DNA of 64,000 bases from Actinophytocola algeriensis. GTDB lineage: Bacteria; Actinomycetota; Actinomycetes; Mycobacteriales; Pseudonocardiaceae. The notes beneath the pieces are model-generated. The model made no database searches. It was not told where the DNA came from and was given only the letters and a program-made list of their open reading frames with translations. Positions 1 to 64,000 of the stretch are shown in pieces. The stretch covers positions 372,001 through 436,000 of the forward strand of contig NZ_JACHJQ010000005.1 in NCBI RefSeq assembly GCF_014203735.1, given 5' to 3'. The position numbers were made by a program, and so were the translations under genes. Each line of letters begins with the position of its first letter. Positions within the stretch are counted from its first letter, which is position 1.

Positions 1-158
1 TCAGCGGCGGCATCTCCGTGCTCGCCGGTGGCTCGTTCATCGTCGGAGCCGCCGCGCCGAACCCGGCGCTGACGAACGTGGCGGGTTACGCCGTTCTCGG
101 CGGCGTCTTCTTCCTCGTCTCGGCGATCCGCCTCGGCCGCGCGGCCACGGTGAACTGA
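1..158 (+). CDS. C-terminal end of an unidentified membrane protein (partial)
   Basis: The window opens inside a plus-strand reading frame that ends with TGA two bases before the next gene. About 51 residues are visible. They are mostly hydrophobic, with two likely membrane segments separated by a short Pro/Asn loop (AAAPNPALTN) and a short basic tail (SAIRLGRAATVN). The tight spacing suggests co-transcription with the oxidoreductase downstream. Family not recognised; the start lies outside the window. Confidence 0.55.
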   Translation, partial: SGGISVLAGGSFIVGAAAPNPALTNVAGYAVLGGVFFLVSAIRLGRAATVN

Positions 159-160
159 CC

Positions 161-1600
161 ATGGACACCACCACCTACGACGTGGTCGTCATCGGCGCGG
201 GCCCGGTGGGGGAGAACGTCGCCGACCGGGTCGTCCAGGGCGGGCTGAGCGCCGCCATCGTCGAGCGGGAACTGGTCGGGGGCGAGTGCTCCTACTGGGC
301 GTGCATGCCGACCAAGGCGTTGCTGCGCAGCGGGGCGGCGCTGCGTGCGGCCCGGGAGGTGCCCGGCGCACGGGAAGCGGTGACGGGTGACCTGGACGTG
401 GCGGCAGTGCTCCGCCGCCGCGACTCCTTCGCTTCGCACTGGCAGGACGACGGTCAGGCGTCGTGGCTCGAGCAGGTGGGTGTTCCGCTGTACCGAGGAC
501 ACGGCCGGATCGGCTCCGCCCGGGTCGTCGAGGTGACCGGCGCGGACGGCGCCACCACGACGCTGACCGCTCGGCACGCGGTCGTCGTCGCGACCGGGAG
601 CGCCGCGCTGGTCCCGGACATCGACGGTCTGCGCGCGGCGGCACCGTGGACCAGCCGCGAAACGGTGGCGGCGAGCGAGGTTCCCGGCCGGCTCGCGATC
701 ATCGGTGGCGGGGTGGTGGCCTCGGAGATGGCGACCGCGTTCACCGACCTGGGGTCGTCGGTGACGGTGCTGGCCCGCGACGGCGTGCTGCACCTCGCGG
801 AGCCGTTCGTCGGCGAGCGGGTCACGGAATCCCTGCGGGAGAAGGGTGTTTCGGTGCGTGTCGGCACCGAGGCCGGCTCGGTGAAGCGTGCCCACGACGG
901 AACGGTGGCCATCACGCTCACCACCGGCGAGCAGGTCGAGGCCGACGAGCTACTCGTCGCGATCGGCCGCACCCCGAACACCCAGGACATCGGACTGGGC
1001 ACCGTCGGTCTGACGCCGGGTGCCTGGCTCGCGGTCGACGACACGATGCGGGTCGTCGGCGAGGGCGGTGTGCCGATCGGTGACGGGTGGCTCTACGCCG
1101 CCGGGGACGTCAACCGGCGCGTTCTGCTGACGCACCAGGGCAAGTACCAGGCCCGTGCCGTGGGCGACGTCATCGTGGCGCGCGCGAAGGGCGAAGCTGT
1201 CGACGACGGCCGATGGGGCAGGCACGCGGCGACCGCCGACGAGCGCGCGGTGCCACAGGTGGTGTTCACCGATCCGGAGATCGCGTCCGTGGGCCTGACC
1301 TCGGCCGCTGCCGAAGCCGCAGGCCTGCGGATCCGGGTGGTCGACTACGACCTGGCCGCCACCGCCGGGTCCGCCCTGCACGCCGAGGGATACCGCGGTC
1401 ACGCCCGGATGGTCGTCGACGAGGACCGGACGGTGATCGTCGGGTTCACCCTCGCCGGCCCGGACGTCGCGGACATGCTGCACGCGGCGACGATCGCCGT
1501 GGTCGGGGAGGTGCCGCTGGACCGGCTCTGGCACGCGGTCCCGGCCTTTCCCACCGTCAGCGAGGTGTGGCTGCGGCTGCTGGAAACCTACGGCCGCTGA
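161..1600 (+). CDS. FAD-dependent pyridine nucleotide-disulfide oxidoreductase
   Basis: This 479-residue protein has the architecture of the dihydrolipoamide dehydrogenase/mercuric reductase family. An N-terminal FAD Rossmann motif (GAGPVG, near residue 12) is followed by a redox-active pair C43-x4-C48 in GECSYWACMPTK. A second nucleotide-binding motif (IGGGVVASE) and an FAD-closing YAAGDVN come next. The C-terminal dimerisation domain ends in HAVPAFPTVSE, where the His/Glu normally act as active-site base on the partner subunit. The Cys motif differs from the GGTCLNVGC of true lipoamide dehydrogenases, so the substrate is unclear; mycothione- or other thiol-disulfide reduction is possible but unproven. 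The ATG lies 2 bp after the preceding stop. Confidence 0.88.
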   Translation: MDTTTYDVVVIGAGPVGENVADRVVQGGLSAAIVERELVGGECSYWACMPTKALLRSGAALRAAREVPGAREAVTGDLDVAAVLRRRDSFASHWQDDGQASWLEQVGVPLYRGHGRIGSARVVEVTGADGATTTLTARHAVVVATGSAALVPDIDGLRAAAPWTSRETVAASEVPGRLAIIGGGVVASEMATAFTDLGSSVTVLARDGVLHLAEPFVGERVTESLREKGVSVRVGTEAGSVKRAHDGTVAITLTTGEQVEADELLVAIGRTPNTQDIGLGTVGLTPGAWLAVDDTMRVVGEGGVPIGDGWLYAAGDVNRRVLLTHQGKYQARAVGDVIVARAKGEAVDDGRWGRHAATADERAVPQVVFTDPEIASVGLTSAAAEAAGLRIRVVDYDLAATAGSALHAEGYRGHARMVVDEDRTVIVGFTLAGPDVADMLHAATIAVVGEVPLDRLWHAVPAFPTVSEVWLRLLETYGR

Positions 1601-1613
1601 CTCGCCCGGCTGG

Positions 1614-1648
1614 TGTCCGTCCCGGCGTGCTCCCGCCGGGACGGGACA
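1614..1648 (+). terminator. Hairpin after the disulfide oxidoreductase gene
   Basis: An inverted repeat 14 bp past the stop pairs TGTCCGTCCCGGCG with CGCCGGGACGGGACA, with one bulged base and a 6-nt loop. No U-tract follows, as is usual in high-GC actinomycetes. Probably an intrinsic terminator. Confidence 0.55.
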
Positions 1649-1757
1649 ACAGCACGGCGCGCACCCGTGCTGGCCGCAGCTGGAGCCGCGTTTTCCGTCC
1701 AGCGGCAGCGTAACGATCCGCGGGACGTGCTGCCGCACCACGAGATGGGATAGCGGA

Positions 1758-2318
1758 ATGAGCCCGAAGGTGTCCCGGCCGGAGCATTCATCCGACGACG
1801 AGCCCGGGGAGCCTGAGCTGCCGCCGGGGCACGTGCCGATGCGCCGGCCGGTGACTCCGAGGCAGGCCGCGCCGAAGCCTCTTCCCCGGTGGGTCACCAC
1901 TGTCGGGTTCGTGGTGCTGCTGGCGGCGATCGCCGGCGTGATCGTGTACCTCGCCCAGCCGGACGATCCGCGCGACTCCGCCCAGGGCACCGCGGACCTG
2001 GTCGCCGCGGCCCTCGGCGAGGGTGACAAGTCCGCGTTCGCGTCGTACACGTGCTACCCGGACGAGTTGACGCTGAACGACGACTGGACGCGTCTGGGCA
2101 GGACGACGGTCCTGGCCGTCTCCGGCGAGTACGACGGCGTGGCCAAGGCGACGTTGACGATCAGCCAACCCGCGAACACCGACCTGGTGCTGCTGATGCG
2201 CAGCGAGGACGACGCCCCGTGGTGTGTGGTCACACCATCCCTCTGCCCCGTCGCCGAGGACCCCACCGCCACCCGGTCCCCGCTCGACATGTGCGCCGGC
2301 CGCCCTGGCCGTCCCTGA
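1758..2318 (+). CDS. Membrane-anchored hypothetical protein with extracytoplasmic domain
   Basis: This 186-residue protein has a Pro/Glu-rich cytoplasmic N terminus, one transmembrane helix at about residues 44-67, and an outer domain of about 115 residues. The outer domain's order (DSAQGTADLVAAALGEGD near the membrane, then alternating strands) resembles the NTF2-like or Mce-associated single-pass proteins of actinomycetes. Three of its four cysteines cluster near the C terminus. The function is unknown and the family assignment is inference. The gene is monocistronic as far as can be seen, with a small gene downstream on the same strand. Confidence 0.7.
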   Translation: MSPKVSRPEHSSDDEPGEPELPPGHVPMRRPVTPRQAAPKPLPRWVTTVGFVVLLAAIAGVIVYLAQPDDPRDSAQGTADLVAAALGEGDKSAFASYTCYPDELTLNDDWTRLGRTTVLAVSGEYDGVAKATLTISQPANTDLVLLMRSEDDAPWCVVTPSLCPVAEDPTATRSPLDMCAGRPGRP

Positions 2319-2461
2319 TCTGGTTCCTGCCCCGCCGCAACGTCTTCCGTGCCTGCTCAAGCCTGGTCAACCCACATTTCGGCGCCATCCGTCCGGTGAC
2401 CGGTTGGGAGCGCAGGCACTGGGTATGACTGCGGTAGCGGATCGAGACAAGGGAGATCGTG

Positions 2462-2608
2462 ATGGCTGGCCTGTTCGACCGGATCAAGTCCTTCATGCGC
2501 AGCTCGAAAGGGCAGCAGATGAAGACCAAGGCGGGGGAGATGGCGAAGGACCCGCGCAACCGTGAGCGTGCCCGCGAGGCCGTGCAGAAGTTCCGTCGCA
2601 AGCGCTGA
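2462..2608 (+). CDS. Small basic protein, 48 aa (MT0933-like antitoxin candidate)
   Basis: A short frame of 48 residues starts at an ATG preceded by GGGAG with 6-nt spacing, which decides the start. The sequence opens MAGLFDRIKSFM and is rich in Lys/Arg, ending KFRRKR. An amphipathic N-terminal helix is followed by a basic tail. The opening resembles the Rv0909/MT0933 antitoxin family, but the protein is shorter than usual and no toxin gene adjoins it. A small DNA- or membrane-associated protein is equally possible. It converges on the Kelch gene. Confidence 0.6.
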   Translation: MAGLFDRIKSFMRSSKGQQMKTKAGEMAKDPRNRERAREAVQKFRRKR

Positions 2609-2633
2609 CGACCTCGGGCTCCGGGGTGCCGGG

Positions 2634-3771
2634 TCATCGGGGCCGGTAGGCGTCGACCACGTCTACCGGTGCACCGCCTGCCTGGTGGCCCCCGCCGGGG
2701 ATGTAGATGGTGCCGTCGATGGCCGCCGCCGCGGTGCCGTGGCGTGGTAGCGGCATCGGGGCCAGTTTCTTCCACTGGTCCTTGCGGGTGTCGTAGACCT
2801 CGGTCTCGCGGAAGATGTGGTTCGAGCCCGGTGCCGGGTTGCCCTCGCCGCCGAAGGGTGTAGATCCGGTCGCCGACGGCCGCGGTCGCCAGCCCGCCGC
2901 GTGGGGTCGGCATGGGGGAGCGATCGCTCCACCGGCCGGACCTCAGGTTCAGGGCGAACACCTCGTCCCGCACGTTGAGCTGGCCGCGATCGCGTCCCCC
3001 GAGCACGTAGAAGGTGCCGCCGACCACGGCTCCGCCCGCGTGGTCGCGGGCCTGCGGCAGCGAGGTGAGCGTCGACCACCTCCCCGTGGGTACGTGGTAG
3101 GCCGACACCGTGGCCACGGTGTCCTGGAGCCCACCGGGTCCCGGGGTGAGGGTGAGCATCCCGCCTGCCAGGTACACGGTGTCGCCGTGCACGCCCATCG
3201 CGGCGCTGCCGCGGCGCAGCTCGGGCGGGACGTCGGCCAGAGGTGCCCACCGGTCGGCGGCCGGGTCGTAGGCGAAGCTGTCGCCGATCGCCTGCCAGGA
3301 CGCACCGCCCGACAGCCCGCCGAACACGAGGAGCCGCCCGTCGACGGTGGCGAGGTTGGGGTGGTTCATCGGCACCGGCAGCGGGGCGGCGTCGGTCCAG
3401 CGGCGGGTGGCCGGGTCGTAGACCTCGACCCGGCCGGTGGTCTCGAGCCGCCCGTCCGGCAGCGGCACGATGCCGCCGACCACGTAGACGCGGCCGTCGA
3501 GTGCGGCGGTGCCGTGTTCCTGCCGGGGCCCGCGGGCGATCGACGGCAACCGCTGCCAGCCGGCCGCGTACTCGGCGTCGGGAAGGGGCGCGTTGCCGGT
3601 GATGGTGGTCAGCTGGTGACCGTGGGCGTGGGCGGCGGCCGGGGTCGCGGGTGATCCGGCGGCGGGTTGCGGAGCCGACGCGTACACCACCACGACGGCA
3701 CCGAGCGCGGCGGACGCGCTGACCAGCGCGCCCGCACCGACCAGCAGGCGCCGAACGGAGAAATCAGTCAT
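2634..3771 (-). pseudogene. Exported Kelch-repeat protein, interrupted by a +1 frameshift
   Basis: From the ATG at 3771 the product has a signal-anchor (RRLLVGAGALVSASAALGA) and Kelch blades: repeated units with GG doublets and W...PLP turns (e.g. VYVVGGIVPLPDG, LLVFGGLSGG, VYLAGGMLT, FYVLGGRD). At 2856-2858 a GGG run (CCC on the coding strand) puts the frame out by one. Reading one base on restores IYTFGGEGNPAPG and a final blade ending VDAYRPR before a stop at 2634. Intact, it would be about 379 residues with a full propeller. Kelch propellers bind proteins or sugars; no partner is evident. The break could be a real mutation or a sequencing indel. Confidence 0.8.
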
Positions 3772-3841
3772 ATCAACGACAGTCCCAGGACGTCGGGTAT
3801 GCCGCCAATGAATCGTTGCTATGGCCGATCATGCGTATTTG

Positions 3842-4735
3842 TCATGTGTCGTCCACTTCGGCGCGGAGCAGAGCTCGCAGCCACTGATGAGCGGGATCGC
3901 TGTCGAGACTGGGGTGCCAGGACATCGAGTAGGTCATGGTCCCGAGCACGTCGGGCGCGGCCAGTAGGGCGACGCCGTCCGCGTCGCGCAGCATGCGACG
4001 CGGGAGAGTGGCGATCAGGTCGCTGCCGACCACGGCGATCAGTGCGGACCGGTGGTGCGGGACGATGAGACCCGCGGTGCGCGCCAGGTCGTTGGCGCGC
4101 AGGTCGGTGTCCACCACACCCTGCCGCCCGTCGCGGATGTCGACCACGACGTGGGTGCCGCGCAGGTAGTCGTCGAGCTCCAGCACCGGCCGCCGGGCCA
4201 ACGGGTGACCGGGATCGACGACGCACACGAACCGCTCCTCGAACAGCCGCTCCGTGCGCAGCCCGGGAGGTGGCGCGTACCCGTACAGCGCGAGGTCCAG
4301 CTCGCCCCGCTCCAGCTCGTCGAAGACCGACTCGTGCCACTTGCGCATGTGCAGGCGGGATCCCGGCGAGTCACGCCGCAGCCGGGTGGACAGCGGCACA
4401 CCGATCGTGTCGACCGCGTAGTCCGTCCCACTGAGCCGGAAGATCTCGACGGCCGTGGCGGGCACGAACTCCTCGGCGGCGAACAGATCGGCCAGCTCCG
4501 GCAGCAGCGGCCGCAGCCGCCGCTGCAACCGTTCGGCCGCCGGGGTGAGCCGGTAGCCACTCGAGGTACGGACGAGCAGCTCGTCGTCGAACACCTCACG
4601 CAGCCGCTTCAGCGTGCGGCTCATGGCGGGCTGGGTCAGGTGCACCCGCTCAGCGGCCCGCGAGACGTGCCGTTCGTCGAGCAGCGCCGCGAGCGGAGCG
4701 AGCAGGTTGAGGTCGAGACGGGCGAGGTTCGACAT
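3842..4735 (-). CDS. LysR-family transcriptional regulator
   Basis: The protein is 297 residues, the usual LysR length. It has an N-terminal winged helix-turn-helix (LNLLAPLAALLDERHVSRAA, then LTQPAMSRTLKRLREVF) and a periplasmic-binding-like effector domain. The start chosen is the ATG of MSNLARLDLN at 4735; the longer upstream frame is Arg-rich and non-coding in character. It belongs to the NodD/LinR-type branch judged by the DLNLL opening. It is divergent from the membrane operon beginning at 4822 (86 bp between), the likeliest target. Confidence 0.9.
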   Translation of the reverse strand: MSNLARLDLNLLAPLAALLDERHVSRAAERVHLTQPAMSRTLKRLREVFDDELLVRTSSGYRLTPAAERLQRRLRPLLPELADLFAAEEFVPATAVEIFRLSGTDYAVDTIGVPLSTRLRRDSPGSRLHMRKWHESVFDELERGELDLALYGYAPPPGLRTERLFEERFVCVVDPGHPLARRPVLELDDYLRGTHVVVDIRDGRQGVVDTDLRANDLARTAGLIVPHHRSALIAVVGSDLIATLPRRMLRDADGVALLAAPDVLGTMTYSMSWHPSLDSDPAHQWLRALLRAEVDDT

Positions 4736-4821
4736 CCGGTCAGCATCGGCTCTGCCCCATGAGCGGGGCGTGAGACCGGGCGCGCACGATCCGCCTCGCG
4801 GCGGCGTCGTGGCGGCCTGCC

Positions 4822-6129
4822 ATGCTACCCGGCATGCGCGACACGGTTGTCGGCCTGTTCGCAGCCGTTGTGCTGATGACAGGAGTGCCCGCCGGCGCCG
4901 CCGCGGCGGCACCGGCACCGCCACCCAGACTCGACGTCGCCGCCGCCACCGCGGCGTTGGCGCACCAGCAGATCCACCGGGCGCCAGGGGCGATCGCCTG
5001 GTTCGACGAGGACCTGGTGCGCGCCGAGCTGACCGACGACATCCGCATCCTGGTCGCGCCGTTCACCGGCCGCTACGGCAAAGGCGGCAACTACGCGGAC
5101 GGCGACGCGCACCTGGAGCAGGTCCACCGGCCGCTGAGGAGCTGGGCAGAGGCGCAGGGGCTCACGCTGATCAAGGTCGAGGGCCTGTACGCGTCCAACC
5201 TGGACGGTGGTGCCGCGGTCCCGTCGAACATCGCAGAGCTGCGCCAGGTCACCGCGTACCTGGACGTGACCGACACGGTGCTCGCCCTCGTGCGCGACGC
5301 CAAGGGGATGCCGGCGGAACAGGCGTTCGCCACCGGCTACCACCCCGACGACGTGGTGGCACCCACCAGGCAACAGGTTGACGAACTGGCCGGGACACTC
5401 GCGGAAAGCCCGGTCCACGACGCGCCCGGCCGTGCCGATCCCGTCGCCGACACCCTCGCCGAGCACAGCTCGGCGACGTTCGGGGCCACCGTCCGGGTCG
5501 CCGCGTTCCCTGCCCTGCGGCGTGGCCAGCCGATGGTCGACTACGCGCCTGCGCTGGCCGAGCGGTTCCCCGACGACGTGATCCTGGTGAGCTACGGCAA
5601 CTGGCTCGAGGTGGCCGCGCCGGACCGGCTGCGGATCACCTCGGCGCGGGACTTCGCGTACGGGCGGTATCAGGGCGCTGCGCGCCAGGGCGTGGTGATG
5701 ACGAACCGGATGAGCACCGTGCTCGAGCGGTATCAGCTGCTCCGCGACGACAGTGCGTTCGCCCGCCCGCTGCCGGAGCCGTTCGACCTGGCGGGGGAGA
5801 TCGGCGAGCTGGCTCCGTGGCTGCTGCTGGGTTCCTCGGTCGTGCTCGCCGCCGCGTCACTAGGGCCGTGGTGGTTTCGCCGGCCCCGGGACCGGGCGTC
5901 GCGGCTGCGGCTGGCCGGCGCGTTGACCTTCGCGGACATCACGGGGTTGGGCGCCGAGCTGCTCGCCGCCGAACAGGAGACCGGCGCCGACGTGTCCGCC
6001 GCGTGGGAGCGGCACACCACCGCGCGTCGGCTCTACGAGCAGGCACACACCCAGGAGGCGATGGCCGAGGTCCGGGAGATCTGCGCACAGGGCGCGACCA
6101 TCCTGCACGGTGTCCGAGGTGGACGGTGA
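4822..6129 (+). CDS. Secreted, membrane-tethered protein of unknown function, first gene of a three-gene operon
   Basis: This 435-residue protein has an N-terminal signal peptide ending near PAGAAAAAPAP. An extracytoplasmic domain of about 290 residues follows, then one transmembrane segment near residue 345 (WLLLGSSVVLAAASLGPWW) and a helical cytoplasmic tail. An ATG 12 bp downstream is an equally plausible start. I do not recognise the family; no catalytic motif is clear. It overlaps the next gene by four bases, implying translational coupling, and all three products are membrane proteins, so they may form one complex. Confidence 0.72.
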   Translation: MLPGMRDTVVGLFAAVVLMTGVPAGAAAAAPAPPPRLDVAAATAALAHQQIHRAPGAIAWFDEDLVRAELTDDIRILVAPFTGRYGKGGNYADGDAHLEQVHRPLRSWAEAQGLTLIKVEGLYASNLDGGAAVPSNIAELRQVTAYLDVTDTVLALVRDAKGMPAEQAFATGYHPDDVVAPTRQQVDELAGTLAESPVHDAPGRADPVADTLAEHSSATFGATVRVAAFPALRRGQPMVDYAPALAERFPDDVILVSYGNWLEVAAPDRLRITSARDFAYGRYQGAARQGVVMTNRMSTVLERYQLLRDDSAFARPLPEPFDLAGEIGELAPWLLLGSSVVLAAASLGPWWFRRPRDRASRLRLAGALTFADITGLGAELLAAEQETGADVSAAWERHTTARRLYEQAHTQEAMAEVREICAQGATILHGVRGGR

Positions 6130-7076
6130 AACGACTGATCTCCCTGCTGGCGCGGCGGCGCTGGTTCGGGCTGCCGCGTGCGCTGAGCCTGGCGCTCGTC
6201 GTCGTGCTGACCGGCGCCCTCGTCATGTACTGGCCGGTGCTGTTCCCGTCGGCGCGGGTGCGTGCGGTGGTCGAAGGACTGCGGACCGGGTCCGTGTACG
6301 TCGAACCGGGCGCGCCGGGGGTGGTGGATCCGGACCGCGCCCGCAAGGTGGTCGGCGACCGGCCCATCGTGGTGGCCATCCTCAACGAGGAGCCGTTGCC
6401 CGCGAGCGGCCACATCAACGGCCCGGACTACGAGTTCTGCGAGGACGTCGCGCGGCTGGTGTCGACCAGCCTGGTCGCGGTGTTCGCGGTGGACGAGCAC
6501 GGGGTGTACGAGAGCTCCTACTGTGACGGCGCCGCCTTCCCCGGACAGGGGGACTGGGGCTTCTACGTCGACGTGGTCTCGACCGCGCAGACCGCCTGGA
6601 CCTACCGGGCCACCCCGCAGGACCGCACCCCGGAGATCGAGGAGTTCGCGCTCGCCTTCGACGTCCTGGCCGCCGAGCGGTTCCCGGCGGGGATACCGCG
6701 CCGGGGCAGCGTGCCAGACCAGCTCGCCTGGTGGCAGGGCGTGCTGGCCGTCATCGGGATGGTCGCCGCCACCGTCGCGCTGTTCCTGTCGCTGCGGTTG
6801 CTCGGCGGGGCCCTCCGCCGACGCGGCACACAGCGGGCTGCGCTGACGCACCGTCGTGCGGCGGCGAGCGCGCGGTTGTCCCGGCTGGCCGACCACGTGC
6901 TGCACACCGAGCGCCCCACCGATCTCGCCGAGGCCGGCCGGCTCGCCGACGCGGCCAGGAGCTATGTCCGCCTTGTTGGCCGGCATGACGACGCCCACGA
7001 CCCCGCCGAACTCGACGTGGTCGAGCTGGAGTTGGCCGAGCTGGAGCGAGAACTCGGCCTGGCTGAGCGGAGTTGA
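6126..7076 (+). CDS. Two-pass membrane protein, second gene of the operon
   Basis: The GTG start overlaps the preceding stop (GTGA), giving 316 residues. A membrane helix near residues 18-38 (ALSLALVVVLTGALVMYW) precedes an external domain of about 160 residues with two Cys (YEFCEDV and SSYCDGA). A second helix follows near residue 205-225. The cytoplasmic C terminus is rich in Glu/Leu heptads (LDVVELELAELERELGL), a likely coiled coil. Family not recognised. Topology parallels the first gene product (external domain, then helix, then helical cytoplasmic tail), which supports a joint function. Confidence 0.72.
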   Translation: MKRLISLLARRRWFGLPRALSLALVVVLTGALVMYWPVLFPSARVRAVVEGLRTGSVYVEPGAPGVVDPDRARKVVGDRPIVVAILNEEPLPASGHINGPDYEFCEDVARLVSTSLVAVFAVDEHGVYESSYCDGAAFPGQGDWGFYVDVVSTAQTAWTYRATPQDRTPEIEEFALAFDVLAAERFPAGIPRRGSVPDQLAWWQGVLAVIGMVAATVALFLSLRLLGGALRRRGTQRAALTHRRAAASARLSRLADHVLHTERPTDLAEAGRLADAARSYVRLVGRHDDAHDPAELDVVELELAELERELGLAERS

Positions 7077-7110
7077 CGACCATGCGGATACCCGGGGCGG
7101 GGGCGCGGCC

Positions 7111-8214
7111 GTGAAGAAGATGTCCGAGGAGACCGGTCCCGTCGGCGTGCTGGTGGCTGTCGGCGTGTGTGCGGTGGGCGTGGTCGGCCTGGCGATGGCG
7201 ATCGGCGCGGTGGTGCCCGCGGTCGGTGACGCGATGAGCGTGAAGAGCACCGGGATCGGCGGCATGTTCGGCTACCTCTTCGGCGCCGTCCTCTTCGGCT
7301 CGCCCAGCGTCCTGGGGCTCCGCGCACTGCGCAGGCACCGGACCGCCGAGCGGGTGCTCGCCGCCCAGCCGCGCGACGAGCAGGCGGCACTGGCAGGCAG
7401 GCCAATCGTTCCTCTGCCGGACGGGCTCGGTCTCACCGCCCGGTGGCTGGTGGCGGTGCCGCTGATGCTGCTCTCCGTGTCCCTGCCCTACGTCGGCCAG
7501 AAGGTGCTGACCGCGTGGAGGTGGGTCTCGTCCGACGAGCGGCCGCTCGACTTCGGCCAGTCAGGCCGGACGTTCACCGGCGAGTTCTGGGCCGCGCTGT
7601 CCGAGAACTGGCAGCTGGCGGCCCTGCCGGTGCTGGTCATGGCCGGCTTCCTGGTGCGGAGAACGGCTTTCGGGGCCTGGCCGAGCGCGTGCCGGTACAC
7701 CGCCCTGATCATCCTGGTACCGGCGATCCTCATCTCCCTGTCGTTGGAGAAGCCCGCCGTCTGGCTGCGCGACGCCGCGGTCGCCGCGGTATTGATCTGG
7801 TTGAGTTACTCGCTCGCGCGGTTGACCCTGCACGTGCTCACCCGCCCGGTCGCCTGCGATGTCGTCCGGTCCACGCTGGAGATCCTGTTCCCGTTGCCCG
7901 GCCAGCGACCCCGGCTGCGGCTGAAGCACGACCGCCTGGTGCTGGACCGGCTCCACCAGTACCCGTGGCTCTCCTGGTTCGACGACGGGCCGAATCGCCT
8001 TGTCCTGCCGTGGCGTGAGGTCCGTGACGCCCAGCTCGACGAGCAGCACGACGACCGGAGCTGGGTGCCGATCGAGGGACAGAGCCGGACGGTCGCGGTG
8101 CCTGCCGGGCCCGCGGTACGGATCACCGGTGGCGACGGGACGTGGCTGGTACCGACCGACACCGAGCTGACCGCGCACACCATCGTCGCGGTGATCAAGA
8201 ACCGGGCCGGGTAG
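7111..8214 (+). CDS. Polytopic membrane protein, third gene of the operon
   Basis: The 367-residue product starts at GTG 7111 (ATG at 7120 is an alternative), 34 bp after the previous stop. About six hydrophobic helices occupy residues 10-260. A soluble C-terminal domain of about 100 residues contains LVLPWREVRDAQL and other strand-like segments, reminiscent of PH-like domains of bacterial membrane proteins; that resemblance is weak. Function unknown. It ends 11 bp before the convergent HxlR gene. Confidence 0.7.
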   Translation: MKKMSEETGPVGVLVAVGVCAVGVVGLAMAIGAVVPAVGDAMSVKSTGIGGMFGYLFGAVLFGSPSVLGLRALRRHRTAERVLAAQPRDEQAALAGRPIVPLPDGLGLTARWLVAVPLMLLSVSLPYVGQKVLTAWRWVSSDERPLDFGQSGRTFTGEFWAALSENWQLAALPVLVMAGFLVRRTAFGAWPSACRYTALIILVPAILISLSLEKPAVWLRDAAVAAVLIWLSYSLARLTLHVLTRPVACDVVRSTLEILFPLPGQRPRLRLKHDRLVLDRLHQYPWLSWFDDGPNRLVLPWREVRDAQLDEQHDDRSWVPIEGQSRTVAVPAGPAVRITGGDGTWLVPTDTELTAHTIVAVIKNRAG

Positions 8215-8225
8215 CGGAAACCGGG

Positions 8226-8780
8226 CTAGGTCGAGGCCGGCTGGCTCTCGTGGTCCTGGCCACTCGGTGCGGTGCCAGGCACGCGGTCGAGTGCGGCCGC
8301 GCAGGCGGCCTGCATCCGTGCCGCGACGGTGGGACCGCTCGGTGCCGGTTGCCGACGGGCTCGTGGCCCGAGGTGGGTTTCACGGAGTTCGTCCATGAAG
8401 ACCTCCCACAACGGCGGGCCGCCGACGGCGAGCACCTCCGCACGGGCGGCGTGCACGTCGGTCACCGGGAGATGCCGGGTTCCCCAGACGTTGAGCTGGG
8501 CGAGGACGGGCACCAGCTGGATCGCCTGCTCGGTCAGGTTGTAGGTGACCTTCTGCTTGTGCGAGGGATCGTCGGCCTTGGTGAGCAACCCGTGGTCGAC
8601 GAGTGTGGCGAGCCGGTCGGCGAGGACGTTCGAGGAAATCCGCTCGGGGCTCGCCAGTAGTTCACGGAAGTGCCTGGCGCCGCCGAAGATCACGTCACGG
8701 AGGACCAGCAAGGTCCAGCGGTCGCCGAAGATCTCCAGCGACAGGTTGATGGGGCAGTTCGACCGCGTGTCCTTCCGCAC
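8226..8780 (-). CDS. HxlR-family transcriptional regulator
   Basis: The product is 184 residues with the HxlR winged helix: C-P-I near the N terminus (the redox/ligand Cys typical of the family), IFGDRWTLLVLRD, FRELLASPERISSNVLADRL, and a C-terminal extension of about 80 residues. The start is the GTG at 8780: GGAGG at 8789-8793 lies 8 nt upstream, whereas the longer frame is implausible. It is divergent from an MFS efflux gene, a common local-repressor arrangement, so it probably controls that gene and itself. Confidence 0.9.
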   Translation of the reverse strand: MRKDTRSNCPINLSLEIFGDRWTLLVLRDVIFGGARHFRELLASPERISSNVLADRLATLVDHGLLTKADDPSHKQKVTYNLTEQAIQLVPVLAQLNVWGTRHLPVTDVHAARAEVLAVGGPPLWEVFMDELRETHLGPRARRQPAPSGPTVAARMQAACAAALDRVPGTAPSGQDHESQPAST

Positions 8781-8983
8781 CGCACTCACCTCCGAACCGG
8801 TTGCCTTTACGCACCATTGTGCCCTACTGTGCAACTGGTTGCGAAAGAAGAGCAGTTTGGGCTTGGGCGTGACGCCGGCGGACCCTGCCCGAGGTGGTGT
8901 CGCGTGAGTGGCGCGCTCCCGCAAGGACCACTGCCATCGCATCACGGCGAGAACCCCGCGGACATCCACAAAGGACGGTGTAC

Positions 8984-10210
8984 ATGAGTACCCAGCAAGC
9001 GCCATCGAGCCGGAACAGTGCGACCCCCACCCTGGTCGCGCTGTTCTTCGGCGTGTTCGTGATGGGCTGTGCGGAAATGCTCGTGGTCGGTGTGCTGGAC
9101 TTGATCGCGGCCGACCTCCGCGTCTCCGTCTCCGCCGCGGGCGCGCTGGTGACCTCGTTCGCGCTGGGCATCGCGATCGGTGGCCCGGTCTTGACCGTGC
9201 TGACGATGAAGATGAACAAGCGGACCGTTCTGATCGGCGTGCTCTTCCTGTTCGCCGTGGCCAATCTGGTTCTGGTGTTGGGCTCCGGCTACGGGTTGTT
9301 CCTCGCGGCGCGGTTCTTCGCGGGCGCGGTCGAGGGTCTGTTCATCGGTGTCGCGTTCGTGACGGGCATTTCGATGGTCCCGCCGGAGCGTGCCGGCAGG
9401 GCGATCTCCATGATCATCTCCGGTGTCACGGTGTCGGCGGCGGTGGGGGTGCCGCTGGGCACGCTGGCCAGCCAGGAGCTCGGCTGGCGCGGCTCGTTCA
9501 CCACTGTCATCGTGCTCTGCGTGGTCGCGCTGATCGCGACAGTGGCGCTGGTTCCGTCCGTGCCCGTTCCCTCCGGGCCCGGCGCGGGTCGCGGCGCGGC
9601 CGGCCAGGCCAAGTACGCCTTCGCCCCCCGGGTGCTCGCCATGCTGAGCCTGAACGTCGTGGTGTTCGCGTCGCTGTACACGGCCCTGACCTACATCGTG
9701 CCGTTCCTGCGGGACGTCACGGGCGTCACCGGGGCAGTGGTCAGCGTCTTCCTGGTTGCCTACGGCGTGGCCACCGCGGTGGGCTCCTTCGGCGGCGGCC
9801 GGTTCGCCGACAGAAACGCCGCACGCGCCTTGCTCGTCGCGACCACCGGCACAGCGGTCGCCCTGCTGGCGCTCTACGTCGTCGGCTCCATGCCGGTCCT
9901 CGTGGCGCTTGTGCTGCTGGCATGGGGGATGCTCGCCATGAGCATGGCCCCGTCGCTCCAGCTCCGCGTGGTGACGCTGGCCGGACCCGGCGCCGGGTTG
10001 GCGTCCTCGCTGCCCGCCTCCGCGACCAACGTGGGCATCGCGGTGGGCTCGGCCGCAGGCGGGGTGGCGATCAGCGATTTCGGCCCCTCGGCCCCGGTGA
10101 TCACCGCGGCGATCATCGGGGTGGTCGGCATCGTGCTCGCCTGGGCCACCAGCTACCTCAAGCCGCCGGTCGTCGAGAACACGACGGAGCCGGCTGCCCA
10201 GCCGTCCTGA
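8984..10210 (+). CDS. MFS transporter, DHA1 drug-efflux type
   Basis: This 408-residue protein has twelve predicted helices. Helix 1 reads VALFFGVFVMGCAEMLVVG, and the MFS loop 2-3 region and a helix-5 proline/glycine motif (SAAVGVPLGTLASQELGWR) are characteristic of the chloramphenicol/AraJ-like DHA1 antiporters. It would export small hydrophobic compounds across the cytoplasmic membrane using the proton gradient. The ATG at 8984 is preceded by AAGGA. The 203-bp divergent region to the HxlR gene carries GGTTGC direct repeats that could be regulator sites. Confidence 0.9.
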   Translation: MSTQQAPSSRNSATPTLVALFFGVFVMGCAEMLVVGVLDLIAADLRVSVSAAGALVTSFALGIAIGGPVLTVLTMKMNKRTVLIGVLFLFAVANLVLVLGSGYGLFLAARFFAGAVEGLFIGVAFVTGISMVPPERAGRAISMIISGVTVSAAVGVPLGTLASQELGWRGSFTTVIVLCVVALIATVALVPSVPVPSGPGAGRGAAGQAKYAFAPRVLAMLSLNVVVFASLYTALTYIVPFLRDVTGVTGAVVSVFLVAYGVATAVGSFGGGRFADRNAARALLVATTGTAVALLALYVVGSMPVLVALVLLAWGMLAMSMAPSLQLRVVTLAGPGAGLASSLPASATNVGIAVGSAAGGVAISDFGPSAPVITAAIIGVVGIVLAWATSYLKPPVVENTTEPAAQPS

Positions 10211-10300
10211 CGGAACGTCGGTGTCTACCGCGGACATCGCGGACGGTCACCCGGGGATCACGCCAAGGCGGCGGGTGTGCCCCTGATCGTGCCGGCGCGG

Positions 10301-12085
10301 TCAGGTGGGCGAGGTGGCGGCGATGTCGTTGGCGGCGACGAAGCCGAAGGTCATCGCGGGGCCGATGGTGGAACCGGCGCCCGCGTAGCCGCGGCCCATG
10401 ACCGCCGCGCTGGCGTTTCCCGCGGCGTACAGGCCGGGGATGGCGGTGCCGTCCTGGCGGAGCACTCTGGCTCGTGCGTCCGTGCGCATCCCGCCCTTGG
10501 TGCCGAGGTCGCCGGGGACGATCTTGAACGCGTAGAACGGCGGTAGCCACAGCGGCGCCAGGCACGAGTTCGGACGGATCGCCGGGTCGGTGTAGTAGTG
10601 GTCGTAGGCGCTGCGGCCGCGGGCGAAGTCGGTGTCGGTGCCGGTGCGGGCCAGGTCGTTGAACCGGGTGACCGTCGCTCGCAGGGTCCGGGACGGCATG
10701 CCGATGGCGGTGGCCAGGCCGTCCACGGTCGACGCCCGGTGCACGGCTCCGGACGTGTACCAGTCCCGTGGCAGCGGGAAGGTCGGCACGACGTCCTTGA
10801 ACAGGTACCGGTTGCGGTAGTGCTGGTCCACGATCAGCCACGCGGGGATGCACGGGTCCGTCGGGTCGCGGTCGTACATGACGTGCACGACGTCGCCGTA
10901 GGGCGCGGCCTCGTTGACGAACCGCTCCCCGCCCGCGTCGACGATCAGGCCACCGGGCAGCGTGCGTTCGGCGAGACAGAAGTAGGGCGCGCCGGGCAGC
11001 GGGATGGCCGGGCCCCACCAGGCGTCGTCCATCAGGTCCAGGGCCGCCCCGGCGCGCTCGCCCGCCAGGATGCCGTCGCCGGTGTTCTCCCGTGCGCCGA
11101 CCGTCCACTGTGTACCGGTCGGCTGCTGGTGGTACTGGTCGCGCATGGCGGCGTTGTGCTCGAAGCCGCCGGAGCCGACGATGACCCCGCGCCGTGCCTT
11201 GAGCACGCCGGTGGTGCCGTTGCGGGACACCAGGACCCCGGTCGTCCTGCCACCCTCGAGCACCAGGTCGAGCAGCGGGGTGTTGAGCCACACCGGCACG
11301 TTCGCCGCCAGCAGCCCGGCCCGCAGGCCGCCCGCGAGCGACTGTCCCATGGTCAGCGGCTTCTCACCGCGGAACGCCGCGGCGGTGCCCCTGGCGAGGC
11401 ACTCGGCGGCGACGGCCGCGCCGCGGGCGTTGACCGAGGACAGGGCGAGCCACTTGTAGTCGGCGCTGAACACGACCATGCCCGCCGGGGTGGCCAGGTA
11501 CGGCGGGTTCAGCCGGGCCAGCTCCGCGCCGAGGACGTTGCCGTCCAACTGGTCCGGCTCGATCGAGCGCCCGCCCGGCATGCCGCCCGGCAGTTCGGGG
11601 TAGTAGTCGCTGTACCCGTCCATCCACCGGAACCGCAGCGGGCTGTGGTTCATGACAAAAGAGATCATCGCCGGGCCGTTGCCCAGGAAGGCCTGCTGCC
11701 GCGCCGCGGGCACGGCCGGGCCGACCACGGCCGAGAGGTAGCTCGTGGCCTTCCGCGGCGTGTCCGGCACGCCTGCGGCGAGCAGGACTTCGTTGCACGG
11801 CACCCAGATCCCCGCTCCGGAGCGGGCCGCCGAACCGCCGAACGTCGGCGCCTTCTCGACCACGACGCAGCTGAGTCCGCGGTGGGCGGCGGTCAACGCG
11901 GCCGTCATGCCCGCGGCGCCGGCACCGACCACGACCACGTCGTACTCGCCGATCACGGGTGTCGCGGCGGCCGCGACGCCGGGATCGGCCATTCCCGAGG
12001 TCAGTGCGAGCGTGGCGCCGGCGGCGGTGCCACGAAGAACCTGCCGACGGGACAGCTGCCCGCCGGGCCCCACGGAGTCGGACAT
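10301..12085 (-). CDS. Tat-exported FAD-dependent oxidoreductase, 3-ketosteroid-delta1-dehydrogenase-like
   Basis: The product is 594 residues. A twin-arginine signal (SRRQVLRG, residue 12 on) and hydrophobic stretch lead to an FAD dinucleotide-binding site (VVVVGAGAAGMTAA) and FGGSAARSGAGIW. The C terminus has LYAAGNASAAVMGRGYAGAG and IGPAMTFGFVAA, close to the KstD/fumarate-reductase flavoprotein signature. KstD enzymes are normally cytoplasmic, so the Tat signal is unusual. Substrate may be a sterol ring or another cyclic ketone. The conserved Tyr/Gly positions were not verified by alignment. It stands alone; an inverted repeat lies 20-80 bp upstream of its start. Confidence 0.82.
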   Translation of the reverse strand: MSDSVGPGGQLSRRQVLRGTAAGATLALTSGMADPGVAAAATPVIGEYDVVVVGAGAAGMTAALTAAHRGLSCVVVEKAPTFGGSAARSGAGIWVPCNEVLLAAGVPDTPRKATSYLSAVVGPAVPAARQQAFLGNGPAMISFVMNHSPLRFRWMDGYSDYYPELPGGMPGGRSIEPDQLDGNVLGAELARLNPPYLATPAGMVVFSADYKWLALSSVNARGAAVAAECLARGTAAAFRGEKPLTMGQSLAGGLRAGLLAANVPVWLNTPLLDLVLEGGRTTGVLVSRNGTTGVLKARRGVIVGSGGFEHNAAMRDQYHQQPTGTQWTVGARENTGDGILAGERAGAALDLMDDAWWGPAIPLPGAPYFCLAERTLPGGLIVDAGGERFVNEAAPYGDVVHVMYDRDPTDPCIPAWLIVDQHYRNRYLFKDVVPTFPLPRDWYTSGAVHRASTVDGLATAIGMPSRTLRATVTRFNDLARTGTDTDFARGRSAYDHYYTDPAIRPNSCLAPLWLPPFYAFKIVPGDLGTKGGMRTDARARVLRQDGTAIPGLYAAGNASAAVMGRGYAGAGSTIGPAMTFGFVAANDIAATSPT

Positions 12086-12104
12086 GGCAGCAATCTAGAA
12101 CGTG

Positions 12105-12167
12105 TTTCAGCACTATGACAATCAAGTTGCTCCTTCTGGACAACAACTGCTGGTCCGAGTGCTGAAA
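12105..12167. promoter_or_regulatory. Inverted repeat TTTCAGCACT ... AGTGCTGAAA
   Basis: Two perfect 10-bp arms at 12105-12114 and 12158-12167 are separated by 43 bp. They lie immediately upstream of the Tat flavoprotein start at 12085. Spacing suggests a dimeric regulator binding two sites or looping; no regulator gene adjoins. Could be a steroid-responsive operator, but that is speculation. Confidence 0.5.
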
Positions 12168-12269
12168 TCTGTTCTATCTCGATGGGGGAGCCGCAGGGCG
12201 AGCAGTCAATGTCGAGGGATCGGCGACGCGGGGACTGGGGTGGCGGTAGGTGGCCGTGATCACACTATC

Positions 12270-12286
12270 GATAATGATAATCATGT
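12270..12286. promoter_or_regulatory. Zur-like box 1
   Basis: GATAATGATAATCATGT contains the perfect 11-mer ATGATAATCAT in an otherwise GC-rich region. Actinobacterial Zur sites have the form TGAAAAtgATTTTCA-like AT-rich 7-1-7 palindromes, which this resembles. It lies upstream of the WxL-like surface protein gene, whose product carries the anchored repeat. Confidence 0.65.
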
Positions 12287-12453
12287 CAAGTTAGGGTGGT
12301 GGTGGTGCGGCGACGGCTCGGGGACCGGTTCGCCGTGTGCCTGCGCTGTGGAGCTGCGACGACACCTGTCGTGTGCCCCGCTGCGCGGCCGACCGATCGC
12401 AGACCGGCGGCACCGGTCCGGTGTCCGCGAAGGTCGAGACCTGAGAGGAACGA

Positions 12454-13917
12454 ATGTTGCGCAACGAACGGGCGAGACCCTGGCTGGTCACCGCGGTGGC
12501 TGTCGGGTTGCTCACCGTCGGCACGGCGACGACGGCGTCCGCCGAGGACCGGTTGGTCCTCGACCATGGCCACATCGATGCCTTCACCCTGACGTGGAAC
12601 GACGGCACGCTTGACCTCCAGCTGCAGGAGGACGTCACCGGCAGCCACGTCCCGCACGCGCCGGAGGACGTGCTGTTGCGGGTCAAGCCGGAATCGGCGC
12701 TCGAACTGCCCGACCCGGTACCGCCGTCGCTGAGTTTCCTCGGACAGCCGGGGGACACCGTCTACTACCTGCCGCAGACCCAGGATCCGGAGTTGCTCTG
12801 GCCCGGGTGGAGCACCGAGCGCATCCCCGCCGGTCTGTTCACCGATCCACTGCGGATCCAGGTGACGGACGTGACCGGGCCCGGTGACGTGTTCCTGTGG
12901 CAGACCGGGTCGTTCGGCGGTCCGGTCTCCGTGCTGGGCGGCGGTTTCCAGCTGCCGGGAACGATCTCCCCGAACGTCAACGTGCACGCCCACGCCAACT
13001 GGGCGTTCACGGAGGAGGGCACCTACTCGTTCACCGCCGTGGCCAGTGGTGACCTGGCGGCCGGTGGCACGGCGACCTCGGCGCCCAGGACCTACACCTT
13101 CCAGGTCGGCGACACAGCAGAGCCGGCGCCGGTCACGACGTTGAGTGTGACGGGAATGGCGGATCACTACCACTCTGGTGACGTGGTGACGTTGTCCGCG
13201 GTGCAGGATCCGGCGACGGGGTTGGACCACTATCACTGGTTCACGCGGGCGGCTGGTTCGGACGAGTGGGTGATCGTGCCGGATGCCGCTGGTGCGGAGT
13301 ACAGCTTCACGGCGACCGCCCAGCACGACGGGCTGGCGGTGATCGCCCGGTTGTACGACCACGATCACGCGGTGGTGGCGGAGTCGGAACCGGTGACCGT
13401 CGTGGTCGACGACCACGGTGTGCCCGAACCTCCGGCACCGGCCAGTCAGGACATCGAGGTCACGCTGTCCGATGCGGCCGGTGCGCTGGTGATCAGCGTG
13501 GACCCGGCCGACCGGCGGGTGCGGATGAGCGATCTCGCGCTGAGCACGTCCGGGGACCGGTGGGTGTCCAGCGGCGATCTGCGGCCGGTGACGGTGACCG
13601 ACACCCGGTTTTCGGCGCCGGGTTGGTCGGTGTCCGGCCAGGTTGGGGATTTCTCCAGCGGTGCGGAGAAACTGCGGGGCGGCAGTCTCGGGTGGACGCC
13701 GGTCGTCACCCAGCAGCCGACGGCCGCCGGTGTCCTGGCCGGACCGTCCGTCGCTTCCGGCTTCACCAGTGGTGACGGCCTTTCGGTCGCCGGCATCCTG
13801 GCTTCGGCGGCGCCGGGCAGCGGTGCCGGAACCAGCAAGCTCGGCGCGGGGCTCACCATCGAGGCGCCGACCACGCTGAGGCCGGCACCTACACCGCGAC
13901 GATCACGTTCACGGTGA
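12454..13917 (+). CDS. Exported protein: anchored-repeat domain, His-rich Ig-like domain and WxL-like C terminus
   Basis: The product is 487 residues. A signal peptide ends near TTASAED. One surface-anchored repeat domain (TIGR03769 type) follows, with its hallmark GHIDAF, FLGQPGDTVYYLPQ, LLWPGWSTE and HAHANWAF. Next comes an Ig-like domain of about 100 residues unusually rich in His pairs (DHYHSG, LDHYHWF, YDHDH, DDHG). The C-terminal domain resembles actinobacterial WxL domains (GWSVSGQVGDF, LGWTP). The last strand expected of that domain, AGTYTATITFTVI, is encoded in another frame ending at 13922, so one base seems missing near 13878. The His-rich parts may bind zinc; anchoring is probably through the neighbouring WxL-interacting protein. 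Confidence 0.85.
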   Translation: MLRNERARPWLVTAVAVGLLTVGTATTASAEDRLVLDHGHIDAFTLTWNDGTLDLQLQEDVTGSHVPHAPEDVLLRVKPESALELPDPVPPSLSFLGQPGDTVYYLPQTQDPELLWPGWSTERIPAGLFTDPLRIQVTDVTGPGDVFLWQTGSFGGPVSVLGGGFQLPGTISPNVNVHAHANWAFTEEGTYSFTAVASGDLAAGGTATSAPRTYTFQVGDTAEPAPVTTLSVTGMADHYHSGDVVTLSAVQDPATGLDHYHWFTRAAGSDEWVIVPDAAGAEYSFTATAQHDGLAVIARLYDHDHAVVAESEPVTVVVDDHGVPEPPAPASQDIEVTLSDAAGALVISVDPADRRVRMSDLALSTSGDRWVSSGDLRPVTVTDTRFSAPGWSVSGQVGDFSSGAEKLRGGSLGWTPVVTQQPTAAGVLAGPSVASGFTSGDGLSVAGILASAAPGSGAGTSKLGAGLTIEAPTTLRPAPTPRRSRSR

Positions 13918-14006
13918 TCTGAGCGAGTTCTCGTGGGTCTGGGTGCCGGGACGAGTACCGGCACCCAGACCGCTGTCTGCTCTCATCCGTTCGAATCGGA
14001 GGTTCA

Positions 14007-14993
14007 GTGACCACGCTTCCGCGAGCCGCGGCGCTCGCCGTGCTGGCCGTCATCCTCAGTGGACTGGTCGCGGTGGCGCAACCCGCGGGCGATGCCCCGG
14101 TGACGTGGGGTGTGGTTCCGTCGGGTCCGGACGGGCCGAACGGCCGCACTGCCTTCACCTACACGCTCGAGCCCGGCGGCGAGGTCACCGACGTGGTCGG
14201 AGTCATCAACTACACAGAGGCGCCCCTGTCGTTGCGGGTGTACGCGAGCGATGCCGTGCGCGGTACCGACGGCGGGTTCGACCTCCTGCCGGCCTCCCGG
14301 ACGTCCACCGATGTGGGCGCGTGGGCCGAGCTGGGCGAGGAGGACGTGACCGTGCCACCCCGGTCCAGAGTGGACGTCCCGTTCCGCGTCACCGTCCCAC
14401 GGAACGCCACTCCCGGTGACCACGCCGGCGGGATCGTGGCGAGCGTGCGCACAGAAGGGGACACCGAGGGCGGAACCGTCTCTGTCGACCGCCGGGTCGG
14501 TGCGCGGATCTACGCGCGGATCACGGGAACGCTGAACCCGTCGCTTGCCGTCACCGACCTGCGCGCATCGTTCGACGGGTCGCCGGCCGGGTTGCCAGGA
14601 CAGGTTCGGGTGAGCTACGTCTTGCGCAACAACGGAAACCTCCGCCTCGTGGGGCGGCCGTCGATTCGCGTGAGCGGACCCTTCGGCCTCGGCGAACGCC
14701 GACTGGCCGGGGAGCGGCTGGCAGAGCTGAAACCCGGCGACACGATCCGGGTGTCCACTGTGGTGCCGGAGGTGTGGCAACTGGGCAGGCTGAGCGTCGA
14801 GGTCACCGTCTCCCCGGAGGCGTCCGGCGATCAGGAGTTGCGGCCACCTCCGGCCGCGGCGGTCGCTTCGGCACGCATGTGGGTCGTGCCATGGCTTCCC
14901 CTTGCCGTCGTCGTTGTCGGTGCCGCCGCGGTGGTCTGGTGGCGTCGGCGTGCTCGCCGCTCGACCGTGTCCGAGTCAGCGAACGTTAGTTGA
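14007..14993 (+). CDS. WxL-interacting (DUF916-like) peptidoglycan-binding membrane protein
   Basis: This 328-residue protein has a signal peptide and then a domain opening WGVVPSGPDGPNGRTAFTY. YTLEPGG and PRSRVDVPFRVTVP follow, as in the DUF916/WxLIP peptidoglycan-binding family. It ends in a transmembrane helix (LPLAVVVVGAAAVVWW) and a basic stop-transfer. GTG at 14007 follows GGAGG at 13998-14002. In Firmicutes such proteins tether WxL proteins to the wall; here it sits directly after the WxL-like protein gene, so the pair is likely functional. The stop codon overlaps Zur-like box 2. Confidence 0.8.
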   Translation: MTTLPRAAALAVLAVILSGLVAVAQPAGDAPVTWGVVPSGPDGPNGRTAFTYTLEPGGEVTDVVGVINYTEAPLSLRVYASDAVRGTDGGFDLLPASRTSTDVGAWAELGEEDVTVPPRSRVDVPFRVTVPRNATPGDHAGGIVASVRTEGDTEGGTVSVDRRVGARIYARITGTLNPSLAVTDLRASFDGSPAGLPGQVRVSYVLRNNGNLRLVGRPSIRVSGPFGLGERRLAGERLAELKPGDTIRVSTVVPEVWQLGRLSVEVTVSPEASGDQELRPPPAAAVASARMWVVPWLPLAVVVVGAAAVVWWRRRARRSTVSESANVS

Positions 14994-15008
14994 AAACGAT
15001 AACCGTGT
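14991..15008. promoter_or_regulatory. Zur-like box 2
   Basis: TGAAAACGATAACCGTGT starts at the stop codon of the preceding gene and lies about 100 bp before the TTG start of the next. It shares GAAAACGAT with box 3 (read on the other strand). AT-rich and isolated in GC-rich surroundings; inferred to be a Zur operator for the two LAxTG surface proteins. Confidence 0.62.
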
Positions 15009-15105
15009 GTATTACGCTCTGGGCGACATCGGGTCGGGGATAAGTCGATCGAGTGGCCTCCATTCGGCCGTATAGGTGACGCGCTGTGCGCGAGGGGGAG
15101 AGACC

Positions 15106-16545
15106 TTGTCGTTGACCAATCCGACCCGGCCTGCCGTGCTGATCGCGGTGGCGGCCGCTGTAGTGGTAGTGGCACCGCCCGTCGCGGCGGGGGATCCCGT
15201 GACGTCGACCCAGTCCGAGCACTCCCTCGACACCGGGCCGGTCGACGTCGCGGCGATCTCCCTCGCCGACGACGCGACGATCCGGCTCGGTGCCGACGAT
15301 CCCCGTGGGGTGCCGCAGGACCCGGAGTCGCTCGTCTACCGCACCGCCCGGGATCGGGTGGAGGTCGGCTGGGACACCGAGGGCATCGGGGCGGGCGAAC
15401 TCTACGGCGACACCGTCCACATGCGACTCCTCGCCGCGGAGGGGCCCGCCGCTGTCAGCCTGGTGGCGCAGGACCTGCCGGTCGGGAAACGGGGCACCAC
15501 GACCTGGACGTTCCCGGAGCCTGGTGACTACCTGCTGACCTTCGGGGTCGAGGCGAACCTGCTGACCGGTGAGCCGGTGCGCACCGAGGAGCGTTACACC
15601 GTCCAGGTGCGGCCGTCGCAGGACGCGGGTGTCGAGCCGGTCGAGCCATCTCCGCCGCCCACCACCACCCGTGCGGAGCCCGCGCAGGAGCGCGTGGCTC
15701 CGGCGCCGGCCGCACCGCGGGCGGCAGCACCGGCGCCGACCACCCCGGGGCGCGTCGTGCTCGACGAGGGGCATGTCGACGCCGTGGCGCCCCGGCTGCT
15801 GGACGGAAAGCTCCAGATCCAGGTCAAGGACGGCACGACGGTCGGCCAGGCAGCCGGCAAGGTGCACTGGCGCGAGCCCGGCGACGTCGTGTTCCACGTC
15901 AAGCCCTCGGCCACCGCCGCGCTGCCCGACGACGCCGGGCTGTCCTTCCTCGGCAAGCCGGGCGACAAGATCTTCCTTCTGCCCCAGCAACAGCAGGCCG
16001 GTGTCCTGTGGACCGGCTGGTCAACCGAGGAGCTCCACGCCGCCCAGGTCGCCGGACCTGTCACCTGGCGGCTGACCGGAGTGGACGGGCCGGGTGCGTT
16101 CGGCATCTTCACCACCGGGTCGTTCGGCGACAGCTCGGTGGTCTTCAACAGCACCGACGGCCTGCCCGACAGCCACTCCGTCGCCCTCGGCACCCACGCG
16201 CACGCGAACTGGGGCTTCGCGAAGCAGGGCGTCTACCGGCTCACCTTCGACACATCGGTGACGCTGACCGGTGGCGGTACGGCCCGCGACACCGCGACCT
16301 ACACGTTCGCGGTCGGCGATGTCGACCCCGGCGCCGTCGCTCCGCCCGGCGGTGGCGACGGGCCGGGCGGCGGCAGTGGCAGTGACAACGCTCGTGGCAA
16401 CGGTGATGACACCCGTACGCCCGGCCTCGCCAGCACCGGCGCCAGTGGGGTGCTGCCGCTGGCCGTTGGCGGCGCGGCTCTGCTGGGACTCGGCGGTGCG
16501 GTGGTAGCCGTGGGCCGCAGGCGTGGAAGGTCGGAGAGCCGATGA
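15106..16545 (+). CDS. Sortase-anchored surface protein with one full and one degenerate anchored-repeat domain
   Basis: The product is 479 residues from TTG at 15106, chosen because GGGGGAG lies just upstream; GTG 15076 has no such site. After a signal peptide, an N-terminal domain follows the repeat's outline (TTTWTFPEPGDYLLTFG) but lacks its histidines. A Pro/Ala/Thr linker leads to a complete repeat (DEGHVDAV, FLGKPGDKIFLLPQ, VLWTGWSTEE, THAHANWGF). The C terminus is LASTG, hydrophobic helix, RRRGR: an LAxTG signal as used by class E sortases. It would sit on the cell wall. The ATG of the next gene overlaps its stop. Confidence 0.88.
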   Translation: MSLTNPTRPAVLIAVAAAVVVVAPPVAAGDPVTSTQSEHSLDTGPVDVAAISLADDATIRLGADDPRGVPQDPESLVYRTARDRVEVGWDTEGIGAGELYGDTVHMRLLAAEGPAAVSLVAQDLPVGKRGTTTWTFPEPGDYLLTFGVEANLLTGEPVRTEERYTVQVRPSQDAGVEPVEPSPPPTTTRAEPAQERVAPAPAAPRAAAPAPTTPGRVVLDEGHVDAVAPRLLDGKLQIQVKDGTTVGQAAGKVHWREPGDVVFHVKPSATAALPDDAGLSFLGKPGDKIFLLPQQQQAGVLWTGWSTEELHAAQVAGPVTWRLTGVDGPGAFGIFTTGSFGDSSVVFNSTDGLPDSHSVALGTHAHANWGFAKQGVYRLTFDTSVTLTGGGTARDTATYTFAVGDVDPGAVAPPGGGDGPGGGSGSDNARGNGDDTRTPGLASTGASGVLPLAVGGAALLGLGGAVVAVGRRRGRSESR

Positions 16546-18173
16546 GAACGCTGATGACCAAGCCGAGAGCCGCGGTCACGCTCGGGGTGCTCGCCGTCGC
16601 GCTCACCGTGCCGCTCGGGACGGTTCCCGTGGCAGGCGCAGAGGATGCGGTGATCGTCGACATCGGACACGTCGACGCGGTCGCCCCGCGCGTCATCGAC
16701 GGCAGGCTCCAGATCCAGTACAAGGACGGCAGCCAGGGGCCGGACCAGGCGGTGTTCCGCGAACCCGGCACCGTCGTCACCCACGTGAAGCCCGAGTCGC
16801 GGCTGCAGGTGCCCGACGACCCGAACTACGCGTTCCTCGGCGACCCCGGTGACGATCTCTGGATCATCCCGGAGCAGCAGCTCGACGGCATCGTCTGGGC
16901 CGGCTGGAACACCGAGTCGCTCACCCCGTCCGAAGTGGATCCCGCGTCGGTGCGCTGGACCCTCGACGCGATCACCGGCGACGAACGCGGTTCCGCGCCG
17001 CCCGGCGCCATGACGATCTTCCAGAGCGGCTCTTTCGGTGAGCCATTGCCCAGAGTGTTCGACACCAACCAGCCGCTGCCCCAGACCTACGGGTTGGTCC
17101 TCGGCACCCACGCGCACGGCAACTGGACCTTCAACGCGGAAGGTGTCTACCGGCTGACCTTCACGATCACCGCGACCTCGGCCGACGGCCGCCCGCTGGC
17201 CGACACCGAGACCTACACGTTCGCCATCGGCGATGTCGACCCGACCACGGTCCAGCCCGGCGAAGGCACCCAGCCGCCGACCACGACGACGACCACTACC
17301 ACCACCACGACCACGACCACGACCACCACGACCACCTCGGGGACCACCACCAGCACCGGTGCGCCGGCCGACGACTGCGTCGTCCTGGCCGACGGACACG
17401 TCGACGCGGTCGCGCCGCGAATACTGGACGGCAGGCTGACCACGCAGGTCAAGGACGGCACCTCGGGCCCGGACCAGGTCGTGTGGCGCGAGCCGGACTC
17501 CGTCGTGCTGCACGCGGTGCCCGCGTCGAGGAACAGCGTCCCGGACGACCCGAGCTACGGGTTCCTCGGCGCGGCGGGAAGCCCGGTGTGGCTGATCCCG
17601 CAGACCCAGGTCCCGGGTGTCGTGTGGGCGGGCTGGAACACCGAGTCACTCGACGCGGGGACGGTCAGCGGGGACGTGACCTGGCGTCTGTCCGCAGTGG
17701 ACGGACCGGGGAACGTGGCAGTGTTCCTCACCGGGCTGACCCCCACCGTCGTGTTCAACGCCGCCGACGGGCTGCCGGACACCACGCACATTCCACTCGG
17801 CACGCACGCGCACGGCAACTGGGGCTTCACCGCGGAGGGTGTCTACCGGCTGACGTTCACCGTGACCGCCACCCTCGCCACCGGCGAGACGCAGACCGAC
17901 ACGGACACCTACACGTTCGCCGTCGGGAACGTCGACGCCTCGACCGCGCTCGGTGGCAGGTGTGCCGGTGGCGTGGCACCCACCGGCACCACGTCCACGC
18001 CCGCTCCCGGAGGCCAGGACGAGACCGGCACGCCGGACCCGCAGGCCAGCGGCAAGCCGCTGGCCTACACCGGCACCGGCGGTCTCACCTACCTGATCCC
18101 GGCCGGCGCGCTGCTGCTCGCGGGTGGCGGGGCGCTGCTGGTACTTGTCCGCCGCCGCCGAGCACACCGGTAG
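16542..18173 (+). CDS. Sortase-anchored surface protein with two anchored-repeat domains
   Basis: The product is 543 residues and starts with ATGA overlapping the previous stop. Signal peptide to about residue 35; repeat 1 (GHVDAV, FLGDPGDDLWIIPEQQ, THAHGNWTF); a linker with 19 consecutive threonines; repeat 2 (GHVDAV, FLGAAGSPVWLIPQ, THAHGNWGF). A second linker leads to LAYTG, a hydrophobic helix and RRRRAHR, a sortase signal. The conserved Gly-His and His-x-His-x-x-Trp positions in both repeats are plausible metal or ligand contacts. Probably a wall-anchored metal-binding or metal-relay protein of the Zur-like regulon. Confidence 0.88.
   Translation: MRTLMTKPRAAVTLGVLAVALTVPLGTVPVAGAEDAVIVDIGHVDAVAPRVIDGRLQIQYKDGSQGPDQAVFREPGTVVTHVKPESRLQVPDDPNYAFLGDPGDDLWIIPEQQLDGIVWAGWNTESLTPSEVDPASVRWTLDAITGDERGSAPPGAMTIFQSGSFGEPLPRVFDTNQPLPQTYGLVLGTHAHGNWTFNAEGVYRLTFTITATSADGRPLADTETYTFAIGDVDPTTVQPGEGTQPPTTTTTTTTTTTTTTTTTTTSGTTTSTGAPADDCVVLADGHVDAVAPRILDGRLTTQVKDGTSGPDQVVWREPDSVVLHAVPASRNSVPDDPSYGFLGAAGSPVWLIPQTQVPGVVWAGWNTESLDAGTVSGDVTWRLSAVDGPGNVAVFLTGLTPTVVFNAADGLPDTTHIPLGTHAHGNWGFTAEGVYRLTFTVTATLATGETQTDTDTYTFAVGNVDASTALGGRCAGGVAPTGTTSTPAPGGQDETGTPDPQASGKPLAYTGTGGLTYLIPAGALLLAGGGALLVLVRRRRAHR
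17280..17336 (+). repeat. Low-complexity ACN codon run (19 Thr) in a surface-protein linker
   Basis: Nineteen threonine codons in a row, mixing ACC, ACG and one ACT, separate the two anchored-repeat domains. The stretch is a probable extended, possibly O-mannosylated, wall-spanning linker. Such repeats can vary in length between strains. Confidence 0.85.
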
Positions 18174-18197
18174 CAGCCGCGCCTCTCGCACCCGGAA

Positions 18198-18244
18198 GGA
18201 ACACGTCGGCCCCGCCACGAATCGTGGCGGGGCCGACGTGTTCC
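18198..18244 (+). terminator. Strong hairpin terminator after the surface-protein genes
   Basis: A perfect 23-bp inverted repeat (left arm 18198-18220 beginning GGAACACGTCGGCCCC, right arm 18222-18244) lies 25 bp after the stop at 18173. It separates the plus-strand genes from the minus-strand genes and immediately precedes the repeat element. Confidence 0.88.
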
Positions 18245-18246
18245 GC

Positions 18247-18615
18247 CTAGTGCTGTGTCCACCGACGTTTGTGGGGTCCTGCGGCGGGTCCGGCCGAGCC
18301 GGCGGTGATCGCCGTGCCGGGACGGGGCTGGTGTGCCGTGAAAGGCGCGTTCGGGACATCGCCGGTGTTGTGAAAGGCGCGTTGAGTGCGTTGAGCGCCC
18401 TGAACGCGCCTTTTCCCAGCATGGCCAACGCCGTGAAAGCGCCTTTCACGGCACAACGGGATGGCAGGCAGACCGATCCTCGCCAAAGAACCACGTTGCC
18501 AACCCGCAAGGCCATCCCGGAGACCTGCCCCTCCGGCGAGGAGCCGCCGGAGGCAAACCCGTCCGGCGACAAACCACGAACCCACCCCGGCCAACCTAAG
18601 TGGACACAGCACTAG
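18247..18615. mobile_element. MITE-like element, copy 1 (369 bp, complete)
   Basis: The element is bounded by perfect 16-bp inverted repeats, CTAGTGCTGTGTCCAC at 18247-18262 and its complement at 18600-18615. There is no open frame with normal codon use. The inside has several facing copies of GTGAAAGGCGCGTT/AACGCGCCTTT that would fold extensively. The CTAG at both ends may be the duplicated target, as in IS5-family insertions (YTAR). A second related copy lies at 30188. I read it as a non-autonomous transposable element; its right terminal repeat abuts the last codons of the next gene. Confidence 0.78.
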
Positions 18616-18619
18616 GTGG

Positions 18620-19258
18620 TCAGGCCTGCACGGTGAACGTGTAGCTCGCCTGGTCGGACACCGTGGCGCCGGACGCGGCGAGTACACCGCTCACCTCGAA
18701 GGTGATGGTGTACGTGCCCGCGTTGCTGAACGCCCAGTTGGCGTGGGCGTGCGCACCGGTGGCGAGTGACCGGCTGTCCGGCAGCCCGTCCCTGCTGTTG
18801 AACAACACGGTCGGGTTGCCGAGCGACGTGGTGTAGATGGCGAACTGTCCGCCGGTCACGCCGGTGAGCCGGAACCGCAGCGTGTTCGACTGGAACACCC
18901 CGCCCGCGACGTCGGTGCTGTTCCAGCCGGGCCACAGCAGGCTCGCGTTCTGGGTCTGCGGCAGGATCCACACCGTGCTCCCCGGCGTGCCGAGGAAGCT
19001 GTAGGCGGCGTTGTTCGGCACCGTGGTCTTCGCGCCCGAGAGCACCCGCAGTTCCACGTCCGCGGGGTCTCGTTCGACGGCCGGGCTGACCGTTCCGTCG
19101 AGCAGTCGGACGGTGAGCGCACCGCCCGCGTAGTCCACGTCGACCACGTCGACGTGTCCGGTGGACAGCACGGTGGCGGCACTGGCCGGGCCGGCCGCAC
19201 CGACCACGACGGCGGCGGCGACAGTCACGGTCGCCACGATTCTGCGGGTTGTCCGCAT
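18620..19258 (-). CDS. Secreted single anchored-repeat domain protein
   Basis: The product is 212 residues: signal peptide (to about GPASAAT) followed by just one anchored-repeat domain (STGHVDVV, FLGTPGSTVWILPQ, LLWPGWNSTD, AHAHANWAF). It has no wall-sorting signal or membrane tail, so it is probably released or held by other components. It is co-transcribed with the paralogue that starts at 19916, 13 bp apart, under Zur-like box 3. It may act as a soluble carrier for the metal or for a metal complex. Confidence 0.85.
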   Translation of the reverse strand: MRTTRRIVATVTVAAAVVVGAAGPASAATVLSTGHVDVVDVDYAGGALTVRLLDGTVSPAVERDPADVELRVLSGAKTTVPNNAAYSFLGTPGSTVWILPQTQNASLLWPGWNSTDVAGGVFQSNTLRFRLTGVTGGQFAIYTTSLGNPTVLFNSRDGLPDSRSLATGAHAHANWAFSNAGTYTITFEVSGVLAASGATVSDQASYTFTVQA

Positions 19259-19271
19259 GGTGTTCCCTCTC

Positions 19272-19916
19272 TCAGCCGATGTAGAAGGTGTAGACGGCGG
19301 GGTCCGACGCGACCGGCGTGCCGTCGGCCAGCGTCGCCGTCGCCCGGAACGTGGCCTTGTACCAGCCCGGCTTCGTGAACGCCCAGTTGACGTGGATGTG
19401 CCCGCCGGTGGCGAGGTCGATGTGGTCTGGCCCGCCGTCGCGGCTGTCGGCCAGGACCGTGGGCGCGCCGACGGCGTCGGTGGTGAACACGCTCAGCGCA
19501 CCCGGGCCGCGCACGCGCCACAGGGTCAGCCGGACGCTGTCCCCGGTGAACACGCCAGGCACCAGTTCCTCAGTGGACAGTCCGGGGAACAGCAGCGCCG
19601 GGTCCCCGGACTGGGGGAGAACCCAGACGGGGGCTCCCGCCCGGCCGAGGAAGGCGTAGGCGGGGTCGTCGGGCACCGTGGTCTCCGACTCGGGCAGGGC
19701 TCTCAGGATCACGTCCGCCGGGTCGCGCTCGACGGGTGGGTCGACCGTGTCGTCGTGGACGTGCAGCTCGAGCGCCCCGTCCTCGTAATGGATGTCGACC
19801 GCGTCCACATGCCCCTGATCGAGCACCACTTTGCCGGTGGCCGTCGCGGGCACCGTGCCCGCGACGAGCGCGAGCGCGGCGAGGCCCGGTACCAGCATGG
19901 CCGTGCGTATACGCAC
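19272..19916 (-). CDS. Secreted single anchored-repeat domain protein (paralogue)
   Basis: The product is 214 residues with a signal peptide and one anchored-repeat domain (DQGHVDAVDIHYEDG, FLGRAGAPVWVLPQ, LLFPGLSTEE, GHIHVNWAF). The GTG at 19916 is preceded by AAAGGAG with 5-nt spacing, so it is preferred over the longer frame from 19934. It is clearly related to its downstream neighbour, suggesting tandem duplication. The Gly-His and HxHxNW positions are retained. Confidence 0.85.
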   Translation of the reverse strand: MRIRTAMLVPGLAALALVAGTVPATATGKVVLDQGHVDAVDIHYEDGALELHVHDDTVDPPVERDPADVILRALPESETTVPDDPAYAFLGRAGAPVWVLPQSGDPALLFPGLSTEELVPGVFTGDSVRLTLWRVRGPGALSVFTTDAVGAPTVLADSRDGGPDHIDLATGGHIHVNWAFTKPGWYKATFRATATLADGTPVASDPAVYTFYIG

Positions 19917-19965
19917 AGGAACTCCTTTCAGCACAACGAAACGAACATCATCACGCTAACAAAAT

Positions 19966-19979
19966 TGATAATCGTTTTC
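19966..19979. promoter_or_regulatory. Zur-like box 3
   Basis: TGATAATCGTTTTC lies 50 bp upstream of the GTG at 19916. Its complement, GAAAACGATTATCA, closely matches box 2. This is the best of the four palindromes by eye. It probably regulates the two-gene secreted-protein operon. Confidence 0.7.
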
Positions 19980-20026
19980 GTTAGACCAAGTGGTGGCATT
20001 CCCGGAGTCACATGCGCATGACTGAA

Positions 20027-20911
20027 TCAGGCCGCGGCTTCCATGACGTGTTCGTCGGCTGCGCGGTGCGGGCGCCGGGCGAGCAGGCCGTGTTTCGGTC
20101 CGAGCAGCCAGGCGGTGAGGAAGACGGCGGTGAGGACGAGCACGATGGTTCCGCCGGTCGGAAAGTCCCATGACCACGAGACGTAGAGGCCGACGAGCGC
20201 GGACAGTCCGCCGATGGCCGGCGCGAGGGTCATCATGACGCCGAGGCGGTCGGTCAGCAGCCGGGCCGTCGCGGCCGGTGTGATCAGCAGCGCGAGGACG
20301 AGGATGTTGCCGATGGTCTGCACGGAGATGACCACCGCGAGCGTGACCAGCACGTAGAGGAGGATGTCCAGCCAGAACACCCGCAGCCCCATCGCCCTGG
20401 CCATCTCCCGGTCCAGGGTGATCGCCACGAACTCCTTGTGCAGCAGGAAGACCACGCCAAGCACCAGGACCCCGGCGCCGCCCGCGACGTAGAGGTCCTC
20501 GTCGGGGATGCCGGTGATGGAGCCGAACAGGAACTGCTGCAGGGAGCCCGCGTAGCCGGGTGCCCGCGAGATGATCACGATGCCGAGCGCGAACGCGGCG
20601 ACGAAGAACACGCCGATCACGGAGTCCTCGCGCAGCCGCCGGTTCTGGGAGAACACGGCGACCAGGATGGCGGTGGCGACGCCGGCGAGGGTACCGCCGA
20701 GGATCAGGTTGCCCGAGACGACGAATGCGACGGCGAGGCCGGGGAACACGGCGTGGGCGACGGCGTCGCCGATGAAGGCCATACCGCGCAACACCACGTA
20801 GCAGCCGACCACGCCGCACACGACCGACGACATGACGGCGATCAGCAGTGCCTTCGGGAGGAACGCCAGTTCGGGGTTGAACAGGTCGGTGAGGAACTCG
20901 ATGGGGGACAC
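20027..20911 (-). CDS. Metal ABC transporter permease (anchored repeat-type, ZnuB family)
   Basis: The product is 294 residues with about eight helices of the ABC-3 (ZnuB/MntB) fold. VVLRGMAFIGDAVAHAVFPG near the N terminus is the family's conserved segment, and the QTIGNILVLALLITPAATA motif precedes the last helices. It forms the membrane channel for Zn(II) or Mn(II). Its start lies 3 bp after the ATPase stop, so the two are coupled. It ends the minus-strand transporter operon. Confidence 0.92.
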   Translation of the reverse strand: MSPIEFLTDLFNPELAFLPKALLIAVMSSVVCGVVGCYVVLRGMAFIGDAVAHAVFPGLAVAFVVSGNLILGGTLAGVATAILVAVFSQNRRLREDSVIGVFFVAAFALGIVIISRAPGYAGSLQQFLFGSITGIPDEDLYVAGGAGVLVLGVVFLLHKEFVAITLDREMARAMGLRVFWLDILLYVLVTLAVVISVQTIGNILVLALLITPAATARLLTDRLGVMMTLAPAIGGLSALVGLYVSWSWDFPTGGTIVLVLTAVFLTAWLLGPKHGLLARRPHRAADEHVMEAAA

Positions 20912-20914
20912 GGG

Positions 20915-21661
20915 TCAGGTCGCCTTCAGGATCTTCAGCAGTGGGTTGTGCTCGCCGACACCGAACGTGTCCATCCAGAGCCGTTCGTCCCGCAGCTGCT
21001 CCGGCGTGCCCGCGGCGACGATCGTCCGGTTCAGGAGCGCGAGCCGGTGACAGGTGTACAGCGCGGCGGGCAGGTCGTGGGTCGTCATCAGCACCGCCCT
21101 CGCCTCATGGGCGAGGGACAGGACCAACTCCGACAACAGCTCCTGGGTCGGCATGTCGAGCCCGGTGAACGGTTCGTCGAGCAGCAGCACCGCGGGCCGC
21201 AGCGCCAGCGCGCGAGCGACCAGGACGCGCTGCCGCTGCCCGCCGGAGAGCTGGCCGACCGGCCGGGTGCGCAACCCGGTCATGCGCACCAGTTCGAGCG
21301 CCTCGGCCACCGCCTCCCAGTCCGCGACACCCGGGCGGCGGAGGAGGCCGAGCCTGCCGGTCCGGCCGGTCATGACGACGTTCTCCACGGAGATCGGGAA
21401 GTCCCAGGCGAACTCGTGGCGCTGCGGCACGTACCCGATCTCCGCGCGACCAGGCCGCCGTACCGGCCGGTCGGCCACGAGCACCCGGCCGGTGCGGGGG
21501 TGCAGCAACCCCACCAGCGTCCGCAGCAGCGTCGTCTTGCCCGCGCCGTTCGGGCCGACCAGCCCGACCAGCTCACCTTTGTCCACGGCGAGGTCGACGT
21601 CGGTGAGGACCAGCCGGCCGCCCAGCTCGACCGACAGGCTCTCCACCCCGAGCGCGGTCAC
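20915..21661 (-). CDS. Metal ABC transporter ATP-binding protein (anchored repeat-type)
   Basis: The product is 248 residues. Walker A GPNGAGKTTL, signature LSGGQRQRVLVARAL, Walker B AVLLLDEPFTGLD and switch His in MTTHDL are all present, so it should be an active ATPase. It energises the permease encoded next. The start overlaps the stop of the upstream wall-protein gene by four bases. Confidence 0.93.
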   Translation of the reverse strand: MTALGVESLSVELGGRLVLTDVDLAVDKGELVGLVGPNGAGKTTLLRTLVGLLHPRTGRVLVADRPVRRPGRAEIGYVPQRHEFAWDFPISVENVVMTGRTGRLGLLRRPGVADWEAVAEALELVRMTGLRTRPVGQLSGGQRQRVLVARALALRPAVLLLDEPFTGLDMPTQELLSELVLSLAHEARAVLMTTHDLPAALYTCHRLALLNRTIVAAGTPEQLRDERLWMDTFGVGEHNPLLKILKAT

Positions 21662-22596
21662 GACTCGTCCCGTGCGGACAGCGCGGCCCGTTTCGCCGCG
21701 CGGCCACGTGCCGCCACGACGAAGACCCCGGCCAGCAACAGCACCGCGACGGCGCCGATCGCGAACAACAGCAGGCCCGGCCCGCCGCCCTCACCGCCGC
21801 CGTCCCCGGCCGCTTCGTCCGCGCGAGCGGCGGGCTGAGCGCTCGCGCTGCCCGGTGCCGGTGCTGGCACGTCGGCGGCGAAGGCGGCCTCGACGTCGGT
21901 GGCGTCACCGACGGCGAACCGCAGTGCCTGCGAGTCGGTGACCGTGCTGCCGTCCACGAGGTCGGCGGTGACCTCGACCCGAACCGTGTAGACGCCCGGT
22001 TCGGTGAACACCCAGTTGGCGTGGGTGTGGGTGTTCACGTCCACCCACACCTCCTGCGCGCCGTCCTTCGTGGAGTCCCACAGCACGTCGGCGGCACCGA
22101 AGTTGCCTGCCTGCAGGTAGACGAACAGCTCACCCGGACCGTCCACTCCGGACATCCGGAGCGTGGCGCCGCCGTCGATCGTGGCCATCACCTCGGGATC
22201 CTGGGTGTTCCAGCCCACCCACACCACATCGGGGTTCTGCACCTGCGGCAGGACGTGAACCGGTGTCCCCGGCAGCCCGATGAACGAGTACGCCGGATCG
22301 TCGGGCACGGGGAGCACCCCGGCGTCCGAGACCTGGAACACCGTCCGGTCGAGGTGGCGCCACACCGACGGGTCCGAGGTGGCGTCGTGCACCATCAAGG
22401 TCCACTCGCCGTCGGTGAAGCGAGGGCCGACGTCGACGTGGCCCTGTGACAGCACCTTCCGGTCGGTGGCGACGCTCTGCCCGCTGTCGATGGTCTGGTC
22501 CAGGCCATCGCCCGGCGGCGGCTGCCCCTGTGCGGTCACGGCACCGGCCGGGACCAGCAGTGCCGCCGCGGCGAACACCGCCAGGACGCGTCTCAT
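21658..22596 (-). CDS. Membrane-anchored anchored-repeat protein of the transporter operon
   Basis: The product is 312 residues from ATG 22596, which has AGGGGGAAG just upstream; the longer frame starts at a TTG without a site. A signal peptide is followed by one anchored-repeat domain (SQGHVDVGPRF, FIGLPGTPVHVLPQ, VVWVGWNTQD, THTHANWVF), a Gly/Ala/Pro linker and a C-terminal helix (GLLLFAIGAVAVLLLAGVFV) with basic end. No LPxTG-like signal is seen. It matches the ABC-transporter-associated wall protein type (TIGR03773-like). It probably collects metal beside the receptor encoded upstream. Confidence 0.85.
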   Translation of the reverse strand: MRRVLAVFAAAALLVPAGAVTAQGQPPPGDGLDQTIDSGQSVATDRKVLSQGHVDVGPRFTDGEWTLMVHDATSDPSVWRHLDRTVFQVSDAGVLPVPDDPAYSFIGLPGTPVHVLPQVQNPDVVWVGWNTQDPEVMATIDGGATLRMSGVDGPGELFVYLQAGNFGAADVLWDSTKDGAQEVWVDVNTHTHANWVFTEPGVYTVRVEVTADLVDGSTVTDSQALRFAVGDATDVEAAFAADVPAPAPGSASAQPAARADEAAGDGGGEGGGPGLLLFAIGAVAVLLLAGVFVVAARGRAAKRAALSARDES

Positions 22597-22612
22597 CGGT
22601 TTCTTCCCCCTG

Positions 22613-24202
22613 TCAGCCAAGGCATTCGCGCAGTGAGTCGGCGTTGAACCGCATCATCTCGACGTAGGTGGTGACCTCGTCGTCGAACGTGTCGCCGTAG
22701 ATCGGGCAGACCCGGACGCCCTGCTCATCGGCGACCTCGGTGAGGGTCGAGGAGCGTGCGGCGAGGTTGGGTTCGAGGAACACGGCGGGGACGTCGAGGT
22801 TGCGGATGGTGTCGGTGAGCTTGCGGCGGTCCGCGAGCGAGGGCTCGACGGCCGGGTTGGGCGTGACGAAGCCCGCGATCTTCACGCGGTAGGCGTCGGC
22901 CAGGTAGGCGAACGCGTCGTGCGTGGTGACCAGGTAGCGGCGGTCCCGGGGAATCCCGTCGATCCGCTCGCGCACGTACCGGTCGAGCGCGTCGAGCTCG
23001 GCGAGGTAGGCGGTGGCGTTGCGGCGGTAGGCCCTGGCGCCCTCGGGGTCCTCCTCGATCAGGGTGTCCCTGATGACCTCCACATAGGACATGGCGTTGC
23101 GGACGTTCTGCCACAGGTGCGGGTCGATCTCGCCGTGCACGTGCTTGCCGAGCACCGCCTGCGGCAGCTGGTAGATCTGGTCGCCCGCGTGACCGAGGAA
23201 GGCGTGCTGCGGGCCGGCGGGGATCTCGTCGAGTGCCTTGTTGGGCACGTCGATCACGGCCCTGTCGGCGGGGACGACGATCTGCGTCGCTTCCCCGCCG
23301 CCCTCCGGGTCGTACAGCGCGTACAGTTCGCCGCGGTCGAGGTCGACGGTGAGGTCGGCGTGCCCCTGGTCGAGCACGACCGGATCGGCCACGCCGGACT
23401 CCGACGTGGCCCTCGCCGGTGGCACCCCGACGGTGACGGTGAACGTCGACTCGCCGAGCGGTACCGGTTTCGACTCCTGGTCCACCCGCAGCCGCGCGGA
23501 CAGGGTCAGCTCGTAGACGCCCGGCTCGGTGAACACCCACGACATGTGCGTGTGCGCGTCGGCGGGCAGTGTCGCGGTGTCGTCACGGAACCCGGTGCCC
23601 GCGTCGAACCCGTCGCTGGAGTCGAAGTAGACGTCGGTGTCGCCGAACGACCCGGTCAGATACCCGAAGACGCGGCCGGGCCCGGTCACCTCGGTCGCGC
23701 TCACCAGCACGTCCGAGGCGCGGTTCGCGCCGTGCTCCGCACCGTCGCCCCTGGCGCGCAACCCGAGCCAGATCGTGTCGAGCGAGACGTCCTCGACCAG
23801 TGGGATGATCTCGGCGGCGTACTTCACCGCGTCCTCGGCCAGCGACACGTTCGCCGCGTCCTCGTCGAGGTTGGCGTCCAGCGTCCTGATGATGTTGTGC
23901 TCCTCCAGCATCACGTAGTTGCTGAACGCCACGTCGGCGTACACGACGTTCCGCACGTCCCGCAGGCTCGGCTCGTAGGAGTGCGGGTCCCCGCCGTCGG
24001 GCACGAGCGACGTCACGTTCACCCGGTCCCCGCCGACGTGCTGGACGAGGTCCCGCAACAGGCCGGTGGTGGTGACCACCTGCACCCGGCCGTCCCGCTC
24101 GCTCAACACCGGCGGAGCCGCGCACGCCGACGACAACACCGCCAGCGCGAGTCCGACCGACAAGCAGGGTCTTCGGGAGGACCGGGAACGACGCACGAAC
24201 AC
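22613..24202 (-). CDS. Metal-binding lipoprotein receptor with inserted anchored-repeat domain (ZnuA/cluster A-I)
   Basis: The product is 529 residues, against about 300 for an ordinary ZnuA. Lipobox LSSAC gives lipid-Cys27. Metal ligands of the cluster A-I fold appear: H74 in GGDPHSYEP, H362 in HGEIDPHLW, Glu in VFLEPN and Asp in IYGDTF. Residues about 141-350 are an insert made of the two halves of the anchored repeat in swapped order: the HTHMSWVF half first, the DQGHADL...IYQLPQ half second. It is the receptor for the ATPase/permease downstream. Zn(II) is the likeliest substrate given the operators; Mn(II) is possible. Confidence 0.9.
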   Translation of the reverse strand: MFVRRSRSSRRPCLSVGLALAVLSSACAAPPVLSERDGRVQVVTTTGLLRDLVQHVGGDRVNVTSLVPDGGDPHSYEPSLRDVRNVVYADVAFSNYVMLEEHNIIRTLDANLDEDAANVSLAEDAVKYAAEIIPLVEDVSLDTIWLGLRARGDGAEHGANRASDVLVSATEVTGPGRVFGYLTGSFGDTDVYFDSSDGFDAGTGFRDDTATLPADAHTHMSWVFTEPGVYELTLSARLRVDQESKPVPLGESTFTVTVGVPPARATSESGVADPVVLDQGHADLTVDLDRGELYALYDPEGGGEATQIVVPADRAVIDVPNKALDEIPAGPQHAFLGHAGDQIYQLPQAVLGKHVHGEIDPHLWQNVRNAMSYVEVIRDTLIEEDPEGARAYRRNATAYLAELDALDRYVRERIDGIPRDRRYLVTTHDAFAYLADAYRVKIAGFVTPNPAVEPSLADRRKLTDTIRNLDVPAVFLEPNLAARSSTLTEVADEQGVRVCPIYGDTFDDEVTTYVEMMRFNADSLRECLG

Positions 24203-24339
24203 GCTGCCTAACTGGACCGAGGGGACCGAACCGGCGACTCACTGGAGACGACAATGATTACCATATGCGATAACCGCGAGGGCGTCCATGGCGATCGACG
24301 TGCTGGGTCACCCCGTGCGCTGGGGTCCACCGCCCGGGT
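24203..24339. other. Promoter region of the transporter operon
   Basis: A 137-bp gap between the transporter operon start (minus strand) and the end of the next minus-strand gene. It contains Zur-like box 4 and no coding frame of its own. Confidence 0.5.
24251..24274. promoter_or_regulatory. Zur-like box 4
   Basis: ACAATGATTACCATATGCGATAAC, 50-70 bp upstream of the receptor gene, shares AATGAT with box 1 and contains a second half-site GCGATAAC. It is less symmetrical than box 3. Inferred Zur operator for the receptor-wall protein-ATPase-permease operon. Confidence 0.6.
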
Positions 24340-25284
24340 TCACCCGGGGCGTTGGTTCTGGAACTGGAACTGGACGCGCACGGAGTCGTCCATCCTGACC
24401 ACGAGCGTGGAGTTGCTCGCCGACCACCTGTTGGGTACCAGGAACATGCGGTCGTTGGCGTGGATGAGCAGTCGCAGGTTGCGGTAGCGGTAGCGGAACG
24501 TCTGCCCTTCGGACAGTTCCAGCGCGTTCTCGTCGATCCCGGGGCTGCGCAGGTAGAGGCGCTCTTTGGTGTCGAGGATGACGCTGGGCAGGCGGTCGAG
24601 GTCGAGGGCCTGCTGTTGCGCCAGGCCGCGGCCCGACCACTGGGCGACGGTCGCGGTCGTCCAGAACACGCTGACCACGACGACCACGATGACCAGCGCA
24701 CGGGACGATCGGCGCAGTAGCAGGGTGGGGTCGTCGGCCGGCGTCGGTGCGGATCGGCGGCGTAGCAGTTCCCGGACCTGGGACCCGTACGCGATGAGCG
24801 CCGCGCCCGTGCCGGTCAGCAGTGGGGTCACGAGTGGGTAGTAGGCCCACTCGCGGACCTGCGCGTAGACCAGGAGCAACACCAGGCCCACGCCGAGGAG
24901 GGCCAGCCCGGCGGTCACGCAACCGAGCGCGAGTTGCCGGAGGTGCCCGGCGCGCCGGGCGGTCACCGCCGTCTCCTCGGCCGCGCCGGGGCCTGCCGCG
25001 GCCACCCAGCGCCGCGTCTGCGCGAGGAGCGCCAGTACGCCGATACCGGCCAGCGTGAGCACCAGCATGGGCACGAGGAGCGGCTGGGGGCTCCGCATGA
25101 CGTAGTCCTGGGTGTCGAGCCCGACCGTGTCGACGTCGATGCCGAAGTACTCGTACTGCGAGCGGGACGACACGTAGCCGAAGTAGAACAGCAGGGCGCT
25201 GAGGGCCGTGGCCGGCGCGACGATGGTCGCGCCGGACCGGACCCACTGCTCGAGCCTGCCTGCCGAGGAGGCCTCGTCGCTCAT
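24340..25284 (-). CDS. Multi-pass membrane protein of unknown function
   Basis: The product is 314 residues with about five helices (SALLFYFGYV, LLVPMLVLTLAGIGVLALLAQ, a pair near residue 110-170, and LVIVVVVVSVFWTT near 215) and a C-terminal extracytoplasmic domain of about 90 residues with strand-like segments (FRYRYRNLRLLIHA). Family not recognised. It begins 5 bp after the lipoprotein stop, so the two form an operon. Confidence 0.72.
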   Translation of the reverse strand: MSDEASSAGRLEQWVRSGATIVAPATALSALLFYFGYVSSRSQYEYFGIDVDTVGLDTQDYVMRSPQPLLVPMLVLTLAGIGVLALLAQTRRWVAAAGPGAAEETAVTARRAGHLRQLALGCVTAGLALLGVGLVLLLVYAQVREWAYYPLVTPLLTGTGAALIAYGSQVRELLRRRSAPTPADDPTLLLRRSSRALVIVVVVVSVFWTTATVAQWSGRGLAQQQALDLDRLPSVILDTKERLYLRSPGIDENALELSEGQTFRYRYRNLRLLIHANDRMFLVPNRWSASNSTLVVRMDDSVRVQFQFQNQRPG

Positions 25285-25289
25285 CGCAC

Positions 25290-25955
25290 TCAGCCCGTGG
25301 TGAGGGGCGGGCTCTCCTCGGACGGCGGCTGTTCGTCGGTCGTCGGGACCTCGTCCGTGGTCGGGTCCTCCGGTGATTCCTCGTCCGGCTCCGGCTGGTG
25401 CAGGGAAATCGGTGACCTGTCATCGGCGAGGAGCTCGTCGCATTGTCGCGCGTTCTTCGACACGCAATGTCCCGTCAGCCGTAAATAGGCCTCTTTCCCG
25501 TCCGCCCCGGTCGCGGTGATGGAGACCGAGCACGACTCGTCCGCGGACGTGAAACTGAACGATTCGGTGCAGCCCTGGACCCCTCGGCAACTCGACCCGG
25601 TGATGTCGAAAACCCCGCCAGGGGTGATCCGGGTCGACCTGACCGGCACGGACACCCCATCGGGTACCGCTGTCTGTCCCAGCCATCTGACGAGCACGCA
25701 CTGCCGCAGCGGTGCATCGGTGTAGTTGTCGGCCTCGCCGGCCGGCAGGTTCGGGTAGGAGAGGGATTTCCCGTCGTCAGGGGGTCGCGGCGGCTCGGGG
25801 CCGGTACCTTCGACTTCCGGGCTGCCACTGGTGTCGGTGATGTCGGTGTCCGGCGGCGGGTCGCGGGTCTCCCCTGAACCGCACGCGGCGAGCGACGCGG
25901 TCAGCGCGACGGCCAACAGTCCTTGCCGGACCAAACAGAACTTGTCCTTGGTCAT
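25290..25955 (-). CDS. Lipoprotein of unknown function
   Basis: The product is 221 residues from ATG 25955; the longer frame is implausible and AGGGGTG lies just upstream. A signal peptide ends in a lipobox LAACG with Pro/Asp-rich linker. The domain of about 120 residues has several Cys (QCVLV, SCRGVQGC, ESCSV, HCVSK, QCDEL), enough for two or three disulfides. The C-terminal tail is Pro/Glu/Thr-rich. No family recognised. Coupled to the membrane protein downstream. Confidence 0.75.
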   Translation of the reverse strand: MTKDKFCLVRQGLLAVALTASLAACGSGETRDPPPDTDITDTSGSPEVEGTGPEPPRPPDDGKSLSYPNLPAGEADNYTDAPLRQCVLVRWLGQTAVPDGVSVPVRSTRITPGGVFDITGSSCRGVQGCTESFSFTSADESCSVSITATGADGKEAYLRLTGHCVSKNARQCDELLADDRSPISLHQPEPDEESPEDPTTDEVPTTDEQPPSEESPPLTTG

Positions 25956-26230
25956 GTCAGTCACCCCTACACAAGAGGAGTCTGCATCAGTCTGCCGATC
26001 GTTACGACCCGTGCCGGACGCGACCGGTGAGCACGTGGCTGCCGGCAAGAGCCAGAGCGCGGACCGACCCCGTCGCACGGGCAGGAGATGCCCAGCACGG
26101 ACGCCTTTCCCGAGGTCGGTCGGGGATTGCCGGCGACACGTCATGGCGACCGAATTTCACCCGGCACGGGAATCCTTCGACGTTCTGCTCGTTCGGGTGA
26201 CTTCCGCCTTTCTGGTCATCTGCGCTTCCG
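25956..26230. other. Intergenic region between divergent genes
   Basis: Third-position GC falls and no convincing frame is seen here. Presumably holds the promoters of the lipoprotein gene and of the broken gene to the right. No repeat or operator stands out. Confidence 0.4.
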
Positions 26231-26853
26231 GTGGCCGTGTTTTACTGCGACGGTCGGCACAGCGAAGAGGGGGCTCGACCCGCTGGGCCTGGCCCTCCTC
26301 GACGTCAGCAAGAACGGCGTGCGGATCGTCGTCCACGAGTACGACGTCGATCGGCCCGCGCACGCCCACGTCACCGGACGAGCACCTGCGATCGGCGGTG
26401 TACCGGCGTGTCGTCTCGGTGGCCGCCGCCGCGCGGAACCGCGACCGCGACCACGTGATCGTGGCGGCCATCCTGCGCGACACCCACGAGATGGCGGCCA
26501 GGACGGCGGTGGTCCACCTCGTGGACGAGGTCGCGATGCGGGCGACCGGCCCCGCCGAGTTCCGGGAGTGGGCGGCGGACCTCCTGCCACAGCTGGACCG
26601 GCTCCGGACGGAGGGCAACCGCGAGTTCATCCGCCGCCGCGTCCACGACTGGCTGTTCTACCTGTCCATCAGGGACGGTCACGTGCCGGCACCCGCCGAG
26701 CTGGCGGCGGTCACCGACTGGATGCAACGGCTCCTCGCGGAGAAGTCGACGTCGCCGTCGGTGCTGGGACTGCTCGCCCAGTCCGGCGGCACCAGGAAGA
26801 TACGCAACCTCGCGAAGCACCGTGCCGGAAGTCGCACGCTCGGAACGAGTTGA
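26231..26853 (+). pseudogene. Hypothetical protein gene with two apparent frameshifts
   Basis: Third-position GC bias moves between frames. A GTG at 26231 gives VFYCDGRHSEE; after the GGGGG run near 26268 a second frame reads LDPLGLALLDVSKNGVRIVV; near 26379 a third frame carries DEHLRSAVYRRVVSVAAAAR and runs to the stop. Removing one G at each break yields one continuous protein of about 205 residues, mostly helical, with basic C terminus. Family not recognised. Two extra bases, both in G runs, could be real decay or sequencing errors. Confidence 0.55.
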
Positions 26854-26875
26854 GCCAGGAGACAGGCTCTGTCGC

Positions 26876-27250
26876 TCAGGGTTGTCGCGTGGCCTGTCCC
26901 TGTGCGGTGGCGAGGAGAGTGTCGAGCGCCTGCCGGGACGCCTGGAGCTGAGTGATCGTCGCGTCGATCCGGGTGTGCTCCCGCCGGAGGTGCGCGATGA
27001 GGCCGGGGCACGGCGCCGGCAGGAGTTGTTCGCCGTCGCTGTGCACGCAGTGGAGTATCTGGGTGATGACCGCCGTGGGCAGGCCGGCCGCGAGCAGGGC
27101 GCGGATGTGCCCGACTGTGGCGACATCGGACTCGTGGTACTCGCGGTAGCCGTTGGCGCGCCGGGTCGGCCGGAGGAGGCCCTGCTCCTCGTAGTACCGC
27201 AGCAGCCGCTCATTCACTCCGGTTCTGTGAGCCAGGGCACCGATCCGCAT
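26876..27250 (-). CDS. MerR-family transcriptional regulator
   Basis: The product is 124 residues with the MerR winged HTH at its N terminus (MRIGALAHRTGVNERLLRYYEEQGLL, given here only as the first motif MRIGALAHRTGV), RANGYREY, and a dimerisation helix. Two Cys flank a loop (ILHCVHSDG and PAPCPGL), which could bind metal or react with electrophiles. It is divergent from an SDR gene across a promoter with a long spacer, so it probably activates that gene. Confidence 0.9.
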   Translation of the reverse strand: MRIGALAHRTGVNERLLRYYEEQGLLRPTRRANGYREYHESDVATVGHIRALLAAGLPTAVITQILHCVHSDGEQLLPAPCPGLIAHLRREHTRIDATITQLQASRQALDTLLATAQGQATRQP

Positions 27251-27271
27251 GTGCGCCTCTCTCGTTCGCGC

Positions 27272-27301
27272 TTGACCTTCTCACTGATGTGAGACTTTAG
27301 C
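27272..27301. promoter_or_regulatory. MerR-type promoter/operator
   Basis: TTGACC at 27272-27277 and TTTAGC at 27296-27301 are separated by 18 bp. A palindrome TCTCAC-TGAT-GTGAGA (27279-27294) lies in the spacer. An over-long spacer with a central palindrome is the MerR activator signature. Drives the SDR fusion gene at 27339. Confidence 0.68.
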
Positions 27302-27338
27302 CTTCCCTCGTCCACTGCCGAAGAGGGAAGGATCAGTT

Positions 27339-28385
27339 GTGCCAGGTGTGGTGATCATCGGGGCAGGACCGGGTATCGGCCTGTCCGTCGCACGTCGGTT
27401 CGCGCGTGAGGGGTTGTCGGTCGCCCTCGTCGCACGGTCCGAGAACAGCCTGAAGACGGTGGCCGACACCGTGGCGTCGGCCGGGGTGCCCGTTGTCACG
27501 GTGGCAGCGGACAGCACCGACGAGACGGCGTTGCGTTCGGCTCTCGATGCCGCGATCGAGAAGGTCGGCGTGCCGGAGGTCGTGGTGTACAACGCGGCGA
27601 TCATCCAGCCCGACGTTCCGGGTGAGTTGTCGGTGCGTGCCCATCAGGAGGCCTGGGCCGTCAACGTGGTAGGCGCGATCAACGCCGCCGCGCACGTCGC
27701 ACCCGCGATGGCGCGGCGCGGCAGCGGTTCGTTCATCGTCACCGGTGGCATGCCGGAGCCGAAACCGGAGTACGTGAGCCTTTCCCTCGGCAAGGCCGGG
27801 GTACGAGCCCTGGTGACGCTGCTCGACAAGCGGTACGGGTCGGCCGGCGTGCACGTGGCGACCGTGACCGTGGACGGCCCGGTCGCTCCGGGCACGGCCT
27901 TCGACCCGGACGACATCGCGGAGCACTACTGGCGGCTGCACACCCAACCGCGCCACCGGTGGGAACAGGAAATCATCCACAGTGAACACGTCCCGGGCCA
28001 CAGTCCGGAAGCGAGTGTCGTGGCAGGGCTCCTGGGTACGTGGCAGAGAGCGTTCGACGAGCAGCGGTGGAACGACCTCGTCTCGTTGTTCGCCGAGGAC
28101 GCGCTCTTCCAGGGCATCGATCCGAGACTGCTCGTCGGTCCCGCGGAGATCACCGGGTATTACGGCAACGTCCAGGACGGGTCCCGGGCCACTGTGGACG
28201 TACTGCGCGCGAGCAGGCTGGGCGAGGACATGGTGGCGGGGTTCGCCGACGTGACCTTCACCAACCCGGTGGGAGAGCCGCGCCCGGTACGGCTGTCCAT
28301 CGTGGCGCAGCGTGTCATGGGCGCGTGGCGAATCCGCCAGTACCACGCGGCAGCACACGCCGGTGCGGCTCAGCGGGTCCGGTAG
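27339..28385 (+). CDS. SDR-like protein fused to a SnoaL/NTF2-like domain
   Basis: The product is 348 residues from GTG 27339 (GAAGGA upstream). Residues 1-215 are a Rossmann fold with a variant cofactor motif (GAGPGIGLSVARRF) and NNA-like VVYNAA. The catalytic YxxxK is not in register: the segment reads EYVSLSLGK, with Leu four residues before the Lys. The C-terminal 120 residues (WQRAFDEQRWNDLVSLFAEDALF, shown to F in the first motif only: AFDEQRWNDLVSLF) match SnoaL/DUF4440-like NTF2 domains. It may be an atypical reductase or a binding protein. Ends 16 bp inside the convergent reductase gene. Confidence 0.82.
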   Translation: MPGVVIIGAGPGIGLSVARRFAREGLSVALVARSENSLKTVADTVASAGVPVVTVAADSTDETALRSALDAAIEKVGVPEVVVYNAAIIQPDVPGELSVRAHQEAWAVNVVGAINAAAHVAPAMARRGSGSFIVTGGMPEPKPEYVSLSLGKAGVRALVTLLDKRYGSAGVHVATVTVDGPVAPGTAFDPDDIAEHYWRLHTQPRHRWEQEIIHSEHVPGHSPEASVVAGLLGTWQRAFDEQRWNDLVSLFAEDALFQGIDPRLLVGPAEITGYYGNVQDGSRATVDVLRASRLGEDMVAGFADVTFTNPVGEPRPVRLSIVAQRVMGAWRIRQYHAAAHAGAAQRVR

Positions 28386-28927
28386 CGCGCGTAGACCAGT
28401 CCGCTGTCGAAGGCACGCTCCTCGACCAGTTCGAGGTCGAGGCGCACGCCGTCGGGGAAGAACCGCGTGCCGCCGCCGACCACGCTCGTGGTGATGAACA
28501 GGTGGTACTCGTCCACCAGGCCGGCCGCGATCGCCTGGGCCGCGAGGTTCGGGCCGTCGACGGTGAGGTCGTGCTCAGCCCCGGCCTTGAGCTTGCGCAC
28601 CGCGTCCGGGTCGAAGGTCCGCTCGATCCTGGTCTTCGCGCTGGACACCGACTCCAGCGTCGTGGAGTACACGACCTTCTCCGCGGCCTGCCAGTCGCGG
28701 GCGTACTGCAGGATGTGCGGCGGCTGGTCGGGCTCGGTGTGCGCGGTCTCCCAGTAGACCATCGTCTCGTACATCCGCCTGCCGTAGAGGTACGTGCCGA
28801 CGGGGCGGAAGAGGTCGTTGATGAAGGTGTGCACCTCCTGGTCCTCGGCCCCGGTGCCGAGATCGCCCTCCGCCGCCTCGGCGTAGCCGTCGAGCGAGGT
28901 GATCATCGAGTAGATGAGCTTGGCCAT
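28370..28927 (-). CDS. Dihydrofolate reductase family protein (RibD C-terminal-like)
   Basis: The product is 185 residues. MAKLIYSMITSLDGYAE opens the DHFR/RibD fold; YLYGRRMYETM, VVYSTTL and VDGPNLAAQAIAAGLVDEY follow the order of the stand-alone RibD_C family. It would be an NADPH-dependent reductase of unknown substrate in the cytoplasm. Its 3' end overlaps the convergent SDR fusion gene by 16 bp. Confidence 0.88.
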   Translation of the reverse strand: MAKLIYSMITSLDGYAEAAEGDLGTGAEDQEVHTFINDLFRPVGTYLYGRRMYETMVYWETAHTEPDQPPHILQYARDWQAAEKVVYSTTLESVSSAKTRIERTFDPDAVRKLKAGAEHDLTVDGPNLAAQAIAAGLVDEYHLFITTSVVGGGTRFFPDGVRLDLELVEERAFDSGLVYARYRTR

Positions 28928-29102
28928 GAGTCTCCTTCGGGTACGAGCGCGGCGGTCTGCCGGCGGTCCGCAGGTTGTGACCTCCGAACGACCCGAAACT
29001 CATCGGTCTGCCGGCCGGCCGGTTCCGTGGCCGACTGCGGAGCAGGAGGAGAAAGCCGGAACTGCCACCTGACCGTGGGCCGGTCCGGCATGATGTCCGA
29101 TC

Positions 29103-30149
29103 ATGGTGGCCTACCACAGTTTCGGATCACAACGCGCGCCCGTGGCGATGCGGGAGGCCTATCTGGGGCCTGGTCCCGACGACCCGGTCGCGGCGGCCGC
29201 GGCGCGGACCCGGTCCGGGTGGGCCATCGCCGAACAGCTCTTTCCCGGGCGGGTGTACGACCACACGTGCGCGGTCCCGCTGTTCGAGAGGTCCCATCCG
29301 GAGTCGGCGGAGGTGTGGCTGGGGGAGTTCGGCGACACGGTCGTGTGCATGGTGCCGTCGAACGTCGAGAACCAGCGGGTGAACCGGCACGTCGGCGCGG
29401 ATCGGCCGGTGCGGGCCGAACTGGTCGAGGACGAGCGGGCGACGCTCGCCTACGTCGACCGCGTGGCCGGGATCGAACGGTTCGTCGAGCTCGGCCCGGA
29501 GGCCACCCGCGGGACCGTGCGCGGGTCTGCCCGAGGTGAGCCCCTGCCGTTCGAGGAGCCGTTCCTGGACGGTGCCGACGGCGAGGTGTTCCCGCGGTCG
29601 GAGTACCTGCGGGAGGCGCGGTCGTGGCTGTTCGCGGTCGGCTATCCCCGGGGCCCGGTGCCGCCTGCCGCCACGGTGGTCCGCGGCTACCTGCTGGGGC
29701 CGGTCGACGGGCCGCCGCCGCTGGCGGACGGGCGTACGGTGGTGGCGCTGCCAAGCCCGGACGAGCTGGCCGACCTGCTCGCCGGTGCGGAGCTGCTGGA
29801 CGAATGCGACGGGCGATACGTCGCGGGCGGCGGTGACTGGTTCCAGCTGCACCGCGTCGATGCGGAGCACGCACTGCTGGTCGGCTGCGATGTCGAGGAC
29901 ACCGAGACCTTCTTCGCCGCCGCGGTGGCGTACTTCGGCGCGAACTACGAGACCGACCTGCTCGCCGCGGTCCCCGAGTGGTGGTCCGACCTCGTGCGCA
30001 CGCGCCATTCCGGCGCGTTCTCGACCGGCACCGGGTTCGACCCGATCAACATCGTGTGCGGGTGGGACGGTCGAGGATGGACCAAGGCGATCGGTGCGCC
30101 CGGCCCGGTGCTTCTGTACCACTTCCTCGAACCCGACGAAGAGGCCTGA
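29103..30149 (+). CDS. Hypothetical protein, 348 aa (possibly DUF6928-like)
   Basis: No signal peptide or membrane segment is visible, so it is probably cytoplasmic. The segment RGEPLPFEEPFLDG followed by a helical stretch resembles the DUF6928 group of actinomycetes; this is a tentative memory-based match. The C-terminal 60 residues are rich in Trp/Gly (PEWWSDLV, GWDGRGWTKAIG). Nothing nearby points to a role. The repeat element begins 38 bp past its stop. Confidence 0.72.
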   Translation: MVAYHSFGSQRAPVAMREAYLGPGPDDPVAAAAARTRSGWAIAEQLFPGRVYDHTCAVPLFERSHPESAEVWLGEFGDTVVCMVPSNVENQRVNRHVGADRPVRAELVEDERATLAYVDRVAGIERFVELGPEATRGTVRGSARGEPLPFEEPFLDGADGEVFPRSEYLREARSWLFAVGYPRGPVPPAATVVRGYLLGPVDGPPPLADGRTVVALPSPDELADLLAGAELLDECDGRYVAGGGDWFQLHRVDAEHALLVGCDVEDTETFFAAAVAYFGANYETDLLAAVPEWWSDLVRTRHSGAFSTGTGFDPINIVCGWDGRGWTKAIGAPGPVLLYHFLEPDEEA

Positions 30150-30187
30150 CGAGGAAGGCACGTGGCCGCGAACTCGGTGGTCCGGCG

Positions 30188-30550
30188 CTAGTGCTGTGTC
30201 CATTTGCGTTGGCCGGGGTGGGTTCGTGGTTTGTTCTTGCCGGACGGGTGTTCTCGCCGGGCGGGGTTTGCCTCCGGACGGGTTGCCTCCGGCGGCTCCT
30301 CGCCGAGGGGCAGGTCTCTGGGATGGCAGGCAGCCTCGGGTGTGGTGTGGGGCTTGCGCCCCCCGGCGCCCCCGGCGTCTCCCGCACCCTCACGACATCC
30401 CGTTGTGCCGTGAAAGGCGCTTTCAGGGCGCTCACCGCCCTCAACGCGCCTTTCACAGCGTCGGCGATGTCCTGAACGCGCCTTTCACGGCATACCAGCC
30501 CGATCCCCGGCACGGCGATCACCGTCGGCATGGCCGGACCTCGCCGCAGG
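30188..30550. mobile_element. MITE-like element, copy 2 (one end missing)
   Basis: CTAGTGCTGTGTCCA at 30188-30202 matches the end of copy 1. The inside is homologous to copy 1 read on the other strand: the GTGAAAGGCGC palindromes, the CCTCCGGCGGCTCCTCGCC stretch, and GGTGATCGCCGTGCCGGG. Similarity stops near 30550, about 30 bp short of the expected second terminal repeat, where SDR coding sequence begins. The missing end suggests a deletion that also removed the 5' part of the SDR gene. Confidence 0.72.
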
Positions 30551-30551
30551 C

Positions 30552-30950
30552 GGCATCATCAACGTGTCCTCAACCGCGGCCTTCCAGCCCATGCCCTACC
30601 AAGCCAGCTATGCCGCGACCAAGGCGGTCGTGCTGTCCTTCACCGAGGCGCTGGCCGAGGAACTGCGTGGCAGCGGCGTCCACGTCATGACCGCGCACCC
30701 CGGCGCGATCGCGACCGGCTTCTTCGACGGCACCTCGGCCACGATCGACCCGGCCGCCGACACCGCGGCCACCGTCGCGGCGCGAACGCTCGACGACTAC
30801 GCCAGGCGGCGTGCGGTGTCCTACCCTGGCCGGCGCGTGCACCGGGCCCTCACCTGGCCGGCGCGCCTGCTGCCGCGCACCGTCGTCACGCGGGTAGCGG
30901 GTGCGTTCAACCGCCGTCATGGCCTGCACGAGGTCGTCGACATCGGCTGA
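30552..30950 (+). pseudogene. 5'-truncated short-chain dehydrogenase
   Basis: About 132 C-terminal residues of an SDR remain: INVSSTAAFQPMPYQASYAATKAVV includes the catalytic Ser and the YxxxK motif (shown in part: SYAATKAVV), then AHPGAIATGFF. The NAD(P)-binding half is absent and is replaced by the repeat element. GTG at 30564 could start translation but would give a non-functional protein. Confidence 0.85.
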
Positions 30951-31046
30951 CGTACCTGGCGCTCCCATCGCCTCGCCCATGCGGAGGCGAGCTCGTACCG
31001 CGGGATCTGCCAGGTGCCGCAAGGACTCCGCGTCAACCACCACAAG

Positions 31047-31092
31047 CCACCGCGTCGAGCACTGGCCGATTGCCCAGTGCTCGACGCGGTGG
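31047..31092 (-). terminator. Hairpin terminator of the GH12 gene
   Basis: A perfect 19-bp stem (31047-31065 paired with 31074-31092, arm CCACCGCGTCGAGCACTGG) with an 8-nt loop lies 17 bp past the GH12 stop in the direction of transcription. It may serve both strands. Confidence 0.85.
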
Positions 31093-31108
31093 TGGTGGGA
31101 AAGGTCGG

Positions 31109-31852
31109 TCAGCTGCTCACGGACGCCGAGAAGTTGTCCACTGCCAGGCCGACGCCGCCGTTCCACGGTTCGAAGCCCGCCTGGATACTCGTCAGGTACC
31201 ACGACGTGGTGATGGCGCCGCGGGCGCGCACGTCGTTGATGAAGTCCAGCACGCTGAACGACCACGACGTTATCGGCGATGGGGCCACATAGGAGATGAC
31301 GTTGTTGGCGCCGTTGCTGCCGCGCCACACCTGCCAGCTGCGGCCGCCGATCGTGGTGGTGCCGACGACACTGCCGATCGGCTGGATCGAGCCCTGGCGG
31401 TTGAACCAGATCATGATCTCCATCTGGTTCACGCCGTTGGTCTTCGGGGTCGGGTCGAGCCAGATGTCGTAGGAGGCGTTGTAGGTGCCGCCGACGTACC
31501 GGTAGTTGATGGACGAGGTCGCGCTGCGGATGCGGCTGACCTGCATCGGCAGGGTGGAGCCGGGGGAGCAGTTGCCGTAGTGGCAACCGAGGAACACCGA
31601 CGGGTACGACAGCGGTGCCCCGTTGGTCGGTGCGGAGCCCTGCTGTTGAGTGATCCGGAACCCGGTCGAGGTGACGTAGATGCACTGTGTCGCCGAGGTT
31701 CCCCACCTGTTGTTCTGGACGACGTAACGCCCCTGGATCGTGGTGGAACCGTATTGGTCACAGATGGTGACGTCGGCCTGGGCGGGTGCCGCCGGTGCGA
31801 CAGCGACTCCGGCGGCCACGAGCAGGGCGGCGGACAAGTGACGGATGCGCAT
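31109..31852 (-). CDS. Secreted endo-1,4-beta-glucanase, glycoside hydrolase family 12
   Basis: The product is 247 residues: signal peptide cut near AQA-DV, then a complete GH12 beta-jelly roll very like Streptomyces CelB (ICDQYGSTTIQGRYVVQNNRWG in outline; key runs RYVVQNNRWG, FLGCHYGNCSPG). Catalytic Glu residues are in NQMEIMIWFN (nucleophile) and QAGFEPW (acid/base). No cellulose-binding module is present, unlike CelB. It would hydrolyse soluble cellulose outside the cell. A perfect CebR operator lies 25 bp upstream of the start, so cello-oligosaccharides probably induce it. Confidence 0.95.
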   Translation of the reverse strand: MRIRHLSAALLVAAGVAVAPAAPAQADVTICDQYGSTTIQGRYVVQNNRWGTSATQCIYVTSTGFRITQQQGSAPTNGAPLSYPSVFLGCHYGNCSPGSTLPMQVSRIRSATSSINYRYVGGTYNASYDIWLDPTPKTNGVNQMEIMIWFNRQGSIQPIGSVVGTTTIGGRSWQVWRGSNGANNVISYVAPSPITSWSFSVLDFINDVRARGAITTSWYLTSIQAGFEPWNGGVGLAVDNFSASVSS

Positions 31853-31876
31853 CGAACTCCTTCAGTCGGCGGTGAC

Positions 31877-31890
31877 TGGGAGCGCTCCCA
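31877..31890. promoter_or_regulatory. CebR operator
   Basis: TGGGAGCGCTCCCA is a perfect 14-bp palindrome identical to the established CebR (LacI-family) site of cellulolytic actinomycetes. It lies in the promoter of the GH12 cellulase gene. Confidence 0.93.
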
Positions 31891-32010
31891 AAGTGCGTAC
31901 CATTGACGATGACCGCAACGTGCCGCGATGTCAAGCCGTCCGTGTGGGTGCTGTCACGTCATGTCTTCGTGCTCGATGGCGAGATGCGGTTCGGCCCGGC
32001 ATGCCCGCCG

Positions 32011-33066
32011 TCAGCCGTTCTCATCGAGCGTGATGACCACTTTGACGTCCTCGTTCGTCTCGATCGCCTCGGCGGCTCTGTCCAGGGGCACTCGACGGGT
32101 GATCAGGCCCGCCAACCACTCGATGTCGGCCTTGGCGAGGATGTCGGCGGCCTGCCGGTAGTGGCGGAGGTTCGCGTTGACCGAGCCGACGACGACATCG
32201 TTCTCCAGCACCAGTTCGCGGTTGATGCCACCCGCGTCGACCGGGAGACGGCGGCCGGCGGCCGACACTCCGGTGAGGCAGACGATCCCGTACGCGGCGG
32301 TGTGTGCCATGACGTCGAACACGACCTGGCCCGCGCCCGTGGCCTCGATCACGACGTCCGGTTCGAGCCGGGCGGCGACGTCGTCAGCGGGGGCGTGGTG
32401 GTAAGTCGCACCCAGCGCCTCGACGAGACCGGGTTTGGGACCCTCGGTCACCCGGTCGAGCACATGGACGTCCAGACCCCGCTGCATGCCGAGGAGAGCC
32501 GCGAGCAGACCGATCGGACCGGCGCCGGTCACCAGCACGCGGCGGGGCTCGAACCAGGAGCGCGCACCTATCCGGTCCACCTGCTCCCATGCCTTCGCCA
32601 CGACTGTCGTCGGCTCCATGAGCATGCCGATGTCCGCCAGCCGCGGGTCCAGCCGCACCGCGTAAGCCGGCTCGACGGACCAGAGTTCGCTGCCGAACCC
32701 GTCCAGCTCCTTGATGCCGCGCTCGGTGTAGCGGCCGTTGCGGCACATGTCGAACTCACCGTGCCCACAGGCCCCGCACGGCACGGGATCCGGTCTGCGC
32801 ACCACTCCGGCGACGAGGTCGCCGGCATGGAAGCCGCTGCCCGGCGGCGCTGTCCGCACTCTGCCCAGCGACTCGTGACCCAGCACGAGCCGCTCTTTCC
32901 CCGGTGGCGCCCAGCCGTACTCGCCGCGCACGATCTCCCGGTCTGTGCCGCAGACACCGAGCGCGAGCCCTTCGACCAGCAGTTCGTCCGGCCCGACCAC
33001 GGGCTCCGGCACCTCGGTGACGGTCAACGACCCCGCCCGGCCGGGTTCGACGGTCAACGCTCTCAT
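32011..33066 (-). CDS. Glucose 1-dehydrogenase (zinc-type medium-chain dehydrogenase)
   Basis: The product is 351 residues of the zinc MDR superfamily. Catalytic-zinc ligands are in GVCGTDREI and GHESLG; a Cys cluster (PCGACGHGEFDMC) supplies the structural zinc; the cofactor motif is VTGAGPIGLLAALL. The opening (MRALTVEPG) and INRELVLENDVVVGSVNANL are typical of the glucose dehydrogenase subgroup, which makes gluconolactone from glucose with NAD(P)+. Placed beside the cellulase it could use glucose released from cellulose; that link is inference. Confidence 0.88.
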   Translation of the reverse strand: MRALTVEPGRAGSLTVTEVPEPVVGPDELLVEGLALGVCGTDREIVRGEYGWAPPGKERLVLGHESLGRVRTAPPGSGFHAGDLVAGVVRRPDPVPCGACGHGEFDMCRNGRYTERGIKELDGFGSELWSVEPAYAVRLDPRLADIGMLMEPTTVVAKAWEQVDRIGARSWFEPRRVLVTGAGPIGLLAALLGMQRGLDVHVLDRVTEGPKPGLVEALGATYHHAPADDVAARLEPDVVIEATGAGQVVFDVMAHTAAYGIVCLTGVSAAGRRLPVDAGGINRELVLENDVVVGSVNANLRHYRQAADILAKADIEWLAGLITRRVPLDRAAEAIETNEDVKVVITLDENG

Positions 33067-33164
33067 GCCGGTCGGCTACCCCATCACTGTTCAGGTCACC
33101 CGCCTGTCACCCGGATGGTGAGCGAGCCGCAAGCCGGGTACGACCGGACAGGCGCCTGGCGGGC

Positions 33165-33464
33165 CTACGACGCAGCGGCGAGGATATCGGCAAACGACGG
33201 GGTCAGCGTCTGCGCGGTGGTGGTGTCCGCGTTGACGATGCTGACGACGGCCAGGTCACCGACGAATCCGTCGACCATGACGCCGCCGCGCACCGACTCC
33301 ATGGTCTCCAACGGATGGTCCTCGTGGGTCTCCGAGAGCTGCCACGTGAGTGACGTCGCCGAGGACAGCTCGTCCGCTGTGAGCGGGCACGCCTCGGCGG
33401 AGCCGCTTTCCGAGCCGCCTTCGGCGCCCGTGGCGCCGACTGTGGGCGCCGAGGCCCCGTCGTG
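33165..33464 (-). pseudogene. C-terminal remnant of a lipoprotein-like gene
   Basis: About 98 codons with strong third-position GC encode GASAPTVGATGAEGG (a lipoprotein-type linker), CPLTADELSSATSLTW and VDGFVGDLAVVSIVNAD before the stop. There is no start codon, signal peptide or lipobox in frame upstream, so the N terminus seems to be lost. Could alternatively be a short gene with an unusual start. Confidence 0.45.
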
Positions 33465-33505
33465 ATCAGGTGAACGAACGTGCCGGTGAGATCGCCCCAA
33501 AGGGC

Positions 33506-33617
33506 TCAGAGCCCCGTAGCCTCGCGGCCCCGGCGGAAGAACGCGTGACCGCGGGCGGAGACGGTGAAAACCGGCCACTGGCGCTCGTTGAGCAGTTCGT
33601 CGTCCAACGCCGGCAGG
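33506..33617 (-). pseudogene. C-terminal remnant of an unidentified gene
   Basis: About 37 codons with normal codon usage read SDLPALDDELLNERQWP and then VFTVSARGHAFF to a stop at 33506. The frame is not continued upstream, where the HxlR gene starts to overlap it. Together with the neighbouring remnant it marks a site of gene loss. Confidence 0.4.
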
Positions 33618-33626
33618 TCGCTGGGT

Positions 33627-34034
33627 CTACCCGACCGGGTGGGCACAGCCCATCGCCTCGTCGGCGGTGTGCGCGCCGTGGGTGTGCCGCAGGTGCACCT
33701 CGCCCCATTGCCGGACGCTTTCCACGACGGGCAGGACCGTGGTGCCGTAGGGCGTGAGGCGGTAGATGACGGGTGCCGGGACCGGTCCGGTCACCACGCG
33801 CTCGACGAGCCCGTCGGCCTCGAGCTCACGTAGTTGCTCGGCCAGCACTTTGGGCGTGATCGGCGTGCCCCGGCGGCGCAGTCCTGCGAAGTGGGACTCG
33901 CCGTGGGCGAGCCAGTACAACAGGGTCAGCTTCCACTTCCCCCCGAGCGCGGCGAACGCCGCCGCCATCGGGCAGCCGGGCAGCGGGTTGGGGCGCGCCG
34001 GGGAGGGGTTACCCGCAGGTGCCTTCTTGTTCAT
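33627..34034 (-). CDS. HxlR-family transcriptional regulator
   Basis: The product is 135 residues. The Cys-Pro of LPGCPMAAAF, GGKWKLTLLYWL, LRRRGTPITPKVLAEQLREL and YRLTPYGTTVLPV make a complete HxlR winged helix. ATG at 34034 is taken as the start. It is divergent from a secreted protein gene with only 27 bp between the two start codons, so its operator must overlap both promoters or lie inside a gene. Confidence 0.88.
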   Translation of the reverse strand: MNKKAPAGNPSPARPNPLPGCPMAAAFAALGGKWKLTLLYWLAHGESHFAGLRRRGTPITPKVLAEQLRELEADGLVERVVTGPVPAPVIYRLTPYGTTVLPVVESVRQWGEVHLRHTHGAHTADEAMGCAHPVG

Positions 34035-34061
34035 GGTTGTGCTCCGCCGGATAGTCGGGTC

Positions 34062-34670
34062 GTGAACATCCGCACCCTGCACACCGTGCCACACGGACGA
34101 ATCCTGGCCGCGTTCCTCGTGGTCCTCACGCTCACCGCGCCGGCGTCGGCAGCGGGCGACACCTCGACGGCACCCGCCACCTCCGCGGCAGGCGCCGAGG
34201 ACGGCCAGCGAGACTTCGACTGGGAGCTCGGCGCCTGGCACACGGAAGTCCGGGTGCTCGCCGATCCACTGTCGGACACCGAGGACGAATGGCTTCACTT
34301 CACGGGGACGTCCGTCGTGCGCCCGCTGCTGGACCGGCGGGCGAACGTCGTCGAACTCAAGGTCGCCGGACCGACCGGACGGATCGAGGGCCTCAACATG
34401 CGGCTCTACGAACCAGGGGCGAAGCGCTGGAGCCTGACCTTCGTCAACATCCGCGACGGACTGCTCACCCCGTCGGTTCACGGCGGGTTCCACGACGGGA
34501 TCGGCGAGTTCCACGGCGACGATCAACTCGGCGGCCGTCCGATCAAGGTGCGCTTCCTCATCTACCGCCAGGGACCGGACCGGGCCAGGTTCGAGCAGGC
34601 GTTCTCGTCGGACGACGGCGCGACCTGGGAGACGAACTGGGTCGCCATCGACCGCCGCATCGACCGCTGA
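34062..34670 (+). CDS. Secreted hypothetical protein, 202 aa
   Basis: GTG at 34062 gives a signal peptide ending near ASAAGDT and a domain of about 160 residues rich in Trp and aromatic strand motifs (FDWELGAWHTEVRVL, GLNMRLYEPGAKRWSL, FHDGIGEFHGD). It looks like a lipocalin/calycin-type barrel (DUF1579-like), which is inference. No Shine-Dalgarno sequence is seen, so it may be leaderless. Likely controlled by the adjacent HxlR regulator. Confidence 0.78.
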   Translation: MNIRTLHTVPHGRILAAFLVVLTLTAPASAAGDTSTAPATSAAGAEDGQRDFDWELGAWHTEVRVLADPLSDTEDEWLHFTGTSVVRPLLDRRANVVELKVAGPTGRIEGLNMRLYEPGAKRWSLTFVNIRDGLLTPSVHGGFHDGIGEFHGDDQLGGRPIKVRFLIYRQGPDRARFEQAFSSDDGATWETNWVAIDRRIDR

Positions 34671-34674
34671 GAGC

Positions 34675-34705
34675 TGGACCCACGACCGGTGAGGTCGTGG
34701 GTCCA
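34675..34705 (+). terminator. Hairpin terminator
   Basis: TGGACCCACGACC (34675-34687) pairs perfectly with 34693-34705 around a 5-nt loop, starting 5 bp after the stop of the secreted protein gene. Confidence 0.85.
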
Positions 34706-34920
34706 CGCACCAGCGCGGCCGAACGTTGGGCGTGAAAGACATTCAATTTCCGGATGTCGCGGTTGTTGTCAGTTCTTCGCAGGATGCCGGTTCTATTTTG
34801 TCAGCGGCCAATGGGTAATTCGTGAGGCAGCGCGGAAGTCCCACACCTGTCGTGTTCTGAGTAAAGTCGGGGGCGTTGCGGCCCGGTAGGTGTCGAACTT
34901 TTGTCACGAAGGTGGCGGTC

Positions 34921-36186
34921 ATGGCGACGAGCCCCGGTAGGCGGGCCGACGGGTTGCCGGACACCCAGCTGTTGTGGGCGCAGCTCCGCGACCGCGTGGA
35001 CGTCACCGAGCGGATGCGGCCGATGGTGCCGCAGATGGTGCGCGTCGCGGTGACCGAGATCCAGCGTTCCGTCCCCGAGTACGCGGTGCCGCTGGAGGGC
35101 AAGTTCCGCGACGTGCTGGTCGGCGCCGTCGACATGGCGATCACGCAGTTCCTGGACAACATCCGCAACCCGCACGCCTCGCAGGTGGACTGGGAGAAGA
35201 CGTTCCGCTACGCGGGCCGGGTCGAGTACCTGGAGGGCCGCAGCCTCGACGCGCTGCAGGCCGCGGTGCGCGTCGGCTCGCGCAGGGTGTGGCGGATGGT
35301 CAGCACCGCCGGCCGCCAGCTGGGGGTCCACCCGACCCGGCTGTTCGCGGTCGCGGACGCGATCTTCGCCTACACCAACGAGATCTGCACGGTGGCGCTG
35401 AAGGGCTACCTGGAGACGCAGGCGCAGCACACCGGCGCGGTGGAACGCAGGCGGCGTCAGCTGATGAAGCTGATCCTCGCCGACCCGCCAGCGCCGCTCC
35501 CGGCGATCACGGAGCTGGCCGCCACCACCGGGTGGTCGGTGCCGGCGCGCCTGGCCGTGGTGGTGCTGGAGTACCGCGAGGACCAGCACCAGCTGCCTGC
35601 CAGCGCGCTGGACCGGCGGGTGCTGGTCGACCTGGAGAGCAACCAGCCGTGCCTGATCACCGCCGACCCGGAGACCGACCTGCGCAGCCTGTCCGACGAG
35701 CTGCACGGGCGGCGCGCCGCGATCGGCCCGGCGGTGCGGGTGTCCGAGGCGCACCGGTCGCTGGACGTGGCCAGGCGGACGTTGCGGCTGGTCCAGCGCG
35801 GTGTACTGCCGGAGCGGCAGATCACCTGGTGCCGCGACCACCTGTCCACCCTGGCACTGCTGTCCGACACGTTCCTGGTCACGCAGCTGACCCGGCGGGC
35901 CATGGCACCCCTCGCGGCACTGACCCCGAAACAACGCGACCGCCTCGCCACCACGTTGCTGGCCTGGCTGGACACCCGAGGCGGCATCAACGAGATCGCC
36001 ACCCGCCTGGCCATCCACCCGCAGACCGTGCGCTACCGCATGCGCCTGATCGACGATCTGCTCGGCGAGCAGCTGTCCGACAAGAACCAACGGCTCACGC
36101 TGGAGATCGCTCTGCGCGCCCACCAGCTGCTGTCGAAACTGGAGGCCGGCGCTGACGAGCCCCGTGCAAGGCCACCAGCAGGCTGA
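34921..36186 (+). CDS. PucR-family (CdaR-like) transcriptional regulator
   Basis: The product is 421 residues from ATG 34921. The N-terminal helical region (RVAVTEIQRSVPEYAVPLEG) and central GGDEF-like/CdaR region lead to the C-terminal PucR HTH: INEIATRLAIHPQTVRYRMR. Paralogous to the convergent gene with which it overlaps at the 3' end by 92 bp. It may control the lipid operon or the convergent paralogue; no operator was identified. The upstream 215 bp is AT-richer than average and presumably holds its promoter. Confidence 0.9.
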   Translation: MATSPGRRADGLPDTQLLWAQLRDRVDVTERMRPMVPQMVRVAVTEIQRSVPEYAVPLEGKFRDVLVGAVDMAITQFLDNIRNPHASQVDWEKTFRYAGRVEYLEGRSLDALQAAVRVGSRRVWRMVSTAGRQLGVHPTRLFAVADAIFAYTNEICTVALKGYLETQAQHTGAVERRRRQLMKLILADPPAPLPAITELAATTGWSVPARLAVVVLEYREDQHQLPASALDRRVLVDLESNQPCLITADPETDLRSLSDELHGRRAAIGPAVRVSEAHRSLDVARRTLRLVQRGVLPERQITWCRDHLSTLALLSDTFLVTQLTRRAMAPLAALTPKQRDRLATTLLAWLDTRGGINEIATRLAIHPQTVRYRMRLIDDLLGEQLSDKNQRLTLEIALRAHQLLSKLEAGADEPRARPPAG

Positions 36187-37381
36187 GCCGGGTGTCCGAC
36201 TGGTGCAGCCGGTCGCCGTACAGGGTGCGCAGCTGGTTGAGGCGGTAGCGCACCGTCTGCGGGTGGACGTCCAGCTCCTGCGCCATTTCCGGCGCGGTGT
36301 AGCTGGTTTCCAGCCACAGCGACAACGTCTCGAGCAGCTTGTCCCGCTGCCGCGCCGGTATGGCGGCCAGCGGGGCCAGCGCGGCGGCGGAGATCTCGTC
36401 GACCAGGAACGTGTCGTCGGACAGCCACAGTGTCGCCAGGTGCTCGTCGAACCAGGTCACCTCCGCGTCCGGCAGCACGCCGGTCTGTACCAGGTGGACG
36501 GTGCGCCGCGCCCAGTGCAGCGAGCGGTGTGCCTGCGCCACGGGCGCGGCGGGGCCGACCGCCGCCCGCCACCCCGGCAGCACCGTCGGCAGGTCGGCCA
36601 CCAGCTCCCGTTCCTCGGCCGAGACCAGCAGGCACGGCTCGTTGCCCTCGAGGTCGACCAGCATGCGCCGGTCCAGCTCCGACTCCACCGCGCCGCGGCC
36701 GCCCCGGTCACCCAGCGCGACGGCGACGACCTGGGCGGGCAACTGCCACCGTGCCGCCTCGGCCAGCCTGGCCAGCGCGTTGGGCGACGGTGTCGCGGAG
36801 GGCCCGCCCAGGATCATCTCCATCAGGTGGCGCCGCTTGCGCTCGACCGCACCGGCCGCCCTGGCGCGCGACATCGCGTGCCCTTCCACCGAGAGCGCGG
36901 ACAGCTCGTCGATGTAGGCGAAGATGGCCTCCGCCAGCAGGCACATCGTCTCGGTCGGCACGCCTGACCGCTGGCCGATGCCTGCCAGGTGCCGCCAGGA
37001 CACCCGCGCGCCGATCCGGTACGCCTGCTGCAGCGCGTCCACGATCTGGCCGTCGTCCAGCTCGAACTCACCGAGGTCCCGGAACCGGCGCCGGTGGTCC
37101 TCCTGCGGGCGCGCCGGGTCGGCCAGCCGCTCGATGAACTGCAGCACCGCCTGCTGCACGTTCTCCACGATCGACCTGCCGAACGCGTCGTCCAGCGGCT
37201 GCGCGAACGCGGGCACCTCCCACTGGATCTCCACCAGGATGTCGCGCGTCAACCGCGGAATGCGCGGCCGCAGCACCGTCGCCAGCTCGGCGGGCAGCAT
37301 CGACCACAGCTCCACTCCCGGGCCGCCGGACGTGGGCGACAACATGGATCCGTAGGCAATCCGGGGAGGTCGCTCCGTCAC
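36095..37381 (-). CDS. PucR-family (CdaR-like) transcriptional regulator (paralogue)
   Basis: The product is 428 residues with the same order of regions as its neighbour: DILVEIQWEVPAFAQPLDD, a central region with LDRRMLVDLEGNEPCLL, and a C-terminal HTH TAPEMAQELDVHPQTVRYRL. An internal ATG (MLSPTSGG) at 37345 is an alternative start. It is on the strand of the lipid operon, 105 bp downstream of its last gene, with GTCCGGAC- and TGTCCGGA-type motifs in the gap, so it may have its own promoter yet respond to the same pathway. Confidence 0.9.
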   Translation of the reverse strand: MTERPPRIAYGSMLSPTSGGPGVELWSMLPAELATVLRPRIPRLTRDILVEIQWEVPAFAQPLDDAFGRSIVENVQQAVLQFIERLADPARPQEDHRRRFRDLGEFELDDGQIVDALQQAYRIGARVSWRHLAGIGQRSGVPTETMCLLAEAIFAYIDELSALSVEGHAMSRARAAGAVERKRRHLMEMILGGPSATPSPNALARLAEAARWQLPAQVVAVALGDRGGRGAVESELDRRMLVDLEGNEPCLLVSAEERELVADLPTVLPGWRAAVGPAAPVAQAHRSLHWARRTVHLVQTGVLPDAEVTWFDEHLATLWLSDDTFLVDEISAAALAPLAAIPARQRDKLLETLSLWLETSYTAPEMAQELDVHPQTVRYRLNQLRTLYGDRLHQSDTRLSLLVALHGARQRRPPVSTAAGGRAERSPA

Positions 37382-37486
37382 ACGACGAAATTACCGCCGA
37401 AACCGGCGTCCGGACATTCTGGCGGATATACCTCCCCGGACCCGACAAAAGCGCTCGCCGCGCATTGTCCGGATCTGACAAGTACC

Positions 37487-39016
37487 TCACGGCCGGTGCA
37501 TGCGCGCCCAGAGTTCCGGCCACGGCGCGGCCGGGCTGGTGCACAGCCAGACCGGCACGTCCCGGTTGGCCACCGCGGCATCAGCGTCGATGCCGCTGCC
37601 GAGGGTGACCGTGGCGACCCGGCGCACGTCGCCGAAGTGCCGCCGCAGCCAGTCCTGATCGCCACCGACGTAGAGCACCTGGGTGGTCTCGGCACCGGGG
37701 GGACCCAGGTACCAGTAACCGCGTTCCGGGCCGTAGGCGCCGGGCAGACCACGTTCGCGGCCGTAGACGTCCAGTGCGCTCGCCTGCCAGTAGCTGTCGC
37801 CCATGACCGCGGTCCGCGCGCGTTGTTCCCGCGGCAGGTCGTGGTAGGCCGCCGCGGCGGTGTCGGCCAGCCGGGGCCAGCCGTAGCTGCCGCTCGACAC
37901 GAAGTCCACGATGTCGATGCCGCTGAACGCCGACGCGGGCCGCACGGGCAGCGCCAGGTAGACCATCAGCGGGATCGACAGCGCGAACACCGGCACCGTG
38001 GGCACCCACCGCCACCAGCGGGCCGTCGCACCTCGCTCGATCATGACGGCCGACGCGGCGAACGCGACCGCGAACAGCCCCGCCAGGTAGTAGAAGCGGC
38101 TCGCGGTGACCAGGAAGACCAGTGTCACCACCAGGATCGCCACCCCGAACAGGCGGAACGGGCGCAGCGGCTCGGCCCGCAGCAACGCGAACACGCCGTG
38201 GCACACCAGGAACACCCCCGGCAGCAGGCCGGCCGCCAGTACTGCCAGGGGGAGCATCATCGGCGGCCCGCCGAGCAGCCGCTGGTTCTGCTCCGCCACC
38301 ACCTCCTGCATCAGCAGGTACGGCCAGTCGTTCCGGCTCTGCCACCACAGCGTCGGCGCGGTGACCAGCACCGTGAGCACCCCGCCCGCCCACAGCGCAG
38401 GACGGGTCAGCAACCACCGCGGCCCGACCAGCAGCGCGGCGACGGCCAGGGCCAGCCAGAAGAACGCGATCAGGAACTTGCCCTGCATGGCGATCGCGGT
38501 GACCACCCCGGCGACCAGCAGCAGCCGGTCGGACCCGGTGCGCACCCACCTGGCGACCAGCCAGCTCACCAGCACCCAGCAGAACGGGTCGACGGTCGAG
38601 GTGGCGAGCACGTGCCCGGACGCCAGCAGCTGGAACGACAACGCGTACGCGCCCGCGGTGAGCACCTGGGCCCGGTGCCCGCCGCCGAACTCCCGCGCGA
38701 TCAGCGCGGCCAGCACCACCCCGGCGCACGTGAGCAGCATCGGCAGCAGGCGAAGCCCGATCACCGAGCCGGGGAGCACCGTGTCCAGCGCTCTGGCCAG
38801 CACCGGCAGCAGCCACGGGTTGTCGGCGTAGCCCCATGCCAGGTGGTGGCGGCCGGTGGCCAGGAAGTACAGCTCGTCACCGAAGTAGCCGAACCGGCCG
38901 CTGACCGCCAGCAGGACGGCCCCGGTGACCGCGGCGATGGCCAGCACCGGCAGCCGGGCGAAAGCAGGCGCGGACACCTGCTCCCGCTCGGCCGCCTGCC
39001 GGGACAGGGTCGCCAC
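37487..39016 (-). CDS. GT39/ArnT-like membrane glycosyltransferase
   Basis: The product is 509 residues, with about eleven helices and a C-terminal external domain. GYFGDELYFLATGRHH in the first loop carries the acidic residues typical of the PMT/ArnT superfamily, and WGYADNPWL follows. These enzymes use polyprenyl-phosphate sugars on the outer face of the membrane. GTG at 39016 is 5 bp past the acyl-AMP ligase stop. Last gene of the lipid operon; it could glycosylate the lipid or its acceptor. Confidence 0.85.
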   Translation of the reverse strand: MATLSRQAAEREQVSAPAFARLPVLAIAAVTGAVLLAVSGRFGYFGDELYFLATGRHHLAWGYADNPWLLPVLARALDTVLPGSVIGLRLLPMLLTCAGVVLAALIAREFGGGHRAQVLTAGAYALSFQLLASGHVLATSTVDPFCWVLVSWLVARWVRTGSDRLLLVAGVVTAIAMQGKFLIAFFWLALAVAALLVGPRWLLTRPALWAGGVLTVLVTAPTLWWQSRNDWPYLLMQEVVAEQNQRLLGGPPMMLPLAVLAAGLLPGVFLVCHGVFALLRAEPLRPFRLFGVAILVVTLVFLVTASRFYYLAGLFAVAFAASAVMIERGATARWWRWVPTVPVFALSIPLMVYLALPVRPASAFSGIDIVDFVSSGSYGWPRLADTAAAAYHDLPREQRARTAVMGDSYWQASALDVYGRERGLPGAYGPERGYWYLGPPGAETTQVLYVGGDQDWLRRHFGDVRRVATVTLGSGIDADAAVANRDVPVWLCTSPAAPWPELWARMHRP

Positions 39017-39021
39017 GGCGC

Positions 39022-40815
39022 TCAGCCCCGCCCGCCGAAGGTGCCCGCGACGTACCGCGCGCGGCACTCTGCCCGGCGGACCTTGCCGCTGGAGGTCCGG
39101 GGCAGCTCGTTCTGGCCGAGCAGCACCACGTCCCGCACCGCGAGACCGTGCTCGCCGGACACCGCGGCCCGGACCGCGTCGGCGACCTCCGTGACGTCCA
39201 GGTCGTCGGTGGCGTGGCGGGAGCGTTCCGCCACGACCACCGCGTACTCGCCCTGGTCCCCGGACCCGGCCACCGAGAACGCCACGACCGCGTGCCTGCG
39301 GATCGCGCGGTGTGCGTGCTCGACGGTGAACTCGATGTCCTGCGGGTAGTGGTTGCGGCCGTCGGCGATGATCAGGTCCTTCAACCGGCCGGTGACGAAC
39401 AGGTCGCCGTCGCGGCGCACCCCGAGGTCTCCGGTGCGCAACCAGCCCGCGCAGCCCGGGTAGGGCGTGACCGCCGCGCCGTGCGCGTCGAGGAGCGTGG
39501 CGCGGAACACCGCGGCCGACACCGCATCGTCCGCACCCCAGTAGCCGAGGCACACGTTCGGGCCACTGGTCCAGATCTCGCCGACCTGCCCGTCGGGCAG
39601 CGCCCGGTGCGTCTCCGGGTGCACGACCCGCACGAGCTGGTCCACCGGCTGGCCGGCGGACACCAGCGTGGACCCCGCCGGTGCGTCCGGTGCGACGTCG
39701 ACCGCCTCGCCGGCGGCCAGCCGCGCCCGGTCGAACGTGCGGGTCTTCGGCGGCTGCCCGGCGGGCGAGGACGTCACCAGCAGCACCGCCTCGGCCAGGC
39801 CGTAGCCCTGGCGGAACATGCCCGGCCGCGCGCCGCAGCCGGCGAACCGCTCGTAGAACGAGTCCACGATGGACGGTGCGATCGGCTCGCTGCCGTCGCC
39901 GAACGTGGCCACGTTGTCCAGCCGCAGCCCCGAGAGGTCCGCGTCCGTGGTGCGTGCCGCGGTGTAGCCGTAGGCGAAGTTGGGGGCCACGGTGATCGCC
40001 GGTCCCGGCGCCCGCGCCATCAGCTCCAGCCACCGCGCCGGGCGGGTGAGGAAGGCGACCGGGTCCATCAGCGTGGACGACAGCCCGCCCATCAGTGGCG
40101 CCGCCAACCCGACGATCAACCCCATGTCGTGGTACAGCGGCAGCCAGCTGACCACCGTGCTGCCGGGCCTGCCCTGGTAGACCCGCACGGTCTGGGTGGC
40201 CGCGGCGGCCACGTTGGCGTGGCTGACCATCACGCCGGCCGGGTTCCGCGTCGACCCGGACGTGTACTGCAGGTACGCCAGGGACTCCGGCCGGGGCGGC
40301 GGCGCGTTGACGGCATCGGCCACCGGCACGACGTCGACCGCGACCACCGCCGGCCGGTCCAGCGCGTGGTGTTCCAGGAACTCGCTCACCAGGTCGGCGT
40401 GCCGCCGGGTGGTGAGGACCAGCGCGGGCGCGCAGTCGGCGAGCACCCCGGACAGCCGGGTCCGGAACCCCGGCAGCGGCGACGGTTCGTACACCGGGAC
40501 CGCGACCAGCCCGGCGCGCAGCGCACCGAGGAACGCGACCACGTAGTCCAGCGACTGGTCCACCAGCACGGCCGCGCGGTCACCGGGCCGGGCCCGCCGC
40601 CCGCACCACGCGGCGACCGCGGTCACCCGCGTGTCCAGCTCCCGCCAGGTCAGCGACGTGGCCACGCCGGGGGAGTCGCCGGCGTGGCCGACGGGGTAAT
40701 CCACGAAGGTGATCGCGTGCTGCCCGCCGCACGTGGCCGCCCAGTGCGCGAGCGCGTCCGGGAGCGTCGCGAACTCCTGGCCCGCCTGCGGCGACAGGTC
40801 CGAGATGAGTGTCAT
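39022..40815 (-). CDS. Fatty acyl-AMP ligase (FadD32-like FAAL)
   Basis: The product is 597 residues of the ANL adenylating family. P-loop LQYTSGSTRNPAGVMVSH, VSWLPLYHDMGLI, YGLAEAVLLVTS, GWLRTGDLG and the catalytic Lys in RTSSGKVRRAE are intact. The long spacing around residues 340-380 and the FDRARLAAGEAV segment fit the FAAL branch, which makes acyl-AMP and hands it to a PKS carrier domain rather than CoA. The adjoining PKS begins with a carrier domain, the usual FAAL acceptor. Confidence 0.93.
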   Translation of the reverse strand: MTLISDLSPQAGQEFATLPDALAHWAATCGGQHAITFVDYPVGHAGDSPGVATSLTWRELDTRVTAVAAWCGRRARPGDRAAVLVDQSLDYVVAFLGALRAGLVAVPVYEPSPLPGFRTRLSGVLADCAPALVLTTRRHADLVSEFLEHHALDRPAVVAVDVVPVADAVNAPPPRPESLAYLQYTSGSTRNPAGVMVSHANVAAAATQTVRVYQGRPGSTVVSWLPLYHDMGLIVGLAAPLMGGLSSTLMDPVAFLTRPARWLELMARAPGPAITVAPNFAYGYTAARTTDADLSGLRLDNVATFGDGSEPIAPSIVDSFYERFAGCGARPGMFRQGYGLAEAVLLVTSSPAGQPPKTRTFDRARLAAGEAVDVAPDAPAGSTLVSAGQPVDQLVRVVHPETHRALPDGQVGEIWTSGPNVCLGYWGADDAVSAAVFRATLLDAHGAAVTPYPGCAGWLRTGDLGVRRDGDLFVTGRLKDLIIADGRNHYPQDIEFTVEHAHRAIRRHAVVAFSVAGSGDQGEYAVVVAERSRHATDDLDVTEVADAVRAAVSGEHGLAVRDVVLLGQNELPRTSSGKVRRAECRARYVAGTFGGRG

Positions 40816-40825
40816 GCCCGCCCCT

Positions 40826-41839
40826 TCAGATGCCCATGCCGTCGGCCAGGACCGGCCAGGAGCGCTTCAGCGACGCCTCCCAGTACGGCCAGGTGTGCGT
40901 GCCGGCTCCGTAGTAGTCGGTGATGACGGGGACGCCGCCGCTCAGCAGCTTGCCGGTGAACAGCCGCGAGTTGATCAGGGACACGCTCTCCAGCAGCTCG
41001 CCGACGGCCTCCGGTGCGTCCGGGTTGTCCAGCGGGCCGCTGTTGCCGTCGCCGGCGGACACGTAGAGCTTGGTGCCCCGCAGCTTGTCGATCTTGTCGG
41101 CCGGGTTGTGGTCGCGCCACCTGGCGCGTTGCGACCACGGGTCACCCCAGAGGACGCCCCACACGAAGTGGCCCTGGGCGATCATGTTCAGCTGGGTGAC
41201 CTCGGGAATGGGCGGCATGAGGACGTCGATCGCGCCGCTGTAGGAGGCCGCCGCGCCGAAGGTCCCCGGGAACCGGGAGGCGTACTCCATCGCGCCGTAG
41301 CCACCCATGGACAGCCCCGCGATCGCGCGCTGGGTACCGGCGCGGTAACCCCGTTCCAGGATCTGCAGCAGCTCGGTCACGTGGAAGGTCGGCCAGTCCG
41401 GTTTGTCGGACAGCCCGTAGTTCCACCACTTGCTGTACATGCCGATGGCACCCGCGCTGGGCATGACGATGATCGCCTGCTTGTCCGCGGTGAACTGCTC
41501 GACGTCGGTGTACGCGGTCCAGGACTTGTACTCCTGCGCCTCGCAGCAGCCGTGCAGCAGGTACAGGATCGGCCAGGTCCTGGCCGCTTCCTTGGACCAC
41601 CCGGCAGGCAGCAGCAGCCGCACCATGGCGGTGTGGGTCAGCGCGGGCGTCTGGATCTTCAGGTCGAGGGTGCGGCTGTCGATCCAGGTCTCCGAGAGCA
41701 CCCGGGCGCCGTCGTCGGCTTCGGGCAGTGCCGTCGCCGTCGGTGCCGCCTGCCCGGCCGGCGGGCTCAGCAGCGCGGCGGTCACCGCCACCACCAGCGC
41801 ACCCGCGAACAACCGACTCCGTTGTCGTGTCTTCTTCAT
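40826..41839 (-). CDS. Secreted esterase/acyltransferase, antigen 85-like (esterase D superfamily)
   Basis: The product is 337 residues from ATG 41839 (GAGGTAG upstream). Signal peptide, then an alpha/beta hydrolase with WPILYLLHGCCE, nucleophile Ser in GLSMGGYGAMEYA and a C-terminal His in GAGTHTWPYWEASL. This is the PF00756 family of mycolyltransferases and feruloyl-type esterases. In the context of a FAAL and PKS it could move the finished acyl chain onto a cell-surface sugar. Plain esterase activity is the alternative. A tandem repeat separates it from the PKS gene. Confidence 0.87.
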   Translation of the reverse strand: MKKTRQRSRLFAGALVVAVTAALLSPPAGQAAPTATALPEADDGARVLSETWIDSRTLDLKIQTPALTHTAMVRLLLPAGWSKEAARTWPILYLLHGCCEAQEYKSWTAYTDVEQFTADKQAIIVMPSAGAIGMYSKWWNYGLSDKPDWPTFHVTELLQILERGYRAGTQRAIAGLSMGGYGAMEYASRFPGTFGAAASYSGAIDVLMPPIPEVTQLNMIAQGHFVWGVLWGDPWSQRARWRDHNPADKIDKLRGTKLYVSAGDGNSGPLDNPDAPEAVGELLESVSLINSRLFTGKLLSGGVPVITDYYGAGTHTWPYWEASLKRSWPVLADGMGI

Positions 41840-41861
41840 GGCTACCTCGTTTTCCGGATGA

Positions 41862-41981
41862 GCGGAGCTTGCGGAGCGAATCATCGATATAGGCGGAGCT
41901 TGCGGAGCGAATCATCGATATAGGCGGAGCTTGCGGAGCGAATCATCGATATAGGCGGAGCTTGCGGAGCGAATCATCGAT
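41862..41981. repeat. Tandem 31-bp repeats (about 3.9 copies)
   Basis: Units at 41862, 41893, 41924 and 41955 (last one 27 bp) share GCGGAGCTTGCGGAGCG followed by AATCATCGAT and ATAG spacers, identical in all copies. The fourth covers the PKS stop codon. A single inverted near-copy lies at 49298-49321 at the start of the MFS gene. Function unknown; possibly REP-like, an attenuator, or a recombination scar. Confidence 0.93.
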
Positions 41982-44900
41982 GTTGCAGTGCGCTGGAAAT
42001 CCGGTCGGCGATGACCGTGACGTGTGGTGGGTCGATGACCGTGATGTGGTCGCCGGGCACCTTGACGATCTCCAGGTCCTGGCAGAACTCGTGCCAGCCG
42101 AGCGCGTCGTCGGTGCGCAGGTAACGCGGGTCCAACGTGGTAGTCAGCGGGTGCGGGTCCTTGGCCCGGAACAGCAGCACCGGGCCGGGGTGGTCGCCTG
42201 GCGTGTACTGCTCGGAGATCCGGGCGTCCACATAGGACGTTTGCTGGTGGGTGAGGATCGCGTCGCCCATGCCGGTCACCCGGTCGGCCAGCCTGCGCAT
42301 GACCAGCGCGTCGCGGTCGGGCTCCGGCATGGCCAGCAGCTCGTCGTGGCGCAGCCCGAGGTCGACCTGGTAGGTCTGCTCGACGTAGTCGACGAACCGG
42401 CGCAGCCTGCTCCGCAGCGCCGCGTCCGGTGTGGACTCGTGGTCGGGCAACGGGATGATCGTGTCGATCAGGAACAGCAGCTCGATGTCCGCGCCCGCCG
42501 CTGACAGCTGCCGGGCGGTCTCGAAGGCCAGCATCCCGCCGAACGACCAGCCACCCAGCCGGTACGGCCCGGCCGGCTGGCATTCGGTGATCAGCTCCGC
42601 GTAGCGCGCGGCCTTGGCCTGCACCGTGTCCAGCTCGTCGAGGCGTTCCAGGCCGTAACAGGTCACCGTCGCGGGCAGCAGCCGCGCCAGCGGCCGGTAC
42701 ACCGCGGTCGGGCTGCCCGCGGCGTGGAACAGGAACAGCGGGACGCCGTCACGTGGGCCGCCGAGCCGCGGCACCGGACCGTCGCCGGTCCCTTCGACCT
42801 CGGCGCGGAGCACGTCGGCCATCCCGGCGATGGTCGGCACCGCGAACAGCTCGGCCGCGGTGACCGGTCTGCCCAGTTCGGCGCCGACCGCCGCGAGCAG
42901 CCGCCGTGTCGCGGCGCTGTCGAGGTCGACGGGCTCGTGCACGGCTGGCTCGGGACCGCTGAGAACCTCGCGCAGTGTCCTGGCCAGCCACCGCTCGGCG
43001 TGGTCGCGGGTGCCCGGGCCGGGTGCGGTCACCTCAGGGAGTTTCTCGGCGACCAGGTGGTCGGCCAGGTCGGTCAGGCTGGCCCCGCGCAACAGCAGCG
43101 GCAGCGGCAGGGTGACGCCGAAGTCCCGTTCCACGGCGCCGCGGGCCCGCATGGCCAGCAACGAGTCCATGCCGAGCGAGGTGAGCGGCGCGTGCGGGTC
43201 CAGCGTGTCCGGCTCCCGCCACATCATCCCCGCCACCAGCGCCGCGAGGTGGTCGCGGACCGCGGTCTTCGCCCGGGCCGGGTCGCCCGCGACGAGGTCG
43301 GCCACCGCGCTCTGGGGGTCTTCTTCCGGTGCCAGCAGGGCGAAGAACGGGCGCTCGGCCAGGCGGGGGAACATGGCCAGCACGGTGTCGGCGTGGAGCC
43401 GCGTGATGGCGGTGTGCCCGCGCCCGGCGGCCAGGACGGCGGCGAGCGCGGCCATGCCCTCGCTGGGCGGCATGGGTTCCAGCAGGGGGTTGTCCTTGCC
43501 TGCCGCGCCGCCGATCTCGGCCCACGGCCCCCACTGGATGGTGGCGGCGGGCAGGCCGTGCGCGCACCGCCAGGCGACGAACGCGTCGAGCCAGGCGTTG
43601 GCCGTGGCGTAGGCGGCCTGCCCGGGGGAGCCGACGAGGCCCGCCACCGAGGAGTAGGCGAGCCACCAGTCCAGGTCGAGCCCGGCGCACGCCTCGTGCA
43701 GCCGGACGGCGCCGGTGGTCTTGGCCCGCCACACCGTCGCCAGGTCCTCGGCGGTCATGGTGAGCACGGCCGCGTCGGCGAAGGCACCGGCCGCGTGCAG
43801 CACGCCGCGCACGGGGGCGTCACCGGCGGCCAGCACCATCCGCTCGGCCACCCCCGGGTCGGCGATGTCGCCGGTCACCACCTCGACCCGCGCGGGGATC
43901 GTCTGCAGTGCGCGCCGGTCCGGTTCGCTGCGTCCGCACAGCACCAGGCAGGTGGCGCCGCCTTCGGCCAGCCACCGGGCCGCGGCGAGGCCGAGCCCGC
44001 CGAGCCCGCCGGTGATCAGGTACGCGCCGTCGCGGATGACGGGCCGCTGCTCTGGCAGGACGGCCCGGGTGAGGGCATGGGTGAACCGGTGCCCGCCGCG
44101 GCGGGCGACCTCGTCCTCCGGCCGGTCGGCCAGCAGTTCCTCGGCGGCGTCGCGGAGGTCGTCGACGTCGAGCAGGGTCGCACGCAGTTCCGGGTGTTCG
44201 AAGGCGAGCACCCGGACGAGCCCGCGCAACGCGGCCTGGCCGGGGTCGCCGGTCTCGTCCGGTCGCACGGCGACGGCGTCACGGGTCACCAGCCACAACC
44301 GGGTCGGAGGCAGGTCGACCAGCGCACGCACGACGGCGGCCACCGCCAGCGTCAGCTCCCTGCCGGCGGACGGCGCCGCCAGCACGGCCACGCCGGTCAG
44401 CGACCCCGCGATCCGTTCACTCCCAAGGGGAACCGTGCGCACGCGCTGCCCGGCGGCGGTCAGTTCCTCGACCAGCTCACCGGGGTCCGCGCCGTCCGCG
44501 TACAGGACCAACCAGTCCGATGTGGACGGTGTGGTCGCGGCGGGCGGTTCGCTCGGCAGCCATTCTCCTTGGTAGGCAAGCCGTTCCGGCAGGTGCGGCA
44601 CGTCCGCGCGGGCCACCGGTCGCCGCGTGATGCCGGTCAGCTCGGCCAGCGCGACGCCGTCGGCGTCGCGCAACTGCACCGCGTCGTCCGTCCCGGCGAT
44701 CACGGCCGCACGCCGCAGGTCGCCGGTGACCCGCACCCGGTCGAACCCGTACGCGCGCCCACCGTCGGCCAGCGCGGCCTCGACGAGTGCCGGGTGCAAC
44801 CGGCTGCCGGTCCAGCCCGCGCCGCCGGGATGGGTCACCTCGGCGAGCACGTCACCACTGGGCTCGACGTCACCGTCGGCAGCAACCGCCGTGGCGGTCG

Positions 44901-47900
44901 CACAACACACCCAAGCCCCGGCAACGCGGGCCCGCACCTCCACGGCATCGCCCACCGCGCTCACGACCGCCTCGGTGTGCTCGCCCAGCGGCAGCAGCCG
45001 GTCCAGCGACACGTCCCGGAGTTCGCCACCGGTCGCGGCGAGCATCAGCTCGACGAGTGCGGTGGGCGGCAACACCGGCACGCCGTGGACGGTGTGCCGG
45101 GCCAGCCACGGGTGTGCACCCAGTCCGACATCGGCCCGCCACACCCGCCGGTCCGTGCCCGGCACCGCGACCCCGTCACCCAGCCACGGGTGCCCGGCCC
45201 GTCTGCCCGCGGCCGTCGCCCAGTACGGCCGGTGCTGCCACACCGGACCCGGCAGGTCGAGCACCACCCGGTCCGGGTACCGCCCGCGAGCCAACCCCGG
45301 ACGGCCGTGCGCGTACAGCGCGGCCAGCGCCGCGGTGAAGCCGTCCGACGGGTCGCGGCGCAGCGTCGGCACCACCACCACGTCCACCCCGTGATCGGCC
45401 GCGGTCCGCTCCGCCGCGACCGTCGCCACCGGGTGCGGCGAGATCTCGACGAACAGCCGGTGCCCGTCGTCCAGTGCGGCGGCGATCGCCTGCGTGAACC
45501 GCACCGGCCTGCGCAGGTTGGCCGCCCAGTAGGCCGCGTCGTAGACCGGGGTCCGCCGGGGATCGGGCGGCACGCTGGAGTAGACGGCGACCTCGGCGGG
45601 CCGGTATCGCAGGCCCGCCAACGCGTCCGTCAGCCCGCCGAGCCACGGGTCGAGTACCGCGGAGTGGCCGGCCACCCCGGCAGGCAGCATCCGCGCCAGC
45701 CCGCCACCGGCCTCGACCCGCGCCACCAGCGCCGCCACCTGCTCGGCGGGTCCGCTGACCGTGCACTGTGTCGGCGCCGCGTACACCGCGACGCCGACCC
45801 CGGGGAACAGCCCGGCGACCTCGTCGGCCGCCAGCTCCACCATGGCCATCGCGCCGCCACCGGCCGCGCCGGCCTCGTCCAGCGCGGCCGTGCGGTGCAG
45901 CATCACCCGCAGCCCGTCGTCCGGCGACAGTCCACCCGCCACGACGGCCGCGGCCACCTCACCCACCGAGTGCCCCAGCACGGCGGCCGGGCGCACCCCG
46001 TGGGCCTGCCACAGCCGGGCCAGCGCCACCTGCATCCCGAACAGCGCGAGCTGGTGCCGCGACAACGGGTCGTCGGCCCGGTCGCCGGTCAGCAGCCGGG
46101 TCAGCGTCACCTCCGCGAGGTCGCCGAACACGTCGTCGAGCGCGGCCACGGCCGCGGCGAACGCGGGTTCCTCGGCCAGCAGGCGACGTCCCATGCCCGG
46201 CCACTGCGAACCGTGACCGGAGAACACGAACACCGGGTCGGTCCTCGTGGCCGGTGCGGTCGTGGTGATCACCGCGGGGTCCGGCCGATCCTCGGCCAGT
46301 GCCCGCAGCCGATCGCTGAGCTGGTCACGGTCGTGGGCCAGGACCGCCGCCCTTGCGGGAGCGTCGCCGGTGGCGTGCGCGAGCGCGGCGGCCAGCGCCG
46401 GGAGCGACCGCTCGTCATGCTCGGCCAGGGCCGCGGCGAGGGCACGCAGCCGGGCGGTCGTCTGGTCGGCGAGCACCACGACCTCGGTCCGATGTGGATG
46501 CTCGGGACGGAGCCCGGCGCGGGGCGGTTCCTCCAGTACGACGTGCGCGTTGGTGCCGCCGAACCCGAACGCGGACACCCCGGCCCTGGCCAGCCCCGCG
46601 TACCGCGGCCAGTCGGAGTTCCCCGTCTGCACCGCCAGCCTGCCCTCGGCGAAGTCGATGTGCGGGTTGGGCTCGCGGTAGTGCGGGCTCGGCGGAATCC
46701 GCGAGTGCCACAGCCCCAGCACCACCTTGATCAACCCGGCGATCCCGGCCGCACCCTCCAGGTGGCCGAGGTTCGCCTTCACCGAACCGATCAGCAGCGG
46801 CGCGGACGGCCGCCGCCCGCTGCCCAGCACCGCGGCCAGCGCACCCGCCTCGATCGGATCGCCGAGCGGCGTCCCGGTGCCGTGCGCCTCCACGTAGTCC
46901 ACCGACCGCGGCCGCACCCCCGCGCGGGCGTAGGCGCGGGCCAGCAACCGTTGCTGCGCGACAGGGTTCGGTGCCATCAGCCCGTTGGACCGGCCGTCGG
47001 AGTTGACCGCGCTGCCCCGGATCACCGCCAGCACCCGATCGCCTGCCGCCTGCGCGTCCGCCAGCCGCTTGAGCACCACGACCCCGCAGCCCTCACCGCG
47101 CACGATGCCGTCGGCGGCGGCGTCGAACGGCTTGCACCGGGCGTCGGCGGCCAGCAGCCCGGTGCGCTGGAACGCCGCCGTGATCGCGGGGGACAGCAGC
47201 AGGTTCACCCCGCCCACGACGGCCGAGGTGGCGTCCCCGGCGATCAGCGCGCGCACCGCCTGGTGCACCGCCACCAGCGAGGACGAGCACGCGGTGTCGA
47301 CGGTGACGCTCGGGCCGTGCACACCCAGCGCGTAGGACACCCGGTTCGCGGTCACCGACGCGGCCGCGCCGGTGGCGGAGAACGTGCCCACCCGGTCGAG
47401 ACCGGTCATGGTCAGCTGCGCGTACTCGGTGGCCGACAGGCCGACGAACACCCCGCAGTCCGTGCCGCGCAACGAGTCCGCCGGAATGCCCGCGTTGGCG
47501 AGCGCCTCCCACGTCACCTCCAGCAGCAGCCGTTGCTGCGGGTCCAGCACCACGGCCTCGTCGGGGCTGATGCCGAAGAACGCGGCGTCGAACGCGGCGA
47601 CGTCGTCGAGGAAGGCACCGAACCTCGGCACGTCGTGGTCGGCCAGGTCCGGCGCGAAGTGTTCCCACCTGCCATCGGGGACCTCGCCGACGGCGTGCCT
47701 GCCCTCGGTCAGCAGCCGCCAGAACTCGGCGGGAGTCGCGGCGCCGGGGAACCGGCAGGCCAGGCCGACGACCGCGACCGCATCCTGCCCTGCCTGGTCC
47801 TCGGCGGCGGCAACCGGTTCTGGCCCGGTCGCGATCGCCCTGGCCAGCTCGGCGATCGTCGGCGCGGTCCACACCAGCGTGCTCGGCAGCGGCCGGCCCG

Positions 47901-48087
47901 CCATCTCCGCGGCCGCCGCCGTGATCGCCACGGCGTCCCGTGAGGACACCCCGAACTCCCGCAGCGGCCGGTCCACATCGGACGCGCCGACCGGGCGACC
48001 GGTCACCGACGCCAGCTGGTCCATCAGCCAGGAACGCCACCGGGTCTCGTCGTGCGGGTTCATGTCCGGCTTCATGTCCGGGTTCAT
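41974..48087 (-). CDS. Type I polyketide synthase, ACP-KS-AT-DH-KR-ACP-ACP-TE (Pks13-like loading and release)
   Basis: The product is 2037 residues from ATG 48087 (GGAAGG 7 nt upstream; two nearby ATGs are weaker). Domains by motif: ACP with Ser near 47 (FGVSSRDA); KS with Cys near 266 (DTACSSS) and His in [12 protein letters not shown] and [10 protein letters not shown] with Ser near 706 (GHSVGE) and an unusual VAGHS at the specificity site; DH with [10 protein letters not shown] near 997 but Glu for the usual Asp (HPALVEAAL); KR with TGGLGGLG near 1355 and Tyr near 1492; ACP with LGMDSL near 1641; a second carrier-like domain with LDSAAT near 1724; TE with GWSFGG near 1847. The FAAL should load the first ACP. 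Confidence 0.95.
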
Positions 48088-48088
48088 G

Positions 48089-49321
48089 TCATCGCCTTCC
48101 TGCCGCGACAGCGAGTCGCTCCGGACGGGGGCGCAACACGACCAGCGCGAGCGCGGCACCGGCCAGTTGCAGTACCGCCGCGACCACCAGCGCGGCGGTG
48201 TAACCGGTGGCCACCTCGGCGCCGCCGGTGTTGCCCGCCACCGCCGTGAGCACGGCCCCGATCAGCGCGACCCCGAGCGCGCTCGACAGCTCCCGGGTCG
48301 TCGTGAGCACGCCGGACGCGGTGCCGGAGTCACCCGTGCCGACCTGGTCCAGCGCGTGCGTGGTCAACGGCGCGGTGGCCGCCGACCCGACCCCGGCGAG
48401 CACCAGCCCGAGCAGCCGGGGCGCCATCGTGGTCTCGTCGTGCACCACCGCCAGCTGAAGCAGCCCGACGGCCAGCACCAGCAAGCCCAGCGCCACCGTG
48501 TGCCTCGGCCCGAGCGCCCTGCTCACCATCGGCACGAACGGGGTCGTCACGATCACCCCGGCGGCCACGACCACCAGCGGCAGCGCGGCATCGGCGGGCC
48601 CGAGACCGAGCGATTCCTGGTACGCCAACGGGGTGAAGAACACGATCCCGCTGATTCCCAGTCCCCACAACAGGACCAGCGCGTTCGACCCGGCGAACAC
48701 CCGGTTCGTCACCAGCCCCGACCACGACCCGCGGACCGGCGCGTGTCGCTCCCGGGGAGTGCGTGCCAACAGGACCAGCGCCGCCGCGGCGAACGGCAGG
48801 TTGCTGTAGAAGATCCAGCTCCAGTGCAGGTACTCGGCCAGTACGCCGCCCAGCCACGGGCCCAGCGCGAGCGCCGCCGCCAGCGCCGCGGTCCAGGCCG
48901 CGATCGCAGTCGCCCGCCGCCGCTCGGGCAGTTCGGTGCGGATCAGGCTCAGCGTGCCGGGCACCACGAACGCCGCCGCGACCCCCTGGACCACGCGCGC
49001 GGCCAGCAGCAACTCCGGCGACCTGGCCACGCCGCCGAGCACCGCGCCCGCCGCGAACACCGCGCACCCGGCCATGACGAGCCGCCGCCTGCCGAACCGG
49101 TCCAGCAGCCTGCCCGCGGGCAGCAGGAGCCCGGCGTACGGGAGCATGTAGGCGATGCTGATCCACTGCAGCGACGCCAGGCTCAGCCCCAGCTCCCTGC
49201 CGATCGACGGGGCGGCCGCCGCGATGATCGTGTTGTCCAGTGTGGTCACGAAACCGGTGAGCGCGGCCACCGCCAGCAGGGCCGCCATCTGCTGATGATG
49301 CGCTCCGCAAGCTCCGCTCAT
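48089..49321 (-). CDS. MFS transporter, DHA2-type exporter
   Basis: The product is 410 residues. ATG 49321 overlaps the desaturase stop (ATGA). The N terminus MSGACGAHHQQM is encoded by the short repeat described at 41862. TTLDNTIIAAAAPSIG in helix 1 and LDRFGRRRLVMAG are DHA2/EmrB motifs, although there are only about twelve helices. Position between desaturase and PKS suggests export of the lipid product or its precursor. The PKS ATG follows its stop after a single base. Confidence 0.9.
   Translation of the reverse strand: MSGACGAHHQQMAALLAVAALTGFVTTLDNTIIAAAAPSIGRELGLSLASLQWISIAYMLPYAGLLLPAGRLLDRFGRRRLVMAGCAVFAAGAVLGGVARSPELLLAARVVQGVAAAFVVPGTLSLIRTELPERRRATAIAAWTAALAAALALGPWLGGVLAEYLHWSWIFYSNLPFAAAALVLLARTPRERHAPVRGSWSGLVTNRVFAGSNALVLLWGLGISGIVFFTPLAYQESLGLGPADAALPLVVVAAGVIVTTPFVPMVSRALGPRHTVALGLLVLAVGLLQLAVVHDETTMAPRLLGLVLAGVGSAATAPLTTHALDQVGTGDSGTASGVLTTTRELSSALGVALIGAVLTAVAGNTGGAEVATGYTAALVVAAVLQLAGAALALVVLRPRPERLAVAAGRR
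49298..49321. repeat. Inverted single copy of the 41862 repeat
   Basis: Read on the minus strand, ATGAGCGGAGCTTGCGGAGC followed by GCATCATC differs by one base from the unit near 41859-41884. Orientation is opposite to the tandem array, so the PKS and MFS genes lie between inverted copies. Confidence 0.85.
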
Positions 49322-50433
49322 GCCGCCTCCGCGGGAACCCTCGAGGCCCCGGTGAGCACGGTCCTGGGCCTGTCTGGCGGCCGACGGGCGAGCCGGTAGA
49401 TCTTGCGCCACACGCTGCCGACCTGTTTGCCCAGCGGCCCGGTCGTGTAGTTCAGGCCGTACCGGTCGCAGATCTCCCGCACCCTCGGCGCGATCCGCTG
49501 ATAACGCCACGCCGGGATGTCCGGGAAGATGTGGTGCTCGATCTGGAACCCCAGGTTCCCGCTGAGGATGTGGAACAGCTTCCCGCCGTCGATGTTGGCC
49601 GACCCGAGCATCTGCCGGTAGTACCAGTGCCCGCGTGACTCGTCCTCGCACTCGTCCTCGCTGAAACTGGCCACGCCGTCCGGGAAATGACCGCAGAAGA
49701 TGATGCTGAACGCCCAGACGTTGCGCACCAGGTTCGCCACCGCGTTGCCCGTGAGCGTCGCCATCGCACCGGGCCCGCTCAACAGTGGGAACAGCACGTA
49801 GTCCTTGAGGGTCTGCTTGACCCCCTTGTGCCACATCTGCCTGCGGATGCCCTTGGTGTCCGACCATTTCCGCCGTCCGGACAGGAGCCGGTCGATCTCC
49901 AGGTCGTGCAGCATGACGCCCCACTCGAACGCCAGCATCAACACCACCGCGTAGACCGGGTTGCCGCGGTAGTACGGCCGCCAGCGCTGCTCGTCGAGCA
50001 TCCGCAACAGCCCGTACCCGATGTCGCGGTCCTTGCCGAGGATGTTCGTGTACGTGTGGTGGACGTAGTTGTGCGTGTGCCGCCACTGCTCGGCCGGGCA
50101 CACCGTGTCCCACTCGAACATCTTCGAGTTCAGCGTGGGGTCGCCCATCCAGTCGTACTGGCCGTGCATGACGTTGTGACCGACCTCCATGTTGTCGAGG
50201 ATCTTGGCGACGGACAGCGCCGCGGTGCCCGCGAGCCAGGCAGGGGGGAACCACCCTGCCCACAGCAGGGCCCGCCCGAGTGCCTCCAGCCGCTGCCCCG
50301 TGGCGACGATGCCCCGGATGTAGGCGGCGTCCTCGTCCCCGAGGTCGTCGACCAGCTCGCGGCGGATCTCGTCGAGCTCGTCGGCCAGTGCGGCGAGTTG
50401 TTCCTCCGTGAGCTGGGGGGTACTCGTACCCAT
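49318..50433 (-). CDS. Membrane fatty acid desaturase (DesA3-like)
   Basis: The product is 371 residues. Three His boxes are present: GHNVMH (HxxxH), HNYVHH (HxxHH) and QIEHH (QxxHH), which bind the di-iron centre. Hydrophobic pairs near residues 65-85 and 165-255 anchor it. It resembles the acyl-CoA delta-9 desaturase DesA3 of mycobacteria, where a ferredoxin reductase gene adjoins as here. It likely introduces a double bond into the acyl chain used by the FAAL/PKS. Confidence 0.92.
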   Translation of the reverse strand: MGTSTPQLTEEQLAALADELDEIRRELVDDLGDEDAAYIRGIVATGQRLEALGRALLWAGWFPPAWLAGTAALSVAKILDNMEVGHNVMHGQYDWMGDPTLNSKMFEWDTVCPAEQWRHTHNYVHHTYTNILGKDRDIGYGLLRMLDEQRWRPYYRGNPVYAVVLMLAFEWGVMLHDLEIDRLLSGRRKWSDTKGIRRQMWHKGVKQTLKDYVLFPLLSGPGAMATLTGNAVANLVRNVWAFSIIFCGHFPDGVASFSEDECEDESRGHWYYRQMLGSANIDGGKLFHILSGNLGFQIEHHIFPDIPAWRYQRIAPRVREICDRYGLNYTTGPLGKQVGSVWRKIYRLARRPPDRPRTVLTGASRVPAEAA

Positions 50434-50452
50434 CGCCTGCGCTCCTCCGTGG

Positions 50453-51547
50453 TCAGATCGCTATCTCGACGTCACCGGCGGGGGTGTTGACGCACAACCG
50501 CACCTGTTCGTCCGGTTCCGCGCTGATCACGCCGGTGCGCACGTCCCGGACCGGCCCCTCGGGCTTGTGACTGCCGCACGTGTGGCAGATGCCCATCCGG
50601 CAGCCGAACGCCGGGCGCAGCCCCGCAGCCTCGGCCTGCTCCAGCAGCGTCCGCCCGTCACCGGGCACCCGGATCCCGCTGCGGGAGAACCACAGCTCAC
50701 CGGCGACCGTCCCGGGGTCGCCGAGGAACGGTGCACCTGCCACGGTGAACCGCTCGATCCGCAGCCGGTCGCTGATGCCCTCCGCCGCCCAGTGCCTGCT
50801 GACCGCGTCCAGCAGCCCGGCCGGCCCGCAGACGAAGGCGTGCGCGTCGGCGTAGTCCGGGGTGATGGCCCGCAGGTGCTGAGCACGGAAGTGCCCGTTC
50901 CGCTTGCTGCCCGTGTACCGGTAGGTGACCGTGAACCGGGGGCAGGTCCGGGCAAGCCGCGCCAGCTCGGCCCGGTAGACCACGTCGTCCGGGGTGCGCG
51001 CGTAGTGCAGGATCGTCACCCGCCCCGGGTAGCGGACATCCCGGAGCGTGCGGGCGATGGACATCGTCGGGGTGATGCCGCTGCCGCCGCTGATCAGCAG
51101 GACGTGGGGGCCCACCTGGTCCGGCAGCGTGAACTCGCCCTCGGCCTGGGACAGGTGGACCAGCAGGCCCGGCCGGGCCCGCGTGGCGAGCCAGCGGGTC
51201 ACCGTGCCGGCCGGGTTGACCTTCGCGGTGATCTCGAGCGGGCCCGCGCCTGCCGCGGACCCGGCGAGCGAGAAGCAGCGGATCCGGCGCACACCGTCGA
51301 TGTCCACGCCGAACCGCACGTACTGGCCTGCCCGCGCACCGGCCCAGAGTCCGTTGGGGCGCAACGTCATCGTGACGGTGTCGGGGGTGCGCCGGGCGAT
51401 CGCGACCACCCTGGCCCGCACGTCGCGCACCGACCACAGCGGGTTGACCAGGTTGAGGTACCGGTCGACGCCGTGCGGCTCGGCGAGTGCGGTCACCACA
51501 CGGGAGGCGAGGAACCTGCGGGTGAGGCCGGTGTCGTGGTTCTTCAT
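50453..51547 (-). CDS. NAD(P)H:ferredoxin reductase with 2Fe-2S domain (desaturase partner)
   Basis: The product is 364 residues. An FNR-like FAD domain (RIRCFSLAGS), NAD(P) domain (LLISGGSGITPTMS, VCGPAGLLDAV) and a C-terminal plant-type [2Fe-2S] domain (CRMGICHTC ... RLCVNT) are present in that order. This is the Rv3230c type, which passes electrons from NAD(P)H to the adjacent membrane desaturase. Start ATG shares one base with the preceding stop (TGATG). Confidence 0.92.
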   Translation of the reverse strand: MKNHDTGLTRRFLASRVVTALAEPHGVDRYLNLVNPLWSVRDVRARVVAIARRTPDTVTMTLRPNGLWAGARAGQYVRFGVDIDGVRRIRCFSLAGSAAGAGPLEITAKVNPAGTVTRWLATRARPGLLVHLSQAEGEFTLPDQVGPHVLLISGGSGITPTMSIARTLRDVRYPGRVTILHYARTPDDVVYRAELARLARTCPRFTVTYRYTGSKRNGHFRAQHLRAITPDYADAHAFVCGPAGLLDAVSRHWAAEGISDRLRIERFTVAGAPFLGDPGTVAGELWFSRSGIRVPGDGRTLLEQAEAAGLRPAFGCRMGICHTCGSHKPEGPVRDVRTGVISAEPDEQVRLCVNTPAGDVEIAI

Positions 51548-52761
51548 CAGAACTGACCGCAGTTGCCCGGCCCCGGCCGGCCCGCGAACACCTCGGCCAG
51601 CCAGTTGGCCGCGTGGTCGGTGGCGGCGGGCATCCCGAGCAGGTGGGCGAAGACGGGCAGGACGTCGAGGTCGTTGAACTGGACGGAAGTGCCCTGTGCG
51701 CACCAGTCCCGGCCCAGCTGCCGCGCCTGTTCGTAGGGGAGCACGTCGTCGGCAGGGCCGTGCTCGAGCAACACGGCGGCCTCGGGCTTGCGGGTGCCGA
51801 TCAGGTTGTCGGCGACGATGGCGTCGAACGGCGGTTCGGCCAGGTAGTCGGCGACCGGCCTGCCGTCCACGGTGAGGTCGCTGGTCTGCCGGAACATGAA
51901 CGAGAAGACGGCGTCGAGCGTGCACTTCCCGCGTGCTTCGTCGAATACCCGCCTGCCTTCGTCATTCGCGAGGTCGAGAATGCCGGAGTCCGGATAGGCC
52001 TCATTCAGCCCGACCAGGGCGAAACCGAGAAATCCGATGTAGAGGCCGCCGTCCAGGGATTCCGCCAGGACCGACATGTCCGCGGGCGGTGCGCCGACAT
52101 AGGCCCCGGCGATGTCCAGTTCCGGCGCGTATTCGGGGGCGAGTTCGGCGGCGGCGGCCGAGGCACCACCGCCCTGCGAGTACCCGGCGATCCCGACCGG
52201 CCCGTCGGCGGGCAGCCCGGCGTCGTCGAGCCGTTGCGCGGCACGCACCACGTCCAGGGTCGCGTGCGCCTGCGACGCCCGGACCGCGTAGGTGTGGTCG
52301 CCCGGCGTGCCGAGACCCTGGTAGTCGGTCTGCGCGACGGCGAATCCCTTGCGCAGCAGGGCATCGACGAACAGCTTCTGGAACAGTGCCGCCGCGTCAC
52401 CCGCCCCTTCACCGACCAGGGTCTTGGAGGTCGCGCACTGGTCACCGAGTCCCGCGGTGAACGGGGCGTAGGCCACGATCGGCCGCTCCCCGGGCCCGGA
52501 CCAGGGCTGGCTCGGCACCAGAACGGTGCCGGTCACGGGAATCGGATCACCCGCGGTGTCCCGGGAGAGGTACATGATCCGGGTCGCGTCGGCGCCGAGG
52601 TAGTTGACCGGCGCGGACTTGATCACGTCACCGTTCGCCCCGGCGGGCAACGGACTGGGCGGCTGGTAGAAATCGACCTGGGCGACGGCCGAGGGGCCCG
52701 CGACGAGCAACGCGGCCGTCGCCACCGTGAGGACGGTACTGAGCGCACGCCGAACAGACAT
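51547..52761 (-). CDS. Secretory lipase (LIP family)
   Basis: The product is 404 residues from ATG 52761 (GGGAG upstream; GTG at 52782 is an alternative). After a signal peptide ending near AVAQVDF, an alpha/beta hydrolase carries YAPFTAGLGDQCA, AQTDYQGLGTPG, the nucleophile Ser in GYSQGGGAS and EHGPADDVLPYEQ. The His would be in FAHLLG. Matches the fungal/actinobacterial secretory lipase family. First gene of the eight-gene operon; may supply fatty acids or process the product. Confidence 0.9.
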   Translation of the reverse strand: MSVRRALSTVLTVATAALLVAGPSAVAQVDFYQPPSPLPAGANGDVIKSAPVNYLGADATRIMYLSRDTAGDPIPVTGTVLVPSQPWSGPGERPIVAYAPFTAGLGDQCATSKTLVGEGAGDAAALFQKLFVDALLRKGFAVAQTDYQGLGTPGDHTYAVRASQAHATLDVVRAAQRLDDAGLPADGPVGIAGYSQGGGASAAAAELAPEYAPELDIAGAYVGAPPADMSVLAESLDGGLYIGFLGFALVGLNEAYPDSGILDLANDEGRRVFDEARGKCTLDAVFSFMFRQTSDLTVDGRPVADYLAEPPFDAIVADNLIGTRKPEAAVLLEHGPADDVLPYEQARQLGRDWCAQGTSVQFNDLDVLPVFAHLLGMPAATDHAANWLAEVFAGRPGPGNCGQF

Positions 52762-52915
52762 ACCACACTCCCGGAATTGCACACTGGAATTCGAGGCCCA
52801 TTTCTCGGTTTGCCGTCAACCACGTATACCGATCGGCGAACAGCCCGGGCAAGGGCACGGGAGACGGCTGCCCGAGAACTTGTCAGCGGGACACAGAGCA
52901 GGTCGCGGGACAGTC

Positions 52916-52947
52916 CTAACCCCGCGACAAAACTGTCGCGGGGTTAG
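52916..52947. promoter_or_regulatory. Perfect palindrome upstream of the lipid operon
   Basis: CTAACCCCGCGACA, loop AAAC, and the exact complement make a 14-bp stem. It lies 155 bp upstream of the lipase ATG and a similar distance from the divergent gene at 53102. Because both neighbours start away from it, it is more likely an operator or attenuator than a terminator. Confidence 0.6.
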
Positions 52948-53101
52948 TAAACGACCATCCGGAAATTGGCACGCCGACGCGTTCCGACGCGGGTGCCCGG
53001 GGTCACGCCGCGGCGCGCGGGACGTGGCGGCCCACGACATGCGGTGCCGTCGGCTGACTAAAGTATCGGCGTCTGCCAGTCATGAGGGGGCGTGGTCGCT
53101 G

Positions 53102-54154
53102 GTGCTGGGGCGGTTCGGAATCCTGTCCATCAGTCTTGGCGTCGTCATGATGACCGCGACGTCCGGCAGCACCACCCAGTTCGTCGGCCTCGGTCTGTGG
53201 TGGTTCGGCGTGCTGTTGCTCGTCCACTCGCTTCTCGGCGGCGGCCGTACCGCCTCGTTCCTCTGGGCGTCCGGGATCGCTGCGGCCGTGGTGGTGTACG
53301 TGACGGGCTGGGCGACGATGGTGACCGAGGGAGCCGGGAGGTTGGTCGTCGCGGCTCTGAGCGTGCTGCTCGTCGTCCCGACGCTGGTGCGATCGACGCG
53401 GCCGTCGCGCCGGACGGCAGCTCCCCGCCACACCGCCGACGGTCGGCTGCGGGCGGCGTTGGCGTGCTGGGAGGTCGCGCGGAACCAGCTGGCGGCGGGA
53501 CAACCGCTGCGCGCCGGCCTCACCTACCAGGACGGCATCAACCACATCCTGACGTGCGTCAGCCTGACCCGGCTGGCGGAGGAACGCACGACAGCGTCGC
53601 CGCGGCCGGATGACCTCGTGCCCGTGTACCACGCCATGGGAGCGATGGGCCGGGAAGGCATCCCCGTGATGGAACAGGTCAACGCGACGACCCCCGTCCG
53701 GTTCCACGCACGCATGACACTCGCGGCGGCACACCTGGCGGACCCGGCGGAGGGCAAGCCGGAGCTGATCAAGGACGCACTGGCGGCCGATGCCGACTCG
53801 TCACCGCGACCCGACCTGAACGGGGACGGCCCGCTCTCGGCCGAGGCCCGGATAGCGGGAGCGGCCGAGGCGCGCTCACTCCTGGCGAGGCTCATGGTGG
53901 AGCGACCCGGTCTCCGCTGGGAAGCGGAACCGCCGTGGCTGATCGGAAGTGGCGGCCCGCTGCCCTTCGCGCGGGAGAGAAAGCGATTCCGGCAGGCCGT
54001 GCTGCCGAGCTGCGCTGGCCTGACTCCCGACGAGGAGATGAGGCAGCTCGCGCAGGAAAGCGTTCTCATGTATACGGAACTGTGCCAGGCAGTACCCGGT
54101 TACGAGTCGAACCGCGACGAGGCCAAGGACATCCTCGCCGCGATCCGGGCCTGA
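53102..54154 (+). CDS. Membrane protein with cytoplasmic helical domain
   Basis: The product is 350 residues from GTG 53102; the frame extends far upstream but loses coding character there. Four helices in residues 5-95 (LSISLGVVMMTA, LWWFGVLLLVHSLL, ASGIAAAVVVYVTGW, LVVAALSVLLVVPTLV) precede a soluble helical domain of 240 residues without recognisable motifs. Start is uncertain as the GAGGGGG element lies 11 nt upstream. Function unknown. Confidence 0.68.
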   Translation: MLGRFGILSISLGVVMMTATSGSTTQFVGLGLWWFGVLLLVHSLLGGGRTASFLWASGIAAAVVVYVTGWATMVTEGAGRLVVAALSVLLVVPTLVRSTRPSRRTAAPRHTADGRLRAALACWEVARNQLAAGQPLRAGLTYQDGINHILTCVSLTRLAEERTTASPRPDDLVPVYHAMGAMGREGIPVMEQVNATTPVRFHARMTLAAAHLADPAEGKPELIKDALAADADSSPRPDLNGDGPLSAEARIAGAAEARSLLARLMVERPGLRWEAEPPWLIGSGGPLPFARERKRFRQAVLPSCAGLTPDEEMRQLAQESVLMYTELCQAVPGYESNRDEAKDILAAIRA

Positions 54155-54335
54155 GGGATGATGCTCCGCCGGATCGTCACGGTGTCCTGGGGATGGTTGG
54201 CGGCAAGCACCGGGATGTTGTCCTCCTGGTGCGACGCGCCACTGATGGGAAGCGGATGGGTTTCCGTAACACGCGTGCGGGGGTTCCTGCCGTAGCTTCG
54301 ACCGCTGGAAGCCGCCGTCGGCAGAGAGGTGACCA

Positions 54336-55391
54336 GTGGTGCGACGTTCCGGAGTTCTTCTCGCGGCGCTCGTGATGGTGGCGGGGTCGATTCATGCCGG
54401 GCCTGCCGGGGCGACGTCTGACGGGGCGGACCACCGGCGGGTCAGCACTGTCGAGTACGACCTGGGGGACACGGCGTTCACCGATCCGGAGACGGGGACG
54501 GTCAGTGAGATCCGGGCTGTGGTGCACCATCCGGTCCGGTGGCGTGGACAGCTGCCGCTGATCGTTGCGCAACACGGGTCCTGGTATGCGTGCACCGCTC
54601 CGGACGCGCAGGAGTGGCCGTGCGACAAGGGTGAGCCGTTCCCGGGCTACCGCGGTTACGACTACCTGGGTTCCGCACTCGCCGAGCGCGGCTTCGTCGT
54701 GGTGTCCATCAGTGTTGACGGCATCAACATGACCTCCTTCGACTACGGGGACCGGGCGCGTCTGCTCAACGAGCACCTGCGGCTGTGGGGCGAACTGGCG
54801 AGGGGTGCGGGGTCGCTGGCCCGGCGTCTTCCCGGTCTGGTCGGCCGTGTCGACATGGCGCGAGTGGGGACGATGGGCCATTCCCGGGGTGGCAAGGGCG
54901 TGATGTGGCAGGCGTCCGACAAGCACCGCTCGGCGTGGCCGGCTGGGGTACGGGTGCGGGCGGTGCTTCCTCTGGCGCCGGTGAAGTTCGACTGGCCGGA
55001 AGGCGACAACAGCGACACCCTGGTGACCAGAGTCCCGGTCGCCGTGGTCACCAGCGGCTGCGACGGCGCGGTGCACGAGAGGGGCCAGGAGTACCTGGAC
55101 GACGCGGAAGGAACGACCAGGGAACCGGCGTACTCCGTGTCCCTGACGCACGGCAACCACAACTTCTTCAACACGCGGTGGACACCACCCAGCCCGCTGG
55201 GGGAGGACGACAGCACCTGCCCGCGCGAACAGATCAGCCCACGGCGGCAACAGAACGCCCTGGTGACCTACGCGACCGCCTTCTACGAGCGGCACCTCAA
55301 GGGCAACGCGGCGTTCGACGCCGTGCTGACCGGTGACCGGCCCCTGCCGCACGTGGACTCTGCCACTCGAGTGGTCGTCCCGGTCGGCTGA
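54336..55391 (+). CDS. Secreted alpha/beta hydrolase
   Basis: The product is 351 residues. Signal peptide to about AGPAGATSD, then LIVAQHGSWYAC, GINMTSFDYGDRARLL, nucleophile Ser in GTMGHSRGGKGV, Asp in TSGCDGAVHE and His in LTHGNHNFF: a complete catalytic triad of the dienelactone-hydrolase/lipase type. Two Cys near the front (YACTAPDAQEWPC) may pair. Substrate unknown. GTG 54336 has AGAGG upstream. No adjoining partner; downstream lies gene debris. Confidence 0.87.
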   Translation: MVRRSGVLLAALVMVAGSIHAGPAGATSDGADHRRVSTVEYDLGDTAFTDPETGTVSEIRAVVHHPVRWRGQLPLIVAQHGSWYACTAPDAQEWPCDKGEPFPGYRGYDYLGSALAERGFVVVSISVDGINMTSFDYGDRARLLNEHLRLWGELARGAGSLARRLPGLVGRVDMARVGTMGHSRGGKGVMWQASDKHRSAWPAGVRVRAVLPLAPVKFDWPEGDNSDTLVTRVPVAVVTSGCDGAVHERGQEYLDDAEGTTREPAYSVSLTHGNHNFFNTRWTPPSPLGEDDSTCPREQISPRRQQNALVTYATAFYERHLKGNAAFDAVLTGDRPLPHVDSATRVVVPVG

Positions 55392-55412
55392 AGCCCTGCG
55401 AAAGCCGCCGGT

Positions 55413-55565
55413 GTGGCTGAAGCCGGTGACGACCGCACGATCGAGATCCCCGCGGACCACCGCCGCGGGTTCACCCGGCTGGTGCGGGAAGCCCAAGCCC
55501 GGCGCACGGTTCCCGCGCCGGACAGCGACCACGCCTTCCCGCCGTCGGGTGGGTTGCGCGTGTGC
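55413..55565 (+). pseudogene. Possible N-terminal remnant of an unidentified gene
   Basis: A GTG at 55413 opens about 50 codons (AEAGDDRTIEIPADHRRGF, then TRLVREAQARR) with normal third-position GC, then the frame runs into sequence that codes on the other strand. Too short to identify. Confidence 0.35.
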
Positions 55566-55573
55566 GGGTGGCG

Positions 55574-55612
55574 TGCGATCCCGAGCCCGACGACCAGTGC
55601 GCGTTTCCGCAT
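55574..55612 (-). pseudogene. First 13 codons of a FAD monooxygenase
   Basis: MRKRALVVGLGIA, preceded by GGAGAAGGA, is the usual start of a PHBH/tetracycline-type flavin monooxygenase just before the GxGxxG turn. The frame loses similarity right after. It follows the truncated dehydrogenase by 31 bp, as in an operon. Confidence 0.5.
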
Positions 55613-55643
55613 GACGCCGTTCCTTCTCCGTGAGTGGGCCCGG

Positions 55644-56112
55644 TCAGTCCGGGATCACGACGGCGCGGGTGCGCCCGTGATGCGCCCACGCCTCGCCGAC
55701 GCGGCTGAGCGGGTAGCCGGTGTACGGCGCGTCGAAGGTGCCGTCGGCGAACCGGGCGATGATCTCGGGAAGCTCGGCGATCATCGCGGCCTTCGAGACC
55801 GAGCCCGCGCCGCTGCCGCTGATCCGGATCCGCCTGCTGCGCAGCAGCGCCGCTGGCAGCGCCGCCTCGGTTCCGGCGAGCGAACCGATCTGCACGTAGT
55901 CGATCGCCGCGCTGTCGTCGTCCGTGCCGGTCCGTCCCAGTGCGGCGAAGGTGGCCTCGGCGACGGGGCCCCACACGAAGTCGAGCACGAGCGCGGGCGG
56001 TGCCTCGGCGACGGCGGTGGCGAGGGCGGTCGTCCCGGCGTCGCCGGCCGCGAGCGGAACGGTGACGGCGCCGAGTCCGCGCAGTCGCTCCAGCGCCTCG
56101 TGGTCGCGCCCC
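55644..56112 (-). pseudogene. 5'-truncated zinc-binding alcohol dehydrogenase/quinone oxidoreductase
   Basis: The C-terminal 155 residues of an MDR protein remain: GRDHEALERLRGLGAV after the lost glycine loop, VLDFVWGPVAEATFAAL, YVQIGSLAGTEAALPAALL and GYPLSRVGEAWAHH. The N-terminal half with the catalytic groove is missing. The frame does extend upstream to 56327 but without similarity. Confidence 0.7.
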
Positions 56113-56117
56113 CACTC

Positions 56118-56283
56118 CGCCGGCGCCGACCCGGCCCGGTACTCACTCGCCGGACGCGATGCGTGGCTGGGTGAAGGTGCCGATCTGGTCAAGGCCGCTG
56201 GACACCTCCGCGACGACGGTGACCGGAGGTTCGAGCGACAGCTCGGCGTCGTTCTCGACGGGCTCGCGGCCCGGTTGCGCTGA
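56118..56283 (+). pseudogene. C-terminal remnant of a TetR-type regulator
   Basis: GADPARYSLAGRDAWLG and then FERQLGVVLDGLAARLR before the stop resemble the end of a TetR ligand domain. No HTH is present. Its cut end faces the cut end of the dehydrogenase within a few bases, so one deletion probably removed both N termini. Confidence 0.5.
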
Positions 56284-56348
56284 CGGCGCTGTCTCGAAGG
56301 CCTCCCGCTGATCAGGCGCCCCGGCACGTCGATCGTGGTGAGATCACC

Positions 56349-57941
56349 TCACTTCACGGGAATCGACTGCGCGTGGTGGAAGATGTTCGCCGGATCCCAG
56401 CGGTGCTTCACGGCGACGAGGTTCCGCTGGTTGTCGCGGAAGTTGTCGAGGAAGTAGAGCCACAGCGCGTCATCGACGTCACCCGTGGCGTGTGTGCCGA
56501 GAACGTTGTCCGGGTAGTTGTAGTAGGCGCCCGCAACCGTTCCGCTCGGATCATTGGCCGGGTCGGGAGTCCCGCCGTACTCGGCGTAGACCTCTCGGTA
56601 GAACTCGTTGATCCACCCCAGGTGGGCGTCGGCTTGGACGTCGTAGGGGGCCTGGTTTCCCTCGCCGGGACGCGAGGCGTTCAGCCAGTAGGTCTGATAC
56701 TGCAGCTTCATGATCGCGTCGCGTTGGGGAACCGCGGTCGCGTCGGAAGCGACCCGGTTGACGGCACCCCCGTAACTGTCGACCTGCAGGAGACTCTGGC
56801 TCATATCCGACTCGGAGACACCGTGTGGGGTCGTGTTGAGCCAGCGGTAGATCGCAGCGACGTGATCCGGCGGGAAGGCCTTGTTCATGTACGCGGACTT
56901 GTACTTGCCGAACTGGTTGGGCCCCGAACCGTTCAGAGTCTGCAGCGCTTCGAGGTAGGTAGCGTGTTGCACGCTTTCGCTGCCGGTGAGGGCCGTCGTC
57001 CAGCCTGGATGGCCGCCGAGCGGGTCCCGCAACGGCGTGTGGTCGGCGATCGCCCCGAAGCGCGTTCGCGCTTCTGCGTACCGTCGCTCGACCTCGGCCC
57101 GGTGGTCGAGGTGGGTGGTCCCTTCCGGGGACACGGCCTGGACGATCATGCCGAGCTGCCCGGACGACACGTGCGTGAGCTTCAGCAAGCTGAAGTCGGT
57201 CTCGGGCATGTCACTCACGAACTCCGCGTAGCCGGCAAGCAGGTCCGCGAAGGAGTCGCTGTCGATCGAGGTCCAGTCCCAGGAGAGGGTGTAGATCGAA
57301 GCGAACTCCGGGGCATCGGGCAGCTCAGCGAAGTAGTAGCGCAGAATGACGCCGAAATTACCGCATCCGGCGCCCCGCAGGGCCCAGAAGAGGTCTCGTT
57401 CGTCGTTCGAGGTGCTCGTCGCCGACACGTGGTGCAGTTCGGCGCTGTTCGACGCCGCGTTCCAGGTCACGATGTCGACCGCGCTGAGGTGGTCGACGGT
57501 CAGGCCGCGCAACCGAGACAAGAGTCCGTAGCCGCCGCCGCTGATGTGCCCCCCGGCACCGACCGAGTAGCAGCTCCCCGCGGGAAGCGTCTTGTTGAAA
57601 CCGTTCAGCAGGGCTCGGTAGACGGACCAGTTCTCACAACCTGCCTCGACGAAGAACGCGGCCCGTCGGTCATCCCAGCCGGCACGGTTCATCGAGGACA
57701 TGTCGACGATGGCCTTGGTCGTGTCGTTGTATATGAAGTCCTCGTAGCAGTGGCGGCCGGACACGACCTTGACGTCGCGCCCGTAGCGGGAGATGGCTTC
57801 GCCGACGTGTGCGACAGCCTCAGCGTCGTTCTTGGGGACATAAACCGCCTCGAGCTTCGAGGCGAACCAGCGCCGGTCGAAGCCCTGCCGGTCGCTGAGC
57901 ACGACGGGACGTGAACCGATGCTCGCGGACGAGGTGGACAT
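56349..57941 (-). CDS. Berberine-bridge-type FAD-linked oxidoreductase
   Basis: The product is 530 residues from ATG 57941. The FAD (PCMH) domain has SGRHCYEDF, whose His is the expected 8-alpha attachment residue, and LPAGSCYSVGAGGHISGGGYG with Cys at the second (6-S-cysteinyl) site, so the flavin is probably bound twice. The C-terminal BBE domain ends YYNYPDNVLG and VKHRWDPANIFHHAQSIP. Such enzymes oxidise sugars or secondary metabolites. No signal peptide. Its GC content looks several percent below that of the neighbours, as does the next gene; both may be acquired together. Confidence 0.9.
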   Translation of the reverse strand: MSTSSASIGSRPVVLSDRQGFDRRWFASKLEAVYVPKNDAEAVAHVGEAISRYGRDVKVVSGRHCYEDFIYNDTTKAIVDMSSMNRAGWDDRRAAFFVEAGCENWSVYRALLNGFNKTLPAGSCYSVGAGGHISGGGYGLLSRLRGLTVDHLSAVDIVTWNAASNSAELHHVSATSTSNDERDLFWALRGAGCGNFGVILRYYFAELPDAPEFASIYTLSWDWTSIDSDSFADLLAGYAEFVSDMPETDFSLLKLTHVSSGQLGMIVQAVSPEGTTHLDHRAEVERRYAEARTRFGAIADHTPLRDPLGGHPGWTTALTGSESVQHATYLEALQTLNGSGPNQFGKYKSAYMNKAFPPDHVAAIYRWLNTTPHGVSESDMSQSLLQVDSYGGAVNRVASDATAVPQRDAIMKLQYQTYWLNASRPGEGNQAPYDVQADAHLGWINEFYREVYAEYGGTPDPANDPSGTVAGAYYNYPDNVLGTHATGDVDDALWLYFLDNFRDNQRNLVAVKHRWDPANIFHHAQSIPVK

Positions 57942-58000
57942 GTTCAGGACTCCATGGTCGAGAAAGGACGGTGTGGTTGGGAAGCGGTGCCGCGAGGGCT

Positions 58001-59329
58001 TCAGTAGCCGCGTTCGAGAAAGTTCGCCTGGGCCTGGTCGTCGTATTCGATCGCGCCGACTTCCCAGTAGTTCTGCCAGTAGTTGGGCGTCTGGTTGCGT
58101 TGGACCATGCGATAGGTCCACTGAGCAGTCAGCAGCCAGAGCACCAGATTCCCGGAAAGCCCGCTGATCGGACAAACCGGCTCGGCAAAGCCCGGGATGT
58201 CGAGGACGCCCGCGCCGTCGCGGCTGTGCGTGTTGATGGCGACATCGACGTGGTCGCTGAGAGAGCCGCCATCTCCGTTTCCGTCGAAGGGGCCGAAGGC
58301 GACGACCATCGCGCCGATCTGCCTGGCGTACTGGGCGACCTGGATCTCGTCGCTGTTGTCGGGGCTGATCGCGCCGATGAGCACGATGTCGTTGGCCGTG
58401 AGCTGCGTCTTGTACAAGTCGTATGGCTGCATGATCATGCTGCCGGCGGCCGTCTCGTAGGCCTCGTTGACGAACATGTTCTGCGTGCCTTCGTAGGGCG
58501 CGCCGGCCTGTGGATGCCCATACACGAGAAGGCGCGGGTGGTCCGGGGCCTCCGCGAAGAGCAGGATGCGGTCGGTCCAGGCGCGCGCCACGCGATCGAT
58601 CAGCTCGAATTCGTGCTCGCGGATCAGTTCGAAGCTCCTCAGGGCATTGTCGAGGTATTCGCGGGCCGCACCGGCGCCGTCGTCGGATCCCTTGGTACTG
58701 ATCTGCTTGCACAAAGCGGCCGTACAGGCCCAGTAGACCAGGAACTGCGAGAGGCCGCTGGAAGAGATGATCTTGAACTCGGGAATCGCCGGAGTCGAGA
58801 TCACGCCGCAGCTCCACGTGCAGCCGCTGTCGAGCACACGGTCGCAAATCTGCTCGAGCGAGGTGCTCATCTTGACCGGCAGGAAGGCGCCGATGGGGGT
58901 CTTGTAGAAGCGGGCATAACTGCAGGTGATGCCGACGGTGTACGCGCCTCGGGCGCGCGCTTCGTCCGGGCCGACATCGGGAATGGTTCCTTTGTCTGGG
59001 TTGATGAGCGATGCGCCGTTCGTGAGCAGGAAGTCGCCCGGCTTCATCTGGTTGTAATCCGCTGAGATGTTCCGGTCGGCACGCTGCGGCAGCACCGAGG
59101 GCTGCCCGGGAATGCCAGGGCTTGCCGCGAACATGGCGAAGTGTCCCACCAGGACGTGCGAGAAGATCCGGCCGCCGGAGGCCTGGCACTCGTAGGCGAC
59201 CTTCATCGCCGCACAGATTGCAGTGATCTGGGTGTCTCGAATGTGTCGACCGATGGCCTCGATCTCCGCGTGGAAGAGTTCCATGTAGGGCGTGCCCGCG
59301 AGAGGAGGTCCAACGGAAGCGTCGTTCAT
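58001..59329 (-). CDS. SIS-like (sugar isomerase fold) protein
   Basis: The product is 442 residues from ATG 59329 (AAAGGAA upstream). The order is that of a SIS fold: a helical start (YMELFHAEIEAIGRHI), GGRIFSHVLVGHFAM, DFLLTNGAS, YTVGITCSYARF, and later a second lobe with NDIVLIGAISPDNSDEI and QIGAMVVAFGPFDG. The match is by pattern only. It lies 59 bp upstream of the flavoenzyme on the same strand, suggesting they handle one sugar-like substrate. Lower GC than surroundings. Confidence 0.6.
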   Translation of the reverse strand: MNDASVGPPLAGTPYMELFHAEIEAIGRHIRDTQITAICAAMKVAYECQASGGRIFSHVLVGHFAMFAASPGIPGQPSVLPQRADRNISADYNQMKPGDFLLTNGASLINPDKGTIPDVGPDEARARGAYTVGITCSYARFYKTPIGAFLPVKMSTSLEQICDRVLDSGCTWSCGVISTPAIPEFKIISSSGLSQFLVYWACTAALCKQISTKGSDDGAGAAREYLDNALRSFELIREHEFELIDRVARAWTDRILLFAEAPDHPRLLVYGHPQAGAPYEGTQNMFVNEAYETAAGSMIMQPYDLYKTQLTANDIVLIGAISPDNSDEIQVAQYARQIGAMVVAFGPFDGNGDGGSLSDHVDVAINTHSRDGAGVLDIPGFAEPVCPISGLSGNLVLWLLTAQWTYRMVQRNQTPNYWQNYWEVGAIEYDDQAQANFLERGY

Positions 59330-59881
59330 GCGTGTTCCTTTCAGCTTTCGCGGCTGGGGACCACCTGGCGGGTGCGTGTTCGGTGATGGCGTGGGTGGGC
59401 GCGCTGAAGGGCCGATAAATGAATTTGTGTCGGGGTCTATCTGCGACACAACGTGAATCACTGTAGCAGGGCTGCCTCGGAACGATAGCCGCGTGCCGGC
59501 CATCTCACCTTATAGTGAACAAGTGGGATTCACTCAGTCGACCAGGAGATCCAGTCCGGCGCCGCAAATCCTTCAGTATAACTCCGGTCCGCGGTCGGCA
59601 ATTCGCTCAATCCATCGAACGTGACCGCATATCACTCCGTTAGGCGATCCTTCTGTCCTGTCGCGGATTCCGGAAGGGGAGCGGCGTCACTCACACAGCC
59701 CACTAACGATTACCGTGAGTCGCGTTATGCGTCCAATACCCTGTGGCGGCGACCGCTGGGCGACGCGACGACGTGCCCAACGCCGACGTGTACGGTATCG
59801 CCGACGTGGCCGGATCTTCCTGGTGTCACGTCACCGCGGAGTCCGGACGTGCCGACCGCGGTCGTCGCTATCGTGGCCGGC
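59330..59881. other. 552-bp AT-richer intergenic region
   Basis: No convincing gene: frames through it have poor codon bias. It contains inverted-repeat sites near 59451 and 59514-59534 upstream of the SIS-like gene. Lower GC continues from the preceding two genes, so it probably belongs to the same acquired segment. Confidence 0.55.
59514..59534. promoter_or_regulatory. Inverted repeat AGTGAA-N9-TTCACT
   Basis: A 21-bp near-palindrome, with a related GTGAATCACTG at about 59452. Two related sites 50-60 bp apart in front of the SIS-like gene fit a dimeric regulator (GntR/RpiR/LacI class), but no regulator gene is adjacent. Confidence 0.45.
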
Positions 59882-60238
59882 ATGGCCATCGCTCGCTTGC
59901 CCCTCATCGTCGTCGACTGTCCCGATCCTGGTGCGCTCGCCAGGTTCTACGGCGCGATGCTGGACTGGAAGATCGACGTCTCCGCCGACCGGGCTTCGGC
60001 TTGCGCTGAGGACGGCCAGTGCATCTCCTTCCACCGGGTGGACGGTTACAGGCCGCCGGTGTGGCCGACCCAGGAGCGGCCCCAGCAGATGCACCTCGAT
60101 GTGATCGTCGACGACCTCGATGTCGCCGAGTCGGCAGTGATCGATCTCGGTGCCACCAGGCATCCGGACCAGCCCGGTACGTCCTACCGGGTCTTCCTGG
60201 ACCCGGCAGGTCACCCCTTCTGCCTTTGCCTGAACTGA
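59882..60238 (+). CDS. VOC-family (glyoxalase/dioxygenase-like) protein
   Basis: The product is 118 residues: one beta-alpha-beta-beta-beta pair unit set with VVDCPDPGALARFYGAML, QMHLDVIVDDLD and FLDPAGHPFCLCLN. His and Glu-like metal positions are partly present (MHLDV), the C-terminal Glu is replaced by CLCLN. This resembles the small actinobacterial glyoxalase-like proteins, enzymatic or drug-binding. ATG 59882 taken as start; upstream GTG is possible. Confidence 0.83.
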   Translation: MAIARLPLIVVDCPDPGALARFYGAMLDWKIDVSADRASACAEDGQCISFHRVDGYRPPVWPTQERPQQMHLDVIVDDLDVAESAVIDLGATRHPDQPGTSYRVFLDPAGHPFCLCLN

Positions 60239-60266
60239 TCCGGCCGGCACGCGGTCGTCCCTGGTG

Positions 60267-62648
60267 TCAGGTGCAGTGGTGCCGGCGGAGCAGCGGCCGC
60301 TGGCTGCCGTCGGTTCCGCTGAGCATGCCGACGGCCCACACGGCGTTCCGGTTCGTCGCGTGAATCGCGGTCAGCCAACCGGTGGTCGACGGCTCCACGG
60401 GTGCCGGTGCCGTCCACCGGCCGCGTTCGCGGCGCATCAGCAACGGCAGGGTCGTGCCGGGAACACCGGTGTCCCTGGCACCGACGAACCACACCTCGCC
60501 CGAGCTCACCGGGGCGACGTCGGTGAACGTGCCGGCCAGTCCGGGCGCCGGGTCCGTGTCGGACCACCTGGTGCCGTCCCAGTGCAGGGCCAGCGGGCGC
60601 CTGCCCGTCGTGTTCCCGGCGGTGCCGACCGCCCAGGCGTCGTCCGGTGCGGACGCCCGCACGTGGCTCAGGTCGGCGCCCGGCACGTTGTCGGCAGGTG
60701 TGTGGTGCCAGCCGGTGCCGTCCCAGTGCAGCAGCAACGCGCCGTTCGCGGTCCGGCCGACGGCCCACACATCACCAGCACTGGTGCCGCCCACCGCCGT
60801 CAGCACCGCACCAGGAGTGTCGTCGGCATCGACGAGGCTCCACTGGCCGCCGGCCCACCGCAGGACCAGCACCCGTGTGCTGCCGGCGACCGCGGCCCAG
60901 CCCACCGCCCACGCCTCGGCCGGGTTCGCCGCCCAGACTCCGAGCAGGGAGGTCGACGTCGCGCCAGGGACGGCGGGCACCGGCGACTCGGTCCACCCGG
61001 ACCCGTTCCAACGCAGGACGAAACCCCTCCTGGTCGGGCCGCTGTTCCCGACCGCCCATGCCAGCTCGGGGGCGGGCGCGGTGACCGACTGCAGTTGGCT
61101 CCACTCACCGGGGCCCTCGACGGGTGTCGCTGTCCAGGAGTGACCGTCCCAGTGCGCGACCAGCGGTCCGCGATCGGTGGCGGCGCCGGTCCAGCCGACC
61201 ATCCACGCGTCGGTCGCGGTCCGGGCAGTCACGTCGAGATATCCGGTGTGGTCCGGTGCCGGTGCGGGTGCGGTGACCGTCTGCCAGGCCGGAACGCACG
61301 GCGGAGGCGGCGGTTGCGGAGAGGTCGTGCTCTCGGGCGGCGCGGTCGTGGGCGGAGTGGACTCCGGAGAGCCGCCCGGTGCGGGTTCGGACGTGTGCGG
61401 TGAGGTGGTCTGGACCGCCCCGGGCGGGTGCAGCGCCTGGTCGAACACGGGTGTCACCGGGGGAGGCGTATGCCCCGGGCCCGGGGCCGGGCCGGCCGCG
61501 GACCGTGGTTCGTCGCGGTCCGGCATGGCCTCGGCGTGTCCCGTCGGGGGTTGGGAGGAGATCAGGACGGCCATCCCCGTCGCGACGAGGGCGACCACGC
61601 CGACGATCGCGGTGACCACCCGGCGCAGGAGCTCGGGATTGAGGTGGACGAGCTGGACGATCGTGTCCGAGCCCGGGACCCGGCCCAGCGTGGCGCTCAC
61701 CGCCGCCCGCGCGCGGTCGACCGCCGAAACCGCACCGCCGGTCACGCCACCGGTCACGCCCGGGACGGCCGCCGACATGGGCAGGTCCGGCCGCCCCTCC
61801 CCGCCGCGGGTGACGATCGCCGCGATGGCTCGCCGTCGCTCCTCCTCGTCCTCCGCGAGCCCGTAGAGAGCAGGTCCGACGGCCCAGCGGCTGTACCTGC
61901 CGGCACTCTCCGCGCGGGGCGCGCAGCGAGGGCAGCCCGCGGCGTGGGCGAGCACGGTCCTGGTCCGGTCCGGGTTCAGCTCGGAGGACACTCCCGGCAC
62001 GGGGTCCGCCAGCTGGGTGCAGTCGTCCCGCCCCGCCCGCACGACGACCAGCGCGACGATCGCCTCGCGGGTGGCCTCACGGGCCCGGTTGAGCTGCCGG
62101 TCGACCCGGTCGCCGGGTAGTCCGACGGCCGCGCCGAGCGCCCTGCCGACCACTGGCCTGCCCTGCTCGACACTCAGCCGCAGGTGTTCGCGCATCAGGT
62201 CGCGCATGGTGGGTTTGAGGCTGGCGACCGCTCTCCCGAGCGTCTGCCACAGCTCTCGTTTGCCGAGCAGGTACAGCAGGTCGTCGGGCACCTCCGGCGG
62301 CCCGGCGTCGCGAGCGAGTTCCAACGCGGGCTCCGCGGGCTGCCGCGACCGGTCGCGGCCCGACTCGGCGAGCTTGCGGCGCCGCGTGCCCTCGGTGTAC
62401 CGCTCCATGAGCACGTTCCGCGCGATGCCGGCGAGCCATGCGTCCAGCACCTCGATCCGGGCGGACTTGCCGATGCCCTCGAGCGCGCGGGTGACGACCT
62501 CGCTGACGCTGTCGTCGATGTCCTCGCGTGCGGACAGCCGGGCGTGGAAGAAGGGGCGCAGCCTCGTGCGGCACCGCTCGAACAGTTCCCGGCGCGCGGC
62601 GGGCTCGCCCGCGCGGAGCCGCTCGAGCAGGTCGTCGTCGGTGTTCAC
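60267..62648 (-). CDS. Transmembrane ECF-type sigma factor with ZAS motif and extracellular seven-blade propeller
   Basis: The product is 793 residues from GTG 62648 (GGAGG 6 nt upstream). Residues 1-95 resemble sigma region 2 (DLLERLRAGEPAARRELFER, WLAGIARNVLMERY); residues 140-195 hold a region 4 HTH (VVGRALGAAVGLPGDRVDRQ). HAAGCPRC near 235-242 is the Hx3Cx2C zinc motif of anti-sigma factors. A membrane helix lies at about 343-364. A Pro/Thr linker then leads to seven repeats of about 45 residues, each with a VWAVG-like strand and an xHWDGxxW turn. Inferred to sense an outside signal directly. Propeller ligand unknown. Confidence 0.85.
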   Translation of the reverse strand: MNTDDDLLERLRAGEPAARRELFERCRTRLRPFFHARLSAREDIDDSVSEVVTRALEGIGKSARIEVLDAWLAGIARNVLMERYTEGTRRRKLAESGRDRSRQPAEPALELARDAGPPEVPDDLLYLLGKRELWQTLGRAVASLKPTMRDLMREHLRLSVEQGRPVVGRALGAAVGLPGDRVDRQLNRAREATREAIVALVVVRAGRDDCTQLADPVPGVSSELNPDRTRTVLAHAAGCPRCAPRAESAGRYSRWAVGPALYGLAEDEEERRRAIAAIVTRGGEGRPDLPMSAAVPGVTGGVTGGAVSAVDRARAAVSATLGRVPGSDTIVQLVHLNPELLRRVVTAIVGVVALVATGMAVLISSQPPTGHAEAMPDRDEPRSAAGPAPGPGHTPPPVTPVFDQALHPPGAVQTTSPHTSEPAPGGSPESTPPTTAPPESTTSPQPPPPPCVPAWQTVTAPAPAPDHTGYLDVTARTATDAWMVGWTGAATDRGPLVAHWDGHSWTATPVEGPGEWSQLQSVTAPAPELAWAVGNSGPTRRGFVLRWNGSGWTESPVPAVPGATSTSLLGVWAANPAEAWAVGWAAVAGSTRVLVLRWAGGQWSLVDADDTPGAVLTAVGGTSAGDVWAVGRTANGALLLHWDGTGWHHTPADNVPGADLSHVRASAPDDAWAVGTAGNTTGRRPLALHWDGTRWSDTDPAPGLAGTFTDVAPVSSGEVWFVGARDTGVPGTTLPLLMRRERGRWTAPAPVEPSTTGWLTAIHATNRNAVWAVGMLSGTDGSQRPLLRRHHCT

Positions 62649-62846
62649 GCGTTGCCTCCGAAAGTCGACCGAACACACCGTGAGACCAGTGGACGCCGCG
62701 GTCGAAATCTCCCCACTCCCGACCAGAATTCCGCCCGATCTGTTGCGAATGCAATCGACCATCCCGGTGACCGCCGTCAGCGGGGGAGGAAATACCGCGC
62801 ACCGCCACTACCCCCTCATGAACACCCAGCCGAAGGAGGGACTCCG

Positions 62847-63467
62847 ATGAACACGACATCGTGGTGGCGCCGGAAGTCCCCGGACCACCGCATCCCGGAG
62901 CACCGCACGATCGTCGTCGTCGACATGACCGGTTCGGGGAGCTGGCACAACCAGGTACAACTGCGGGCCCGCGCCGCGTTGACCGAGTCGGTCCGGGCCG
63001 CGCTGCGCGGCGCCGGAATCCCGCGCCATTCGGTAGCGGTGGAGGACCGCGGCGACGGGATGATCCTCCTGTTCCCCGCGACTGTCCCGAAGGTCGTGAT
63101 CCTCGACCCGGCGATCCGCCTGCTCGCCGAAGGCATGAACGCCCACAACACGACGTCGGGAGATCCACGCATCCGCCTCAGGCTGTCCGTGCACGCCGGC
63201 GAGGTGCACCGGCACGGACGAGGCTGGGCGGGCAGCGACCTGAACACCGCATGCCGCCTGGTCAACGCGGGCCCGCTGTACGACCTGCTACGCAGGCACC
63301 CCCACACGGACCTGGCACTGGTCCTCTCCGACGTCATCTACCAGGGCACCGCGCGCCACCACTACCGCGACATCGACCCGGCCACCTACCACCCGATCTC
63401 CGTACAGGTCAAGGAACTGCACGCCACTGCCTGGCTCACCGCCCTGAGAACCACAGCTACGTGGTGA
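62847..63467 (+). CDS. Class III nucleotidyl cyclase-like regulatory protein
   Basis: The product is 206 residues (AAGGAGG upstream). TIVVVDMTGSGSW opens the fold, VEDRGDGMILLFP follows where catalytic cyclases have the second metal site, and RLSVHAGEVHRHGRGW then DLNTACRLVNA match the cyclase dimerisation/substrate segments. Standard catalytic Asp/Asn/Arg residues are only partly kept, so it may be a degenerate sensor rather than an enzyme. Divergent from the sigma-factor gene with 198 bp between. Confidence 0.78.
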   Translation: MNTTSWWRRKSPDHRIPEHRTIVVVDMTGSGSWHNQVQLRARAALTESVRAALRGAGIPRHSVAVEDRGDGMILLFPATVPKVVILDPAIRLLAEGMNAHNTTSGDPRIRLRLSVHAGEVHRHGRGWAGSDLNTACRLVNAGPLYDLLRRHPHTDLALVLSDVIYQGTARHHYRDIDPATYHPISVQVKELHATAWLTALRTTATW

Positions 63468-63495
63468 CCAGCGCGCGCACGTTGGGTTCATCTGG

Positions 63496-63945
63496 TCAGC
63501 GGGCGCGGCCGTCGCGGAGCATGGTGACTGATTTCTCGACGCGTGCTGCTCGTGTCTCGGCTTTCTTGGCGCTGGTCACCTGGTGGACGTGCCATGACTG
63601 CTTGCTGTAGGACAGTGTGTTCCAGAACTTCCTGGCCGCCTCGTCCGCGGTGAGCGCGGCGGCGAGGTCTTCGGGTACCTCGATCTCACGGGGCTCGGTG
63701 TCGAGTTCCACGTCGACGTCGAAGACCTGTCCGGTTTCGATTCCGCTCTGCGCGCGCCGTTCGGCGCTCACACCGAGGAGAAACCGGCCACCCATCCTGG
63801 CGATCGAGGTCCGGAACGTGAAACCGTCGACGGTCACGGTCACCTTCGGGTGACCGCCTCCGCCCACACCCTCGACGACGTCCTCGGGCACCTCGAAGCC
63901 CGCGGTGGTCTTGCCGGTCGACTCCAGCTCAGCACGAAATCTCAT
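63496..63945 (-). CDS. YdeI/OmdA-type protein with DUF1905 domain
   Basis: The product is 149 residues from ATG 63945 (63978 possible but unlike the family start). MRFRAELESTGKTTAGFEVP and VEGVGGGGHPKVTVTVDG are DUF1905; the C terminus (ARKFWNTLSYSKQSWHVHQV, SAKKAETRAARVEKSVTML) is the YdeI/OmdA helical part. Family members are linked to bacteriocin or polymyxin tolerance, exact role unknown. Confidence 0.87.
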   Translation of the reverse strand: MRFRAELESTGKTTAGFEVPEDVVEGVGGGGHPKVTVTVDGFTFRTSIARMGGRFLLGVSAERRAQSGIETGQVFDVDVELDTEPREIEVPEDLAAALTADEAARKFWNTLSYSKQSWHVHQVTSAKKAETRAARVEKSVTMLRDGRAR

Positions 63946-64000
63946 ACGGCCATGATGACAAGCCGGCTTCGCGCTCATGTCTCGCTTTCTCCACCCGGCC

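Follow-up and report, generated by a model that had tools for sequence, protein, structure and literature searches.

A predicted self-inhibited, one-piece membrane ECF sigma factor with an outside propeller and a putative paired promoter

The window analyzed here, a stretch of 64,000 nucleotides from Actinophytocola algeriensis, contains a gene for a protein of 793 residues in which ECF sigma regions 2 and 4, a class-I-type anti-sigma zinc domain, a single membrane helix, and a predicted seven-bladed β-propeller are joined in one chain. We consider it reasonably probable that this protein is a membrane-anchored, self-inhibited ECF sigma factor with a propeller sensor on the outside, and that it directs transcription of its own gene and of a cyclase-like partner gene. 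Computational analysis showed the domains, the conservation of the zinc ligands, the conservation and pairing of the promoter, and the gene neighborhood; topology, self-inhibition, ligand, release, and the reading of the promoter by this sigma are inferred.

Domain architecture of the window protein

The gene occupies 60267..62648 on the minus strand and forms one intact open reading frame from a GTG at 62648 to a stop at 60267, preceded by a GGAGG ribosome-binding site (62655..62659, minus strand) 6 nt before the GTG. The original prediction had correctly treated this interval as one open reading frame, but had left its strand unremarked; the plus-strand reading of 60267-62648 is interrupted by stops. 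The GC content at the third codon position is 0.89, and the values for the three codon positions (0.73, 0.61, and 0.89, measured on the longest open reading frame of this frame, 831 codons) form a gene-like profile. Frame disruption had been named as an outcome that would speak against the prediction; the frame was found intact. A glyoxalase-like gene (59621..60238, plus strand) lies tail to tail with the sigma gene. A scan for sigma-70 promoters and terminators found none, and Rfam gave no matches over 55000-64000.

Sigma region 2 (residues 3-95; 62364..62642, minus strand) was recognized by Pfam, NCBIfam, profile matching, and structural modelling, and region 4 (residues 122-206; 62031..62285, minus strand) by alignment, profile matching, and modelling. 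In the window protein, Pfam Sigma70_r2 scored 19.3 bits (E 0.001), below its cut-off of 24, and region 4 was not called by Pfam. The NCBIfam family sigma70-ECF (TIGR02937) matched residues 18-195 at E 1.5e-5, with 24.7 bits against a cut-off of 42.9, and a PHROGs search gave a generic sigma family as its sole match. A seven-row profile, made of the window protein and six relatives, matched solved ECF sigma factors over about residues 2-199, including AlgU (6in7, E 1.5e-9), sigma-E (1or7, E 6.7e-9), and SigW (E 5.7e-5). The window protein thus has homology to ECF sigma regions 2 and 4, and the lack of sigma-fold similarity that had been listed as a second ground for doubt did not materialize. 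The sigma residues of the relatives are conserved across the seven rows, at 37-47% identity to the window protein, and in a broader alignment of 25 rows (A2), Pfam detected region 2 in all 25 and region 4 in 14 (E ≤0.5).

An AlphaFold2 model of residues 1-375 reached block-mean pLDDT values of 89-97 over residues 1-90 and 131-210. Its region 2 could be superposed on region 2 structures of sigma-E at 1.5-2.2 Å, with TMt values of up to 0.86. When the whole model was searched with Foldseek, the best matches were sigma-E, AlgU, and other ECF sigma factors (best E 1.6e-3, with nothing at E 0.001 or better). The last helix of region 4 continues toward the inhibitor domain; the model (pTM 0.51; both-domain rmsd of 11-22 Å to known ECF sigma factors) does not fix the packing of inhibitor and sigma.

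The class-I-type anti-sigma domain follows directly (residues 207-279; 61812..62030, minus strand). Its putative zinc ligands C210, H235, C239, and C242, in the pattern C-x24-H-x3-C-x2-C, are invariant in all seven rows of the profile; a further relative, L055, does not have its first cysteine in register. Pfam zf-HC2 matched the window protein below threshold (E 0.036) and matched 7 rows of A2 (E ≤0.5), in which the region is present in 17 of the 25 rows. Class I anti-sigma domains (ASDI) are defined by an Hx3Cx2C motif across helices 2 and 3, with a further helix after it (PMC7406223), and in the window protein the motif likewise spans two predicted helices, 226-238 and 243-256. In contrast to the class I anti-sigma factors, this domain follows its own sigma in the same chain and probably clamps it. 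Residues 268-279 are predicted, at low confidence (block means 60 and 72), to form a further helix in the place of the sigma-2-binding helix of class I domains.

The chain contains one hydrophobic stretch, the membrane helix at about residues 338-364 (61557..61637, minus strand), with two arginines at its start and a probable N-in/C-out topology. The translation continues with a Pro/Thr-rich linker (residues 365-459; 61272..61556, minus strand), and 29 of the 90 residues from 376 to 465 are prolines.

The remainder of the protein is a predicted β-propeller (residues 451-793; 60270..61298, minus strand). Seven xWxVG repeats were found in this outside part, from 481 to 770, while one further xWxVG at 254, in the cytoplasmic part, is a chance match. 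The best of five single-sequence AlphaFold2 models of residues 460-793 contained 27 strands, with a pLDDT of 80.3 and a pTM of 0.82 (pLDDT of the other models, 77.6 to 50.8); "seven-bladed" here refers to the seven repeats and 27 strands, not to blades counted on coordinates. The best Foldseek match of this model was YCF48 (E 1.6e-10, 16% identity), and the top entries were structures of YCF48 with D1 peptide. The likeness to YCF48-type propellers does not extend to sequence, however: a PDB sequence search with the propeller gave no meaningful match, the best being an unrelated protein at E 2.1. The outside part contains just two cysteines, C451 and C792, one at either end of the propeller, and a related protein from another genome (G019, below) likewise has cysteines at both propeller ends, which suggests a C451-C792 disulfide that closes the ring. 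Its ligand on the outside of the cell is probably a peptide, a protein, or a sugar. The claim that a single 793-residue chain would carry sigma regions 2 and 4, an Hx3Cx2C motif, a membrane helix, and seven repeats was borne out.

Clade distribution and variation of the outside domains

The cytoplasmic part of the protein belongs to a sparse actinobacterial clade. Among 150 sampled genomes of the family, close relatives of the sigma part were present in the genome of the window and six others (E ≤3e-29), and the remaining matches were at E 5e-7 or worse. Three of five other genomes of the genus had only a distant match, of the type of a second one-piece sigma from the window's genome (L040; E 3e-19 to 9e-17), and the other two had no match to the sigma part at E 1e-10. 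Among 394 sampled genomes of the class, only that of the window had a match below E 6e-25. A search of named genomes identified at least 12 clade loci, five of them on contigs already found, and in total the clade covers at least 14 genomes, the window's included. These include members of Lentzea, Actinokineospora, Kibdelosporangium, Saccharothrix, Actinosynnema, and Embleya; one record is labelled Rhodococcus, apparently misnamed. Actinokineospora auranticolor is a member of the Pseudonocardiaceae, as are the other genera apart from Embleya, which lies outside this family. A chance gene fusion or sequencing artifact is ruled out by the one-piece relatives in 13 further genomes, and is also countered by a second propeller-bearing one-piece sigma, that of G019.

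The outside domains of these proteins were of different kinds. Among the matches listed, 8 of the 14 clade proteins carry tandem repeats of about 80 residues (type A), 5 carry a repeat that is longer and of another kind (type B), and a propeller is present in the window protein alone. The two repeat types were told apart by visual inspection of translations, with sequence cross-matches in support; in five relatives, Pfam found nothing above cut-off on the outside domains beyond the sigma part. The closest relative of the propeller among the 150 family genomes was found in G019 (44% identity, E 8e-45, with the next at 1e-24), where it is likewise part of a sigma-zinc-helix-propeller chain. The N-terminal part of the G019 protein, which is not in A2, matched the A2 profile at E 8.6e-24, and in phylogenetic trees it fell outside the clade of the window protein (clade support 93 and 97; 58-80 for deeper nodes within the clade). 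From 59 loci, a propeller survey retained 32 reading frames that each contained two or more repeat motifs, and only two of these, the window protein and the G019 protein, had a sigma part. The nearest propeller in these searches is thus carried by a one-piece sigma of another line and another genome, which points to an exchange of sensors; judging from these alignments and trees, the propeller has probably moved between one-piece sigma lines.

A broader reading, on which we are evenly divided, is that the clade constitutes a plug-in receptor platform. A constant sigma-inhibitor-helix module would have its outside sensors swapped by recombination and would be wired to itself and to a cyclase-like partner through a private ECF promoter. 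Each copy would then work by itself as a transmembrane transcription switch, with effects largely limited to its own locus. The unrelated sensors in question are the propeller and the two kinds of tandem repeats within the clade, with other domains in the wider kin. The clade presents natural sensor swaps on a constant cytoplasmic part, and its conserved, compact promoter is a ready reporter, so that both the ligand and the cutting of the chain should be directly testable. It also offers a design for single-protein switches from the outside of the cell to a gene.

Promoter motifs and the cyclase-like partner gene

The sigma gene of the window is separated by 198 bases from a divergent cyclase-homology-like gene (62847..63467, plus strand), a frequent neighbor of sigma genes of this clade. 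It was characterized by neighborhood, alignment, and profile match. A gene of this kind adjoins the sigma gene in 9 of the 13 loci with both flanks (the window, L034, L035, L036, L038, L039, L047, L048, and L052) and is absent from the other four (L044, L046, L053, and L055); L037, whose locus is cut by a contig end, was excluded. With 4 to 22 paralogues of the partner per genome (8 genomes searched, E 1e-6), chance adjacency of sigma and partner should be rare. The two genes are tail to tail in 8 of the 9 loci and head to head in the window. A profile of the partner proteins matched a Ma1120-type cyclase weakly (E 0.0017), in the part that contains GDG and HxGxV. D26 is invariant in all nine rows, and GDG is present in six (L034 has GHG; L038 and L052 have GDE). 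The partners of L038 and L052 are a distant version, at 27-28% identity. Pfam gave no match for the partner protein of the window and none that was convincing for the nine members (best E 0.069), and PADLOC gave no match for the partner. The evidence for the cyclase family assignment is weak but consistent.

A motif, GGGGAGAAC-N14-CACGTACC, recurs among the relatives of the sigma gene, some 60-75 nt upstream of the start codon. It contains AAC-N16-CGT, which is the promoter spacing of ECF sigma factors such as sigma-W and its kin. A paired-word scan found sharing in 5 sequences, compared to 2-4 in 20 shuffles. Of 13 relatives, 10 have the motif immediately upstream of the sigma gene (L035, L036, L037, L039, L044, L047, L048, L052, L053, and L055), including a variant in L052 (GGGGAGATC, with a spacer one longer) and variants in L035 and L044 in which 4-5 of the 8 positions of the right half are kept. 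In L034, L038, and L046, it is instead found upstream of the same-strand gene that precedes the sigma gene; a second copy in L034 lies 350 nt upstream of the sigma gene.

When 14 whole genomes were searched with up to two mismatches, the pattern gave 97 hits and the reversed pattern 11, a difference to which coding sequence may contribute. Five hits were exact, all of them at the sigma locus; such hits were to be expected of a pattern that is the consensus of sites of this kind, and the informative result is that none was exact anywhere else. Four of the 92 inexact hits were recognized at sigma loci, and the other 88 may include further targets.

For quantitative scoring, a weight matrix was trained on nine sigma sites, leaving out L037 as near-identical to L036, and compared with a null of 20,000 windows from 87 other loci. 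This null replaced an earlier one that had drawn on ortholog loci with true sites, under which six partner genes had given p 0.007 to 0.042. All nine cyclase-like neighbors were scored, with start codons set by hand from an alignment (A3). Sites were found 49-66 nt before six of the nine (L034, L035, L036, L039, L047, and L048; p ≤0.03), while the partner genes of L038 and L052 had none. Four apparent secreted-protein genes beside the sigma gene also had sites (p ≤0.0015, 61-69 nt), although these were selected after the motif scan had pointed at them. Seven other regions lacked a site (p 0.14 or worse): those directly before the sigma genes of L034, L038, and L046, and those before the glyoxalase gene of the window, a kinase-like gene in L044, the next gene in L053, and the L040 sigma gene of the window's own genome (matrix score −10.1).

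In the window, the intergenic region carries the core GGGGAG-N16-[CG]CAC on both strands. The copy before the sigma gene, a degenerate ECF-like promoter (62684..62714, minus strand), has its 5′ end 66 nt from the GTG, and the copy before the partner gene (62783..62813, plus strand) has its 5′ end 64 nt from the ATG. Among 100,000 dinucleotide shuffles of the region, 190 had a site on either strand, none had both, and 4 had a partner-side site at 45-75 nt, for a core that was defined after the two sites of the window had been seen but all of whose letters also occur in the sites of the relatives. In place of AAC and CGT, the copies read ATT and CTG in one case and GAA and CTA in the other, and both have CCACT where the relatives read CACGT, a variant common to the two. 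Their matrix scores are modest (p 0.016 for the sigma site, p 0.11 for the partner site). The variant has no other exact copy in the 9.7 Mb genome, and with one mismatch gave four more hits compared to 9 for a reversed control; as this pattern was built from the two sites of the window, only its absence elsewhere is informative. This core is probably read by the sigma of the window protein, which thereby appears to activate both the sigma gene and the neighboring cyclase-like gene.

Proposed mechanism, alternatives, and known systems

In the mechanism we favor, the sigma-2/sigma-4 pair would be held at the membrane by the fused class-I anti-sigma domain, and the single helix would connect it to the seven-bladed propeller sensor outside. 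A ligand at the cell surface, perhaps a peptide, protein, or sugar, would cause the clamp to open or the chain to be cut, after which the freed sigma would take RNA polymerase to the GGGGAG...CAC promoter. Its targets would be its own gene and the cyclase-like partner, giving positive feedback, perhaps on a mainly local gene set. Proteolytic release is plausible for the window protein; it has been characterized for IutY (PMC8999054) and is supported for SCO4117 by the activity of a truncated sigma domain in the cell (PMC5826349). The earlier suggestion that the fusion forms a direct switch from the outside to the sigma is a fair reading, in line with the published model for ECF48, ECF52, and ECF53 (PMC8999054, PMC5826349), but switches of this general type had already been described.

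The signal might also act without any cutting, with the full-length protein staying in the membrane, the inhibitor being loosened, and nearby targets being transcribed there. The clearest promoter sites do adjoin the sigma gene itself. We regard this as unlikely, however, as proteolytic release is the published model for kin groups (PMC8999054, section 3.5.3), and the long proline-rich spacer and single helix would suit regulated proteolysis. A further doubtful possibility is that a different regulator recognizes the promoter-like motif and that the sigma part has another role. The motif was identified by conservation alone, the copies in the window depart from the AAC and CGT blocks, and only 4 of the 92 inexact genome hits were recognized at sigma loci. 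Yet its spacing is that of ECF promoters, exact hits away from the sigma locus were absent from the 14 genomes, and the L040 sigma of the same genome lacks the site.

Two other alternatives concern the protein itself. The zinc motif could be the sensor, so that loss of zinc or oxidation of cysteines inside the cell would free the sigma, and the propeller would be an anchor or adhesin. The invariant C-x24-H-x3-C-x2-C motif resembles the zinc ligand set of redox anti-sigma factors such as RsrA. We nevertheless consider this quite improbable: such a motif may be structural in membrane anti-sigma factors (PMC7406223), the first cysteine of L055 is out of register, and all 14 clade proteins listed have outside domains that are large and diverse, which favors sensing on the outside. 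It is highly improbable that the sigma part has degenerated and lost its function, leaving a surface protein, even though Pfam misses region 4 and scores region 2 below cut-off, and the promoter copies of the window are degenerate, since the sigma residues are conserved across the seven rows and both sides of the intergenic region have retained a promoter core.

The one-piece membrane sigma design favored here is already known from ECF52 (SCO4117), ECF48, and ECF53. According to a 2022 review, IutY is the one experimentally characterized one-piece case and SCO4117 the best understood of ECF48, ECF52, and ECF53 (PMC8999054). In these three groups, the sigma is fused to a C-terminal membrane anti-sigma, and its release is expected to occur by proteolysis (PMC8999054, section 3.5.3). 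Expression of SCO4117 in Streptomyces coelicolor was activated by a truncation that retained only the sigma domain (PMC5826349). IutY of Pseudomonas putida (ECF243) is likewise a sigma fused to a membrane anti-sigma, and is processed by Prc and RseP (PMC8999054); it belongs to a Gram-negative iron-siderophore system, however, and the passages cited describe no propeller. The ECF53 and ECF48 groups resemble the window protein in their C-terminal membrane anti-sigma fusion with a zinc finger (PMC8999054), in a comparison by description only, in which the excerpted text does not mention a propeller. Carbohydrate-binding or glycosyl hydrolase domains are predicted in some members of ECF52 and ECF53 (PMC10766802). 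ECF57 includes members with WD40-like repeats in a C-terminal extension; its description differs in that a protein-interaction role is suggested and, in the excerpt, no anti-sigma zinc domain is named (PMC8999054). Within the open-licence PMC literature, as far as it was accessible, we found no membrane sigma that combines a propeller with an anti-sigma zinc domain, no exchange of outside domains on one sigma line, and no promoter pair of a sigma and a cyclase-like gene.

A similar layout is that of ECF52, which has sigma, zinc finger, membrane helix, proline-rich stretch, and outside domain in one chain (PMC5826349), and the window protein shares all of these up to and including the proline-rich region. 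Its outside domain is a propeller, however, where ECF52 has a C-terminal carbohydrate-binding module; NPCBM was absent from a Pfam scan of the window protein at E 5. ECF52 was represented by seven sigma+NPCBM proteins, picked by architecture from seven of the eight genomes searched. These showed 18-22% identity to the sigma-inhibitor part of the window protein and formed a separate group with a split support of 99. Assignment to ECF52 was rejected, as outside domain and tree placement both disagree with it. The genome of the window encodes two further one-piece sigma factors, L040 (490 aa) and L041 (502 aa), and L041 falls on the ECF52 side of the tree.

Genes adjoining the sigma gene

In three of the relatives' loci, an apparent secreted-protein gene lies directly before the sigma gene on the same strand (L034, 10034-10948; L038, 10075-11010; L046, 4997-5926). 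The promoter that stands before the sigma gene in the other relatives precedes this gene in all three loci, and the gene is likely a second target. The 19 kb surrounding the sigma gene in the window contained no detected relative of this secreted-protein gene. Just downstream of the window's sigma gene, at 56349-59503 on the minus strand, are genes for a FAD-linked oxidase-like protein, judged by eye, and an adjoining SIS-domain-like protein, whose match to SIS_2 (E-value 1e-4) was below the cut-off.

The cyclase-homology-like family and an adjoining regulator

Paralogues of the cyclase-homology-like gene numbered 4 to 22 per genome in the eight genomes searched, including G110, and many of them lay within open frames of 400-1240 aa. 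A Pfam search of nine members gave no convincing match, and the family seems to be large and little described. In two loci, this gene is adjoined by a regulator gene, Crp/Fnr-like by eye (L038, 4424-5284; L052, 10462-11166), which is 97-99% identical across the two species, the remaining genes common to these loci being mostly 59-93% alike.

Other one-piece sigma factors and an apparently misnamed record

The window's genome encodes two further one-piece sigma-zinc-helix proteins, G000:C6 (L040) and G000:C3 (L041), the outside parts of which are unlike that of the window protein; one appears Ig-like by eye. In Actinomadura, the one-piece sigmas L086, L078, L054, and L057 form an additional branch, whose outside domain is short and of unassigned kind.

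One relative's locus (L036/L049) lies on contig JOAA01000003.1, in a 12.4 Mb genome whose record bears the name Rhodococcus rhodnii NRRL B-16535. This name looks wrong, as the flanking genes are 87-98% identical to those of the Kibdelosporangium aridum locus (L037/L050).
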